From assembly GCA_001779925.1 (NCBI GenBank), contig MFEK01000003.1, forward strand, positions 1-41,750: a stretch of DNA of 41,750 bases, given 5' to 3'. The position numbers and the translations under genes are program-made. Position 1 is the stretch's first letter; each line of letters begins with the position of its first letter. Positions 1 to 41,750 of the stretch are shown piece by piece. Below the pieces are notes generated by a model. The model ran no database searches. It was not told where the DNA came from and worked only from the letters and a program-made list of their open reading frames with translations. This DNA is from Candidatus Doudnabacteria bacterium RIFCSPHIGHO2_01_FULL_46_14. Its GTDB lineage: Bacteria; Patescibacteriota; Doudnabacteria; UBA920; 2-01-FULL-46-14.

Positions 1-1
1 G

Positions 2-1876
2 CCGCCGCCCACCCCTCCCACTCCTCCTCCAACCCCGCCTACGCCGCCGCCTACGCCGCCGCCTCCTGGTCCTCCTCCGCCCAGCCCGACTTTTGATTTC
101 ACTATCACCAAACAGGTTAGGAACGTCTCCGACGGCACAGGATTTTCAAGCTCAACCACTGCCGACCCTAATGAACAGGTAGAATTTCGTATTAGCATCA
201 CCACCTCAGGCAATTCCCCGCAGACGAATTTCCTTGTTCGGGATGTTATCTCTGATTCCCGCCTCACTGTCAATTCCGGCTCGGTGCGCCTCAATGGCAG
301 CACTGTGACCGGTTCTCAGGAAAGTTCGCTTTTCGGTTTCGGCGGCGGCATGATTTTGGGGACACTACCCTCCGGCTCCAACCAAACTATACTTTTCACG
401 ACTACTACCTCTGGCTCTTTCCCCACCGGCACTACCAACATTACCAACACAGCCTTTGCGCAAAGTTCTGAGGTTGCCTCGAAAAATGCTACTGCCACGG
501 TCATAGTGACTGGTACGTCGCAGCCCAATGCGATTCGTGATTTCACTATTGAAAAACGCGTTCTCAACGCCAGCCGCGGGGAATCAAGCTTTGCGGAGTC
601 CACGACTGCCTCAGTAGGCGAGACAGTGCGCTTTGAAATCACTGTGCAAACCTCAGGCAATGCCAGCCAAAGCGGGTTTACGGTCTGGGACAGCCTGCCC
701 TCCCGCTTAACATTTCTTTCCGGGGACCAGCTTTCCGGCAGCGGCGTGAACATTGGTACCATATCCGCCGGTACTACGCGAACCTTTATGTTTACAGCGC
801 GAGTCATTGGAAATGCTTCTGCAACTGTGACCAATACAGCATTTGCCAGAAGCAATGAGGTTGCGCAAAGATCAAATGACGCAGTAGTGTTTATTACCGG
901 CAGCGGGGGCGGTCCGGTCAGTTTCCGCGAACTGAATATTACCAAACGCATACAAAATCTGACCGGTGGAAGTGCCTACGCCTCTTCGGTGAGCGCCAAT
1001 CCGGGAGACCGAGTGCGTTACGAAATCCGCATAGAAACCTTAGGCAATGCTGCGCAAAATAACGTTTTGGTCAGAGACATACTGCCGGCTCGCCTGAGTT
1101 TCTCGAGCGGCGATTCAGGACTCTTCGGCAGCGGTCGCAATCTCGGAAGCCTGCCTGCCGGAACCGCGCGAACCTTTACTTATGAAGCGACCGTGGCCGG
1201 CGCGGATCAATTTGCGGCCGGCGTAACAACGCTTTCTAACAGCGCCTCAGCGCGCAGTGATGAAATCTCAGAGCGGACCGCAGTGGCGCAGGTCTTTGTC
1301 ACCCGTTCTGCGGTAGGCGGTGTTTCCATACAGCAGCGCAAGACCGCCTTTAACATCACCCAAAACGCTAACGCTACTCAGGTTATTGCAAATAGCGGAG
1401 ACATCATCACTTATACTTTATATTTCCGCAACAGCGGCACAGCTAATATGAGCGGTGTCGTAATCGAAGATAATATCGCTGATATTTTGGAACTGGCGGA
1501 AATTGTTGACCAGGGCGGCGCTATTTCTGTAAATTCTACGATTCGCTGGGCGCCGGTTGATGTGCCAGCCGGCACTGAGATCACCCGATCGTTCCGCGTG
1601 CGGGTAAAAAACGCGAGCCTTTTCCCTGCAAATTCCGATCTCATCATGTCCAATGTGTACGGTAACGAAATCCGCGTGCCTGTGGTCGGCAGAAGGCCGT
1701 TGGTTGCGGGTGCTACAGTGTCGCCGCTTGCCCCGGCAGCCCCGCCGCGCACCGGCCCTACGGAATGGATGATTTTCGGGCTGGCCTCCCTGTCTACTGC
1801 CGGATATTGGGTTTACCGCCGCCGTTTTCCGGCACTCTTGCCAAATCCGGTAAAACGTGCTAAACTATTTAGTTAA
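2..1876 (+). CDS. Surface repeat protein, DUF11-like domains (5' partial)
   Basis: The reading frame is open from base 2, so the start lies outside the window. It begins with a Pro/Thr-rich linker of about 30 residues. Several domains of about 110-120 residues follow, each with a motif like KRVLNASRGE, then a VGETVRFEI strand and a TNTAFARSNEV end, as in bacterial DUF11 or SpaA-like beta-sandwich domains. The C-terminus has PPRTG, a hydrophobic segment and YRRRF, the layout of a sortase-type or TM-plus-arginine surface anchor. Likely an extracellular, cell-surface-attached adhesin or stalk protein. It is paralogous to the next gene. A GTG at 284 could be mistaken for the start, but the domain it falls in begins well upstream. 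Confidence 0.8.
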   Translation, partial: PPPTPPTPPPTPPTPPPTPPPPGPPPPSPTFDFTITKQVRNVSDGTGFSSSTTADPNEQVEFRISITTSGNSPQTNFLVRDVISDSRLTVNSGSVRLNGSTVTGSQESSLFGFGGGMILGTLPSGSNQTILFTTTTSGSFPTGTTNITNTAFAQSSEVASKNATATVIVTGTSQPNAIRDFTIEKRVLNASRGESSFAESTTASVGETVRFEITVQTSGNASQSGFTVWDSLPSRLTFLSGDQLSGSGVNIGTISAGTTRTFMFTARVIGNASATVTNTAFARSNEVAQRSNDAVVFITGSGGGPVSFRELNITKRIQNLTGGSAYASSVSANPGDRVRYEIRIETLGNAAQNNVLVRDILPARLSFSSGDSGLFGSGRNLGSLPAGTARTFTYEATVAGADQFAAGVTTLSNSASARSDEISERTAVAQVFVTRSAVGGVSIQQRKTAFNITQNANATQVIANSGDIITYTLYFRNSGTANMSGVVIEDNIADILELAEIVDQGGAISVNSTIRWAPVDVPAGTEITRSFRVRVKNASLFPANSDLIMSNVYGNEIRVPVVGRRPLVAGATVSPLAPAAPPRTGPTEWMIFGLASLSTAGYWVYRRRFPALLPNPVKRAKLFS

Positions 1877-1921
1877 CTGAATTATTAAGGCTTATTTAAG
1901 CGGAAAAATTAATCATAATAC

Positions 1922-3688
1922 ATGCATCCTAACCACATGTTTTTCAAACTTGCCACAGCGATCCTGGTGATTTCTGCGGTGATAATTTTGCCCAATTTTG
2001 ACGGGGCCGGCGCGCAAGACGCGACCCAGCCTTTGACTGTCGAGACAAAGGTTCGAAATCTCAGTAGAGGGGAAAATATTTTTCAGGATCAAATCAATGC
2101 CCAGCCGGGAGACCGTGTCCAGATTCGGGTCAGGGTAAACGCGGGTACTGCGCAAACCGGCATTATAGTTCGTAATGGTTTGCCAGCCAGACTGGCATTT
2201 TCCAGCGGAGACTCCGGCCTTAACAATGCCGGCGGTTTTGCTGCGGGTAATATGAACGGCGGCAGTAATCAAACCTTCACCTATGAAGCGATTGTTACCG
2301 GAAACGAACAAGCAACAATTGTGAATACAGTATATGTTCGCAGTAACGAATCAAGCGAACGCTCTGATAGTGCGGAAATTATCGTTACAGACGTTGCTGC
2401 CCCAGCCCAGATTCAGAACCTCGTTGTCCGCAACCGGGTCATGAACCTTACCCGCGGGGAAACCGAGTTCCAAAATGCGACCTCTGCTTCAGTCGGGGAT
2501 CGCTTGCGCTATGAAGTTTATATCGAAACTCTCGGTAATGCTTCGCAAAGCGGCGTGACGCTTCGCTACCTTATCCCTTACGGTCGCTTTGTGATCGTCA
2601 GCGGCGACCCCAATTTTATTCTCTACGGCTTGGATATTGCCTCCATGAGGCCAAACACTTCTCAAACTGTGGTTTTTGAAGTTACCCTCAATAGCGGTGA
2701 TTCAGATACTCTCAATAGCATTGCACGAGTGTTCAGCGGCACAGTGCCGGTGAAAGACGCGACGGCCACTGTTTTTGTCCGGGGCGGTTCAACCTTTGCC
2801 GTTAAAAATCTTGTCATTGATGCCAAGGTCATGAACCTTTCCCGCGGCGAAGCGAGTTTCAAGGACACCACTGCTGCCTCTGCCGGTGAAAAAGTTCGCT
2901 TCCAAATCAAGATTGACGCTCTCGGCAATGCCCCGATTACTAATGTTGTGCTTAGAAATCCTTTGTCTTCTCGCCTTAGCTTTATGGGCGGAGATTTAAA
3001 CGTTACCAATTCCAGCGGCCTCGGTTTGGGTACCATGACCGGCACATCCAAAACAGTTATGTTTGATGCCCAGGTTGGCAGTGGCGTGGAAACGATTACC
3101 AACACGGCGATTGTTTCCGGAGACGGGGTTTCAAACGCTTCCGACAGCGCCATGGTGACTATTTCTGAAGTTGCGGGCACGACTACTGCTGCCGGACAAA
3201 AATCTGTCATTGCCGTGAACCGCAGCGCTGGCCAGGATGCATCCAAGGTCATTGCCCGCCCGGGCGACGTGGTTGCTTATCAGTTTACTTATCGCAACAC
3301 TTCGAATGCAGCGGAAACTGTAAGAATTGAAACCGATATTAGGGATATCATGGAACTGGCACGCGTCAGTAATACGGGTGGCGCTGTGGTGGACAATGGA
3401 GTGATCCGTTTTCCGGCCGTCAGCCTTGCGCCAAAAGGCGAGATCATTCAAAGCTTTGAAGTCACCGTGCTTAGCGCTTCTGCTATGGGAGCAGCTCAAG
3501 ACCGGATTATGACCGTGAGTTACGGAAACACCTCACTGGTTCAGGTTGGAGCCTCTCAGGTTGCAGGAACGTCCACTATTCAGCCGCCGCGCACTGGCGC
3601 TTCAGAAAATCTGGTGGTGCTGCTGGCAGTTCTGGCTACAGCCGGATACTGGTTCTATCGCAGGAAATCCAGACTACAATTAGCTTAA
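1922..3688 (+). CDS. Exported surface repeat protein, DUF11-like domains
   Basis: 588 residues. The N-terminus is a signal peptide (hydrophobic LATAILVISAVIILP followed by GAGAQDA). It is followed by three beta-sandwich repeats with the NLSRGE motif (near residues 45, 178 and 302), a fourth more divergent domain, and a C-terminal PPRTG, a hydrophobic stretch and YRRKS. The same architecture occurs in the upstream gene, so the pair arose by duplication. Expected to be exported and retained at the surface through the C-terminal signal. No sortase gene lies in the window, so the anchoring mechanism is inferred. No ribosome-binding site is visible. A CATAAT box sits two bases before the ATG, too close to call it a leaderless promoter. 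Confidence 0.85.
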   Translation: MHPNHMFFKLATAILVISAVIILPNFDGAGAQDATQPLTVETKVRNLSRGENIFQDQINAQPGDRVQIRVRVNAGTAQTGIIVRNGLPARLAFSSGDSGLNNAGGFAAGNMNGGSNQTFTYEAIVTGNEQATIVNTVYVRSNESSERSDSAEIIVTDVAAPAQIQNLVVRNRVMNLTRGETEFQNATSASVGDRLRYEVYIETLGNASQSGVTLRYLIPYGRFVIVSGDPNFILYGLDIASMRPNTSQTVVFEVTLNSGDSDTLNSIARVFSGTVPVKDATATVFVRGGSTFAVKNLVIDAKVMNLSRGEASFKDTTAASAGEKVRFQIKIDALGNAPITNVVLRNPLSSRLSFMGGDLNVTNSSGLGLGTMTGTSKTVMFDAQVGSGVETITNTAIVSGDGVSNASDSAMVTISEVAGTTTAAGQKSVIAVNRSAGQDASKVIARPGDVVAYQFTYRNTSNAAETVRIETDIRDIMELARVSNTGGAVVDNGVIRFPAVSLAPKGEIIQSFEVTVLSASAMGAAQDRIMTVSYGNTSLVQVGASQVAGTSTIQPPRTGASENLVVLLAVLATAGYWFYRRKSRLQLA

Positions 3689-3693
3689 AAAAC

Positions 3694-3721
3694 AAACCCC
3701 TCGCAAGCACGAGGGGTTTTT
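3694..3721 (+). terminator. Intrinsic terminator after the surface-protein pair
   Basis: AAACCCCTCG pairs with CGAGGGGTTT around a 6-nt loop and runs into a T tract. It follows the TAA of the second surface protein directly. Confidence 0.9.
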
Positions 3722-3742
3722 GCTTGCCCGCCTTGGGTGGGC

Positions 3743-3748
3743 TATACT
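3743..3748 (+). promoter_or_regulatory. -10 box for leaderless galE
   Basis: TATACT ends 5 nt before the ATG at 3754. A sigma70 start would fall at or next to the A of the start codon. No SD is present. Confidence 0.55.
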
Positions 3749-3753
3749 GAAAC

Positions 3754-4881
3754 ATGCTGGACGATAAGACAATTAGCGATTTGCACAAGGCCTTTGCAGG
3801 CTCGCCGAATGGGTTTTTGGTTGTGGATCAGGGCCAGCCCAGTTTTGCGGTTTTACCTTATCAAACATATCAAACCCTTCGACAAGCTCAGGGCATGCCT
3901 AAGAAAAAAATAAAGAAAGTTTTGGTGACTGGTGGCGCCGGCTACATTGGTTCGCATACGGTGAAGCTCCTTTTGGACGAAGGGTTCGAGGTTGTTGTTT
4001 TTGATAATCTCTCTACCGGTAGAAGAGAAGCGGTTGGCGATACGGAACTCGTAATGGGCGATTTGGCGGATAGGACAGCGCTGGATAAAGTTTTCAAAAA
4101 AAATAAATTCGACGCAGTCATTCATTTTGCGGCATCAATCGAGGTGGAGGAGTCAGTGGCTGATCCGGCGAAATATTATCAGAACAATGTGGTCAATGGA
4201 TTGAATCTGCTGGACGCGATGGCTCAGAACGGTGTTTCCAAAATTGTTTTTTCTTCCTCGGCCGCGGTTTACGGAGAACCTGATAAAACTCCGATTCATG
4301 AGGATAGCAGCTGCAACCCGACGAATCCTTACGGCGAGACCAAGCTCGCATTTGAGAAAATCTTGAAATGGTATGCGGGCGCTTATGGCATAAGCTCGGT
4401 GAGTTTACGCTATTTCAATGCAGCCGGGGCGTTAGGCGAGGAAGGTTTGGGCTATGATAAATCGCTGCGGCATACTCATCTCATTCCGCGCGTTTTGGAT
4501 GCCGCGCTTGGCAAAACTGCGGAGATCGAGGTTTTTGGCAAAGATTATAAAACCCCGGACGGCACCTGCGTGCGCGATTATATTCATGTTTTGGATCTCG
4601 CTAGCGCGCATATTGCCTCGCTTCATAAGCTGGAAAAAGATTCCGGCGCGCATGTCTATAATGTTGGCACAGGCAAAGGCTATTCGGTTTTGGAAATAAT
4701 TGACGCAGCGGTCGAGGTCACCGGCCGCATGATTCCCATGAAATTCGCTGACCGCCGGCCCGGCGACCCGGCCAAGATTTTTGCTGATTCGAGTAAGCTA
4801 CAAAAAGAACTCGGCTGGAAACCAGAGCATGACCTGAAATCCATAATCCAAAGCTCCTGGGAGTGGCAGAAAAGCTCGTAA
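3754..4881 (+). CDS. galE: UDP-glucose 4-epimerase with Phd-like N-terminal extension
   Basis: 375 residues; family members are usually near 330. From residue 48 (MPKKKIKKVLVTGG) it is a normal extended SDR epimerase: GGAGYIGS NAD-binding motif, SSSAAVYG serine region, and YGETK carrying the catalytic Tyr and Lys. It interconverts UDP-glucose and UDP-galactose and probably feeds the surface-glycan genes downstream. The first 43 residues (FLVVDQGQPSFAVLPYQTY) resemble the strand-helix core of Phd/YefM-type antitoxins. They are joined to the enzyme by LRQAQG, which is encoded by a repeat also present inverted at 19532-19548. Start 3754 is supported by the -10 box 5 nt upstream. The internal ATG at 3895 would give a conventional enzyme. 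Confidence 0.9.
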   Translation: MLDDKTISDLHKAFAGSPNGFLVVDQGQPSFAVLPYQTYQTLRQAQGMPKKKIKKVLVTGGAGYIGSHTVKLLLDEGFEVVVFDNLSTGRREAVGDTELVMGDLADRTALDKVFKKNKFDAVIHFAASIEVEESVADPAKYYQNNVVNGLNLLDAMAQNGVSKIVFSSSAAVYGEPDKTPIHEDSSCNPTNPYGETKLAFEKILKWYAGAYGISSVSLRYFNAAGALGEEGLGYDKSLRHTHLIPRVLDAALGKTAEIEVFGKDYKTPDGTCVRDYIHVLDLASAHIASLHKLEKDSGAHVYNVGTGKGYSVLEIIDAAVEVTGRMIPMKFADRRPGDPAKIFADSSKLQKELGWKPEHDLKSIIQSSWEWQKSS

Positions 4882-4894
4882 GAGCTTTTCTGCC
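4865..4894 (+). repeat. Perfect 13-bp hairpin with the galE stop codon in its loop
   Basis: GGCAGAAAAGCTC pairs with GAGCTTTTCTGCC around the loop GTAA. The TAA of galE is the last three bases of that loop. No T tract follows, so it may stabilise the mRNA 3' end or be a weak terminator. Confidence 0.8.
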
Positions 4895-4919
4895 CTCAGC
4901 GTAGTCGAATGGCTTATGG

Positions 4920-4925
4920 TATAAT
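4920..4925 (+). promoter_or_regulatory. Extended -10 box for leaderless transketolase
   Basis: TGGTATAAT (extended -10) ends 6 nt before the ATG at 4932. No -35 or SD is recognisable. Confidence 0.65.
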
Positions 4926-4931
4926 TTATCT

Positions 4932-6929
4932 ATGCGAGATTTAGAAAAGCTAGCAAAACTAGTTAGGTATTTTAGTTTGACCATGTCGAGCAAGGCCGGG
5001 TCCGGGCATCCAACCTCGTCTCTGTCGGCTACGGATCTTATGGTCAGCCTCATGTTCGGCGGCCATTTTAAATTCGACTTGAAGAATCCCGGCTACCATA
5101 ACAATGATCGGCTGATTTTCTCCAAGGGCCATGCCTCGCCTTTGTTTTTTGCGCTATGGGCTGCGGCCGGAGTTATAGAGGAAAAAGAGCTGGATACCTA
5201 CCGCACTTTTAACTCGCGTCTTGAGGGTCACCCGACATTAGCGTTTCCCTACACCGAGGTACCCACAGGTTCTTTGGGGCAGGGGCTATCAGTGGGCGCG
5301 GGTATGGCTATGAATGCAGAATTGGATAATTTGAATTATCGGACTTTTGTTTTGCTCGGGGACAGCGAAATGGCTGAGGGTTCAGTGTGGGAAGCTATGG
5401 CTTGGAGCGCGCACAACAAACTTGATAATCTCGTTGCGATTCTTGATGTGAATCGGCTTGGACAGAGAGGCGAGACTATGTACGGTCATCACACGGAAAT
5501 TTATGAAAAGAAGGCCGGGGCATTTGGCTGGGAAACGATTGTCATCGATGGCCATGATTTTAAAGAGATAGATAGTGCTTACGAGAGAGCTTTTAAAGCT
5601 AAAGGCAAGCCAGTGATGATTATTGCCAAGACGCTTAAAGGCAAAGGGATTTCGTTTATAGAAGACAAGGACGGCAAGCATGGAGTGGCTTTAAAGCAGG
5701 ATGAATTGGAAAAAGCGTTAGGAGAATTGGGGGAAGTGGATTTGCAGATTCGTGGCGGGATTGTTTTACCCGAGAATGTTGAATATGGAATATCGAATAT
5801 TGAACAAAAACCGACAACCTACCAGCTACAACCTACCAGCTATCCCTTTGACAAACCCGTGGCCACCCGCAAAGCTTACGGCAACGCCTTAAATCGAATT
5901 TATCCGAAGCATCCGAACATGATTGTCCTCGATGCTGAGGTTTCGAACTCTACGTTTGCGGAAATTTTTGGCAAAGCTCATCCGGAAAGATTCCTCGAGA
6001 TGTTTATTGCCGAACAAAATATGGTGGGGGTTGCTCTGGGTCTTGCAAGGCGCGGCAAATTGCCGTTTGTGTCCACGTTTGCCGCATTTTTTTCACGGGC
6101 GTTCGATCAAATCCGCATGAGCGGGTACGCGAGCGCCAATATCAAATTCTGCGGTTCGCATGCTGGCGTTTCCATAGGCGAGGACGGTGCTTCGCAAATG
6201 GGTCTTGAAGATATTGCCATGTTTCGCACTATTCAAAATTCTGTAGTGCTATATCCTTCGGACGCAGTCTCTGCTGAAAAATTAGTAGAGGCAGCAGCCG
6301 AACATGAGGGATTGGTCTACATCCGCACCACGCGCAAAGATACTCCGATAATTTATTCACCCCTCCCTAACCCTCCCCCTCAAGGGGAGGGAAATACAAA
6401 AGACAGTTCCTCCCCCTTGCCGGGGTCCCCCAAAAACGTACTCGGTTTTGGGGTAGGCTTGAGGGGGGAGGATGAGGTGGGGGTGAGGCATGAATTTCGA
6501 ATTGGAGGTTCCTGTACACTGAAGTCGTCAGACAAAGATGTCGCAACAGTTATTGGTGTAGGCGTAACCCTGCACGAAGCCCTAAAAGCCTATGAGGAAT
6601 TGAAAAAAGAAGGTATAATGATTCGGGTGATTGATCTTTATAGTGTGAAGCCTTTGGATATTGAAACCCTGAAAAAAGCAGTAGCCGAAACGAAAGCTAT
6701 CATTACTGTCGAGGACCACTACCCCGAAGGCGGCATTGGCGAAGCAGTGGCGAGCGCGCTGACTTCGTTCCCTCCCCTTGAGGGGGAGGGCAAGGGAGGG
6801 GTGAGATTCGTATCTCTCGCCGTCTGCAAACTCCCGCGTTCTGGCAAGCCAGACGAACTCCTCAATTATGAAGAAATAAATTCAAGCGCGATTGTAAAAA
6901 AAGTTAGAGAAATGGCCGATAATGGTTGA
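4932..6929 (+). CDS. tkt: Transketolase with three in-frame repeat insertions
   Basis: 665 residues, N- and C-terminal halves in one chain. It moves two-carbon units between sugar phosphates in the non-oxidative pentose phosphate pathway using thiamine diphosphate. Visible motifs are SGHPTSS, SKGHASP, the cofactor site GDSEMAEGS, and the pyrimidine domain with FIAEQNMVGVALGLA. Three segments look foreign: residues about 281-305 (NVEYGISNIEQ plus TTYQLQPTSY), about 476-519 (a 130-bp GC-rich element), and about 613-624 (a short element of the same family). All keep the frame and lie at domain or loop borders. The start is set by the -10 box 6 nt upstream. The 3' end overlaps the next ORF by 8 nt. 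Confidence 0.95.
   Translation: MRDLEKLAKLVRYFSLTMSSKAGSGHPTSSLSATDLMVSLMFGGHFKFDLKNPGYHNNDRLIFSKGHASPLFFALWAAAGVIEEKELDTYRTFNSRLEGHPTLAFPYTEVPTGSLGQGLSVGAGMAMNAELDNLNYRTFVLLGDSEMAEGSVWEAMAWSAHNKLDNLVAILDVNRLGQRGETMYGHHTEIYEKKAGAFGWETIVIDGHDFKEIDSAYERAFKAKGKPVMIIAKTLKGKGISFIEDKDGKHGVALKQDELEKALGELGEVDLQIRGGIVLPENVEYGISNIEQKPTTYQLQPTSYPFDKPVATRKAYGNALNRIYPKHPNMIVLDAEVSNSTFAEIFGKAHPERFLEMFIAEQNMVGVALGLARRGKLPFVSTFAAFFSRAFDQIRMSGYASANIKFCGSHAGVSIGEDGASQMGLEDIAMFRTIQNSVVLYPSDAVSAEKLVEAAAEHEGLVYIRTTRKDTPIIYSPLPNPPPQGEGNTKDSSSPLPGSPKNVLGFGVGLRGEDEVGVRHEFRIGGSCTLKSSDKDVATVIGVGVTLHEALKAYEELKKEGIMIRVIDLYSVKPLDIETLKKAVAETKAIITVEDHYPEGGIGEAVASALTSFPPLEGEGKGGVRFVSLAVCKLPRSGKPDELLNYEEINSSAIVKKVREMADNG
5781..5804 (+). 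repeat. 24-bp repeat shared with the O-antigen ligase gene
   Basis: This 24-mer is identical to 19762-19785 in the O-antigen ligase gene. It begins GAATATGGAATATCG and is read here as EYGISNIE. It lies in the linker between the two transketolase halves. Confidence 0.85.
6358..6487 (+). repeat. Intragenic GC-rich palindromic element in tkt (full-length copy)
   Basis: About 130 bp. The outer ends CACCCC and GGGGTG are complementary. Inside are CCCTCCCCCT-CAAGGGGAGGG and a second hairpin, CCCCCAAAAACG against CGGTTTTGGGG. Copies with the same inner core occur at 24359-24522 (same orientation) and at 10316-10450 and 39251-39366 (inverted). It is translated in frame. Confidence 0.9.
6770..6803 (+). 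repeat. Short GC-rich palindromic element in tkt
   Basis: CCCTCCCCTTGAGGGGGAGGG followed by CAAGGGAGGGGTGAG. It is translated as FPPLEGEGKGGVR. It resembles the first hairpin of the full-length element. Confidence 0.8.
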
Positions 6930-7514
6930 TTATAAAATCATCCTTGGAGTTGTTTCCGTTGCTCTCGCTTTCGTCGGCTATGGGATTTATTTTTGGCAAA
7001 TATTTTCTGGCAAAATCAAACCCCACGCTTTTACCTGGTTTGTTTGGAGTTTAACAGCGGCGATTATTTTTTTCGGCTCTCTGGTTAAAGGAGCTGGGGC
7101 TGGAGCTTGGGCGACTGGAGCGATTTCTCTGACTTGTTTCGTAGTTTTCGTCCTAGCTTTGTTTAAAGGTGATAGAAATTTTCTTTTTTCAGATTGGTTT
7201 TTTTTGGCGCGGCCTTAATTTCACTTCTGTCGTGGTATCTAGCCCGCGACCCAACGTTAGCTTTGGTTTTATTAAGTGTGACTGATGCAGTAGCGATTTT
7301 GCCTACGCTGCGCAAAGTGTATCGGAAACCTTTTGAAGATAGTGTTACGTTATTTTCAATTAATATTGCACGCAACGCTATCGGGCTGTTTGCTTTTCAA
7401 ATTTATACGTTTTCTGCAGTTTTATATCCAGCCAAGAATGTTTTCTTTAATGCATTGTTGGTAGTAGTTATGCTGATCCGCAGGCGATTGCATGGAAGTT
7501 ATTTAAAGGTATAA
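6922..7514 (+). pseudogene. Multi-pass membrane protein interrupted by a frameshift in a T8 run
   Basis: Two overlapping ORFs read as one protein of about 197 residues. The first, 6922-7218, ends FLFSDWFFLARP. The second frame continues from the same place as DWFFFGAALISLLSWYLARDP. The break is at the T8 run 7198-7205; one extra T would join the frames. Together they have about six hydrophobic segments, conserved-looking KPHAFTWFVWSL and PTLRKVYRKP motifs, and a terminal LIRRR. Function unknown; the paired three-helix layout suggests a small transporter-like membrane protein. It overlaps the transketolase end by 8 nt, so it is translationally coupled. The break could be a sequencing error, a real mutation, or slippage on the T run. 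Confidence 0.7.
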
Positions 7515-7520
7515 TATAAT
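7515..7520 (+). promoter_or_regulatory. -10 box for leaderless glpX
   Basis: Overlapping TATAAT boxes at 7510-7515 and 7515-7520. The second ends 7 nt before the ATG at 7528. Confidence 0.65.
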
Positions 7521-7527
7521 CATATTT

Positions 7528-8583
7528 ATGGACAGAAATCTTGCATTAGAATTTGTTCGGGTTACCGAAGCGGCGGCGATAGCGGCCGCTGGGTGGATTG
7601 GCCGCGGCGATAAACATGCGGCAGACCAGGCGGCGGTTGATGAAATGCGCGCGCGATTTAACCAGATTGATTTTGCAGGCACGGTGGTGATTGGCGAGGG
7701 TTCAAAAGATGAAGCGCCAGAGCTGTATACTGGAGAAAAAGTAGGATTAGGTTGGAATGCCCCCTTCCCTAACCCCTCCCGCGGGGGGAAGGGAAATACT
7801 ATTTTTATGGATCTGGCGGTTGATCCCCTGGAAGCCACGGATAGTGTGGCGCATGGCCGCTACAATGCGATTTCAGTGATTGTCGCTGGCGCCAAGGATT
7901 CGCTTCTAGGCGCGCCTGATGTATATATGGATAAGATCGCTGCTGGCCCCAGGGCCGCTAAAGTCATTGATATGGAGGCGAGCGTGGCTGACAATATAAA
8001 GAACGTGGCGAAAGCGCTCGGCAAAGATGTCAAAGACATTACAGTGATTGTTTTGGAACGTGAACGCCATGAGAAATTAATGAGTGAAATTAGAAAGGCT
8101 GGCGCAAGGGTACGGACTATCACTGACGGCGATGTGGCAGGAGCCATAGCGCCAAGCATGCCGGACAGTGGTATAGACTTATTAATGGGAATTGGCGCTT
8201 CAACAGAAGCAGTTCTAGCCGCGGCCGCGATTAAGATCCTCGGCGGCGAGATTCTGTGCCGGTTTGCGCCAAAGGATGAGAAGCAGAAAAAAGCGATTGA
8301 AGATGCGGGTATTAAAGACTTAAAAAAAGTTTATTCAAGGGAAGATTTAGCCACAGGCGACAACTTAACTTTCACTGCCACCGGCGTTATCGACGGCCCG
8401 CTACTGCGCGGAGTGCAATTCACAGACCACAGAATCACCACCCACTCCGTAGTCATGCGCGCCTTATCTGGGACCGTGCGCTATATTACTACTAATCATA
8501 AAGTTCACCCCGTTAGAAATAGCCTGCCCCAAGGCCCTTCGGGCGCGCTAAGCGCGGGTGAGATTTCTAACGGGGTAAAATAA
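7528..8583 (+). CDS. glpX: Class II fructose-1,6-bisphosphatase (GlpX type)
   Basis: 351 residues. It hydrolyses fructose 1,6-bisphosphate to fructose 6-phosphate for gluconeogenesis. Family motifs are present: GEGSKDEAPELYTGEKVG, DLAVDPLEATD with the metal-binding acidic residues, and TDGDVAGAI. Residues about 78-90 (APFPNPSRGGKGN) are an in-frame GC-rich insertion directly before the DLAVDP metal site, where relatives have a short loop. The C-terminal tail from about residue 327 (HPVRNSLPQGP to NGVK) is encoded by an inverted-repeat element (8507-8576). Aldolase follows 13 nt downstream, so the two opposing steps around fructose 1,6-bisphosphate are co-transcribed. The start is placed 7 nt after a TATAAT box. 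Confidence 0.95.
   Translation: MDRNLALEFVRVTEAAAIAAAGWIGRGDKHAADQAAVDEMRARFNQIDFAGTVVIGEGSKDEAPELYTGEKVGLGWNAPFPNPSRGGKGNTIFMDLAVDPLEATDSVAHGRYNAISVIVAGAKDSLLGAPDVYMDKIAAGPRAAKVIDMEASVADNIKNVAKALGKDVKDITVIVLERERHEKLMSEIRKAGARVRTITDGDVAGAIAPSMPDSGIDLLMGIGASTEAVLAAAAIKILGGEILCRFAPKDEKQKKAIEDAGIKDLKKVYSREDLATGDNLTFTATGVIDGPLLRGVQFTDHRITTHSVVMRALSGTVRYITTNHKVHPVRNSLPQGPSGALSAGEISNGVK
7760..7799 (+). repeat. Short GC-rich palindromic element in glpX
   Basis: CCCCCTTCCC and GGGGGGAAGGG flank AACCCCTCCCGC. In-frame insertion, same family as the tkt elements. Confidence 0.8.
8507..8576 (+). repeat. 70-bp inverted-repeat element encoding the GlpX C-terminus
   Basis: ACCCCGTTAGAAAT (8507-8520) is perfectly complementary to ATTTCTAACGGGGT (8563-8576). 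An inner GGCCCTTCGGGC-type hairpin lies between. The same arms bound the leader elements at 15947-16016 and 17422-17520, but here the element is inside the coding frame. Confidence 0.9.
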
Positions 8584-8596
8584 TTAAGGGGAATTT

Positions 8597-9598
8597 ATGG
8601 CATTAGTTACTTTGAGACAGGTTTTAGACGAAGCAGGCAAAGGCGGTTATGGCGTCGGCGGATTTAATGTGAATAATATGGAGCAGATCCAGGCGATTAT
8701 GGAAGCCGCTAGGGCAACCAAATCTCCTGTGATAATCCAGGCAAGCCGCGGCGCTCGTAAATATACGAACGACAAATTTTTATATCATTTGATGCTCGCT
8801 GCTGAAGAGTTATATCCGGAAATTCCAATAGTTTTGCACCAAGACCACGGCAATAGTGCGGAAACCTGCATTTCGGCGATTGATCTGGGTTTCACCAGCG
8901 CGATGATGGACGGCTCATTGTTGGAGGACGGCAAGACTCCTTCAGATTTTGAATTTAATTTGAAGGTTACAAAAGAGGTGGTTGATTACGCTCACGCAAG
9001 AGGTGCAAGCGTAGAAGGAGAGCTTGGATGCATTGGCGGCATCGAGGATGGTCATGGCAGCGGCCAATCTAGATTAACCGATCCTGATCAGGCTGTAGAA
9101 TTCGTCAAGCGCACTGGCGTAGATGCTTTGGCAGTGGCGATAGGCACCAGCCACGGTGCCTACAAATTTACTCGTAAGCCAGACGAGGCAATATTGGCCA
9201 TGAATCTGATCATAGAAATTCACAAGCGCTTGCCTGAGACACATTTGGTAATGCATGGTTCATCCAGTGTCCCCCAAGAACTGCAGGATATTATTAATGC
9301 TAACGGGGGCAAAATAAAGCAGACTTGGGGAGTACCGATTGAGGAAATCCAGCTCGGCATAAAAAATGGAGTTCGAAAAATAAATGTTGACACTGACAGT
9401 CGATTGGCCGTAACGGGCGCCATTCGAAAACATTTTGCTGAACACCCCGAACATTTTGATCCGCGAGAATATCTGGGACCAGCACGGGAAGCAATGCAAA
9501 AAGTGATGGAGCAGCGCATGAATGATTTTGGCCAAGCAGGGCACGCCGGTGATTATCAACCAATTTCGCTTTCAGAAATGGTTAAGAGATATTTATAA
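8597..9598 (+). CDS. fba: Class II fructose-bisphosphate aldolase
   Basis: 333 residues. Zinc-dependent aldol cleavage or condensation of fructose 1,6-bisphosphate with DHAP and glyceraldehyde 3-phosphate. Visible are [11 protein letters not shown] (metal and catalytic region), [18 protein letters not shown] and MHGSSS, which carry metal- and phosphate-binding residues, and NVDTDSRLA near the end. Length is normal and no repeat insertion is seen. Start 8597 has an AAGGGG SD-like site 5 nt upstream. Follows glpX directly and is probably in the same transcript. Confidence 0.96.
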
Positions 9599-9602
9599 AC
9601 GA

Positions 9603-9640
9603 TGTACCATACTTTAAGCGATCGCTTAAAGTATGGTACA
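9603..9640. repeat. 38-bp perfect palindrome centred on GCGATCGC
   Basis: The left half begins TGTACCATACTTTAAGCGA and the right half is its exact reverse complement, with no spacer. It fills the gap between fba and tal and contains the likely tal start. A degenerate second copy is at 40410-40449. Confidence 0.95.
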
Positions 9641-10580
9641 AGAGAATATGAGACCAGCAAATTTAAAAACGAAAATCTTCCTTGATAGCGGCGATCCGGA
9701 GGAAACGCGGGAAGCAATAAAGCTTCTCGGTTTTCTCGACGGGCAGACCACGAACCCGAGTCTTGTAGCTAAAAATCCCGCAACAGCCGGGAAAAAATTC
9801 AGTAAAACGGAAATTTTGGATTTTTACAAAGGCGTAGTACAGGAGGTCTCCGGACTAATCCCCGAAGGTTCCGTATCGATCGAGGTTTATGCGGATAGCG
9901 GTACGAGTTTTTCGGAAATGCTCACACAAGGCAGTGAATTTTACTCTTGGATCCCCAATGCCCACATTAAATACCCGACAACCACCGAGGGCTTGGCTGC
10001 CGCCGAACTTTCCGTAAAGAAGGGCATGAGAGTAAATATGACCTTGGTTTTTTCGCAGGAGCAGGCGACCGCGGTTTACGCGGCCACCAGAGGGGCGCAA
10101 AAAGGCCAAGTGTTTTTGTCGCCGTTTGTGGGGCGCCTCGATGACCTTGGGCAGAACGGCATGGATTTGATTAAGAATATTATTGAGATGTATCAGGATT
10201 CAGATCACCATGTCGAGGTTTTGACGGCCAGCGTGAGGAGCGTAGAGCATATGCGCCAAGCTTTGGAATTGGGAAGCGATATTGTTACAGCGCCGCTGAA
10301 GATTTTGAAAGAATTCGCCCCCCACCTAACCTCCCCCACTCAGCCTACCCCAAAAGCGATTACGCTTTCGGGGGACCCCGGCAAGGGGGGAGGAAAGAAT
10401 ACGGGGGATTACCTTCCTCCTGGTGGGAAGGGATTGAGGGAGGAGGGTAATTTAAAACCTATTCATTATGAAGAATTGGATATTAACCGGGACTGGCGCG
10501 AGTTTAACATCAAACATGACCTGACTGACAAAGGCATCGAAAAGTTCGCAGCCGATTGGAATTCTCTAATTAAATCATAA
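9633..10580 (+). CDS. tal: Transaldolase with an in-frame repeat insertion
   Basis: 315 residues. Transfers a dihydroxyacetone unit between sugar phosphates in the non-oxidative pentose phosphate pathway, pairing with the transketolase upstream. Motifs: FLDSGDPEE near the start, GQTTNPSL, and HIKYPTT with the Schiff-base lysine. Residues about 228-272 are a GC-rich palindromic element in the inverted orientation, between ITAPLKILKEF-type and HYEELDI segments, shortly before the C-terminal helix region. The ATG at 9633 lies inside the palindrome; an ATG at 9648 (MRPANLKTKIFLD) is an equally good start. No SD. Confidence 0.93.
   Translation: MVQENMRPANLKTKIFLDSGDPEETREAIKLLGFLDGQTTNPSLVAKNPATAGKKFSKTEILDFYKGVVQEVSGLIPEGSVSIEVYADSGTSFSEMLTQGSEFYSWIPNAHIKYPTTTEGLAAAELSVKKGMRVNMTLVFSQEQATAVYAATRGAQKGQVFLSPFVGRLDDLGQNGMDLIKNIIEMYQDSDHHVEVLTASVRSVEHMRQALELGSDIVTAPLKILKEFAPHLTSPTQPTPKAITLSGDPGKGGGKNTGDYLPPGGKGLREEGNLKPIHYEELDINRDWREFNIKHDLTDKGIEKFAADWNSLIKS
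10316..10450 (-). repeat. Intragenic GC-rich palindromic element in tal (inverted copy)
   Basis: Contains the reverse complement of the core CCTTGCCGGGGTCCCCC and the CCCCAAAAGCG hairpin seen in the tkt copy. A further segment with CCTTCCTCCTGGTGGGAAGG is appended. Translated in frame. Confidence 0.85.
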
Positions 10581-10585
10581 TCAAA

Positions 10586-11320
10586 ATGCCCAACCCTAAA
10601 CTTTCGGTAGTAATTCCAGCATATAATGAAGGCCAACGTATTCAGCTCACCCTGGAGGATATTGATAAATACCTAAAAGCGCAGGAATATTCGTACGAAA
10701 TCATAGTTGTTGACAATGGCAGTAACGATAACACCTGTGACGTCGTCAAAGAATATGAGGCGAAGGGTGTTCAGAACGTAGTCCGGCTTTGTTTGTCGGA
10801 AAGCATTGGTGCCAAAGGCAGTGCGGTAAAGCTCGGCATGGTCGAGCACGCCCGCGGCGATTACGCGGTGTTTATGGATGCGGACAATGCCACTCCTATT
10901 TCCGAAATTGAAAAATTTTGGCCGTACTTTGAAAAAGGTTTTTCGGTCGTTATTGGTTCGCGCTATGTTGATGCCGCCAAAGTTACGGAAAAGCAGCCGT
11001 TTTACCGGATATTTCTCTCACGTATCGGCAATATCCTGACGCGTATCCTGGTAGATCCCACGATCAAAGACACCCAGCTCGGTTTCAAAGCGTTCCGCGG
11101 CGATGTGGCCAAGCAAATTTTTTCCCGAGTTACCATCCCTGGCTGGGGGTTTGACATGGAGGTTCTGACTATTGCCAAGAAACACGGCTATAAGATCAAA
11201 GAGGTGGGCGTGTTGTGGCGGGAGCGCGGCGGCAGCCATGTGCCTTTGTCGGGATATTTGCAGACTCTACGTGATCTTTTGAAAATAAAAATTAACGCAT
11301 TTTTGGGAAAATATAAATAG
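10586..11320 (+). CDS. GT2 glycosyltransferase, dolichyl-phosphate mannosyltransferase-like
   Basis: 244 residues, a single GT-A domain. It starts SVVIPAYNEGQRI. The nucleotide-binding region is IIVVDNGSNDNT, the DxD metal motif is FMDADNATP, and the C-terminal part has GFKAFRGDVA and GFDMEVL as in DPM1-type enzymes. Likely transfers a sugar from a nucleotide sugar to a polyprenyl phosphate at the inner membrane face. No C-terminal membrane helices, so it probably acts peripherally. It begins 5 nt after tal. The next gene is an exported protease, so its role is probably in envelope glycosylation. Confidence 0.85.
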   Translation: MPNPKLSVVIPAYNEGQRIQLTLEDIDKYLKAQEYSYEIIVVDNGSNDNTCDVVKEYEAKGVQNVVRLCLSESIGAKGSAVKLGMVEHARGDYAVFMDADNATPISEIEKFWPYFEKGFSVVIGSRYVDAAKVTEKQPFYRIFLSRIGNILTRILVDPTIKDTQLGFKAFRGDVAKQIFSRVTIPGWGFDMEVLTIAKKHGYKIKEVGVLWRERGGSHVPLSGYLQTLRDLLKIKINAFLGKYK

Positions 11321-11341
11321 ATAACAAGTAAGGTTTAACAA

Positions 11342-13387
11342 GTGACAAGCAACAAGACTAATTTCAAAATTTTCACCGCGCTGATCGCGGCCATCATTGT
11401 TTCAAATTTTACTCCATTGCAAGCGCATGGTGCTGATGCGGGAGTTTTGATTGTGAAAATCAAATCAGCAAGCGATCTCATGAAGTTGCAAACCTACGGA
11501 GAAACCGAATTATTATTCAATAACGTCTACCGCCTTGCTACCAGCTACCAGCTATCAGCTACTGTTCTGCTCCAGCAGTCTTGGGTGGAATTTGCTGAGC
11601 ATGATCAAATAGTTAAAACTACGGTCAATGCCGACGACCCGTTGTTTGTGCTCGACACTGCAGAGCAGGACAAACAGTGGTATCTGCCAAAGATCAAGGT
11701 CCACCAGGCTTGGGAAAAAACTACTGGTTCTCCTCAAATAACCGTGGCCATCATCGATACCGGAATAAATGCTCTGCACGAGGATCTTAACGACGGCCGG
11801 GTGGGCCGCGGATTTGTGACCTACTGCCAGAACCTCAGCCCAGCCAAAGATAACTGCCTCACGCGAGTGACGGGAGAGATCGTTGCGGGCGTGAATTCTG
11901 ATGACAACGGGCACGGGACGATAATTGCCGGATTGGTCGGCGCAATACCAAACAACGGCAAGGGCATTGCCGGGGTAAATTGGAATGTAAAACTCATGCC
12001 AATCAAAGCGTTAGATAGCAAGGGGGAGGGCCTTGTATCTGATGTTTCGCAGGCCATCAAATGGGCTGCGGATAATGGCGCGCGAGTTATAAATTTATCA
12101 ATCGGCTGGCAAGGCCTTCCGGGCATGCAGGTTTTGCAGGAATCAATCAGTTATGCTTTTAACAAAGGCGTGCTCGTTGTGGCAGCAGCCGGGAATGACG
12201 GGGCAACATCCGGGGGGAATCTGAATGTATCTCCGATTTCTCCGGTATGCACGGATGGCGGCCAAAATATGGTTATCGGCGTGGCCGCGCTCGATATCAA
12301 TGACCGCAAGGCCGTGTTTTCAAGTTTTGGTTCGAATTGCATTGATATTTCCGCCCCTGGTACGGCAAATTATGTTAGTAAAGAAAACAGCAGGGGGATT
12401 ATTTCGACTTACTATGACCCCGCAAAACCTACTCGGAACAACCTCTATATCTACGCCTCGGGGAGCTCTGTGGCGGCGCCGCTTGTCGCCGGTGTGGCGG
12501 CTTTGACTATGGCTACTTTTCCAGACTGGGATCTTAAAGCAGTCAGGGAGCGCATTATAGCCAGCGCGGATAATATTGATGCCCTAAATATGACTAACTG
12601 CGATTCTGGCAGCTGCGGACGGCATTTGGGATCAGGCCGGATCAATGCCTACAAAGCCGTGAGTTCGTCCCAGCTCTTTTCTGCAGGCACTGTGGTAAAG
12701 AGTCCTTCCGGGGCAACTTATCTTATTGAAAAAGGACTTAAAAGGCCGGTTTCCGAGTACGTATTCAGGGGCCGTTTCGGAGGAGTGGTGCTTGTCCAGG
12801 CCGAACAAGCGGAAATTGATGCAGTGCCGGAAGGACGCCCTCTGCCTCCTGTTGAAGGAACAATGATCAAAGAACCGGGAGTCCCCACTGTGTATATCAT
12901 TGAACAGGAAAAGCGGTTGCCTCTTTCCTATCTTGCATTTTCCTCGCGCGGGTTGCGGTTCGAAAACGTGGCGACTCTGTCTGCTGAGGAAATCGCCGGC
13001 TACGATCAAGGTCCTGACGCGCCGGTTCTCGATGGGGCGCTTATCAAGGATGCAAATAGTCCGGCAGTGTATATTTTGAATAATAATTACCGGCAATTGA
13101 TCTCATATTTTGTATTTAAAGGAAGGGGACTCGATGCCCGGCCGATTGCTATACTCTCTCTGGAGGAACTGGAAAAATATCAGATTAACCCTAACCTTTA
13201 CCCCCCGATGGACGGACTGCTGATCAAAGGCGGCAGCTCGCCTACGGTTTACCTGGTAGAGAATGGCGCGCGAAAAGGTATGAATTACGAAGCGTTCATA
13301 AATCGGGGCTACAAATTTTCTGAAGTGCAAGTGTTGCCGCAGAGTGAGGTAGATCAGTATCAGTTGGGAGCGGATATCATACAATAA
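11342..13387 (+). CDS. Exported subtilisin-family (S8) protease with C-terminal repeats
   Basis: 681 residues. Signal peptide at 1-32. Catalytic triad D139 (AIIDTG), H191 (GHGTIIAG) and S376 (GSSVAAP), with oxyanion-region AAAGNDG. From about residue 442 there are four repeats of about 57 residues (G-x-x-[VI]-K, xVYxIExGxKRxxS, F..RG, SxEEIxxY). The downstream muramidase-like protein has six of the same repeats. Likely an extracellular or cell-surface protease. The start is a GTG in a TAAC-rich spacer without SD. The N-terminal segment SYQLSATVLLQ is encoded by an AGCTACCAGCTATCAGCTA microrepeat like one in transketolase. Confidence 0.92.
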   Translation: MTSNKTNFKIFTALIAAIIVSNFTPLQAHGADAGVLIVKIKSASDLMKLQTYGETELLFNNVYRLATSYQLSATVLLQQSWVEFAEHDQIVKTTVNADDPLFVLDTAEQDKQWYLPKIKVHQAWEKTTGSPQITVAIIDTGINALHEDLNDGRVGRGFVTYCQNLSPAKDNCLTRVTGEIVAGVNSDDNGHGTIIAGLVGAIPNNGKGIAGVNWNVKLMPIKALDSKGEGLVSDVSQAIKWAADNGARVINLSIGWQGLPGMQVLQESISYAFNKGVLVVAAAGNDGATSGGNLNVSPISPVCTDGGQNMVIGVAALDINDRKAVFSSFGSNCIDISAPGTANYVSKENSRGIISTYYDPAKPTRNNLYIYASGSSVAAPLVAGVAALTMATFPDWDLKAVRERIIASADNIDALNMTNCDSGSCGRHLGSGRINAYKAVSSSQLFSAGTVVKSPSGATYLIEKGLKRPVSEYVFRGRFGGVVLVQAEQAEIDAVPEGRPLPPVEGTMIKEPGVPTVYIIEQEKRLPLSYLAFSSRGLRFENVATLSAEEIAGYDQGPDAPVLDGALIKDANSPAVYILNNNYRQLISYFVFKGRGLDARPIAILSLEELEKYQINPNLYPPMDGLLIKGGSSPTVYLVENGARKGMNYEAFINRGYKFSEVQVLPQSEVDQYQLGADIIQ

Positions 13388-13491
13388 ATTTCTAATTATT
13401 CTGATTTCTAATTGACCTAAACAAATCCCAATTTCTCAATTAGATATTAGGTATTATTTAGAAATTAGGTCAATTAGGCTAATTAGAAATT
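13387..13491. repeat. 105-bp imperfect inverted repeat between protease and muramidase genes
   Basis: AATTTCTAATTA (13387-13398) pairs with 13480-13491. CTAATTGACCTAA (13408-13420) pairs with 13465-13477. It occupies almost the whole intergenic space and is AT-rich. No SD precedes the next gene. May act as a processing or stability structure. Confidence 0.8.
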
Positions 13492-13492
13492 C

Positions 13493-15343
13493 ATGCAGGT
13501 AAAATTACTTCCAATCATTGGGATTAGCTTACTGTTAGTCCCAGCAATATCCCTTGCTGATACTTTTAACCCCAATATACTCATTTCAGACGCAAGATTC
13601 ATTGACGTAGCCACTCTCGGCGGCGGAGCAGAGGGGATTCAAAAATTTTTGGAGGCGCATGGCTCGGTGCTCGCCAACACTTCGCCGGATTTTTTGCTGA
13701 AGCTTCGCGAACCGGGTGATGTGAATCTCAAAAGCCGTCTGCCGGATCCCCGGCCCAATTTGGGCAGGCTGCGCACTGCCGCAGAATTGATCTATGAGGC
13801 GGCGATTTCCGCAGGTATAAATCCGCAGGTGGTTTTGGTTACCCTGCAAAAAGAACAGAGCCTTGTTGACGGTAAATTTTTTACGAACACATCGCTGCAG
13901 AGGGCTTTGGATCGTTCTCTTGGTTTTGGCTGTCCGGACGACGGCGGTTGCGGTGAGCTGTTTCTTGGTTTTTATCACCAGTTATTTGGCAATTTCGACT
14001 CGGCTGGCGACCGTTACATTGGCATGGCCGCCTCGCTTGCCCGGAGTTTTTATTTTGAGGTTGGCGGAGTTCGCGTTGGCCGCGGGCCTATCCTCAGCGG
14101 GCGCACTGCGCGCGTGGGCGATGTTGTTACTCTTGATAATACTCAGGGACCGCCGAACAATGCCCCTGCACAGCAGATAGTCAGCCTGTCGAACTATGCG
14201 ACTGCTGCACTTTACCGCTACACGCCTCATGTTTACAACGGCAACTATAATTTCTCGCGATTTTTTACCGCCTGGTTCAAATATGCGAATGGCACGCTCC
14301 TGCGAGTGCCCGGAGAAAAAATTTACGTGATTGACAATGGCCTGAAGCGCCAAATCTCCCGGCTTGTTATCAGCCAGCGCGGCTTGGATCTCGCAGGTCT
14401 CGTGCCGGTTTCCACAACTGAGCTTTCTGAATATCCGGCAGGAGACGTGATGCCGCCTGTGGAGGGCACGCTTTTGACAAACTCCGCCTCCCAAATGTTC
14501 CTCATTGAGGACAGCAGTAGAAAAGCTATTTCCTCGTTTGTCGCAGTGCAAAGAAAGCTCAATCCCGCCGCCGCGATTATAGTCCCGGACGATGAAATCG
14601 CCAGCTATCGAGACGGTGGCAGGGCATTGCCAGCTGAAGGAACACTGGTTAAATCGCGCGACAATCCGGCAGTGTTTATTATTACCAATAATGAAAAGCG
14701 CCTGCTGTCCGCGTTTGTCTTTAAACAAAGAGGATTAAAATTCAGCTCAGTGCTTTCAGCCGAGCCGGGCGAGCTCGACGGTTATCCGCAAGGCCGGCTG
14801 ATGACGCCGTTTGATGGCACGCTTGTGAAATCATCCGGTGGCCCGGCAGTGTATCATATCGGCAATGGCAAGCTTGAGCCATTAACGTTGTTTGTTTTTA
14901 ACCAGCGTAAATTCAGTTTTAGAAATGTCGTGACAGTGCCGGCGAGCGAATTGGCGGAATGGGAAATTGCCAAACCCATGGCGCCGGAAACCGGCGTGCT
15001 CGTCAAAGCCAACTCGAGCCCTGCAGTTTACTATGTTGAGTCCGGCGTAAAACGTCCCCTCTCCTATGACGTATTTATTGCGAACCGCTTTAGCTTCAAA
15101 AACGTGCTGGTTGGACCAGATGCGGAAATAGATCTAATCGAGATCGGCGATCCTTTAGCTTTGCCGGAACGCGCTCTTGTGAAAATCAAATCAAACGCGG
15201 CAGTTTACTATATCGTGGACGGCGTCCTGCGGCCGCTGACCCTCAAGGCCTTCAACAACCGCCTCCTGCGCTTTGAGGACGTTGTCACCATCTCCGACAT
15301 TGAGCTCGCCAAATATCAGGTCGGGGCGGTGGTAGAGAATTGA
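13493..15343 (+). CDS. Exported muramidase-like protein with six surface repeats
   Basis: 616 residues. Signal peptide 1-22 (LLPIIGISLLLVPAISLA). The N-terminal domain, to about residue 260, contains INPQVVLVTLQKEQSLV, with E121 in the position of a lysozyme or transglycosylase catalytic Glu, then FGCPDDGGCG and a TAALYRYTPHVYNGNYNF block. These features match a family of predicted peptidoglycan hydrolases in Gram-positive bacteria. Residues about 263-616 are six repeats of about 58 residues with consensus GTLVK..PAVYxIxNGxKRPLS, FxxR, VxxxEL. The upstream protease has the same module. Probably cuts or remodels the cell wall of self or host. The enzymatic activity is inferred. Confidence 0.8.
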   Translation: MQVKLLPIIGISLLLVPAISLADTFNPNILISDARFIDVATLGGGAEGIQKFLEAHGSVLANTSPDFLLKLREPGDVNLKSRLPDPRPNLGRLRTAAELIYEAAISAGINPQVVLVTLQKEQSLVDGKFFTNTSLQRALDRSLGFGCPDDGGCGELFLGFYHQLFGNFDSAGDRYIGMAASLARSFYFEVGGVRVGRGPILSGRTARVGDVVTLDNTQGPPNNAPAQQIVSLSNYATAALYRYTPHVYNGNYNFSRFFTAWFKYANGTLLRVPGEKIYVIDNGLKRQISRLVISQRGLDLAGLVPVSTTELSEYPAGDVMPPVEGTLLTNSASQMFLIEDSSRKAISSFVAVQRKLNPAAAIIVPDDEIASYRDGGRALPAEGTLVKSRDNPAVFIITNNEKRLLSAFVFKQRGLKFSSVLSAEPGELDGYPQGRLMTPFDGTLVKSSGGPAVYHIGNGKLEPLTLFVFNQRKFSFRNVVTVPASELAEWEIAKPMAPETGVLVKANSSPAVYYVESGVKRPLSYDVFIANRFSFKNVLVGPDAEIDLIEIGDPLALPERALVKIKSNAAVYYIVDGVLRPLTLKAFNNRLLRFEDVVTISDIELAKYQVGAVVEN

Positions 15344-15362
15344 GGATAATTTCCCTGCATTT

Positions 15363-15402
15363 TCCCTCCTCTTGAGGGGGAGGGATTGAGGGAGGGGTGA
15401 AG
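15363..15402 (+). repeat. Intergenic GC-rich palindromic element
   Basis: CCCTCCTCTTGAGGGGGAGGG followed by ATTGAGGGAGGGGTGAAG. Same family as the intragenic copies, here outside any gene. Confidence 0.75.
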
Positions 15403-15422
15403 TTTCGATTGCCAAGTTGCCA

Positions 15423-15451
15423 TTGACAACCCCCCCAAAACCAGTAATAAT
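15423..15451 (+). promoter_or_regulatory. Sigma70-type promoter of the receiver gene
   Basis: TTGACA at 15423-15428, then 16-17 nt, then TAATAAT at 15445-15451. Transcription should start near 15458. Confidence 0.75.
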
Positions 15452-15481
15452 AGACCGTTCACAAAAAAGTGACGGTCTATT
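15449..15481 (+). promoter_or_regulatory. 5' hairpin in the receiver leader
   Basis: AATAGACCGTTCAC pairs with GTGACGGTCTATT around A6 (one bulge). It ends 8 nt before a strong AGGAGG site. Could protect the mRNA 5' end or, as DNA, be an operator. Confidence 0.6.
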
Positions 15482-15499
15482 TCAACAAAGGAGGAGACG

Positions 15500-15880
15500 A
15501 TGCCTGATTTGGGCGACAAAATACCGATACTGGTAGTAGACGACGACGAGTTCATACTGGGTACCTTTACCCAGTTTTTGCAGAGCAGGGATTTTACTTC
15601 TGTAACTGCAAGTAATGTCTCATCTGCCATTGAGATTCTCGAGAAGCGGCAAATCTATGCGGTCATTTCCGACATGGATATGCCAGGCGGGAAAAGCGGG
15701 ATTGACCTTCATCGGTACATGCTCGAACATGCCTGCAAACCCGGGCTGGTTATCATGACTGGCCGTAACCTGACTCCAGCGGAGCAAGCGTACGTTTCGA
15801 AGTACGATATTGCGCTTCTCGAGAAGCCATTTAGCATCCAGGCTTTGGAGGAGTTGCTCGATATGATTACTCCAGACTAG
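15500..15880 (+). CDS. Stand-alone response-regulator receiver domain
   Basis: 126 residues, receiver domain only. Acidic triad DDDE at residues 14-17, phosphorylation Asp in ISDMDMPGGKSG, then IMTG with the Thr, and EKP with the conserved Lys. There is no output domain, so it acts by protein-protein contact, like CheY- or Spo0F-type proteins. No histidine kinase lies in the window. Unlike neighbouring metabolic genes it has a strong SD (AAAGGAGGAG), a full promoter, a 5' hairpin and its own terminator, so it is a monocistronic unit. Confidence 0.92.
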   Translation: MPDLGDKIPILVVDDDEFILGTFTQFLQSRDFTSVTASNVSSAIEILEKRQIYAVISDMDMPGGKSGIDLHRYMLEHACKPGLVIMTGRNLTPAEQAYVSKYDIALLEKPFSIQALEELLDMITPD

Positions 15881-15886
15881 CCCTTT

Positions 15887-15925
15887 GATGGGGTGCTTCC
15901 TTGCCGAAGTACCCCATCTATTTTT
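15887..15925 (+). terminator. Intrinsic terminator of the receiver gene
   Basis: GATGGGGT and ACCCCATC form the stem around a loop of about 15 nt, followed by TATTTTTA. Confidence 0.85.
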
Positions 15926-15929
15926 ATGG

Positions 15930-15935
15930 TATAAT
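15930..15935 (+). promoter_or_regulatory. Extended -10 box before the flippase leader ORF
   Basis: TGGTATAAT ends 7 nt before an ATG at 15943. The predicted mRNA starts at that ATG, which opens a 17-codon ORF and not the flippase. Confidence 0.65.
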
Positions 15936-15942
15936 TTGCCTT

Positions 15943-15996
15943 ATGAGCCCGTTAGAAATGTCTGATATTTCAACGGCCGTGTATGATCATAGTTAA
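15943..15996 (+). CDS. Putative leaderless leader peptide MSPLEMSDISTAVYDHS
   Basis: 17 codons plus TAA. It starts 7 nt after an extended -10 box, and its first codons contain the left arm of the 15947-16016 inverted repeat. A ribosome translating it would melt the hairpin that covers the flippase start. It is short and unproven. Two other elements of the same design in the window also begin with a start codon fused to the left arm, which is why it is listed. Confidence 0.4.
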   Translation: MSPLEMSDISTAVYDHS

Positions 15997-16016
15997 CCAT
16001 TTATTTCTAACGGGGT
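15947..16016 (+). promoter_or_regulatory. Inverted-repeat leader element upstream of the flippase
   Basis: GCCCGTTAGAAAT (15947-15959) pairs with ATTTCTAACGGGGT (16003-16016), with one mismatch. The right arm contains the first two bases of the GTG start at 16015 and its only G-rich, SD-like stretch. The element could therefore mask initiation. Confidence 0.75.
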
Positions 16017-17385
16017 GAGAGTGATCGGCAGAAACATATTTTCTCTCGGGCTCTCCAGAATCATTTCTGGAGTTATTTTATTTGCGGTGCAGGCCAAGCT
16101 TGCTTCTTATCTGGGGCCTGACGGGTTTGGCAAATATTCACTGGTAATGGCGTTCTACGCCATTTTTTTCTTGTTTATTGATTTTGGCATCTCACGGTAT
16201 TTCATAAAAAAAGTCGGCGAAGACGGTGGTCAGACGCCGCTTTATCTCGGCAATTTTTTTATCGCGCAATTTTTTTCCAGCCTTGTGATTTTTGCATTGT
16301 TTTTGATCCTGCCAAAAATCTTCGGCTATGAAGCTGATGTTGCCAGAGCCATGATCATTGCCGCGGTCGGCCTCCTGCTCGCCTCGATGAGCATTCCATT
16401 TACTGCTCTGGTGCAAGCGGCCCAGCGCATCCATATCCTCGCAGTGATTTATTTTGTTGACACGATTCTTAAAGCCGCGTGGTTTACGTTCGCCATCCTC
16501 TCGCATAAAGACATCGAATTTCTATTTTGGATTTTGGTGGTTGTCGGCGCAAGCGATCTGGTGGTTTTTGCCATAGCGACCAGATTGATCGCGCGGCCGA
16601 AAATCCAAGCACACCGCCAGATCCTGCGGGAAATGATTTTATACGGCATTTCCTTTGCCATGCTCGTGGGCTTTGAAACCCTGATTGCCAAGGCCGACGT
16701 GGTTATTCAAAAACATTTTTTGGATTATGATGCTGTTGGCCTATATTCTGCCGCTTATCGATTCCTAGATTTTTTAACTTTCCTCCCGGCAGTTGTAGCA
16801 ATCAGCCTCTTTCCGTATTTTAGTGCGCAAAAAGATATAGATTCGTCAGACAACCGCGATATGTCCGAAAAAATTCACCGTTTTCTTTTGGCTGTTGCCG
16901 TTCCGCTAGGCGTGGGTTCTACCGTCTTGGCAAGCAATATTATTTTGACGTCTTTTGGACCAGGATACGAGGGCGCAATTTTGCCTTTCCGGATTCTCAT
17001 CTGGTCCACAGTCATCACCTTGTTTTATGGCGTGGCCAACGTGGTCATGCAGGTCAAAGCTCTAAAAACCGCTATTTTTATTTTGCTTTCTTCCACTCTC
17101 TTTAATATCGCCGGTAATATTGTTTTAATTCCCAGATACGGCATCATGGCCTCTGCCTGGCTGACCGTGTTATCCTATATTTTAGTGGCCGTGCTTTACC
17201 TGATTCATTCAAGAAGGTACTTGCGTTTCCCTTTGTGGCGGCCCATGCTGCGGCCTGTGATGTCCAGTGCTGTTATGGGTTTTGTTATATGGCAGATCCG
17301 CGAGTGGAATTTATTTTTACTCATCGGAATCGCGATGGTAATCTATTTCAGTATTTTGTTTGCCGCTGGGTTTTTGAAAAAATAG
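16015..17385 (+). CDS. Polysaccharide flippase (MOP/Wzx type)
   Basis: 456 residues with about 12-14 hydrophobic helices. The N-terminal pattern NIFSLGLSRIISGVILFAVQAKLASYLGPDGFGKYS is typical of Wzx/MATE-like lipid-linked oligosaccharide flippases. It would move undecaprenyl-linked glycan across the membrane for the ligase/polymerase at 18461. The start GTG lies at the end of a leader inverted repeat; a second GTG at 16021 is possible. The downstream glycosyltransferase is separated by another leader element of the same family. No repeat insertion occurs inside this gene. Confidence 0.9.
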   Translation: MRVIGRNIFSLGLSRIISGVILFAVQAKLASYLGPDGFGKYSLVMAFYAIFFLFIDFGISRYFIKKVGEDGGQTPLYLGNFFIAQFFSSLVIFALFLILPKIFGYEADVARAMIIAAVGLLLASMSIPFTALVQAAQRIHILAVIYFVDTILKAAWFTFAILSHKDIEFLFWILVVVGASDLVVFAIATRLIARPKIQAHRQILREMILYGISFAMLVGFETLIAKADVVIQKHFLDYDAVGLYSAAYRFLDFLTFLPAVVAISLFPYFSAQKDIDSSDNRDMSEKIHRFLLAVAVPLGVGSTVLASNIILTSFGPGYEGAILPFRILIWSTVITLFYGVANVVMQVKALKTAIFILLSSTLFNIAGNIVLIPRYGIMASAWLTVLSYILVAVLYLIHSRRYLRFPLWRPMLRPVMSSAVMGFVIWQIREWNLFLLIGIAMVIYFSILFAAGFLKK

Positions 17386-17417
17386 GATATTGAATTTATC
17401 CGCTCAATAACTAGGTC

Positions 17418-17462
17418 ATGAACCCCGTTAGAAATATATGGAATGCAAAGGGCGCATATTAA
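17418..17462 (+). CDS. Putative leader peptide MNPVRNIWNAKGAY
   Basis: 14 codons plus TAA, starting with ATGAACCCCGTTAGAAAT, i.e. the left arm of the next leader element with a start codon attached. It ends well inside the element, 57 nt before the glycosyltransferase GTG. The same MNPV- beginning occurs at 31999. No clear SD; a weak TAACTA lies upstream. Confidence 0.35.
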   Translation: MNPVRNIWNAKGAY

Positions 17463-17520
17463 TTAAATTCTGATGGCATACCACGTTAATAATTTAATCA
17501 TAAGGAATTTCTAACGGGGT
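17422..17520 (+). promoter_or_regulatory. Inverted-repeat leader element upstream of GT2
   Basis: ACCCCGTTAGAAAT (17422-17435) is perfectly complementary to 17507-17520. The right arm supplies the GT of the GTG start at 17519. An inner AT-rich inverted repeat (ATTAAATT with AATTTAAT) lies between the arms. Confidence 0.8.
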
Positions 17521-18391
17521 GAAATTATCAATTCTCATCGTCAACTGGAACACCCGGGATCTATTAGTCAGTTGTATTAATTCGATATTAAAATTCCCGC
17601 CAAATTTTTATTATGAAATCATCGTGGTGGATAACGCCTCTCAGGACGGTAGCGTCGGGACCGTCACCAACCTTTTTGGACACAACAAACGCGTGCACGT
17701 GATCCAGTCTTTGCGCAACCTTGGTTTTGCCCGTGGCTGCAACCTGGCGTACAAAAGTTCTACAGGCGAATACGTTTTTCTTCTCAATCCCGATGCCGAG
17801 GTCAGAGCCGGTACGCTCGATAGCCTCGTTGGCTACATGGACAGTCATCCTGATGTTGCCGTGGTCGGTCCGAAAATTTTAAATCCAGACGGATCCCTTC
17901 AGCCCTCGGTGCGCAGGTTTCCAGGCATTTGGAGTTCGCTGGCTGTGTTCTCGGGTTTGCATCGGGTGATGAAGCTTTCCGGATACCTCATGAAAAATTT
18001 CGACTATAATGCGGAATCTGAGGTAGATCAGGTTATGGGCGCGGCTTTGCTGACCCGCCGCAAGATCATCGAGGAGCAGGGTTTTTTGGATGAAAAATAC
18101 TGGCTGTGGTATGAAGAAGTTGATTTTTGCAAACGCCTGAAAAATGCCGGATATAAAATTAAATATTATCCAAATGCGCAGATTATTCACCACAAGGGCG
18201 CGGGGTTTACGCAGATGCCGGTTTATCTGCGCAAAAAAACCGTTGCGCATAGCCTGATCTATTATTTTCGAAAGAATGGCCATTGGATTGATGTTTTGAT
18301 CATCGAGCTTGCTCTGCCAACGGTTCTGTTCGGGGCAAAGGTCATGGATTTTTTACAGAGATTGTTTGGATTTAAAATTAAACCCAAATGA
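17519..18391 (+). CDS. GT2 glycosyltransferase, rhamnosyltransferase-like
   Basis: 290 residues. Begins MKLSILIVNWNT directly at the GTG formed by the leader element, so this start is natural for the family. Motifs: VVDNASQDGS, NLGFARGCN, LLNPDAEV (metal-binding acidic motif) and WYEEVDFCKR (catalytic base region). Likely adds a sugar to the lipid-linked glycan at the inner membrane face. A basic, hydrophobic C-terminus may hold it at the membrane. Sits between the flippase and the O-antigen ligase/polymerase, so it belongs to the surface-glycan cluster. Confidence 0.9.
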   Translation: MKLSILIVNWNTRDLLVSCINSILKFPPNFYYEIIVVDNASQDGSVGTVTNLFGHNKRVHVIQSLRNLGFARGCNLAYKSSTGEYVFLLNPDAEVRAGTLDSLVGYMDSHPDVAVVGPKILNPDGSLQPSVRRFPGIWSSLAVFSGLHRVMKLSGYLMKNFDYNAESEVDQVMGAALLTRRKIIEEQGFLDEKYWLWYEEVDFCKRLKNAGYKIKYYPNAQIIHHKGAGFTQMPVYLRKKTVAHSLIYYFRKNGHWIDVLIIELALPTVLFGAKVMDFLQRLFGFKIKPK

Positions 18392-18404
18392 ATTATTCAT
18401 TATT

Positions 18405-18455
18405 ATTCTCCCCTGACGAGGGGAGAGTGCGCCGGTACTCCGGCGGAGAGAGAGG
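18405..18455 (+). repeat. GC-rich palindromic element in the O-antigen ligase leader
   Basis: Two adjacent hairpins: CTCCCCTGACGAGGGGAG and CGCCGGTACTCCGGCG. They are followed by GAGAGAGAGG, which also serves as a purine-rich SD-like tract. Confidence 0.75.
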
Positions 18456-18460
18456 TTTTG

Positions 18461-19930
18461 ATGTTTAGGGCGTTAATTTTGATGGGCGCTGCAGAAGCCC
18501 TGTCGCTCGCCGCATTCAATTTTCCTATTTTGAGTCTGCCGCTAATCGTCATTGCTGGCATTGCCGTGTTTGTTTTGTCCTGGAAAAATTTGGAATGGGG
18601 GATTTATATCTTGTTTGGCGAGTTATTTTTCGGATCCCGCGGGCACCTTTTGGAGTATGATCTTGGGTTTGTTAGTCTTTCACTTCGACTGGTAATTTTT
18701 GCGGCAGTGTTTGTAGCGTGGGTTGCGAGTGGTTCCTCCCCCTTGAGGGGGGAGGTTAGGTGGGGGTGGATTCCTAAAAGTTATTGGTTATTGTTACTGG
18801 TTATCGGCTTTGGAATTATCAACGGGTATCTGCGCGGAAACTCACTCGGCAACATTTTCAACGACGCCAACGGCTATCTTTATTTCCTGATTTTGCCGGC
18901 GGTATTGAGTGTCATAAAAACCCGCGAGCAAATAAATAACCTACTGCAGATCCTGGCTAGCGCGATCGTTATCATTGCTGCCAAAACATTTCTCTTGTTT
19001 GTATGGTTTTCTCTTGGTCTTCCCGGAGTGGCAACAGCTTATCATTGGATCATCAATCAGGATTTTGGAGAAATCACAGGCCATGTGGGAAGCGCATCAC
19101 GCATATTCATGCAAAGCCAGTTTTACGCGCTCATGGGACTGTTTATTTTCAGTTTTTTCACCCTCCCCCAACCCCTCCCCTCAAGGGAGGGGAATTCCTC
19201 CCCCTGGAGGGGGGAGGTTAGGTGGGGGTGGCAAATTTGGCTAATTCTTGCTGCTGCCCTACTCTCGATCATAATGTCCTTATCGCGCAGTTTTTGGCTG
19301 GGAGCGATTGCCGGAGGGATGTTTGCTATAGTGGTCGTTTTATGGCAGTTTCGCGCCTCTTTCAAGGCTTTTTTGGCTCTAGGATTAAAACTAGGAGCAA
19401 TAGCCATCCTGGAAATAGCAATGCTTTATGGGGTAGTAGCCGCGGGCGGCGGGCAGTTTGCAGACAGCGTGAGTAGTAGAACGGGGGATCCGACCAAGGA
19501 GGCGGCGGGTGGAGCACGCTTGTTATTATTGCCTGAGCTTGTCGAAGGTATTAAAGATAATCCAAACCTCGGCGCAGGATTTGGAAAACTCGTGACCTAC
19601 AAAAGTTATCTGCCGGACCGGGTCACGCCCCAAAATCCTGACGGCGCGATCACCAATTTTGCTTTCGAGTGGGGATTCCTTGATATAGCGTTAAAGATTG
19701 GTATTGTGGGATTGTTGGTATATTTGTTGTTTATAGCTCGAATTTTCAAATTGGGTTGGGTGAATATGGAATATCGAATATTGAATATGGGAATGCTAGC
19801 TGCTTTAATAGCTCTTATGACTTTAAACATCACAACACCATATCTCAATCATCCGTTAGGGATTGGTTTTTTGATTTTTCTATATTCTATATTCCACATT
19901 CAATATTCTAAAAATGAATCCTCTGGTTAG
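18461..19930 (+). CDS. O-antigen ligase/polymerase (Wzy/WaaL family) with five repeat-derived segments
   Basis: 489 residues, about 10-12 membrane helices, with the large periplasmic loop (GGARLLLL to GFGKLVTY) typical of the Wzy_C ligase family. Polymerises or attaches lipid-linked glycan on the outer face. Repeat-derived pieces sit in loops: GSSPLRGEVRWGW (about residue 91), LPQPLPSREGNSSPWRGEV (about 233), LPELVEG (about 358), NMEYRILNM (about 434) and FHIQYSKN (end). The last occupies the C-terminus and overlaps the next gene by 17 nt. The start is ATG 18461 after a GAGAGAGAGG tract; a TTG just before it is less likely. Confidence 0.87.
   Translation: MFRALILMGAAEALSLAAFNFPILSLPLIVIAGIAVFVLSWKNLEWGIYILFGELFFGSRGHLLEYDLGFVSLSLRLVIFAAVFVAWVASGSSPLRGEVRWGWIPKSYWLLLLVIGFGIINGYLRGNSLGNIFNDANGYLYFLILPAVLSVIKTREQINNLLQILASAIVIIAAKTFLLFVWFSLGLPGVATAYHWIINQDFGEITGHVGSASRIFMQSQFYALMGLFIFSFFTLPQPLPSREGNSSPWRGEVRWGWQIWLILAAALLSIIMSLSRSFWLGAIAGGMFAIVVVLWQFRASFKAFLALGLKLGAIAILEIAMLYGVVAAGGGQFADSVSSRTGDPTKEAAGGARLLLLPELVEGIKDNPNLGAGFGKLVTYKSYLPDRVTPQNPDGAITNFAFEWGFLDIALKIGIVGLLVYLLFIARIFKLGWVNMEYRILNMGMLAALIALMTLNITTPYLNHPLGIGFLIFLYSIFHIQYSKNESSG
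18733..18770 (+). repeat. Short GC-rich palindromic element in the ligase gene
   Basis: TTCCTCCCCCTTGAGGGGGG then AGGTTAGGTGGGGGTGG. In-frame and read as SSPLRGEVRWGW. Confidence 0.85.
19159..19230 (+). repeat. GC-rich palindromic element in the ligase gene
   Basis: 72 bp (24 codons). CACCCTCCCC with GGTGGGGGTG at the ends, and two inner hairpins (CCCCTCCCCTCAAGGGAGGGG and CCTCCCCCTGGAGGGGGGAGG). Its right part repeats 18733-18770. Confidence 0.87.
19531..19548 (-). repeat. Inverted copy of the galE linker repeat
   Basis: GCCTGAGCTTGTCGAAGG. Its reverse complement CCTTCGACAAGCTCAGG lies in galE at about 3876-3892. Read here as PELVEG and there as LRQAQG. Confidence 0.8.
19762..19785 (+). 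repeat. 24-bp repeat shared with transketolase
   Basis: Identical to 5781-5804 but read in another frame (NMEYRILNM). A related AT-rich segment follows at about 19880-19912. Confidence 0.85.
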
Positions 19931-20993
19931 TGTAAATATCTTAAGCTATAATAGCCACCGTTATATCGAAGGCTGTCTTGATACTGTGCTTTTGCAGACT
20001 TATAAAAATCTGGAGATCCTTGTCATCATCACCGGCTCAAACGACGGTTCTAGAGAGCTCATAAAACAAAAATACGGCCGCCAGAAAAGAATAAAAATAA
20101 TTGACCCGGGAACAAACCTGTGGTTTTCGCGCGGACACAACCTGGGCATCAAGCAGAGCACAGGCGAATACGTGTTTGTGCTGAACCAGGATACAGTTCT
20201 CGAGAAAGATTTCATTACCACCCTCGTGGCCGCGATGGAGGAGGACAAGACCCTTGGTTCAGTTTCCGGAAAACTTTTTCATTACAATTTTTCCATCAAT
20301 TCCAAAACAAAAATTTTGGACAGCACTGGCATTGAGATTTATAAAACGCGGCGCGTCATTGACCGCGGGCAGTGGGAGCGGGACGAGCGGCAATATGACG
20401 CGGACCGCGAGATTTTTGGCGCGTCCGGCGCGGCGGCTATTTACCGCCGGAGCGCGCTCGAAGCAATCAAATTGCCAAAAGTGCGAAGCAACCGCGAAAC
20501 CCTCTCCCAGCTCGGGAGAGGGGGAACCAGCACTCCGGTGGGTGAGGGCTTCGAATACTATGACGAAGATTTTATTGCCTATAAGGAAGACATTGACCTA
20601 TCCTGGCGGTTGCAGCTTGCCGGCTGGCGGTGCCGTTACGTGCCGGAGGCAGTTTTATATCACGGCCGCACTGTGGGACGCAGCTGGCCAAACCAGGTCG
20701 TACGGTTCATCGTTAACCGCCGGAGGCAATCGCGTCTCGTGCGAAAAATGGCGTTCAAAAACCATTATCTCATGATGATTAAATGCGAGATAGCCGAACA
20801 TTTCTGGAGCCAGTTTGGGTTTATTTTCATCCGCGAAGCCTTGCTTTTAATCTATACCATGTTCTTTGAGCCGTTTCAGTTTGCCACGCTCCGGGAACTC
20901 TACCACGAACTCCCAGAAGCTCTGCGCAAGCGAAAACTCATCATGCAAAACCTCCGCACCGACCCCGAGCGGTTGTGGAAGTTATTCCATTAG
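19914..20993 (+). CDS. GT2 glycosyltransferase
   Basis: 359 residues. Starts NPLVSVNILSYNSHRYI. Motifs ITGSNDGS, HNLGIKQS, VLNQDTV (acidic metal motif) and YKEDIDLSWRL. A C-terminal hydrophobic segment (FIFIREALLLIYTMFF) suggests membrane association. Residues about 196-212 (TLSQLGRGGTSTPVGEG) are an in-frame palindromic element just before the YYDEDFIAYKEDID catalytic region. It overlaps the ligase gene by 17 nt, hence translational coupling. Probably adds a sugar to the same surface glycan. Confidence 0.88.
   Translation: MNPLVSVNILSYNSHRYIEGCLDTVLLQTYKNLEILVIITGSNDGSRELIKQKYGRQKRIKIIDPGTNLWFSRGHNLGIKQSTGEYVFVLNQDTVLEKDFITTLVAAMEEDKTLGSVSGKLFHYNFSINSKTKILDSTGIEIYKTRRVIDRGQWERDERQYDADREIFGASGAAAIYRRSALEAIKLPKVRSNRETLSQLGRGGTSTPVGEGFEYYDEDFIAYKEDIDLSWRLQLAGWRCRYVPEAVLYHGRTVGRSWPNQVVRFIVNRRRQSRLVRKMAFKNHYLMMIKCEIAEHFWSQFGFIFIREALLLIYTMFFEPFQFATLRELYHELPEALRKRKLIMQNLRTDPERLWKLFH
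20499..20549 (+). repeat. GC-rich palindromic element in GT2
   Basis: CCCTCTCCCAGCTCGGGAG then AGGG and a GGGTGAGGG end, 51 bp (17 codons), in frame. A non-coding relative lies at 21002-21037. Confidence 0.8.
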
Positions 20994-21001
20994 CATGTTT
21001 C

Positions 21002-21037
21002 CCTCGCCCCTAATGGGGAGAGGGTTAGGGTGAGGGG
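21002..21037 (+). repeat. Intergenic CCCTCGCCCC/GGGTGAGGGG element
   Basis: CCTCGCCCCTAATGGGGAGA followed by GGGTTAGGGTGAGGGG. It begins 9 nt after the GT2 stop and is palindromic at its ends. Confidence 0.7.
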
Positions 21038-21102
21038 CTGAAGTAAATCCACTATGCATTTCCAAGCAATTGCTGATTTTACGTATTATAAAACTGGAGA
21101 TA

Positions 21103-21138
21103 TACTCATAGACTTCGCGGCCGCGAAGTCTATGAGTA
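21103..21138. repeat. 36-bp perfect palindrome centred on CGCGGCCGCG
   Basis: The left half TACTCATAGACTTCGCGG is followed directly by its reverse complement. Lies in the non-coding lead-in to the ORFan region. Confidence 0.95.
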
Positions 21139-21211
21139 GTTTACATCTCATATTTTTCCAAAATTTGCCGAAAAGGCCTCTCTCGGCTATTCTATTTTGA
21201 TGCCCGAATCA

Positions 21212-21234
21212 TGCATTTTCGGGCCGCAATTATC
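21212..21234 (+). promoter_or_regulatory. Leader hairpin before the 21256 gene
   Basis: GCCCGAA and TTCGGGC enclose a 9-nt loop about 20 nt upstream of an AGGGAGGA site. A smaller GCCGA/TCGGC hairpin precedes it. Confidence 0.4.
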
Positions 21235-21255
21235 CAATTTTGATAGGGAGGAACC

Positions 21256-21627
21256 ATGAAAAAAGCACAACCGAAACGATTGGTGACTTTGAAGTTGTCC
21301 GCTGGAGAATTCAATCCGGAAGTGATTGTGGAAGCGATCCGTCTGATTAAACATCCAATGATCCGCGCTCGCGAGTACCACAAGAAAAGAAGGCTTTATG
21401 GGGACAAGTGGAGAAAATTGAGCCAGCCTGGGACGAAACATTTGAGAGATAAATTGCAAGAACCGGAAATGGGCAATGCTGGCCAGTTTGTCAGCACCGC
21501 GAAACTTCTCGTCGCTGCCTTTGGTCCTGCTGCCATGAGTCGTTCTCAGAAAATCGAAAACACATACGACGCCTACGATGCCGCAGTCAAGCATATCGCA
21601 ATCGCGGAACAGTGGGGACTTATCTGA
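21256..21627 (+). CDS. Small basic protein of unknown function
   Basis: 123 residues, not recognised. Basic N-terminus (MKKAQPKRL), then a helical segment with Arg/Lys-rich REYHKKRRLYGDKWRK, ending in a predicted helix (YDAAVKHIAIAEQWGLI). No membrane helix or signal peptide. Strong SD (TAGGGAGGA) 4 nt upstream. First of three genes spaced tightly with 21639 and the MOSC gene, so co-transcription is likely. Appears cytoplasmic; nucleic-acid binding is possible from its charge but not shown. Confidence 0.75.
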   Translation: MKKAQPKRLVTLKLSAGEFNPEVIVEAIRLIKHPMIRAREYHKKRRLYGDKWRKLSQPGTKHLRDKLQEPEMGNAGQFVSTAKLLVAAFGPAAMSRSQKIENTYDAYDAAVKHIAIAEQWGLI

Positions 21628-21638
21628 AAGGAGGCATC

Positions 21639-21941
21639 ATGGAAATGGAAGAAAAGGCTTCACAAAAGCTCGGCGCGTTCAACGTATTTTTGCTGAACAT
21701 GCACAACGAGCACATGCGCGTGATAACGCCGTACTGTTATAGCTTTCAACAGACGCGGCGCAAGCGCATGAAACTGTGGTTTATCCATCAGATTTTTTGC
21801 CGCTTGTGTTTGCCGCCGCACGAGTTTATGCGGAAGATTGACAGCAAGTATTATCCGCAGTTCACGTACGAAGCGATCAAGAAGGAATTTGAGCGGCGGC
21901 AGGCGGTAAAGGCCGCAAAGGAGAAAAACCATGGAAAGTAA
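21639..21941 (+). CDS. Small basic protein of unknown function
   Basis: 100 residues from ATG 21639, chosen because AAAGGAGG lies 4 nt upstream; the frame is open further 5'. Sequence features: HNEHMRVITPYCYSF, QQTRRKRMKLWFIHQIFCRLC and a Lys/Glu-rich C-terminal helix. No recognisable domain. Begins 12 nt after the preceding gene and overlaps the MOSC gene by 11 nt, so the three are an operon. Confidence 0.7.
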   Translation: MEMEEKASQKLGAFNVFLLNMHNEHMRVITPYCYSFQQTRRKRMKLWFIHQIFCRLCLPPHEFMRKIDSKYYPQFTYEAIKKEFERRQAVKAAKEKNHGK

Positions 21942-22851
21942 GAGCTGGAAAGTTTCGGAACTTTGGATCTACCGGATTAAGTCGTGCAAGGGAACCATGC
22001 TCCAGGGAGCAACTATCGGGGTTCATGGCATTGTCGGTGATCGCCAGTTCATGGTAGTGGATGCGGAAACCGGCATGTTTGTCGCCCAGCGCTCTGATCG
22101 CGGTTTGGGCATTGCCGTAAAAAGCATGTGTCAAATCACCCCAACCATCACGGATGAAAACGGCACGATGGAGCTTTCAGCTCCTGGAATGCGCGCTATC
22201 CGCGTGTTCCCGCAACATATAATTCACGCTGGATGTAACTTGCGGGACGTGCAGGTTTGGGACTGGAAAGGCGAAGCGCTGTTTGTTGACGCTGAGGCCA
22301 ATGCCTGGTTTACCGAGTTTTTGAGCCGCGAGCGGCCGGGTAAATATCAGCTCGTGATGTTTCCATACGGATCCGAACGCCGAGCGAAACTTGGTTTTTC
22401 CCAGCTTCGTTTTGCTGATGGGTATCCGTTCCTGGTGATTTCACAAGAGTCTCTGAATGATTTCAACGTGTGGAGAATCATCGGGGGTAAAGTCGTGCCT
22501 ATGGATCGCTTCCGGCCAAATATCGTCATTTCCGGCGGCAAACCTTACGACGAGGATCGGCTGGACCGGATGGTGATTAACGGGGTGGACTTTGAAGGTA
22601 AGACATTGTGCGTTCGCTGCCCCATAACAATCACTGACCAGGAAACAGCGGAACGAGGCAAAGAGCCCCTTGCAACTCTGGCAACCTATCGCCGCAGTCC
22701 CTATAAAGCAGACGGCGGAGTCGTATTCGGTAGGAACTTCAATCACTTGTCGACCGGGATCATCCGAGTCGGTGATGAAGTCACGGCAATTAGCTACAGC
22801 GAAATCGATCCACTCGATCGATTCCCGATCCGGCTTCGGTCAGACGGTTGA
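21931..22851 (+). CDS. MOSC-domain protein (MOSC N-terminal beta barrel + MOSC, YcbX/mARC-like)
   Basis: 306 residues. The N-terminal part (VSELWIYRIKSCKGTMLQGA, VGDRQFMVVDAETG) matches the MOSC N-terminal beta-barrel domain. The C-terminal MOSC domain has RFRPNIVISG and LCVRCPITITDQET, with C230 as the candidate molybdenum ligand, then KEPLATLATYRR as in mARC proteins. Such proteins carry a molybdenum cofactor and reduce N-hydroxylated compounds. No cofactor biosynthesis genes are in the window. SD AAAGGAG 7 nt upstream; last gene of the three-gene operon, ending in a strong terminator. Possibly acquired by transfer. Confidence 0.85.
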   Translation: MESKSWKVSELWIYRIKSCKGTMLQGATIGVHGIVGDRQFMVVDAETGMFVAQRSDRGLGIAVKSMCQITPTITDENGTMELSAPGMRAIRVFPQHIIHAGCNLRDVQVWDWKGEALFVDAEANAWFTEFLSRERPGKYQLVMFPYGSERRAKLGFSQLRFADGYPFLVISQESLNDFNVWRIIGGKVVPMDRFRPNIVISGGKPYDEDRLDRMVINGVDFEGKTLCVRCPITITDQETAERGKEPLATLATYRRSPYKADGGVVFGRNFNHLSTGIIRVGDEVTAISYSEIDPLDRFPIRLRSDG

Positions 22852-22868
22852 AGGCTCCTAATAAAATT

Positions 22869-22916
22869 GCGCTGCGATCTCTGTTTTGCTAACAAGAGAC
22901 GCAGCGCTGATTTTTT
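22869..22916 (+). terminator. Intrinsic terminator between convergent genes
   Basis: GCGCTGCG..CTCT..GTT pairs with AAC..AGAGA..CGCAGCGC, followed by TTTTTT. It separates the MOSC operon from the minus-strand gene ending at 22917. Confidence 0.88.
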
Positions 22917-23570
22917 CTACACGAACGGCGGCGGGATTTTGGGTTTCCAAGGCTGCAATTTGCGTTCATCCACAGAGAACAGTCGGATTCTATACCAGCC
23001 GTTTGGACAGATTGTCGAGAGGTGGTACCTCCCCGTGACGCTTGAGGCCTCAAAGGCTACGGTCCATGATTTTCGCTTTTCGGCCTTCACTCTAACAACC
23101 GCTATGAGACGGTGGCGGAAAGGCAATTTTGGGGGGTCTTCCCGCAAGACTATTGCATGCGTGCCTTTCTCGTAGATGGTATTGATCGAGATCAATCTGC
23201 CGGCTGCGATGATTTTTTCCGGTTCATAGAGAATCCATTCGCCGTCATCTGCGTGCCCGGGAGGCTGGGGGTTCGCCTCGCCTTGAAACTGCAGATGGTT
23301 GCGGAGATCTTTTAGACGCTCAATGAAATCGTAATACTTTTTTTCGTCATGGAATACATCAGACGAGATGCGTCCGGTGTCAATCATCGCCATGATCATA
23401 AGCACCGAGAACTGAGTTACCTCGTGCGGAAATTGAGGGATATTGTAGGGACTGGGCTGGAATAACCGCCCGAGCGGATCAAGAATGCCAGGCAGTGGAA
23501 GTCCTGCGTGGGTACCGAAATCCAGCGCTTTCATGGCTGTTCCCAAATCGGGATTTTGAGTCGTTTGCAT
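22917..23570 (-). CDS. Unknown cytoplasmic protein
   Basis: 217 residues from the minus-strand ATG at 23570, chosen because an AGGAGG site lies 6 nt upstream. Not recognised. Contains a helical segment (HEVTQFSVLMIMAMIDTGR), a charged KKYYDFIERLKDLRNHLQF region and a strand-rich C-terminal half (GTHAIVLRED, RLIAVVRVKAEKRKSWTVAF). No signal peptide or membrane helix. Transcribed alone from its own promoter, converging on the MOSC operon. Confidence 0.75.
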   Translation of the reverse strand: MQTTQNPDLGTAMKALDFGTHAGLPLPGILDPLGRLFQPSPYNIPQFPHEVTQFSVLMIMAMIDTGRISSDVFHDEKKYYDFIERLKDLRNHLQFQGEANPQPPGHADDGEWILYEPEKIIAAGRLISINTIYEKGTHAIVLREDPPKLPFRHRLIAVVRVKAEKRKSWTVAFEASSVTGRYHLSTICPNGWYRIRLFSVDERKLQPWKPKIPPPFV

Positions 23571-23595
23571 TTGGCCCTCCTGGAATTGATTTATA

Positions 23596-23624
23596 ATTCT
23601 ACAACGGCCGGAGCTTGTAGTCAA
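23596..23624 (-). promoter_or_regulatory. Sigma70 promoter for the minus-strand gene
   Basis: On the minus strand TTGACT (23624-23619), 17 nt, then TAGAAT (23601-23596). The SD and ATG follow about 20-25 nt downstream. Confidence 0.8.
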
Positions 23625-23673
23625 AATTTAATCAAAGTTCCGCTACTCGGGCATTTTTTTCAAGATTTGCGTG

Positions 23674-23701
23674 ACAATTTAGTACGATCGTACTAAATTG
23701 T
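23674..23701. repeat. 28-bp perfect palindrome centred on ACGATCGT
   Basis: ACAATTTAGTACGA followed directly by its reverse complement. It lies between two divergent genes, upstream of both promoters. A half-like ATTACGATCGTCAT follows near 23726. Confidence 0.95.
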
Positions 23702-23816
23702 TCAAAGACTAAAAGTGTGCGAAAAGATTACGATCGTCATATGTGTTGGCGCGGTATTATTTTTTAATTTCTTTTTGTGTTATACTGCGGAACAAGTTTG
23801 ATTGAGGAGGATTATT

Positions 23817-24047
23817 ATGCGCAGTGACCGGTTAGGATTTTTACGTGGCAATGATGCTGCCTGCCGTGCCTACGATTGGCACAATTTTATGATAGGAATG
23901 ACGTGGCGTACGCCGCCATGCTACAATACGAAGGGCGACGTGCGGTTTATCAAGCGGCGCTGGCTCTGGGCCAGCCTTGTCCACGCGCTATTTTGCCGGC
24001 GGCTACTGCCTCATGTAGTGGGGCGGCTGACGGATGAGCTTGAATAA
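23817..24047 (+). CDS. Small basic protein of unknown function
   Basis: 76 residues from ATG 23817, preceded by GAGGAGG at 6-7 nt spacing; a TATACT -10 box lies at about 23781. Rich in Arg, Trp and Cys (FIKRRWLWASLVHALFCRRL). The LFCRRLLPH end resembles IFCRLCLPPH in the 21639 gene, so the two may be related. Followed immediately by a terminator, so it is probably a single-gene transcript. Confidence 0.65.
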   Translation: MRSDRLGFLRGNDAACRAYDWHNFMIGMTWRTPPCYNTKGDVRFIKRRWLWASLVHALFCRRLLPHVVGRLTDELE

Positions 24048-24064
24048 TTTGCGTCATCCCTGTC

Positions 24065-24093
24065 GGGGGCGGTTCTCCGCCTCCCTTTTTTTT
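24065..24093 (+). terminator. Intrinsic terminator after the 23817 gene
   Basis: GGGGGCGG-TTCT-CCGCCTCCC hairpin followed by T8. Confidence 0.9.
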
Positions 24094-24108
24094 GCTCGAT
24101 TTTTCCGA

Positions 24109-24114
24109 TATAAT
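24109..24114 (+). promoter_or_regulatory. -10 box for leaderless GT2
   Basis: TATAAT ends 7 nt before the ATG at 24122, directly after the preceding terminator. Confidence 0.7.
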
Positions 24115-24121
24115 CAGCTTT

Positions 24122-25138
24122 ATGGACTTATCAGTCATCATCGTCAGTTTTAATACCAGAGAAAAATTGCGACAGTGTTTGCGCAGTGTGTTCAATTCGA
24201 ACACGAAATTCAGCTTTGAGGTCTTTGTCGTGGATAACGTGAGCGCGGATGGCTCCACGCAAATGGTGGCTGCGGAATTTCCCAATGCAAAACTCATTCG
24301 CAACGCAGAAAATCTTGGCTATAGTAAAGCCAATAATATAGCAATTCGGAAAATTTTATCACGCCTCCCCAACCCTCCCCCTCCCGACTTCGCCAAGGCT
24401 ACGACGGGCACGCGAGGGGAGGGAAATACAAAGGAAAATTCCTCCCCCTTGCCGGGGTCCCCCAAAAACGTACTCGGTTTTGGGGTAGGCGTGAGGGGGG
24501 AGGATAAAGGTGGGGGTGAAGAGTTATCTCGGTATTTTTTATTGCTCAATCCGGATGTGGAGATCGCGCTTGATACTTTTGACAAGATGATTTCATATAT
24601 GGATAATGATAAAAGTGTCGGCATCGCCGGATGCCGCGTGGTAAAGACAGACGGCTCTTTTGATAAAGCCTCGCGCCGGAGTTTCCCGAACCTGAAAAAT
24701 TCTCTCCTGCATTTTGCGGGATTGAGTTCGGATTACAATCTGAATTTGCCGGACGACAAGACATCAGAGGTAGACAGCGTGATGGGCGCGTTTCTGATGA
24801 TCCGCGGTGAGACTCTGGAAAAAATAGGTCTTTTGGATGAAGCGTTTTTTATGTATGGAGAGGATCTGGACTGGTGCATGCGCGCCAAACAGGCTGGCTA
24901 CAAGGTAATGTACGCGCCGGTAACTACAGTGGTCCACCACAAAGGTTCGTCATCGCGCAAGCTTCCCAAAAAAGCGCTTTATGAGTTCCATCGTGCCATG
25001 ATTGTTTTTTATATGAAGCATTATAGCGCCAATCACAGCGAGCTTGTGAATAGCCTAGTCAAGCTCGCGATTTGGGCCAGGTATTATTTAAAGCTAATTC
25101 AGAATTCATTTCGCAAAGAGAAGTATGTCAGTAAATAA
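24122..25138 (+). CDS. GT2 glycosyltransferase with a nested repeat insertion
   Basis: 338 residues from ATG 24122 (MDLSVIIVSFNT), set by the -10 box 7 nt upstream. Motifs VVDNVSADGS, NLGYSKANN, LLNPDVEI (metal) and MYGEDLDWCMR (catalytic region). It is closest in pattern to the 17519 enzyme. Residues about 80-133 are a 164-bp palindromic element inserted between the helix after NLGYSKANN and the strand leading into LLNPDVEI, next to the sugar-nucleotide site. Membrane-associated transfer of a sugar to surface glycan is likely. The stop overlaps the start of the S41 protease by 14 nt. Confidence 0.88.
   Translation: MDLSVIIVSFNTREKLRQCLRSVFNSNTKFSFEVFVVDNVSADGSTQMVAAEFPNAKLIRNAENLGYSKANNIAIRKILSRLPNPPPPDFAKATTGTRGEGNTKENSSPLPGSPKNVLGFGVGVRGEDKGGGEELSRYFLLLNPDVEIALDTFDKMISYMDNDKSVGIAGCRVVKTDGSFDKASRRSFPNLKNSLLHFAGLSSDYNLNLPDDKTSEVDSVMGAFLMIRGETLEKIGLLDEAFFMYGEDLDWCMRAKQAGYKVMYAPVTTVVHHKGSSSRKLPKKALYEFHRAMIVFYMKHYSANHSELVNSLVKLAIWARYYLKLIQNSFRKEKYVSK
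24359..24522 (+). repeat. GC-rich palindromic element with a second repeat nested in its loop
   Basis: Same core as the tkt copy, but the first hairpin loop contains an extra CCCGACTTCGCCAAGGCTAC and CGACGGGCACGCG segment (about 24382-24414). The following 80 bp match 6406-6486 almost base for base. Confidence 0.9.
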
Positions 25139-26417
25139 TGATGAAAAATATGCCCGCCTGCCAGCGCCTGAGGCGCAGCCGATGGCGGGCAGGTCAGTAA
25201 ATAATCAAGGCGAGCCAAGATCCTACAAAAAACTTTTGGCTGGCCTATTTTTGATTTTGGTATTTTACAGCGGCTGGCAGCTCGGTAATTCCGGCAAGAC
25301 TATAAGAGTTGGCGGTCTCACGCTTTTGGAAAGCCACCGGGAAAATGCGCCGCGCGAAGCTGATTGGAATATTTTGTGGCGGACCATCGAGATTATCAAT
25401 GAAAAATATGTAAACCGTCCGGCAGACCTGAAAAAAATTCTTGAAGGCGCGGTGCAGGGCGCGGTTTCATCACTCGCCGATCCTTACAGCACATTTTTGC
25501 CGCCACAGGAAGCTCAGGATTTTGCCAATGAACTCAAAGGAAATATTGAGGGTATTGGCGCGGAGATAGGCATCAAGCACCAGCGCCTCACTGTGATAAC
25601 GCCACTTGATGAATCACCAGCGATCAGAGCGGGTGTGCGCGGCGGAGATTATATTTTCAAGGTTGATGGCGAGGACACGACCGGACTCACGGTAGAGCAG
25701 GCAGTGGGTAAAATCCGCGGGCCAGCCGGAAGCAAGGTAACGCTCAGCATTCTTCATTTGGAAGATACAAAACCCGTGGAAATAGTGATTACGCGCGCAA
25801 AGATTGAGATCAAAAGCGTGACAGCTGAGATAAAAGAGATCAACGGCAAAAAAATCGGCTATTTGAAATTACGGAGATTCAGCGACGACACGTCGGACGG
25901 AGTGAGAAAAGCAGTTTCTGATTTCCTCGCAAAAGGAGCCAAGGGCGTAGTGCTGGATGTAAGAAATAACCCCGGCGGTTATTTGGATAGCGGGGTTGAG
26001 GTGGCAAGCTTTTGGGTAAAAGACGGGCAAACGGTTTTGATTCAAAAATTCGGTGATGCCAGAGAAGACAAGATTATGGCCGAGGGGCAATCGCGTTTAA
26101 ACGGAGTTCCCACTGTTGTCCTGATCAATGGCGGCAGCGCTTCTGCTTCGGAAATTGTTGCCGGCGCGCTCAATGACCACAACCTTGGTAAACTAGTCGG
26201 CGAAAAGACTTTTGGCAAAGGGTCAGTGCAGGAGCTTATTGATATTGACGGCAGTGCCCAGCTCAAATTGACCATTGCGAAATGGTTGACCCCTGACGGC
26301 CACGACCTGAACAAGGACGGACTCGAGCCAGATATCAAGATCGAGATGACCGAAGAAGATTTTCAGAATGACCGTGATCCCCAGCTGGATAAAGCCCTCG
26401 AAGAACTCACAAAATGA
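25125..26417 (+). CDS. C-terminal processing protease (S41, PDZ) with one membrane anchor
   Basis: 430 residues. N-terminal cytoplasmic segment, one membrane helix (LLAGLFLILVFYSGW, about residues 36-51), PDZ domain (about 140-225, GIGAEIGIKHQ, AGVRGGDYIFKVDG) and the S41 catalytic domain with GGSASASEIVAGAL (Ser) and GEKTFGKGSVQ (Lys dyad). Cleaves proteins from their C-termini outside the membrane. The first 27 residues contain a GC-rich hairpin insertion bounded by a 13-bp duplication (SVNN at both ends). Start overlaps the upstream GT2 by 14 nt. Its terminator overlaps the next promoter. Confidence 0.93.
   Translation: MSVNNDEKYARLPAPEAQPMAGRSVNNQGEPRSYKKLLAGLFLILVFYSGWQLGNSGKTIRVGGLTLLESHRENAPREADWNILWRTIEIINEKYVNRPADLKKILEGAVQGAVSSLADPYSTFLPPQEAQDFANELKGNIEGIGAEIGIKHQRLTVITPLDESPAIRAGVRGGDYIFKVDGEDTTGLTVEQAVGKIRGPAGSKVTLSILHLEDTKPVEIVITRAKIEIKSVTAEIKEINGKKIGYLKLRRFSDDTSDGVRKAVSDFLAKGAKGVVLDVRNNPGGYLDSGVEVASFWVKDGQTVLIQKFGDAREDKIMAEGQSRLNGVPTVVLINGGSASASEIVAGALNDHNLGKLVGEKTFGKGSVQELIDIDGSAQLKLTIAKWLTPDGHDLNKDGLEPDIKIEMTEEDFQNDRDPQLDKALEELTK
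25127..25205 (+). repeat. Hairpin insertion flanked by a 13-bp direct repeat
   Basis: GTCAGTAAATAAT occurs at 25127-25139 and again at 25193-25205, exactly 66 bp apart (22 codons). Between them is a GC-rich hairpin with CCCGCCTGCCA, GCGCCTGAGGCGC and TGGCGGGCAGG. Confidence 0.85.
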
Positions 26418-26426
26418 ATTTTGTAG

Positions 26427-26457
26427 CAAAAGACCCTTGACTCGGGGCCTTTTTGTA
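26427..26457 (+). terminator. Terminator after the S41 protease
   Basis: AAAAGACCC and GGGGCCTTTTT form an imperfect stem followed by T5. The loop TTGACT also fits the -35 box of the following promoter. Confidence 0.6.
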
Positions 26458-26464
26458 TTACAAT
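26437..26464 (+). promoter_or_regulatory. Sigma70-type promoter embedded in the terminator
   Basis: TTGACT (26437-26442), 16 nt, TACAAT (26459-26464). The start codon of the small gene follows at 26493. Confidence 0.65.
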
Positions 26465-26492
26465 TAGTCTCAAACAGCAAACAGGGGGATAA

Positions 26493-26840
26493 ATGCCGAA
26501 TCGCAAAAAGTTTAAAAAAACACTCCGCATGAAGTTTCGGTCTGTGGCTTTGAAAGTAAAGTCCTTTCTCAGTCCTCAAGACTTTGAAACTCGTTCCGAG
26601 CAGCAGCTGGCGAATCTTTTTGGTCCGCACCATGATTCGCTGGGATTGTTTCGAATGGCCACAAGGGGGATAAACCTCAAGACCTCGCATCTGCCGGAGG
26701 ATATGGGGGAAGGCGAATTGTGTAATGATTGCCCAGGAGCGCCAGAGCACCCGCGCTACAATTGTCGCGAGGTGAAAATTATTCTAATAGAAAAAGCTCG
26801 AACGCGCAAAAAATTTCCAAACGCTAAATTTCACTGGTGA
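26493..26840 (+). CDS. Small basic protein with a C-terminal cysteine cluster
   Basis: 115 residues, not recognised. The first 25 residues are strongly basic (NRKKFKKTLRMKFRSVALK). A cysteine-rich segment (ELCNDCPGAPEHPRYNC, about residues 79-95) could bind zinc or form disulfides. Preceded by GGGGGAT as a weak SD and by its own promoter. The TGA lies within the stem of the downstream hairpin. Possibly nucleic-acid binding from charge alone; no homologue is recognised. Confidence 0.6.
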   Translation: MPNRKKFKKTLRMKFRSVALKVKSFLSPQDFETRSEQQLANLFGPHHDSLGLFRMATRGINLKTSHLPEDMGEGELCNDCPGAPEHPRYNCREVKIILIEKARTRKKFPNAKFHW

Positions 26841-26867
26841 CTCACCGTTGTTTTACGAGTCACCAGT
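26833..26867 (+). terminator. Hairpin terminator overlapping the stop codon, before alaS
   Basis: ACTGGTGACTC and GAGTCACCAGT form an 11-bp stem. ATTTGTTTT follows. The stop TGA of the small gene lies in the left arm. Confidence 0.75.
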
Positions 26868-26875
26868 ATTTGTTT

Positions 26876-26881
26876 TATAAT
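26876..26881 (+). promoter_or_regulatory. -10 box for leaderless alaS
   Basis: TATAAT ends 7 nt before the ATG at 26889. A weak TTTACG -35 sits in the terminator stem at 18-nt spacing. Confidence 0.7.
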
Positions 26882-26888
26882 ACAGTCT

Positions 26889-28616
26889 ATGAATTCCAAT
26901 GAACTGCGGCGAAAATTTATTAATTTTTTCAAAAGTAAAGGACATGCGGTTGTGCCCTCGAGCTCGCTTGTGCCTGATGATCCGTCCGTGCTTTTGACCA
27001 CGGCCGGCATGCAGCAGTTCAAAAAATATTTTACGGGCGAGCTGGATGCGCAAAAAGATTTTGGCAGTAAAAATACGACCTCGATCCAAAAATCTTTCCG
27101 AACCTCTGATATCGATGAGGTTGGAGATGATACGCATGATACTTTTTTTGAAATGCTCGGCAATTTTTCTTTCGGCGGATATTTCAAGAAAGAAGCCATA
27201 GAGTACGCTCATGACTTTTTGACCCGTGAGCTCGGATTGGAGATTGATTATGTAACAGTGTTTGAAGGAGACAAAGAGGTCCCCGCTGATACAGAATCAG
27301 AAGAAATTTGGCGATCATTGGGTGTGATCAATATAAAAAGATTGGGCCGAGCTGATAATTTCTGGGGTCCGACAGGTGTGGAAGGGCCTTGCGGGCCGAC
27401 AACCGAGATTTTTATGAAGAATCTGAAATCCGAAGTTTGGAATCTAGTTTTTAATCAATATTATTTGCATCCCGATGGATTTCTAGAAAAGCTTAAGACC
27501 CCTGGTGCGGATACTGGTATGGGGCTGGAGCGTCTTGCTACCGTTGCGCAAAAAAAGAGAAATATTTTTGAGACAGATTTGTTTGCCCCACTTTTGGCGC
27601 TTATTGATGAGGGCAAGCCGGAACGGGTTAAAAGAATAATCGCAGACCATGGACGCGCTGTGAGCTTTCTCATTTCCGACGGTGTAATTCCTTCCAACAA
27701 AGGCGCGGGTTATGTTTTGCGCCGGCTCATGCGCCGCATGATCGTGCATGGCACAGAATTTGAAAAACTGTTTGCAAAAGTTGTAGAAATCTACGGAGAG
27801 ACTTATAAAGAGCTGAATCTCAAGCAGATTTTACAGGAGTTTGAAAAGGAAAACAGTAAATTCCAGAAGACCTTGAAATCCGGTCTGCGCGAGCTCGGCA
27901 AACTGGAAAAAATAGATGCGGCTTCGGGATTCAAGCTCTATGAAACATACGGCTTGCCGTTTGAGATTCTAAAAGACGCGGAAATATCTGGAGACAAAGC
28001 CAAGGGTTTGAATAGGGAAGATTTTGAAAAAGAGTTCGCCAAACACCAGGAAAAATCGCGTGCTGGGGCGGAAAAGAAATTCGGCGGGCATGGGTTACTG
28101 CTTGATACCGGCGAACTTAAAGCCGTGGACGAACGCGAATTAAAGATCGTGACAAGGCTTCATACCGCTACCCATCTGATGCAGGCGGCGTTGCGGGAGG
28201 TTCTGGGGCCGGAGGTCAAACAGAACGGTTCAGATATTACCGCGGAGCGCACAAGGTTTGATTTCTTTTTTTCACGCAAGGTCACGCCCGAGGAGATAAA
28301 AAAAGTGGAGGACTTGGTCAATAAAAAGATTGCCGAGGACTTGCCCGTGAGTTTTGTGGAATTGCCGTTGGAGGAAGCCAAGCTCACAGGTGCGTTGTAT
28401 TTTTCGGCCCAAGGCCGATCCGCCTCGGGCGGAAAAGCTAAGTATGGCAGCAAAGTGAAAGTCTATTATATCGGTAAAGACTTAGAAACAGCATGGAGCC
28501 GCGAGTTCTGCGGCGGTCCGCATGTCTCGCACACGAGCGAAGTGGGCAAATTCAAAATCCTCAAAGAGGAATCCGCATCTTCCGGTATCCGCCGGATCCG
28601 CGCTATTGTGGAATAA
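26889..28616 (+). CDS. alaS: Alanyl-tRNA synthetase lacking the C-Ala domain
   Basis: 575 residues, whereas typical bacterial enzymes are near 870. Charges tRNA-Ala. The catalytic domain (FFKSKGHAVVPSSSLVP, GMQQFKKYFTG, GPCGPTTEI, DTGMGLERL), the tRNA-recognition domain and the editing domain (HTATHLMQAAL and CGGPHV, metal ligands) are present. The chain ends right after the editing domain (SGIRRIRAIVE), so the C-terminal DHHA1/oligomerisation region is absent. Residues about 506-516 (AQGRSASGGK) are an in-frame 33-bp repeat, also found in rpsK, placed between GALYF and KYGSKVKV where other enzymes have a short loop. The start follows a -10 box by 7 nt. Confidence 0.95.
   Translation: MNSNELRRKFINFFKSKGHAVVPSSSLVPDDPSVLLTTAGMQQFKKYFTGELDAQKDFGSKNTTSIQKSFRTSDIDEVGDDTHDTFFEMLGNFSFGGYFKKEAIEYAHDFLTRELGLEIDYVTVFEGDKEVPADTESEEIWRSLGVINIKRLGRADNFWGPTGVEGPCGPTTEIFMKNLKSEVWNLVFNQYYLHPDGFLEKLKTPGADTGMGLERLATVAQKKRNIFETDLFAPLLALIDEGKPERVKRIIADHGRAVSFLISDGVIPSNKGAGYVLRRLMRRMIVHGTEFEKLFAKVVEIYGETYKELNLKQILQEFEKENSKFQKTLKSGLRELGKLEKIDAASGFKLYETYGLPFEILKDAEISGDKAKGLNREDFEKEFAKHQEKSRAGAEKKFGGHGLLLDTGELKAVDERELKIVTRLHTATHLMQAALREVLGPEVKQNGSDITAERTRFDFFFSRKVTPEEIKKVEDLVNKKIAEDLPVSFVELPLEEAKLTGALYFSAQGRSASGGKAKYGSKVKVYYIGKDLETAWSREFCGGPHVSHTSEVGKFKILKEESASSGIRRIRAIVE
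28404..28436 (+). repeat. 33-bp double-hairpin repeat in alaS
   Basis: TCGGCCCAAGGCCGA followed by CCGCC-TC-GGGCGG and AAAA. Matches 34459-34491 in rpsK at 31 of 33 positions and is read in the same frame there. Confidence 0.92.
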
Positions 28617-28618
28617 AC

Positions 28619-28789
28619 ATGTCTGATCAAAACGAAACCAAAACAGAAATTCAGGCCGCTTACCAAGAATTTCATGAGGCATTGGTAAGACTTCGTCATT
28701 ATCAGGAGGATCTGTTGAAAAAGGCTGTCAAAGACATGCAGTGGTTGGCGTTGAAAAAAATTAGAAAACGAATCGGCATCGATGACTAA
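28619..28789 (+). CDS. Small helical protein of unknown function
   Basis: 56 residues from ATG 28619, two bases after the alaS stop. Glu/Lys-rich, predicted as a long amphipathic helix (AAYQEFHEALVRLRHYQEDL, LKKAVKDMQWLALKKIRKR). No membrane segment. Overlaps the next gene by 8 nt, so both are probably translated from the alaS transcript. Confidence 0.65.
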   Translation: MSDQNETKTEIQAAYQEFHEALVRLRHYQEDLLKKAVKDMQWLALKKIRKRIGIDD

Positions 28790-30227
28790 ACCTGGCGAAA
28801 ATTTTGAAAGAAGGCCAAGATTTGAATCACAGCCTCCAAGTACTGAATCTGAACAGCGGCGGGACTATCAATTGATGGCTAGGAATGAATTGCACGATTT
28901 TGTCGCGGCCGGGCAGAATGGATTGAAAAACGTTGAATCAAACGGAATCGCTTCCGGATTATCCAGACGTGAAACTCAGCATTATATGCAAAGTCACGGC
29001 CTGCAGCGGCAAACAGAAGATTATGGGAGACTAGGCCGTTCGTTTTTATCAAGAATGACCCGGCGCATTGAACTGGCTGCTGCCATTGGCCTTTCAGCTG
29101 TTGTGCTGATGCGGGGCACTGGCAAAGAAGAGATAGCTAAGCCTGATGAGTCCAAGGTTGTTTATAATCTAGCCAAGGAGAATCCCCAGCGGCAGGCCTA
29201 CAAAGATTTTGACTCATATGTGAAATACGTTGATGCTATGGGGGAGGTTGAGCAGCGGTCGGTCGCCGAGAAAATTGAAAAACTGAGATTAAAACGTGAA
29301 AAATTTGAAAAAGAAGCCAAGGATTCGCAAAATTACGTGGACAAATATCGCGAGCTAGCCGACAAATATGCTGTGGAAGGAAATATAAAGCTGAATAAAT
29401 TTTATATAGAGCTTGCGCAAAAAGAAGATGAGACTAAAAAAGGATGGCAGGAACTTGCTTCCCAGATAATGACTGATGAAATTCAGGCGATGCATCGCTA
29501 TTCAAAAGACAGATACGATTCGACCAAGGCCATTTCTACTCAGGGTTTTGATGCAAAAGCAAAGATAATGGGTGAAGCCTTTACTGAGGCTGACAAAGAC
29601 CGCCAATGGGTGGCAGGGGTTGTGCATTCTGAAGAGTACCGAAAAAAGGCCAAAGAACAGGAACAGCTGTCTGATGAAGAAATTGAGCGCCGCAAGGCGG
29701 TTGTTATGAATAAAGACGTGCATCTGGCGGATACTTTTCACGAACTTGGTAGCGATGCGGTTGGTCAGTATGCTCGCTCTGATTCGCCAGACGCAGATGC
29801 CGGTCAATACGTCGTCTCTCCAGAAATGCAAGCACAAGGGCGTCCTATAGCTGTCCATGAGCTTGAACATGCCATAACCGATTCAATTCTTAACATGTCA
29901 GATTACGCAAAAAAATTATACGGCGGCGCATATGCCGGACCTGACAGAAACACAAGGCGCGGTGAATACCTCTCCAACCCAACAGAAATGGATGCTCGTA
30001 AGAGAGTGTTTGAACACGATCTGGAAAAAAATGGCGTTTGGAAATACGGCGAGACTTTTACCGACGAACATTACAAAAAGGCAATAGAGCTTTATAATGC
30101 CAGAAAACTGTCCCCTAGCGCAGAGGAATTTTTGGAAATCGTGAGACCGTCTAGTATCTCAACTATCATCAACACTATTGCCAAAGAAATTTCTTTGGAT
30201 AACTCTAAATCAGAAAAAAATACTTAA
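28782..30227 (+). CDS. Putative membrane-anchored zinc metallopeptidase (HExxH)
   Basis: 481 residues, family not recognised. One hydrophobic segment (IELAAAIGLSAVVLM, about residues 94-108), then a charged coiled-coil-like region (about 155-240). The C-terminal half contains VHELEHAITDSI with H359, E360 and H363 as an HExxH zinc site, and E402 in NPTEMDARKRVF as a plausible third ligand 39 residues later, the spacing of a gluzincin. A basic, Gln-rich N-terminus precedes the helix and there is no signal peptide. Sits in an operon with alaS and two small proteins. The peptidase function is inferred from the motif only. Confidence 0.7.
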   Translation: MTKPGENFERRPRFESQPPSTESEQRRDYQLMARNELHDFVAAGQNGLKNVESNGIASGLSRRETQHYMQSHGLQRQTEDYGRLGRSFLSRMTRRIELAAAIGLSAVVLMRGTGKEEIAKPDESKVVYNLAKENPQRQAYKDFDSYVKYVDAMGEVEQRSVAEKIEKLRLKREKFEKEAKDSQNYVDKYRELADKYAVEGNIKLNKFYIELAQKEDETKKGWQELASQIMTDEIQAMHRYSKDRYDSTKAISTQGFDAKAKIMGEAFTEADKDRQWVAGVVHSEEYRKKAKEQEQLSDEEIERRKAVVMNKDVHLADTFHELGSDAVGQYARSDSPDADAGQYVVSPEMQAQGRPIAVHELEHAITDSILNMSDYAKKLYGGAYAGPDRNTRRGEYLSNPTEMDARKRVFEHDLEKNGVWKYGETFTDEHYKKAIELYNARKLSPSAEEFLEIVRPSSISTIINTIAKEISLDNSKSEKNT

Positions 30228-30244
30228 TAATTTCACACAAATAT

Positions 30245-30481
30245 ATGCCAGAATTTGACCGCCACGCTGCCCAGGCTTTCCAGAATCGCATCATCGAGCG
30301 GGTCCGGGAAATGGAGCGCATGCTCGACAACGAGGTTATCGGGTATTACACGGAGGATCGCGTGGACAACGAAGCTGATGCCAGGGAAAACCTGCGTGGC
30401 CTGCACAATTATCTCAAACGAGCTTATCAGGATTTGGATCGGCTCATGACTGATATTGAAAATCGGGCAGACTACCGCTAG
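30245..30481 (+). CDS. Small acidic helical protein of unknown function
   Basis: 78 residues. Begins MPEFDRHAAQAFQNRIIERV. Almost entirely predicted helix with alternating charges (VREMERMLDNEV, YLKRAYQDLDRLMTDIENR). Starts 17 nt after the metallopeptidase gene. No SD; a weak ATAT-rich stretch precedes it. Could be a coiled-coil partner of the upstream product. Confidence 0.6.
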   Translation: MPEFDRHAAQAFQNRIIERVREMERMLDNEVIGYYTEDRVDNEADARENLRGLHNYLKRAYQDLDRLMTDIENRADYR

Positions 30482-30519
30482 AGCACGATTTTTTTGTGAA
30501 TCGAAGTTTCAGCGCATTT

Positions 30520-30553
30520 CTCGTTTTTTCTAGCAATTGCTAGAATTTACGAG
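30520..30553. repeat. Hairpin CTCGT..CTAGCAATTGCTAG..ACGAG
   Basis: Perfect 14-bp inner palindrome with an outer CTCGT/ACGAG pair, followed by TTTT on the plus strand. Candidate terminator for the alaS operon. Confidence 0.55.
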
Positions 30554-30576
30554 ATTTTAAAAAAGTGGGAATCAAT

Positions 30577-30627
30577 AAAAAAAAGACGGCCGGGAATTTC
30601 CGTCATTGGAAATTTGACTGGTCGTCT
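30577..30627 (-). terminator. Intrinsic terminator of the minus-strand membrane gene
   Basis: On the minus strand AGACGACC and GGCCGTCT enclose an inner AATTTCC/GGAAATT hairpin and are followed by T8. A smaller AGCCT/AGGCT hairpin lies just before it. Confidence 0.8.
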
Positions 30628-30670
30628 AGCCTAAAAGAGGGTAGGCTGATGATGAAAACCATGCAGATTT

Positions 30671-31111
30671 TTAATGTTCGTTCTGCATCGGCAGCGCCAG
30701 GCGTATACCAATCACGCCGCACGCAGCTGTCAGAAAGAACACGAAAGCCATGTATTCGGCGATCACGATCCTTTCTGCCCAATTAAGCTGAGCTTCACTG
30801 CCCGCCATATGCGTATTGGCCCAGCCTGCCGTGAGGTTAACAGCGGCTATGAACGCCATCGCCAGCATAAGGAAACAGGCGGAGTAGGCGTACACCTTTG
30901 TTTCATAGCCTCTGATTCTCCCAATCTCTTGTTTACCGATCGAAACGAGAATCACCCCCATAATGATCGTGAACGGATAGGCGAAAGTAAAAGCCTTTTC
31001 AGCGATAACAGGGTTAAGATCCAGACTTTCTAAGTATCGGGGGTCGAGCATCCCTGCCAACAGCGGTACCATAGGCAGAAGAATCCAAATCCATCTAAAA
31101 CTACGCCACAT
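30671..31111 (-). CDS. Four-helix membrane protein of unknown function
   Basis: 146 residues with four hydrophobic segments (IWILLPMVPLLAGML, FAYPFTIIMGVILVSIG, ACFLMLAMAFIAAVNL, YMAFVFFLTAACGVIGI). Not recognised. Start ATG 31111 has a GAGGAGG site at 8-nt spacing. A TATAAT box (31143-31138 on the minus strand) lies just upstream, back to back with the isomerase promoter. It has its own terminator, so it is an independent minus-strand unit. Confidence 0.8.
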   Translation of the reverse strand: MWRSFRWIWILLPMVPLLAGMLDPRYLESLDLNPVIAEKAFTFAYPFTIIMGVILVSIGKQEIGRIRGYETKVYAYSACFLMLAMAFIAAVNLTAGWANTHMAGSEAQLNWAERIVIAEYMAFVFFLTAACGVIGIRLALPMQNEH

Positions 31112-31137
31112 AGATATGTCCTCCTCGATTTTTCTTT

Positions 31138-31158
31138 ATTATACGCTTTTGTTATAAT
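31138..31158. promoter_or_regulatory. Closely spaced divergent -10 boxes
   Basis: Minus-strand TATAAT at 31143-31138 for the membrane gene and plus-strand TGTTATAAT ending at 31158, 6 nt before the isomerase ATG. The two transcripts cannot both be initiated freely. Confidence 0.65.
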
Positions 31159-31164
31159 CAAGCC

Positions 31165-31989
31165 ATGATTAACCTGGAAAAATATTCCGGCCTGCCGATA
31201 CAGATGCGGGATGACTACAGTTTGGTTTTTGAGAATGGTCTGCCTCCTGTAACGCCAACCGTGCGCGAATTTTCCGCCATGAAAAGCTACCTAAAGGACC
31301 CGTCAAGCACGTTTTGGAATAAAGGCGTGTATTACATGTACCGTAACATTGCCAAACCCGAGGATCGTGAGGCCATCACGAATGCCGGTATTCAATATGA
31401 CATCACTGTTGTTTTGCCGGGGCTCATGGGCGACGAGTTTTCCAAAACTATCGGACATTACCATTCTTTTAAGCCTGGAACGCAGGTTCGTTACCCGGAG
31501 ATCTACGAGGTCATTTATGGCCGGGTGGTATTTATCATCCAAAGCGCTACGTCGGATCTTGAGCAGCTTCAGGAAGCCTACGCAATCAAAATGGAGCGCG
31601 GTGAAAAAGTTTTGGTTCCGCCGGGCTTTGGTCACGTGCTTGTCAATCCCACCGACGATGTGGCGGTGACGGCAAATTGGCAGCCGAGCGCCAATGTCAG
31701 CGATTATACATCTTATGAGAAGCATAACGGCGCGGCTTATTATGTTGTGCAGTCCAAGCGTCTGGGCAGTGGCGGTAAAACCTCCACCGAGTCAAAATAC
31801 GAGCCAAACCTGAACTATAAAAATCTGCCAAAACTCGCAGAAACGCGTCCGCGCGAACTGCCGCAATATGAGCTAAGATCGGCAATTCCTATGTATTTTA
31901 CCGGCGTTCGGGATTTAGCAAAGCTGGATTTGCTGGTCAACCCAGATAGCTATTTAGATGATCTGACTCCAGCAAAGCTCTTTGTTTGA
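31165..31989 (+). CDS. pgiA: Glucose-6-phosphate isomerase, cupin (archaeal) type
   Basis: 274 residues. Interconverts glucose 6-phosphate and fructose 6-phosphate with a metal-bound cupin fold. Motifs are in order: TIGHYHSF (first His pair), PEIYEVIYG (Glu) and VPPGFGHVLVN (third His), the cupin metal site of the archaeal-type family. Unrelated to the usual bacterial PGI. It is longer than many single-domain archaeal enzymes, with about 80 extra C-terminal residues. Predicted leaderless: TATAAT ends 6 nt before ATG 31165. Links to the sugar genes at 3754-10580. Confidence 0.9.
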   Translation: MINLEKYSGLPIQMRDDYSLVFENGLPPVTPTVREFSAMKSYLKDPSSTFWNKGVYYMYRNIAKPEDREAITNAGIQYDITVVLPGLMGDEFSKTIGHYHSFKPGTQVRYPEIYEVIYGRVVFIIQSATSDLEQLQEAYAIKMERGEKVLVPPGFGHVLVNPTDDVAVTANWQPSANVSDYTSYEKHNGAAYYVVQSKRLGSGGKTSTESKYEPNLNYKNLPKLAETRPRELPQYELRSAIPMYFTGVRDLAKLDLLVNPDSYLDDLTPAKLFV

Positions 31990-31998
31990 AAAAAAAGT

Positions 31999-32097
31999 AT
32001 GAACCCCGTTCAATCCAAGTTAGATTTAATATCGGTTTTTCGAAGCCAGGCCGTACATCAATTTGAATCTTTTTATTATCATAACAATAAGGATTGA
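31999..32097 (+). CDS. Putative leader peptide (MNPVQSKLDLISVFRS...)
   Basis: 32 codons plus TGA. Starts with ATGAACCCCGTT, the left arm of the leader element. Its TGA at 32095-32097 lies in the right arm, 6 nt before the GTG of the next gene. That spacing allows a terminating ribosome to reinitiate directly. Third example of an MNPV-type start at such an element. Confidence 0.4.
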   Translation: MNPVQSKLDLISVFRSQAVHQFESFYYHNNKD

Positions 32098-32105
32098 AAC
32101 GGGGT
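32003..32105 (+). promoter_or_regulatory. Inverted-repeat leader element upstream of the baseplate-J-like gene
   Basis: ACCCCGTT-CAATCC pairs with GGATTGAAACGGGGT (one bulge). The right arm includes the GT of the GTG start at 32104. The outer six pairs match the 17422-17520 element but the inner arm sequence differs. Confidence 0.75.
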
Positions 32106-33369
32106 GAAAAATTTAGACATAGTTAGAAAGGACTCGCTCGGTCCGGTTAAAACGGCGCCGAAAATTTTTACTCCCAGTCCTGAGGTCCCTGCCCGGCAGG
32201 TTTTACGGCCGAGATATAAGCTTCGCGCGCTCGTTGCCGCAGTCTTTTTAATTGCATTGGTGGTTGGAGGTCTTTATATATTTTTGCCACAGGCAACTAT
32301 TACTGTAAAAGCCCGGACCGAGCCTGTGGCGCGCGATTTTGAAATCCGCGTTGATCAAAATACGATAACTGCTTCAAGCGCGGACATGACGGTGCCCGGA
32401 AAAATCATCGAGCGCGAAGTCTCCGGTCAAAAGCAATACGCCAGCACTGGTACGAGGAACATAGGCAAAACCGCTTCCGGTTTTGTTTCGATATACAATT
32501 TTTCCAAAAGCACTTTGATCCTCAAAGCACAAACCACAGTCCTGACTGCCAACGGCCGAAAATATTTTTTTACACAGGATGCGACAGGCATTCGACCCAC
32601 CGCGCGCATTGGCTTGGAGGACGAAGAAATTGATGAGACTAGTCTCGCTGCCCCGGTGCCGCTTGTGGCCGCAGCTGCTGGCGAGGAATACAACCTGCCT
32701 GCCGGCACGCGGCTAGAGATCCAAAACGAAGCTTTCGGCGCCCAGCCGCAAAAACTTTACGCGGTAGCCGGAGAGGGTATCAGCGGCGGCACTACGAGGA
32801 TAGCGAAACTCGTCACACAAAACGATCTTGACACTGCATACCAGGCGTTGGCAAGTGAACTTTTAGATCAAACTCGCGCCGAGCTGACCAAGGATGATCC
32901 TGGAGCACGGGTTCTCGACAATGCTTTTACTTCTCAGATTTTGGAGCAGCAATCGCAAACCGCGGTCGGAACCGAGACGGCCTCCTTTGAGGTGAGCGGA
33001 CGCGTGAAAATCCGCGCGCTTGCCTATGACGAAAAAGATGTGCGCAAAATAATTTTTGAAATGATAAAAAGACTTTTGCCGGAACAAAAAATTTTGCTGG
33101 AAAATAGTGCTACTGTTGATGCGAGTTTTTTGAGCCTCAGCCTTGATCAGGCAGCAGGAACTCTGAGCGCGCATTTTCAAGGAACGATTGTATACCGGCT
33201 CGATAGAGAGGAGCTCCGAGAAAAAGTTCGGGGTAAAACTACTGAGGAAATTCGTGAAATCATGCTCTCCAAGCCGGAGATTGATTCGCTTGAGGTGCAG
33301 TTTTCACCCTTTTGGGTAAAGAGCGCACCCAAGCTGCGCCCTAAGATTAAGATAGTAACGGCCGATTGA
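32104..33369 (+). CDS. Membrane-anchored baseplate-J-like protein
   Basis: 421 residues. One membrane helix (LRALVAAVFLIALVVGGLYIF, about residues 39-59) after a proline-rich cytoplasmic N-terminus, then an extracytoplasmic beta-rich region (GFVSIYNFSKSTLILKAQT, LPAGTRLEI) resembling baseplate-J-like proteins commonly seen in CPR genomes. It has a long C-terminal alpha/beta part. Exact function unknown; perhaps an envelope scaffold. The GTG start is provided by the leader inverted repeat, and the frame upstream is closed soon by stops. The ribosomal operon promoter follows within 20 nt of its stop. Confidence 0.7.
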   Translation: MKNLDIVRKDSLGPVKTAPKIFTPSPEVPARQVLRPRYKLRALVAAVFLIALVVGGLYIFLPQATITVKARTEPVARDFEIRVDQNTITASSADMTVPGKIIEREVSGQKQYASTGTRNIGKTASGFVSIYNFSKSTLILKAQTTVLTANGRKYFFTQDATGIRPTARIGLEDEEIDETSLAAPVPLVAAAAGEEYNLPAGTRLEIQNEAFGAQPQKLYAVAGEGISGGTTRIAKLVTQNDLDTAYQALASELLDQTRAELTKDDPGARVLDNAFTSQILEQQSQTAVGTETASFEVSGRVKIRALAYDEKDVRKIIFEMIKRLLPEQKILLENSATVDASFLSLSLDQAAGTLSAHFQGTIVYRLDREELREKVRGKTTEEIREIMLSKPEIDSLEVQFSPFWVKSAPKLRPKIKIVTAD

Positions 33370-33384
33370 CCTGGGGGCATGGTC

Positions 33385-33413
33385 TTGACTTTGGGGCGGA
33401 TTGGCGTTATTAT
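33385..33413 (+). promoter_or_regulatory. Sigma70-type promoter of the infA-ribosomal operon
   Basis: TTGACT (33385-33390), exactly 17 nt, TATTAT (33408-33413). Start expected near 33420, giving an infA leader of about 24 nt. Confidence 0.8.
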
Positions 33414-33443
33414 TTTATTTACAAACTACATAAGACCTAAAAA

Positions 33444-33740
33444 TTGCTAAATCAAGCGGTTTCTCAAGACTCCGGGCAGAATGCAGGAAGTAATAATAGA
33501 GATATAATCGAGCTTGAGGGGAAAGTTGTAGAAGCTTTACCCAATGCTGTTTTTCGCGTGAAAATTGATCTGCCTGACCGGCAAGCAGGTGCTGGCAAGC
33601 CTGATTCAAACCAGGAAATCCTGGCGCACATCTCCGGAAAACTGCGCATCAACCGCATTCGCGTCCTACCAGGCGACAGGGTCAGGATTGAATTGACGCC
33701 TTACGATTTGACCAGGGGAAGAATCACGAGGCGATTGTAG
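33444..33740 (+). CDS. infA: Translation initiation factor IF-1 with an insertion
   Basis: 98 residues, against about 72 in most bacteria. OB fold that occupies the ribosomal A site during initiation. Conserved parts: [56 protein letters not shown]. Residues about 42-57 ([16 protein letters not shown]) are an insertion in the loop where others read ENGH; the DNA has repeated GGCAAGC and CTGCCTG units. About 17 extra residues lie at the N-terminus. The TTG start at 33444 is the only usable one in frame after the promoter. First gene of the operon. Confidence 0.93.
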
Positions 33741-33756
33741 TTTTCGAATAACTGAT

Positions 33757-33803
33757 AATTACGAATGTACGAATGATTCGTACATTGGTATACATTCGTA
33801 ATT
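33757..33803 (+). repeat. Compound palindrome between infA and rpmJ
   Basis: AATTACGAATGT (33757-33768) pairs with ACATTCGTAATT (33792-33803). An inner TGTACGAAT/ATTCGTACA hairpin shares bases with it, so two folds are possible. Confidence 0.75.
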
Positions 33804-33815
33804 CGTAAAGCTATT

Positions 33816-33929
33816 ATGAAGGTTCGGGCCTCAGCGAAAAAAATGTGCCAGAAATGCAAGATTGTCCGCCGCAAAGGACGCATCTTTGTGATCTGCGATA
33901 ACCCCAAGCATAAACAGCGCCAGGGCTAA
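33816..33929 (+). CDS. rpmJ: 50S ribosomal protein L36
   Basis: 37 residues ([20 protein letters not shown]...), standard length. Zinc ligands CQKC and CDNPKH are intact. Placed between infA and rpsM as in most bacteria. No SD; the ATG follows the compound palindrome by 12 nt. Confidence 0.95.
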
Positions 33930-33960
33930 TTCATAATTTATTACTGATAACTGATAACAA

Positions 33961-34356
33961 ATGGCAACAGTCAGAATAGCCGGGGTAACTCTACCGGCGC
34001 AGAAAAGAATAGAAGCCGCTCTGCCGATTTTGTACGGCGTGGGTTTTCCGCGTGCCCGACAGATTCTCACTGCTGTCAAAGTCAGCCCTGATAAACGAAC
34101 CGGAGAACTCACAGAAGCGGAAGTATCAAAGCTCAAAGAATATATTGAATCAAGTTTCAAAGTCGAAGGGGCGCTCAGACAAGAAGTCTCGCAGAATATC
34201 AAGCGTCTCAAAGAGATCGGCAATTATCGCGGCGTGAGGCATATCCGCGGCCTTCCGGTCCGCGGCCAGCGTACCAAAACCAATTCGCGGACAGTGCGAG
34301 GCAATGTTCGCAGGACAGCCGGTTCTGGTCGCAAGTCGTCTTCGGAGAAAACCTAA
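33961..34356 (+). CDS. rpsM: 30S ribosomal protein S13
   Basis: 131 residues. Contacts the head of the 30S subunit and the P-site tRNA. Begins [17 protein letters not shown]; contains [19 protein letters not shown], the conserved C-terminal motif, and an SSSEKT tail. The spacer before it is CTGATAACTGATAACAA with no SD. Confidence 0.96.
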
Positions 34357-34392
34357 GGATATTTATAACAAGTAACAGATAACGAATAACAA

Positions 34393-34848
34393 ATGGGAGA
34401 GCAGAAGGTCAAGACAATCGAAGGTGAAGCGGGCAAGCAGGGTGAGCTGTCAGGAAAATCGGCCCAAGGCCGATCCGCCCGGGGCGGAAAATCCAAGCGC
34501 AAGGTTCCGCGTGGCAAGATTTATATTCAGTCGACCTATAACAACACCATTATCACTGTGACGGACGAAAAAGGCCAGGTCATCGGATGGGGGACCTCCG
34601 GTTTAACCGGATTTAAGGGTAGTAAAAAATCTACGCCTTACGCAGCCCAGCGTACCATGGAAGAGACCATGGAAAAACTGAAAAATGTTGGCCTGACAGA
34701 AGTGGACGTACTAGTGCGCGGGATTGGCAGCGGCCGTGAGGCAGCAGTGCGTGCTTTGCAAAATACGAATATTGCAGTTTTATCCATCCGGGACATGACG
34801 CCGATCAGGCATGGCGGAGTGCGCCCCAAAAAAGTCAGACGGGTATAG
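34393..34848 (+). CDS. rpsK: 30S ribosomal protein S11 with a repeat in its N-terminal tail
   Basis: 151 residues, about 20 longer than usual. Forms the 30S platform near the mRNA exit. Conserved core from VPRGKIYIQSTYNNTIITVT to GGVRPKKVRRV. Residues about 23-33 (AQGRSARGGK) come from the 33-bp repeat shared with alaS and lie in the basic, flexible N-terminal extension. The spacer before it is TAACAAGTAACAGATAACG-type, without SD. Confidence 0.96.
   Translation: MGEQKVKTIEGEAGKQGELSGKSAQGRSARGGKSKRKVPRGKIYIQSTYNNTIITVTDEKGQVIGWGTSGLTGFKGSKKSTPYAAQRTMEETMEKLKNVGLTEVDVLVRGIGSGREAAVRALQNTNIAVLSIRDMTPIRHGGVRPKKVRRV
34459..34491 (+). repeat. 33-bp double-hairpin repeat in rpsK
   Basis: Matches 28404-28436 at 31 of 33 positions; both differences are in the loop of the second hairpin (CCGCC-CG-GGGCGG). 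Confidence 0.92.
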
Positions 34849-34898
34849 CGCTGACGCGAACTCATAACTTATAATTCATAACTGATAACCAATAACAG

Positions 34899-35504
34899 AT
34901 GAGGAACACCGGACCAAAAACTCGAAAAGCCAGACGCATCGGCGAACCCCTGCGCGACAAGGACGCGAAATACATGGTGAAGCGCGCTTATCCGCCGGGC
35001 ATGCACGGGCAAAACCGCGCCCGTCTTTCTGAATTTGCCATCCATCATCGCGAAAAACAGAAGGCCAAATGGATTTACGATCTTTCGGAACGGCAATTTT
35101 CCAGATACGTCCATGATGCGGCTCGCAAAAGAGCCACGACCGGCGATACGCTTTTGCAATTCCTAGAGTCCCGTCTCGACAACGTGGTTTATCGTCTGGG
35201 TCTTGCCGCTTCGCGGGCCCAAGGAAGGCAAATCGTGGGACATGGATTTATCACGGTGGACAGCAAAAAGGTCAACATTCCTTCATTCCAGGTTTCGGTA
35301 GGCTCGACTATTGAAATCAATCCGGCAAAGCGTGATTCGAAATATGTTGAGCGTTTGCAGACTGCGATCAAAGAATACAAACCTCAGGAATGGCTCGAGT
35401 TGGATGCCAAGAACCTCAAAGGACGCGTGCTTTCGAAACCAACCCCGCAGATGAGCGGCTCCACCATTCAAATGGATTTGATTGTTGAGCATTACAATCG
35501 CTAA
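34899..35504 (+). CDS. rpsD: 30S ribosomal protein S4
   Basis: 201 residues. Primary 16S rRNA binder and early assembly protein. The S4 RNA-binding domain is seen as LESRLDNVVYRLGLAASRAQGRQIVGHGFITVDSKKV. There is no N-terminal zinc Cys cluster (the zinc-free form). Preceded by an AT-rich ACTGATAACCAATAACAG spacer with no SD. Confidence 0.96.
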   Translation: MRNTGPKTRKARRIGEPLRDKDAKYMVKRAYPPGMHGQNRARLSEFAIHHREKQKAKWIYDLSERQFSRYVHDAARKRATTGDTLLQFLESRLDNVVYRLGLAASRAQGRQIVGHGFITVDSKKVNIPSFQVSVGSTIEINPAKRDSKYVERLQTAIKEYKPQEWLELDAKNLKGRVLSKPTPQMSGSTIQMDLIVEHYNR

Positions 35505-35537
35505 CGCGAATTTAAATTATAATTGATAACAAATAAT

Positions 35538-36485
35538 ATGACGCAGGGCAACATTCCATTACCAAGTAAAGTTTATTTTGCAAAAGACGAAGCCGCCAAA
35601 TCGGTTGTTGTCATTGAGCCGTTATATCCCGGGTACGGAGTTACTGTAGGCAATGCGCTTCGGCGCGTCCTGCTATCCAGTCTCCCCGGTGCAGCGGTTA
35701 CCGCCGTCAAAATCAAGGGCGTTGACCACGAATTTTCTACCATCCAGAATGTCAGTGACGACGTAGTTGATATTATTCTCAATCTCAAACAGCTGAGGCT
35801 GAAACTTAATTCGGAAGAGCCGGTGCGCCTGACTGTGAGCGCAAAGGGACAAAAAGAGGTCCTGGCGGGACATATCAAGCCTGATTCGCGTGTAGAAATC
35901 ATGAATCCTGATCTGGTGATTGCCACTCTCGATAACAAAAGCTCGGATTTTGGCATGGAGCTGGTTGTGGAAAAGGGTCTTGGTTATGTGCCGGTGGAAA
36001 TGCGTGAGGCCCAAAAGCAGGAAATCGGGATGATTTCTGTAGATGCGATTTTTACACCGATCCGCAATGTAAATTTTGAAGTGCAAAACGTTCGTGTCGG
36101 CCAAATTACCAATTTTGATAAACTCACTATTACCATGGAAACTGACGGCACGATTACCGGCCGCCAGGCCATGGATATTGCTTCTCAGATTTTGGTTGAT
36201 CATTTCACCCTTTTGAAAACCTCGGAGGCCGGGCATGAGATCAAACCCGAGGCTATAGTCGCAGAACCGGAGGTAATCGACAGCACGGAGAGTTCAAAAA
36301 CTGAAATCGCGCCAACACCAGGATTGGAGTCACTCGGCCTTTCGAACCGCGCGCAAAACGCGCTCCTGCGCAATAATATCAGTAGTGTGGAACAGCTGCA
36401 GGGACTCGACCGTGAGGGCTTGTCGCGCCTCGAAGGCCTCGGCGAGAAATCCATTGAAGAAATTCTTAAAGCTATCGGCAAGTAG
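35538..36485 (+). CDS. rpoA: RNA polymerase alpha subunit
   Basis: 315 residues from ATG 35538; a TTG 15 bases earlier is unlikely. N-terminal assembly domain (VEPLYPGYGVTVGNALRRVLLSSLPG, EFSTIQNVSDDVVDIILNLK), acidic linker, and C-terminal DNA-binding domain (LESLGLSNRAQNALLRNN, LEGLGEKSIEEILKAIGK) with the helix-hairpin-helix elements. Assembles beta and beta prime and contacts activators. No repeat insertion. Spacer ATAATTGATAACAAATAAT, no SD. Confidence 0.97.
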   Translation: MTQGNIPLPSKVYFAKDEAAKSVVVIEPLYPGYGVTVGNALRRVLLSSLPGAAVTAVKIKGVDHEFSTIQNVSDDVVDIILNLKQLRLKLNSEEPVRLTVSAKGQKEVLAGHIKPDSRVEIMNPDLVIATLDNKSSDFGMELVVEKGLGYVPVEMREAQKQEIGMISVDAIFTPIRNVNFEVQNVRVGQITNFDKLTITMETDGTITGRQAMDIASQILVDHFTLLKTSEAGHEIKPEAIVAEPEVIDSTESSKTEIAPTPGLESLGLSNRAQNALLRNNISSVEQLQGLDREGLSRLEGLGEKSIEEILKAIGK

Positions 36486-36542
36486 TTTGTAGCTAGTAGA
36501 CAGTAGAAACCTGTCGAAGGCTATCAGTTATCAGCGACAATT

Positions 36543-36887
36543 ATGAGACATCGAAACAAGCGACATCTCAGAGGAGACAAAGACAGACGGAGATCCGAGT
36601 TGAGAGCTTTGGCGACCTCCGTGATTCTTTATGAACGCATTGCTACGACCAAAGCACGGGCCAAAATAACCAAATCAGCCGTAGAAAAAATGATCACTCG
36701 CGGAAAGAAAGGCGGACTTCCTGCGATCCGGATTCTCAGAGCTGACCTGCCGCTTAACGCTGTAAAAAAGGTTATGGAAGTCTACGCTCCTCGGTATCAG
36801 AGCCGGCCCGGCGGCTACACGAGAATGATTCATGCAGGCCGTTACAAAGACGGTACGGCCAAGGTGCTATTGGAGTTTGTAAAATGA
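36543..36887 (+). CDS. rplQ: 50S ribosomal protein L17
   Basis: 114 residues, normal length. Starts MRHRNKRHLRGDKDRRRSELRALATSVILYERI. Its TGA overlaps the ATG of a short leader ORF (sequence ATGA). Upstream spacer contains TATCAGTTATCAG, the reverse complement of the spacer motif before rpsM. Confidence 0.95.
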   Translation: MRHRNKRHLRGDKDRRRSELRALATSVILYERIATTKARAKITKSAVEKMITRGKKGGLPAIRILRADLPLNAVKKVMEVYAPRYQSRPGGYTRMIHAGRYKDGTAKVLLEFVK

Positions 36888-36928
36888 ACCCGCCAAAATT
36901 TTCGGCGGTAAGATTTCAAGATTTATGA
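36884..36928 (+). CDS. Putative leader peptide MNPPKFSAVRFQDL
   Basis: 14 codons plus TGA. Its ATG overlaps the L17 stop as ATGA, so ribosomes finishing L17 could restart here. Its codons contain the left arm of the 36888-36955 inverted repeat. Unproven, but parallel to the MNPV-type leader ORFs. Confidence 0.35.
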   Translation: MNPPKFSAVRFQDL

Positions 36929-36955
36929 TAATTACACTTAAAAATTTAGGCGGGT
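36888..36955 (+). promoter_or_regulatory. Inverted-repeat leader element between rplQ and rplM
   Basis: ACCCGCCAAAATTTT (36888-36902) pairs with AAAATTTAGGCGGGT (36941-36955), one mismatch. The right arm ends 2 nt before the L13 ATG and holds its only SD-like bases (GGCGGG). Confidence 0.8.
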
Positions 36956-36957
36956 AA

Positions 36958-37374
36958 ATGACCACAACCCTAGTCAAAGTCAAAGAAATAAAGCGCAATT
37001 GGCATGAGATGGATGCTAGTCGCATAACCCTGGGTCGTTTGGCCACCGAAGCCGCACGCTTCCTCTCAGGCAAACACAAGCCGAGCTACACTCCGCATCT
37101 TGACGGCGGTGATTTCGTGGTCATTACTAACATTGAAAAAATCAAATTGACCGGTCGCAAGCTTTTGCAGAAAGAGTATTTTCATTATTCAGGTTACCCG
37201 GGCGGCCTCAAGCGCCGACCGATCAAGAATGTGATCGAGAAGTCCCCGGAAAAAGTAATCTACCGAGCGGTTCGTGGGATGCTGGCCACCAATCGTTTGC
37301 GTGCAAAGCGTTTGAAGCGTTTGAAATTGGTTAAGGGAACAGCGCACAATTTTAAGATAGATAAGAAAATTTGA
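36958..37374 (+). CDS. rplM: 50S ribosomal protein L13
   Basis: 138 residues, early 50S assembly protein. Contains RNWHEMDASRITLGRLATEAA, FVVITNIEKIKLTGRKL, YPGGLKR and AVRGMLATNRL. Start ATG 36958 is 2 nt after the right arm of the leader inverted repeat. Cotranscribed with rpsI, as is usual. Confidence 0.95.
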   Translation: MTTTLVKVKEIKRNWHEMDASRITLGRLATEAARFLSGKHKPSYTPHLDGGDFVVITNIEKIKLTGRKLLQKEYFHYSGYPGGLKRRPIKNVIEKSPEKVIYRAVRGMLATNRLRAKRLKRLKLVKGTAHNFKIDKKI

Positions 37375-37478
37375 TTCACCCGCCAAAATTTTGCAGAAGT
37401 ATTTATAATTATGGTAAATTGAGAAAAAGGATAATAAAGAAAATGAGAAGAACAATTAGTAAAAATTTAGGTGGGTAA
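37371..37478 (+). CDS. Putative leader peptide starting MIHPPKFCRS
   Basis: 35 codons from a TTG at 37371 that overlaps the L13 stop, ending NLGG with TAA at 37476-37478, one base before the S9 ATG. Strongly basic middle part. The start codon is weak, so translation is uncertain, but the ORF spans the whole inverted-repeat element. Confidence 0.3.
   Translation: MIHPPKFCRSIYNYGKLRKRIIKKMRRTISKNLGG
37378..37476 (+). promoter_or_regulatory. Inverted-repeat leader element between rplM and rpsI
   Basis: ACCCGCCAAAATTTT (37378-37392) pairs with AAAATTTAGGTGGGT (37462-37476). The left arm is identical to that of the rplQ-rplM element. It ends 3 nt before the S9 ATG. Confidence 0.8.
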
Positions 37479-37479
37479 A

Positions 37480-37908
37480 ATGGAAAAGAAAGCAACTAGT
37501 CCAAAAAAACAGCATAAAGAAAAATATTTTTTCGCCGTTGGACGGCGAAAGACCGCGCAGGCCCGAGTAAAGCTTTTTGCCGAGGGTAAAGGCGAGATCA
37601 CGGTAAATCAACGGACGTTTGAATCGTATTTCCCGACTTTTGGCCTGCAGAAAATGGCACAGGATCCGCTGACTGTTCTGGGGCTTGAAAAAAAGATGAA
37701 TGCCATCGTTACAACTGCCGGCGGCGGGGTGGGCGCACAGGCCAAAGCCACAAGCCTCGGCATTGCCAGAGCATTGATTTTGATTGATCCGACGTACCGT
37801 ACTGTCCTCAAAAAAGACGGATTTCTCAAACGCGACGACCGAAAAAAAGAACGAAAAAAACCAGGTCTCAAGCGGGCTCGCCGACGGCCGCAGTGGCAGA
37901 AAAGATAA
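37480..37908 (+). CDS. rpsI: 30S ribosomal protein S9
   Basis: 142 residues from ATG 37480; a GTG at 37471 lies inside the leader element and is less likely. Core YFFAVGRRKTAQARVKLFAEGKGEITVN, and GGGVGAQAKATSLGIARAL. C-terminal KKPGLKRARRRPQWQKR, the basic tail that reaches P-site tRNA. Last gene of the operon, followed by a palindrome that can act as terminator. Confidence 0.95.
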   Translation: MEKKATSPKKQHKEKYFFAVGRRKTAQARVKLFAEGKGEITVNQRTFESYFPTFGLQKMAQDPLTVLGLEKKMNAIVTTAGGGVGAQAKATSLGIARALILIDPTYRTVLKKDGFLKRDDRKKERKKPGLKRARRRPQWQKR

Positions 37909-37944
37909 TTATTCAGCCTTTTTGGCTACCTTCCTCTTGGCAGG

Positions 37945-37972
37945 AAACACCTCAACCGCGGTTGAGGTGTTT
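37945..37972. terminator. 28-bp perfect palindrome, probable operon terminator
   Basis: AAACACCTCAACCG followed directly by its reverse complement, then TGTTG. It lies between rpsI and the polX promoter. T content after the stem is modest. Confidence 0.65.
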
Positions 37973-37977
37973 TGTTG

Positions 37978-37983
37978 TATAAT
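37978..37983 (+). promoter_or_regulatory. -10 box for leaderless polX
   Basis: TATAAT ends 6 nt before the ATG at 37990. Confidence 0.7.
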
Positions 37984-37989
37984 AAATCT

Positions 37990-39873
37990 ATGTTTCAAAT
38001 CAGAAATGCTGATATTGCGAAAATACTCCGCGAGATGGGTGGATATTATCAAATGGAAAATGAGCCGTGGAGGCCCCGGGCTTATGAAAAAGCGGCTGAT
38101 TCGATTGAATCCTTAGACGGACAGGTGGAGCAAATTTATCGTGAGGATGGGCTTAAAGGCTTGCTGGCTCTTGCGGGCGTGGGGCAGAGGATAGCGGGGC
38201 ACATCGAAGAACTTCTCAAAACAGGCAGGCTAAAAGTATATGAAACTCTGAAGAAAAAAATGCCGGTGGATTTGACTCAGCTTACGAGCATTGAAGGGAT
38301 CGGAGCAAAGACGGTAAAGGAATTGTATATCAAGCTCAAAATTAAAAATCTTAAAGATCTCAAAAAAGCAGTCAGTGCTCACAAGCTTTCCAAAATCAAA
38401 GGATTTGGCAAAAGGACCGAGGACAACATTCGTAAATCCCTTGATTCAAAAACTCGCGGCCCACAGAGATATCTGCTCGGGTATATTTACCCTCTCGCTC
38501 AAAGGCTAAAAGGGAAGCTGCAGGCTTCCGGATTGTTTCAGAGTATCGAAATCGGCGGTTCCCTGCGAAGGCGTCAGGAGACGGTTGGTGATCTGGATTA
38601 TTTAGGAGTTGCTGACAATCCCAAGGCGGCCATGGAATTTTTTGTTAATCTTCCGGGGGTTGGACGGGTTCTTGAACACGGACTGTCGAAATCCGAGATC
38701 AAGATGGAACACGGCGGTATTCAGGTTGATTTACGGCTTGTACCTAGGCAGTCCTGGGGCGCGGCGCTAATCTATTTTACGGGCGATCTGGGGCACAACA
38801 TTAAACTGCGAAAGATGGCCATTGAGAAAGGTTGGAAATTGTCTGAGTACGGAATAACTTCCCCCGGCCTCGCTCCTTCCCGAGGAGGGAAGAAAGGGGA
38901 GGTCTTGTTTGGCAAATCTGAGGAAGAGGTTTACAAAAAATTGGGTCTGAAACAAGTGCCGCCTCCAGAGATTCGCACTGACAGCGGGGAGATTGAAGCG
39001 GCTCAGCAGGGCAAACTTCCGACACTAATTGACTACAGCGAGGTGAGAGGGGATTTGCAAATCCAGACCGACTGGACTGACGGGACTGCGTCAATCGAAG
39101 AAATGGCCAAAGCCGCAATAAAGCTCGGCCGCGAGTATATCGCGATAACTGATCATACAAAAACCCTGCATGTGGCTCACGGTTTGGATGAGAAAAGGTT
39201 GATTCAGCAAGGTAAGGAGATAGATAGATTAAATGTGAAATTTGCTAAATCACCCCCACCTTTATCCTCCCCCCTCAAGCCCACCCCAAAAGCGAGTACG
39301 CTTTTGGGGGACCCCGGCAAGGGGGAGGAATTCCCCTCCCTTGAGGGGAGGGGTTGGGGGAGGGTGAAATTCAGAATTCTAAAAGGAGCGGAAGTAAATA
39401 TCTTGAAAGACGGCAGTCTTGATATTGACGATAAAACTCTTTCCAAATTAGATATTGTCGGAGTGTCAGTTCACTCACACTTTAAATTAAGTATAGAAGA
39501 GCAAACGGCGCGCATAATCCGGGCGCTGTCCAACCCAAACGTGGATATATTTTTTCATCCCACGACGAGGATGGTTCAAAAACGTGAGCCCATTGAGTTT
39601 GATTTTGAAGCGGTTCTCAAAGCCGCAAAGAAATACCGCGTGGCTCTGGAAATCAACGCTCATCCCCAGCGCCTGGATTTGCGTGATACCATGATCCGGC
39701 AAGCGGTGGCGGCGGGCGTCAAACTAACAATCGATAGCGACGCTCATGCTCCCATAGAGCTTGACTATATCCAGTTTGGGGAGGCTCAGGCGCGTCGCGG
39801 CTGGGCCACAAAAAAAGATATTCTCAATACCATGCCGGTAGGCCAGCTTTTACAGTATTTAGCCAAAAAGTAG
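37990..39873 (+). CDS. polX: Family X DNA polymerase with PHP domain
   Basis: 627 residues from ATG 37990. Order: 8-kDa/HhH region (LTSIEGIGAKTVKEL, KIKGFGKRTEDNI), polymerase palm (IGGSLRRRQETVGDLDYL, the catalytic Asp pair), then a PHP domain (ITDHTKTL, KGAEVNIL, HSHF, EINAHPQR, DSDAH). Fills short gaps in base-excision repair; the PHP part gives 3' end processing in relatives. PHP motif I reads GDLQIQTDWTDG, where the usual second His of DLxxHxxxSDG is Gln. Two in-frame GC-rich insertions: residues about 292-305 and about 421-459. The start follows a -10 box by 6 nt. Confidence 0.93.
   Translation: MFQIRNADIAKILREMGGYYQMENEPWRPRAYEKAADSIESLDGQVEQIYREDGLKGLLALAGVGQRIAGHIEELLKTGRLKVYETLKKKMPVDLTQLTSIEGIGAKTVKELYIKLKIKNLKDLKKAVSAHKLSKIKGFGKRTEDNIRKSLDSKTRGPQRYLLGYIYPLAQRLKGKLQASGLFQSIEIGGSLRRRQETVGDLDYLGVADNPKAAMEFFVNLPGVGRVLEHGLSKSEIKMEHGGIQVDLRLVPRQSWGAALIYFTGDLGHNIKLRKMAIEKGWKLSEYGITSPGLAPSRGGKKGEVLFGKSEEEVYKKLGLKQVPPPEIRTDSGEIEAAQQGKLPTLIDYSEVRGDLQIQTDWTDGTASIEEMAKAAIKLGREYIAITDHTKTLHVAHGLDEKRLIQQGKEIDRLNVKFAKSPPPLSSPLKPTPKASTLLGDPGKGEEFPSLEGRGWGRVKFRILKGAEVNILKDGSLDIDDKTLSKLDIVGVSVHSHFKLSIEEQTARIIRALSNPNVDIFFHPTTRMVQKREPIEFDFEAVLKAAKKYRVALEINAHPQRLDLRDTMIRQAVAAGVKLTIDSDAHAPIELDYIQFGEAQARRGWATKKDILNTMPVGQLLQYLAKK
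38864..38905 (+). repeat. Short GC-rich insertion in polX
   Basis: CTTCCCCCGGCCTCGCTCCT and CCCGAGGAGGGAAGAAAGGG, palindromic around CTCGCTCCTTCCCGAG, read as SPGLAPSRGGKKGE. Near the end of the polymerase domain. Confidence 0.65.
39251..39366 (-). repeat. Intragenic GC-rich palindromic element in polX (inverted copy)
   Basis: Inverted copy of the tkt and GT2 core (GGGGACCCCGGCAAGGGGGA), then a CCCCTCCCTTGAGGGGAGGGG hairpin. CACCCCC and AGGGTG at the ends. In frame. Confidence 0.9.
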
Positions 39874-39942
39874 TTTTGGCTAACTGTAGCGAAACTCAGA
39901 TTTCTTTTTGGCTTGTTTAAGCCAAAAGTAGCCCTAGAGGCC

Positions 39943-39971
39943 TTGACGGGAGCGCCAAAAAGGGGTAATAT
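39943..39971 (+). promoter_or_regulatory. Sigma70-type promoter of a candidate sRNA
   Basis: TTGACG (39943-39948), 17 nt, TAATAT (39966-39971). No good ORF with a start signal follows. Confidence 0.75.
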
Positions 39972-39977
39972 ATACGG

Positions 39978-40135
39978 TTACGCTGGAAATAGACGATTGT
40001 TCTTTGATACTCAAGTTCACATTCAAGTTTTGTGCCCGTTGAGGAGCGGCGCGCAATTCTATAGAGCTGGCAGCCATGATGCTGTTTGTAGTTATTCAGT
40101 GTTAATAATCTCCTCGAAAGAGGAGCTTTTTATTT
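39978..40135 (+). ncRNA. Candidate small RNA of about 155 nt
   Basis: Bounded by the promoter above and by an intrinsic terminator, CTCCTC-GAAA-GAGGAG plus CTTTTTATTT (40110-40135). An open frame runs through it but has neither an ATG at a sensible place nor an SD. It does not match 6S, 4.5S, tmRNA or RNase P motifs that I can recognise. Contains a direct repeat, TCAAGTT-CACAT-TCAAGTT. It could instead be an attenuated leader for the small genes downstream. Confidence 0.5.
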
Positions 40136-40161
40136 CCCGCCAGAGGCGGGCAAGTCTAGAC

Positions 40162-40235
40162 ACAATTTTGGGCGCTAATTATGCAGGATAATTAGCCAAC
40201 ACTATTGCCTGAACCATGTTGGTGCCCAAAATTGT
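40162..40235 (+). promoter_or_regulatory. Three-way-junction leader RNA
   Basis: P1 is ACAATTTTGGGC with GCCCAAAATTGT (12 bp, perfect). P2 is CTAATTAT-GCAGG-ATAATTAG (8 bp). P3 is CCAACA with TGTTGG (6 bp) around a 15-nt loop. The CAGG of loop P2 can pair with CCTG of loop P3. It ends 13 nt before an AGGAGG site. Confidence 0.65.
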
Positions 40236-40262
40236 TTCTGGAAGCAAAAGGAGGCTTCAAAT

Positions 40263-40361
40263 ATGACAGAGATCACGTTCTGGCTTCACATCCTACGAGT
40301 ATGTTTTTTCATGATCGCGATTGGCACGATAATTCACTTCATTTGGTACTTTCGCAAATAA
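40263..40361 (+). CDS. 32-residue single-helix membrane protein
   Basis: MTEITFWLHILRVCFFMIAI then GTIIHFIWYFRK and TAA. One membrane helix with a basic C-terminus. A strong SD (AAAGGAGG) lies 8 nt upstream, and a structured RNA precedes it. A hairpin (ATGGAACGAAG with CTTCGTTCCAT, 40361-40396) follows the stop. Function unknown. The quality of the translation signals argues that it is real despite its size. Confidence 0.65.
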   Translation: MTEITFWLHILRVCFFMIAIGTIIHFIWYFRK

Positions 40362-40668
40362 TGGAACGAAGTTTTGTGTTTATTTCTTCGTTCCATCTCC
40401 CAAGCCCGGTTGTACCACAAAATAAGCGATCGCTTAAAGTGTGGTACAAATGGATTTAGGAGTTTAGGGTGAAGAAGATAATTAAGAAAGACTATATTGA
40501 TTCTAGATATTATCAATTTATCGCTTTTGCATTTTGATTATCTCAAAGCTATTATGCAAATTGAGATTTCTTGAAGCGATGCTGCGCCCTTCCGTAGCTT
40601 TAGCGAAGAAGGGCTCAGAGTCGTTTACGGAAATAGTGGACAAAATTCAAACAAACAGAGGAGTTCAA
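40362..40668. other. Gene-poor stretch with three inverted repeats
   Basis: Holds the ATGGAACGAAG hairpin at 40361-40396, the GCGATCGC palindrome at 40410-40449, and a GCCCTTC/GAAGGGC hairpin at 40586-40614. A GTG-started 22-codon ORF (40469-40537) is possible after a weak GGAG but not convincing. Confidence 0.6.
40410..40449. repeat. 40-bp imperfect palindrome centred on GCGATCGC
   Basis: Three mismatched pairs. The right half (TCGCTTAAAGTGTGGTACA) differs from that of 9603-9640 at one base, so the two are related copies. Confidence 0.9.
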
Positions 40669-41043
40669 ATGATTAACAGAGGTCACGTTTTTGGGTTCGC
40701 GTTCTTTCTGGGAGCGCTTGCGCTTCCAACCATCGAGAAATTCGGGTACTCTTCATCGGAGGCCGGGGGGATAATCACCGCAGTTTTTCTGGCGACAACC
40801 ATCCTTTCGTCCTTTCGGCTTCGAACCGCCATGCAGATTCTGGCACAGTGCGCTGCTTTGGTGCTGTATGGCTGGTATTCATACGCGGTAATCATAGTTG
40901 TGATGAGGACATCGAGGGTCGGAGCACTTCTACTGTTCGCAATAGGAGTGCTGTCGGCGATTGTCGTCATGTTCGTTTTGATTCCGAAATTCCCGCGCAC
41001 ACTGCCGACGATCCGCGGTGTATCTCCGACCAGAGTTCGGTAG
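40669..41043 (+). CDS. Small four-helix membrane protein of unknown function
   Basis: 124 residues from ATG 40669, chosen for the AGAGGAG site 6 nt upstream; the open frame extends further 5'. Four hydrophobic segments (FGFAFFLGALALP, GGIITAVFLATTIL, ILAQCAALVLYGWYSYAVIIVV, ALLLFAIGVLSAIVVMFVLI), then a basic tail (FPRTLPTIRGVSPTRVR). Not recognised. Similar in size and helix number to the 30671 minus-strand protein, though not obviously homologous. Confidence 0.75.
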   Translation: MINRGHVFGFAFFLGALALPTIEKFGYSSSEAGGIITAVFLATTILSSFRLRTAMQILAQCAALVLYGWYSYAVIIVVMRTSRVGALLLFAIGVLSAIVVMFVLIPKFPRTLPTIRGVSPTRVR

Positions 41044-41074
41044 AAAGATAAGCCAGTACCCATAAAAATACCAT

Positions 41075-41120
41075 CTTGGGAGCGCAGAACCTTCAAAAGT
41101 TCTTCGCTCCTACTCCCAAG
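41075..41120 (+). promoter_or_regulatory. Alternative-hairpin region
   Basis: CTTGGGAG can pair with CTCCCAAG (41113-41120). The overlapping GGAGCG..AGAAC can instead pair with GTTCT..CGCTCC. The two folds share bases. It lies about 135 nt before the next gene and may be a terminator or a switch. Confidence 0.4.
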
Positions 41121-41253
41121 TCCTGGAATTCATTCAAGGTTTTAGGAGTTCTGATTTAGAAATATTTACCGTTTTTTGGCGCCCGACGCCAAGACAAGTT
41201 TCAGCCGCTTGCTTTTCGGGAAAGCAGGTAAAACAATTCCACGGAGGTGGAAA

Positions 41254-41750
41254 ATGAATTTGACGATTAACGGTACTACGGTCGAGATAATGTCCTGTAT
41301 TGCGACTTTTGGTGAACTGATCGACTGGGTGGAGGAGGACCTACCGGCCGATCAATACATTGTAAGTGTATCAATCGACGGGACTGTTTTGTCGGACTAC
41401 CGCGACGACCAAATTTTCGCGCGAGACATAACCGCTTTCGGCGAGATCGCGATCATGACTGGTGATTTAGACAAAGTCGTTCGCGTGTCTCTGGCGGAGC
41501 TCGATCAGCAGCTAAAAGACGCGATCGCGTCGACTAGTGAGATTATCAGGCTTCTCGAGAATAGGAAGGAGGCTGAGGCATATGTCCAGCTGGCTTTTCT
41601 TCTCGAGTCGATCAAGATTTTCTTCAAGGTTTTGTACGAAGACCTCGGATGGGCTGAGGTTCCTGACGCAGAAATCTCCCATTCGGAGATTCCAGCGGCA
41701 CTCGATCGCGCTTTGGTCCAATTGACGTCCGCTCAGGAAAACCGCTACTG
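41254..41750 (+). CDS. Unknown protein, 3' partial
   Basis: 165 codons, open to the window end. Start ATG 41254 has a GGAGG site 6 nt upstream. The first 70 residues look like a small beta-grasp or mixed alpha/beta domain (MNLTINGTTVEIMSCIATFG, SVSIDGTVLSDYRDD), followed by a long helical region (LAELDQQLKDAIASTSEII, YVQLAFLLESIKIFFKVL). No signal peptide. I do not recognise the family. Confidence 0.7.
   Translation, partial: MNLTINGTTVEIMSCIATFGELIDWVEEDLPADQYIVSVSIDGTVLSDYRDDQIFARDITAFGEIAIMTGDLDKVVRVSLAELDQQLKDAIASTSEIIRLLENRKEAEAYVQLAFLLESIKIFFKVLYEDLGWAEVPDAEISHSEIPAALDRALVQLTSAQENRY

Follow-up and report, generated by a model that had tools for sequence, protein, structure and literature searches.

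A conserved RNA of Doudnabacteria, most likely a long bulged hairpin, at the start of operon-like islands of small ORFs

How members of the Candidate Phyla Radiation regulate their genes is poorly known. The window, that is, the whole 41,750-nt stretch analysed here (contig MFEK01000003.1, positions 1 to 41,750, of Candidatus Doudnabacteria bacterium RIFCSPHIGHO2_01_FULL_46_14), belongs to a genome of 1.08 Mb (G000). It carries a structured RNA in front of a very small ORF; 5' of both lie a ribosomal-protein/rpoA cluster and a polX-like gene, whose end is at 39873. A sequence-only reading had described the RNA as a three-way junction with kissing loops, riboswitch-like in its compactness and of no recognised class, had suspected a regulatory island with an sRNA just upstream, and had named a covariance-model search for homologues as the check. 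The locus raises the question of whether this RNA is conserved, in which fold, and what it does for the genes behind it. In the literature covered, with most subscription papers and preprints outside its scope, no paper dealt with riboswitches and Doudnabacteria together, or with structured noncoding RNA and the candidate phyla radiation.

The stems described earlier were present between 40162 and 40235 on the + strand. P1, as read from the sequence, paired ACAATTTTGGGC (40162-40173) with GCCCAAAATTGT (40224-40235) over 12 bp with no mismatch, and an outward extension was possible via 40155-40160/40237-40242. P2 comprised 8 bp (GCTAATTA, 40174-40181, with TAATTAGC, 40189-40196), and P3 5 bp (CAACA, 40197-40201, with TGTTG, 40217-40221), the sixth pair of P3 being in competition with P2. 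The motifs proposed to kiss were CAGG at 40184-40187 and CCTG at 40208-40211. The MFE of the 89-nt element was -40.5, compared with -17.6 ± 2.8 in dinucleotide shuffles (z -8.2; 0/300), while the whole 200 nt of the earlier description reached a z of only -2.1. The stable fold of the window copy was a single long hairpin, in which CAGG:CCTG formed an ordinary nested helix and not a junction. From homologues, covariation and folds, this RNA, hereafter the rod, was placed at 40155..40242 (+), with a base stem (40155-40173/40224-40242), an a:c helix, the CAGG:CCTG helix and an apical hairpin. The SD site AGGAGG (40249-40254, +) and the tiny membrane ORF (32 aa, 40263-40361, +) were found 3' of the RNA, as had been stated. 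The SD site lay in a small local hairpin, GAAGC..GCTTC. Since it showed no pairing with the rod in the predicted fold of the window copy, the rod is no obvious translational switch.

The search for homologues was rewarded. About 30 rod copies, including reduced and variant ones, were found with covariance models in 13 of 49 genomes of the Doudnabacteria, a group of ultra-small bacteria; this count leaves out weak R3 matches in family f2 and in G040. A DNA search of 60 relatives gave copies in G002, which belongs to another genus of the same family, and the first covariance model added a strongly diverged copy in G001. The second model, run on 380 genomes of the phylum, gained G003 and G024 and gave no match outside the Doudnabacteria order in that sample. 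The third, run on the 49 genomes of the order (the class-level search covered the same 49), gave clear matches throughout family f1 (four genomes) and in nine genomes of family f3, and no convincing rod in families f2, f4 and f5. A weak, reduced copy (R1, R2 and R3 matches, E about 0.002-0.02) stands in the window itself at 40569..40634 (+), ahead of the next ORF. No family of Rfam 15 matched the rod at the gathering cut-off or at relaxed E-values, which bears out the earlier remark that no known class applies; relaxed matches were miRNA models fitting a palindrome by chance. No match to the f1 rod pattern was found in viral contigs. Sequence and structure make the rod a new RNA family; its regulatory arrangements are of known kinds.

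The fold was judged by covariation. In 11 copies of the base stem, nine pairs had changed on both sides and 90% of cells were paired, and swapping whole 3' strands among the copies gave equal pairing in none of 2000 trials. One position, mispaired in 7 of the 11 copies, is a conserved internal mismatch. Covariation was also seen between the G-rich and the C-rich motif, which read CAGG:CCTG in f1, AAGG:CCTT or AGGG:CCCT in f3, and ACGG:CCGT in one subclass. Almost all full-length copies had the rod as their most stable fold, with these motifs in the nested helix, which was often followed by an A-rich bulge of 3-4 nt on the 3' side and then by a second, apical helix. The latter changed in pairs (ATG:CAT, AAC:GTT, AGC:GCT, AACT:AGTT). 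The paired changes in this helix-bulge-helix motif were read by eye, an automatic motif scan being too loose to serve as a test, with a match in 26% of shuffles. The second helix takes bases that the junction assigns to P2 and its loop, which favours the rod. Moreover, forcing the motifs to be unpaired, as the junction requires, made the fold 3.7-6.8 kcal/mol less stable, kissing bonus excluded. P3 was paired in 58% of the f1 alignment (A3), with no compensatory pair; P2 showed compensatory changes and was weak or absent in several f3 copies. The conserved RNA thus most likely folds, according to these models, as one long bulged hairpin rather than a three-way junction. The junction has lower stability and was out of reach for some copies, which lack P2 or P3.

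The window copy can be drawn with the architecture of a purine-type riboswitch, in which P1, P2 and P3 come with loops complementary to each other. On such a reading, the junction with kissing loops and the rod would be two states, and a ligand would shift the expression of the downstream ORF. Because strand a (40174-40181) is able to pair with either b or c in most copies, the RNA may be bistable; the copy in G001 C27 is near-degenerate between the folds, which lie only 4-7 kcal/mol apart before the kissing bonus, and the compensatory changes of P2 point the same way. Nevertheless, of the three stems that should be conserved and covary together in a three-way-junction riboswitch, P1 did so and P2 did so partly. 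There was no Rfam match and almost no unpaired junction core, and the junction was neither the most stable nor the consistently conserved fold. In addition, neither SD sequestration nor a downstream terminator for a switch to control was seen, and the genes 3' of the rods shared no common pathway. The supposed compactness was contradicted by extra apical hairpins in G002 C62, G001 C27, G024 and G005 and by deletion of the apex in G002 C47 (twice), G024 and the window copy at 40569, with the base stem kept in both groups. A ligand-binding riboswitch becomes less likely because the apex tolerates such large insertions and deletions, and we consider it improbable, a weaker rival than the antitermination discussed below. 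The base stem appears to be the functional part, as reduced copies keep it and lose the apex while others add apical hairpins.

The region 5' of the rod was read in 15 island leaders. In the window, an operator-like palindrome (TTGGCTTGTTTAAGCCAA, 39908..39925, no strand assigned; pattern TTGGCT-N6-AGCCAA) lies 5' of a promoter with TTGACG, a 17-nt spacer and TAATAT (39943..39971, +), which has equivalents in 13 of the 15 leaders. It is followed by GTTCTTTGATAC (39999..40010, +), which resembles rRNA boxA and which we take to be a candidate site; clear boxA-like sites also occur in the G002 C62 and G013 leaders. Then come a strand, TTGAGGAG (40039..40046, +), complementary to the 5' arm of the terminator, and the intrinsic terminator itself, CTCCTC-GAAA-GAGGAG with a T-run (40110..40131, +), which supplies strands 2 and 3 of the attenuator. 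The usual order was TTGGCT-N6-AGCC(AA), a TTGACA/TATACT-type promoter, a strand that complements the terminator's 5' part, the terminator and the rod, with similar operator-like sites 5' of most other island promoters. Strands 1 and 2 covaried among islands: TTGAGGAG:CTCCTCGA in the window, TGTGAGGAGAG:CTCTCCTCACG in G002 C24, GTTGAGGAG:CTCCTCAAC in G002 C62, AAAGAGAGCG:TGCTCTCTTT in G001 C3 and CAGGACCG:TGGTCCTG in G030. Over the 15 leaders the complementarity exceeded that of shuffles (combined chi2 84.1, 30 df); it was strong in 6-7 leaders and weak or not picked out by the automatic search in the remaining ones. That search chose a wrong hairpin as the terminator of G021 and overlooked the pairing strands of G003; both leaders were then read by eye. 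The rod began 0-7 nt after the terminator in 8 of 14 automatically located leaders, to which reading by eye added G021. In the window 29 nt separate terminator and rod, and in G001 C3 the rod precedes the second ORF rather than following the leader terminator. As in known three-strand leader attenuators, a strand pairs with the 5' arm of the terminator, but here the rod follows directly, and no ligand, tRNA or leader-peptide feature was identified. The suspected regulatory island, with an RNA switch just upstream, was found, while the "sRNA" is more plausibly the attenuator leader that belongs to the rod's own transcription unit, in which attenuation presumably operates in vivo.

The pattern TTGGCT-N6-AGCCAA was also seen at G000 C7:78544 and C14:185657 and in 11 other genomes, mostly in intergenic regions and often 5' of island promoters, with some sites adjoining tuf and dnaA-like genes. 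One site (G000 C14:37276) falls inside a coding gene, so the pattern alone does not define an island. A probable second island of the window genome, divergent from tuf, lies at L133 about 400-2150 (minus strand, G000 C14), with the promoter style of the window island (TTGACAATACCGCCAAAAAGGAGTAAAAT) and without a rod match.

The rod stands at the head of operon-like islands, which encode fast-changing small proteins, and occurs again ahead of small ORFs further on. Its copies sit between a terminator or preceding cistron and the next SD-ORF, in the same orientation as the ORFs; one island of G024 has six rods, mostly immediately 5' of successive ORFs. A link with microproteins had been suggested, and this held in general: 16 of 27 ORFs 3' of rods or in islands had a membrane or signal segment by hydropathy, and rods in G001 C3 and G030 likewise precede very small ORFs with a single segment (22 and 39 aa, respectively). 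It did not extend to the 32-aa protein itself, which, by the ORF list and homology search, has one membrane segment and is not conserved, with weak matches and no convincing homologue in 60 relatives. The next island cistron (40669..41043, +) encodes a predicted membrane protein of 124 aa (ORF list, hydropathy). Of ten cargo proteins compared with Pfam, just two had clear matches, one to a FliL domain and one to a DksA/TraR zinc finger; none of eight compared with PHROGs had a match. The FliL-domain protein (Pfam E 1e-21) lies in the window's island just past the window, at L035 1771-2421 (G000 C3) of this small genome. Further, two identical reduced rod copies of G002 C47 have directly 5' of them a pair of related small genes (L045 about 2810-3180 and 3860-4200), which run on the opposite strand and each have a promoter of their own.

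Other modules stand ahead of other island ORFs. One, CTCCCAAG..hairpin with CGATCG..TTTAGGAGTT (40397..40464, +), occurs only in islands of G000, G001 and G002; a second copy of this CTCCCAAG..AGGAGTT module lies at 41113..41150 (+), and the CTCCCAAG..TTTAGGAGTT form was also seen at L035 1642-1680, some copies having an inner covarying hairpin around CGATCG. A third module, ending in AAACAATTC (41186..41239, +), is also found directly 3' of the rod in G001 C3. Island ends carry a long 3' module, CCCGGG..AAGATTC..GGCAAGATTC..CCCAGGAGAGA, whose loop holds inserted palindromic repeats; similar copies lie at L035 2636-2750, L045 2520-2645 and L047 4425-4580. GA/CT-rich palindromic repeats were also seen, apparently in frame, within conserved enzyme genes of the window (polX 39250-39370; ORFs 4932-6929, 9633-10580, 18458-19930 and 24092-25138), giving peptides like SPPPLSSPLKPTPK..GDPGKGEEFPSLEGRGWG and reminiscent of Rickettsia palindromic elements; similar repeats occur in island loops of G002.

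An imperfect palindrome repeated among unrelated small ORFs, at which G002 contigs break, could be a DNA-level element, MITE-like or of integron type (attC-like), that moves genes and whose RNA fold is incidental. Against this, the modules occur only in islands, co-oriented with the ORFs, and the position after terminators and before SD sites is conserved. Coding-strand G-U pairs were commoner than A-C mismatches in f1 copies, a difference that is not decisive. A MITE was rejected, the confident rod copies being confined to islands in the orientation of their ORFs and not dispersed in both orientations. Such a DNA-level element is doubtful, with a small chance of being right.

The arrangement is most easily pictured as a sequence of events. 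RNA polymerase would start at an operator-controlled promoter and pass the boxA-like site and then the attenuator, where the leader strand could pair with the 5' part of the terminator. The rod would be present only in transcripts that read through. As a long bulged hairpin with most of its conserved information in the base stem, it would act on the mRNA itself as a double-stranded, RNase III-type candidate site, and the downstream small cistron would gain a defined 5' structure right before its ribosome-binding site. A double-stranded processing or stabilising element fits best, since the apex is gained or lost while the base stem stays. Our preferred reading, held tentatively, is that the rod may serve in cis as a stem for processing attenuator-controlled microprotein mRNAs, for stabilising their 5' ends, or for both.

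Intercistronic RNase III sites are known in phage T7 early mRNA, and rRNA has processing stems. Like these, the rod is, by folds and positions, a long double-stranded bulged hairpin between cistrons; its transcripts, like those of rRNA, have boxA-type leaders, and RNase III is encoded in rod genomes. The gene was present in all five genomes tested, but RNase III is near-universal, so its presence lends weak support to processing. The rod, a candidate for such cleavage, differs in its lineage-specific conserved sequence, apical helix and attenuator leader. Against a plain processing stem, the apical helix and bulge are conserved more than a plain double-stranded site needs. A hammerhead type III-like sequence (38 bits, E 1.3e-5, under the Rfam gathering score of 48.5) was found in one genome just 5' of a partial rod in an island (L076 10313-10368, G024 C9).

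The main rival to the processing or stabilising stem is processive antitermination, in which the rod and boxA would load onto RNA polymerase in the style of HK022 putRNA/EAR and let it pass inter-cistron stem-loops. The put RNAs of HK022 are structured nascent RNAs of about 70 nt that act on terminators at least 10 kb away (PMC9378689). The likeness is one of architecture, with no sequence similarity claimed: the rod, too, is a nascent RNA with structure that lies close to the beginning of an operon with internal stem-loops. BoxA-like sites occur in the leaders and, in G024 copies, also after the rod (GCAAGTTCTTTTG), and the later stem-loops lie between cistrons. However, the leader terminator is transcribed before the rod and so cannot be under its control, the rod is a single hairpin where putRNA has two stem-loops, only the base stem is left in reduced copies, and the inter-cistron stem-loops are mostly without a T-run. 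We regard antitermination as rather unlikely. A CsrA-like translational regulator is a further candidate, suggested by ACAGGA in the leader hairpin loop of several islands and AGGA in the P2 loop. CsrA was above the cut-off in just 1 of 13 rod genomes and absent from G000, and one rod subclass has ACGG instead, which makes such a regulator very improbable.

Taken more broadly, the parts might belong to one expression system of Doudnabacteria, a possibility that we put on the unlikely side. Islands of fast-evolving membrane and other microproteins would share a single palindromic operator and an RNA attenuator; their transcription would involve boxA antitermination of the rRNA kind, and rods would divide the messages into single cistrons, helped in one genome by a hammerhead-like ribozyme. 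The gain is an RNA family that can be searched for, together with an operator-like site common to the islands and an attenuator. The rod also points to sets of microprotein genes that lack annotation and are probably co-regulated.
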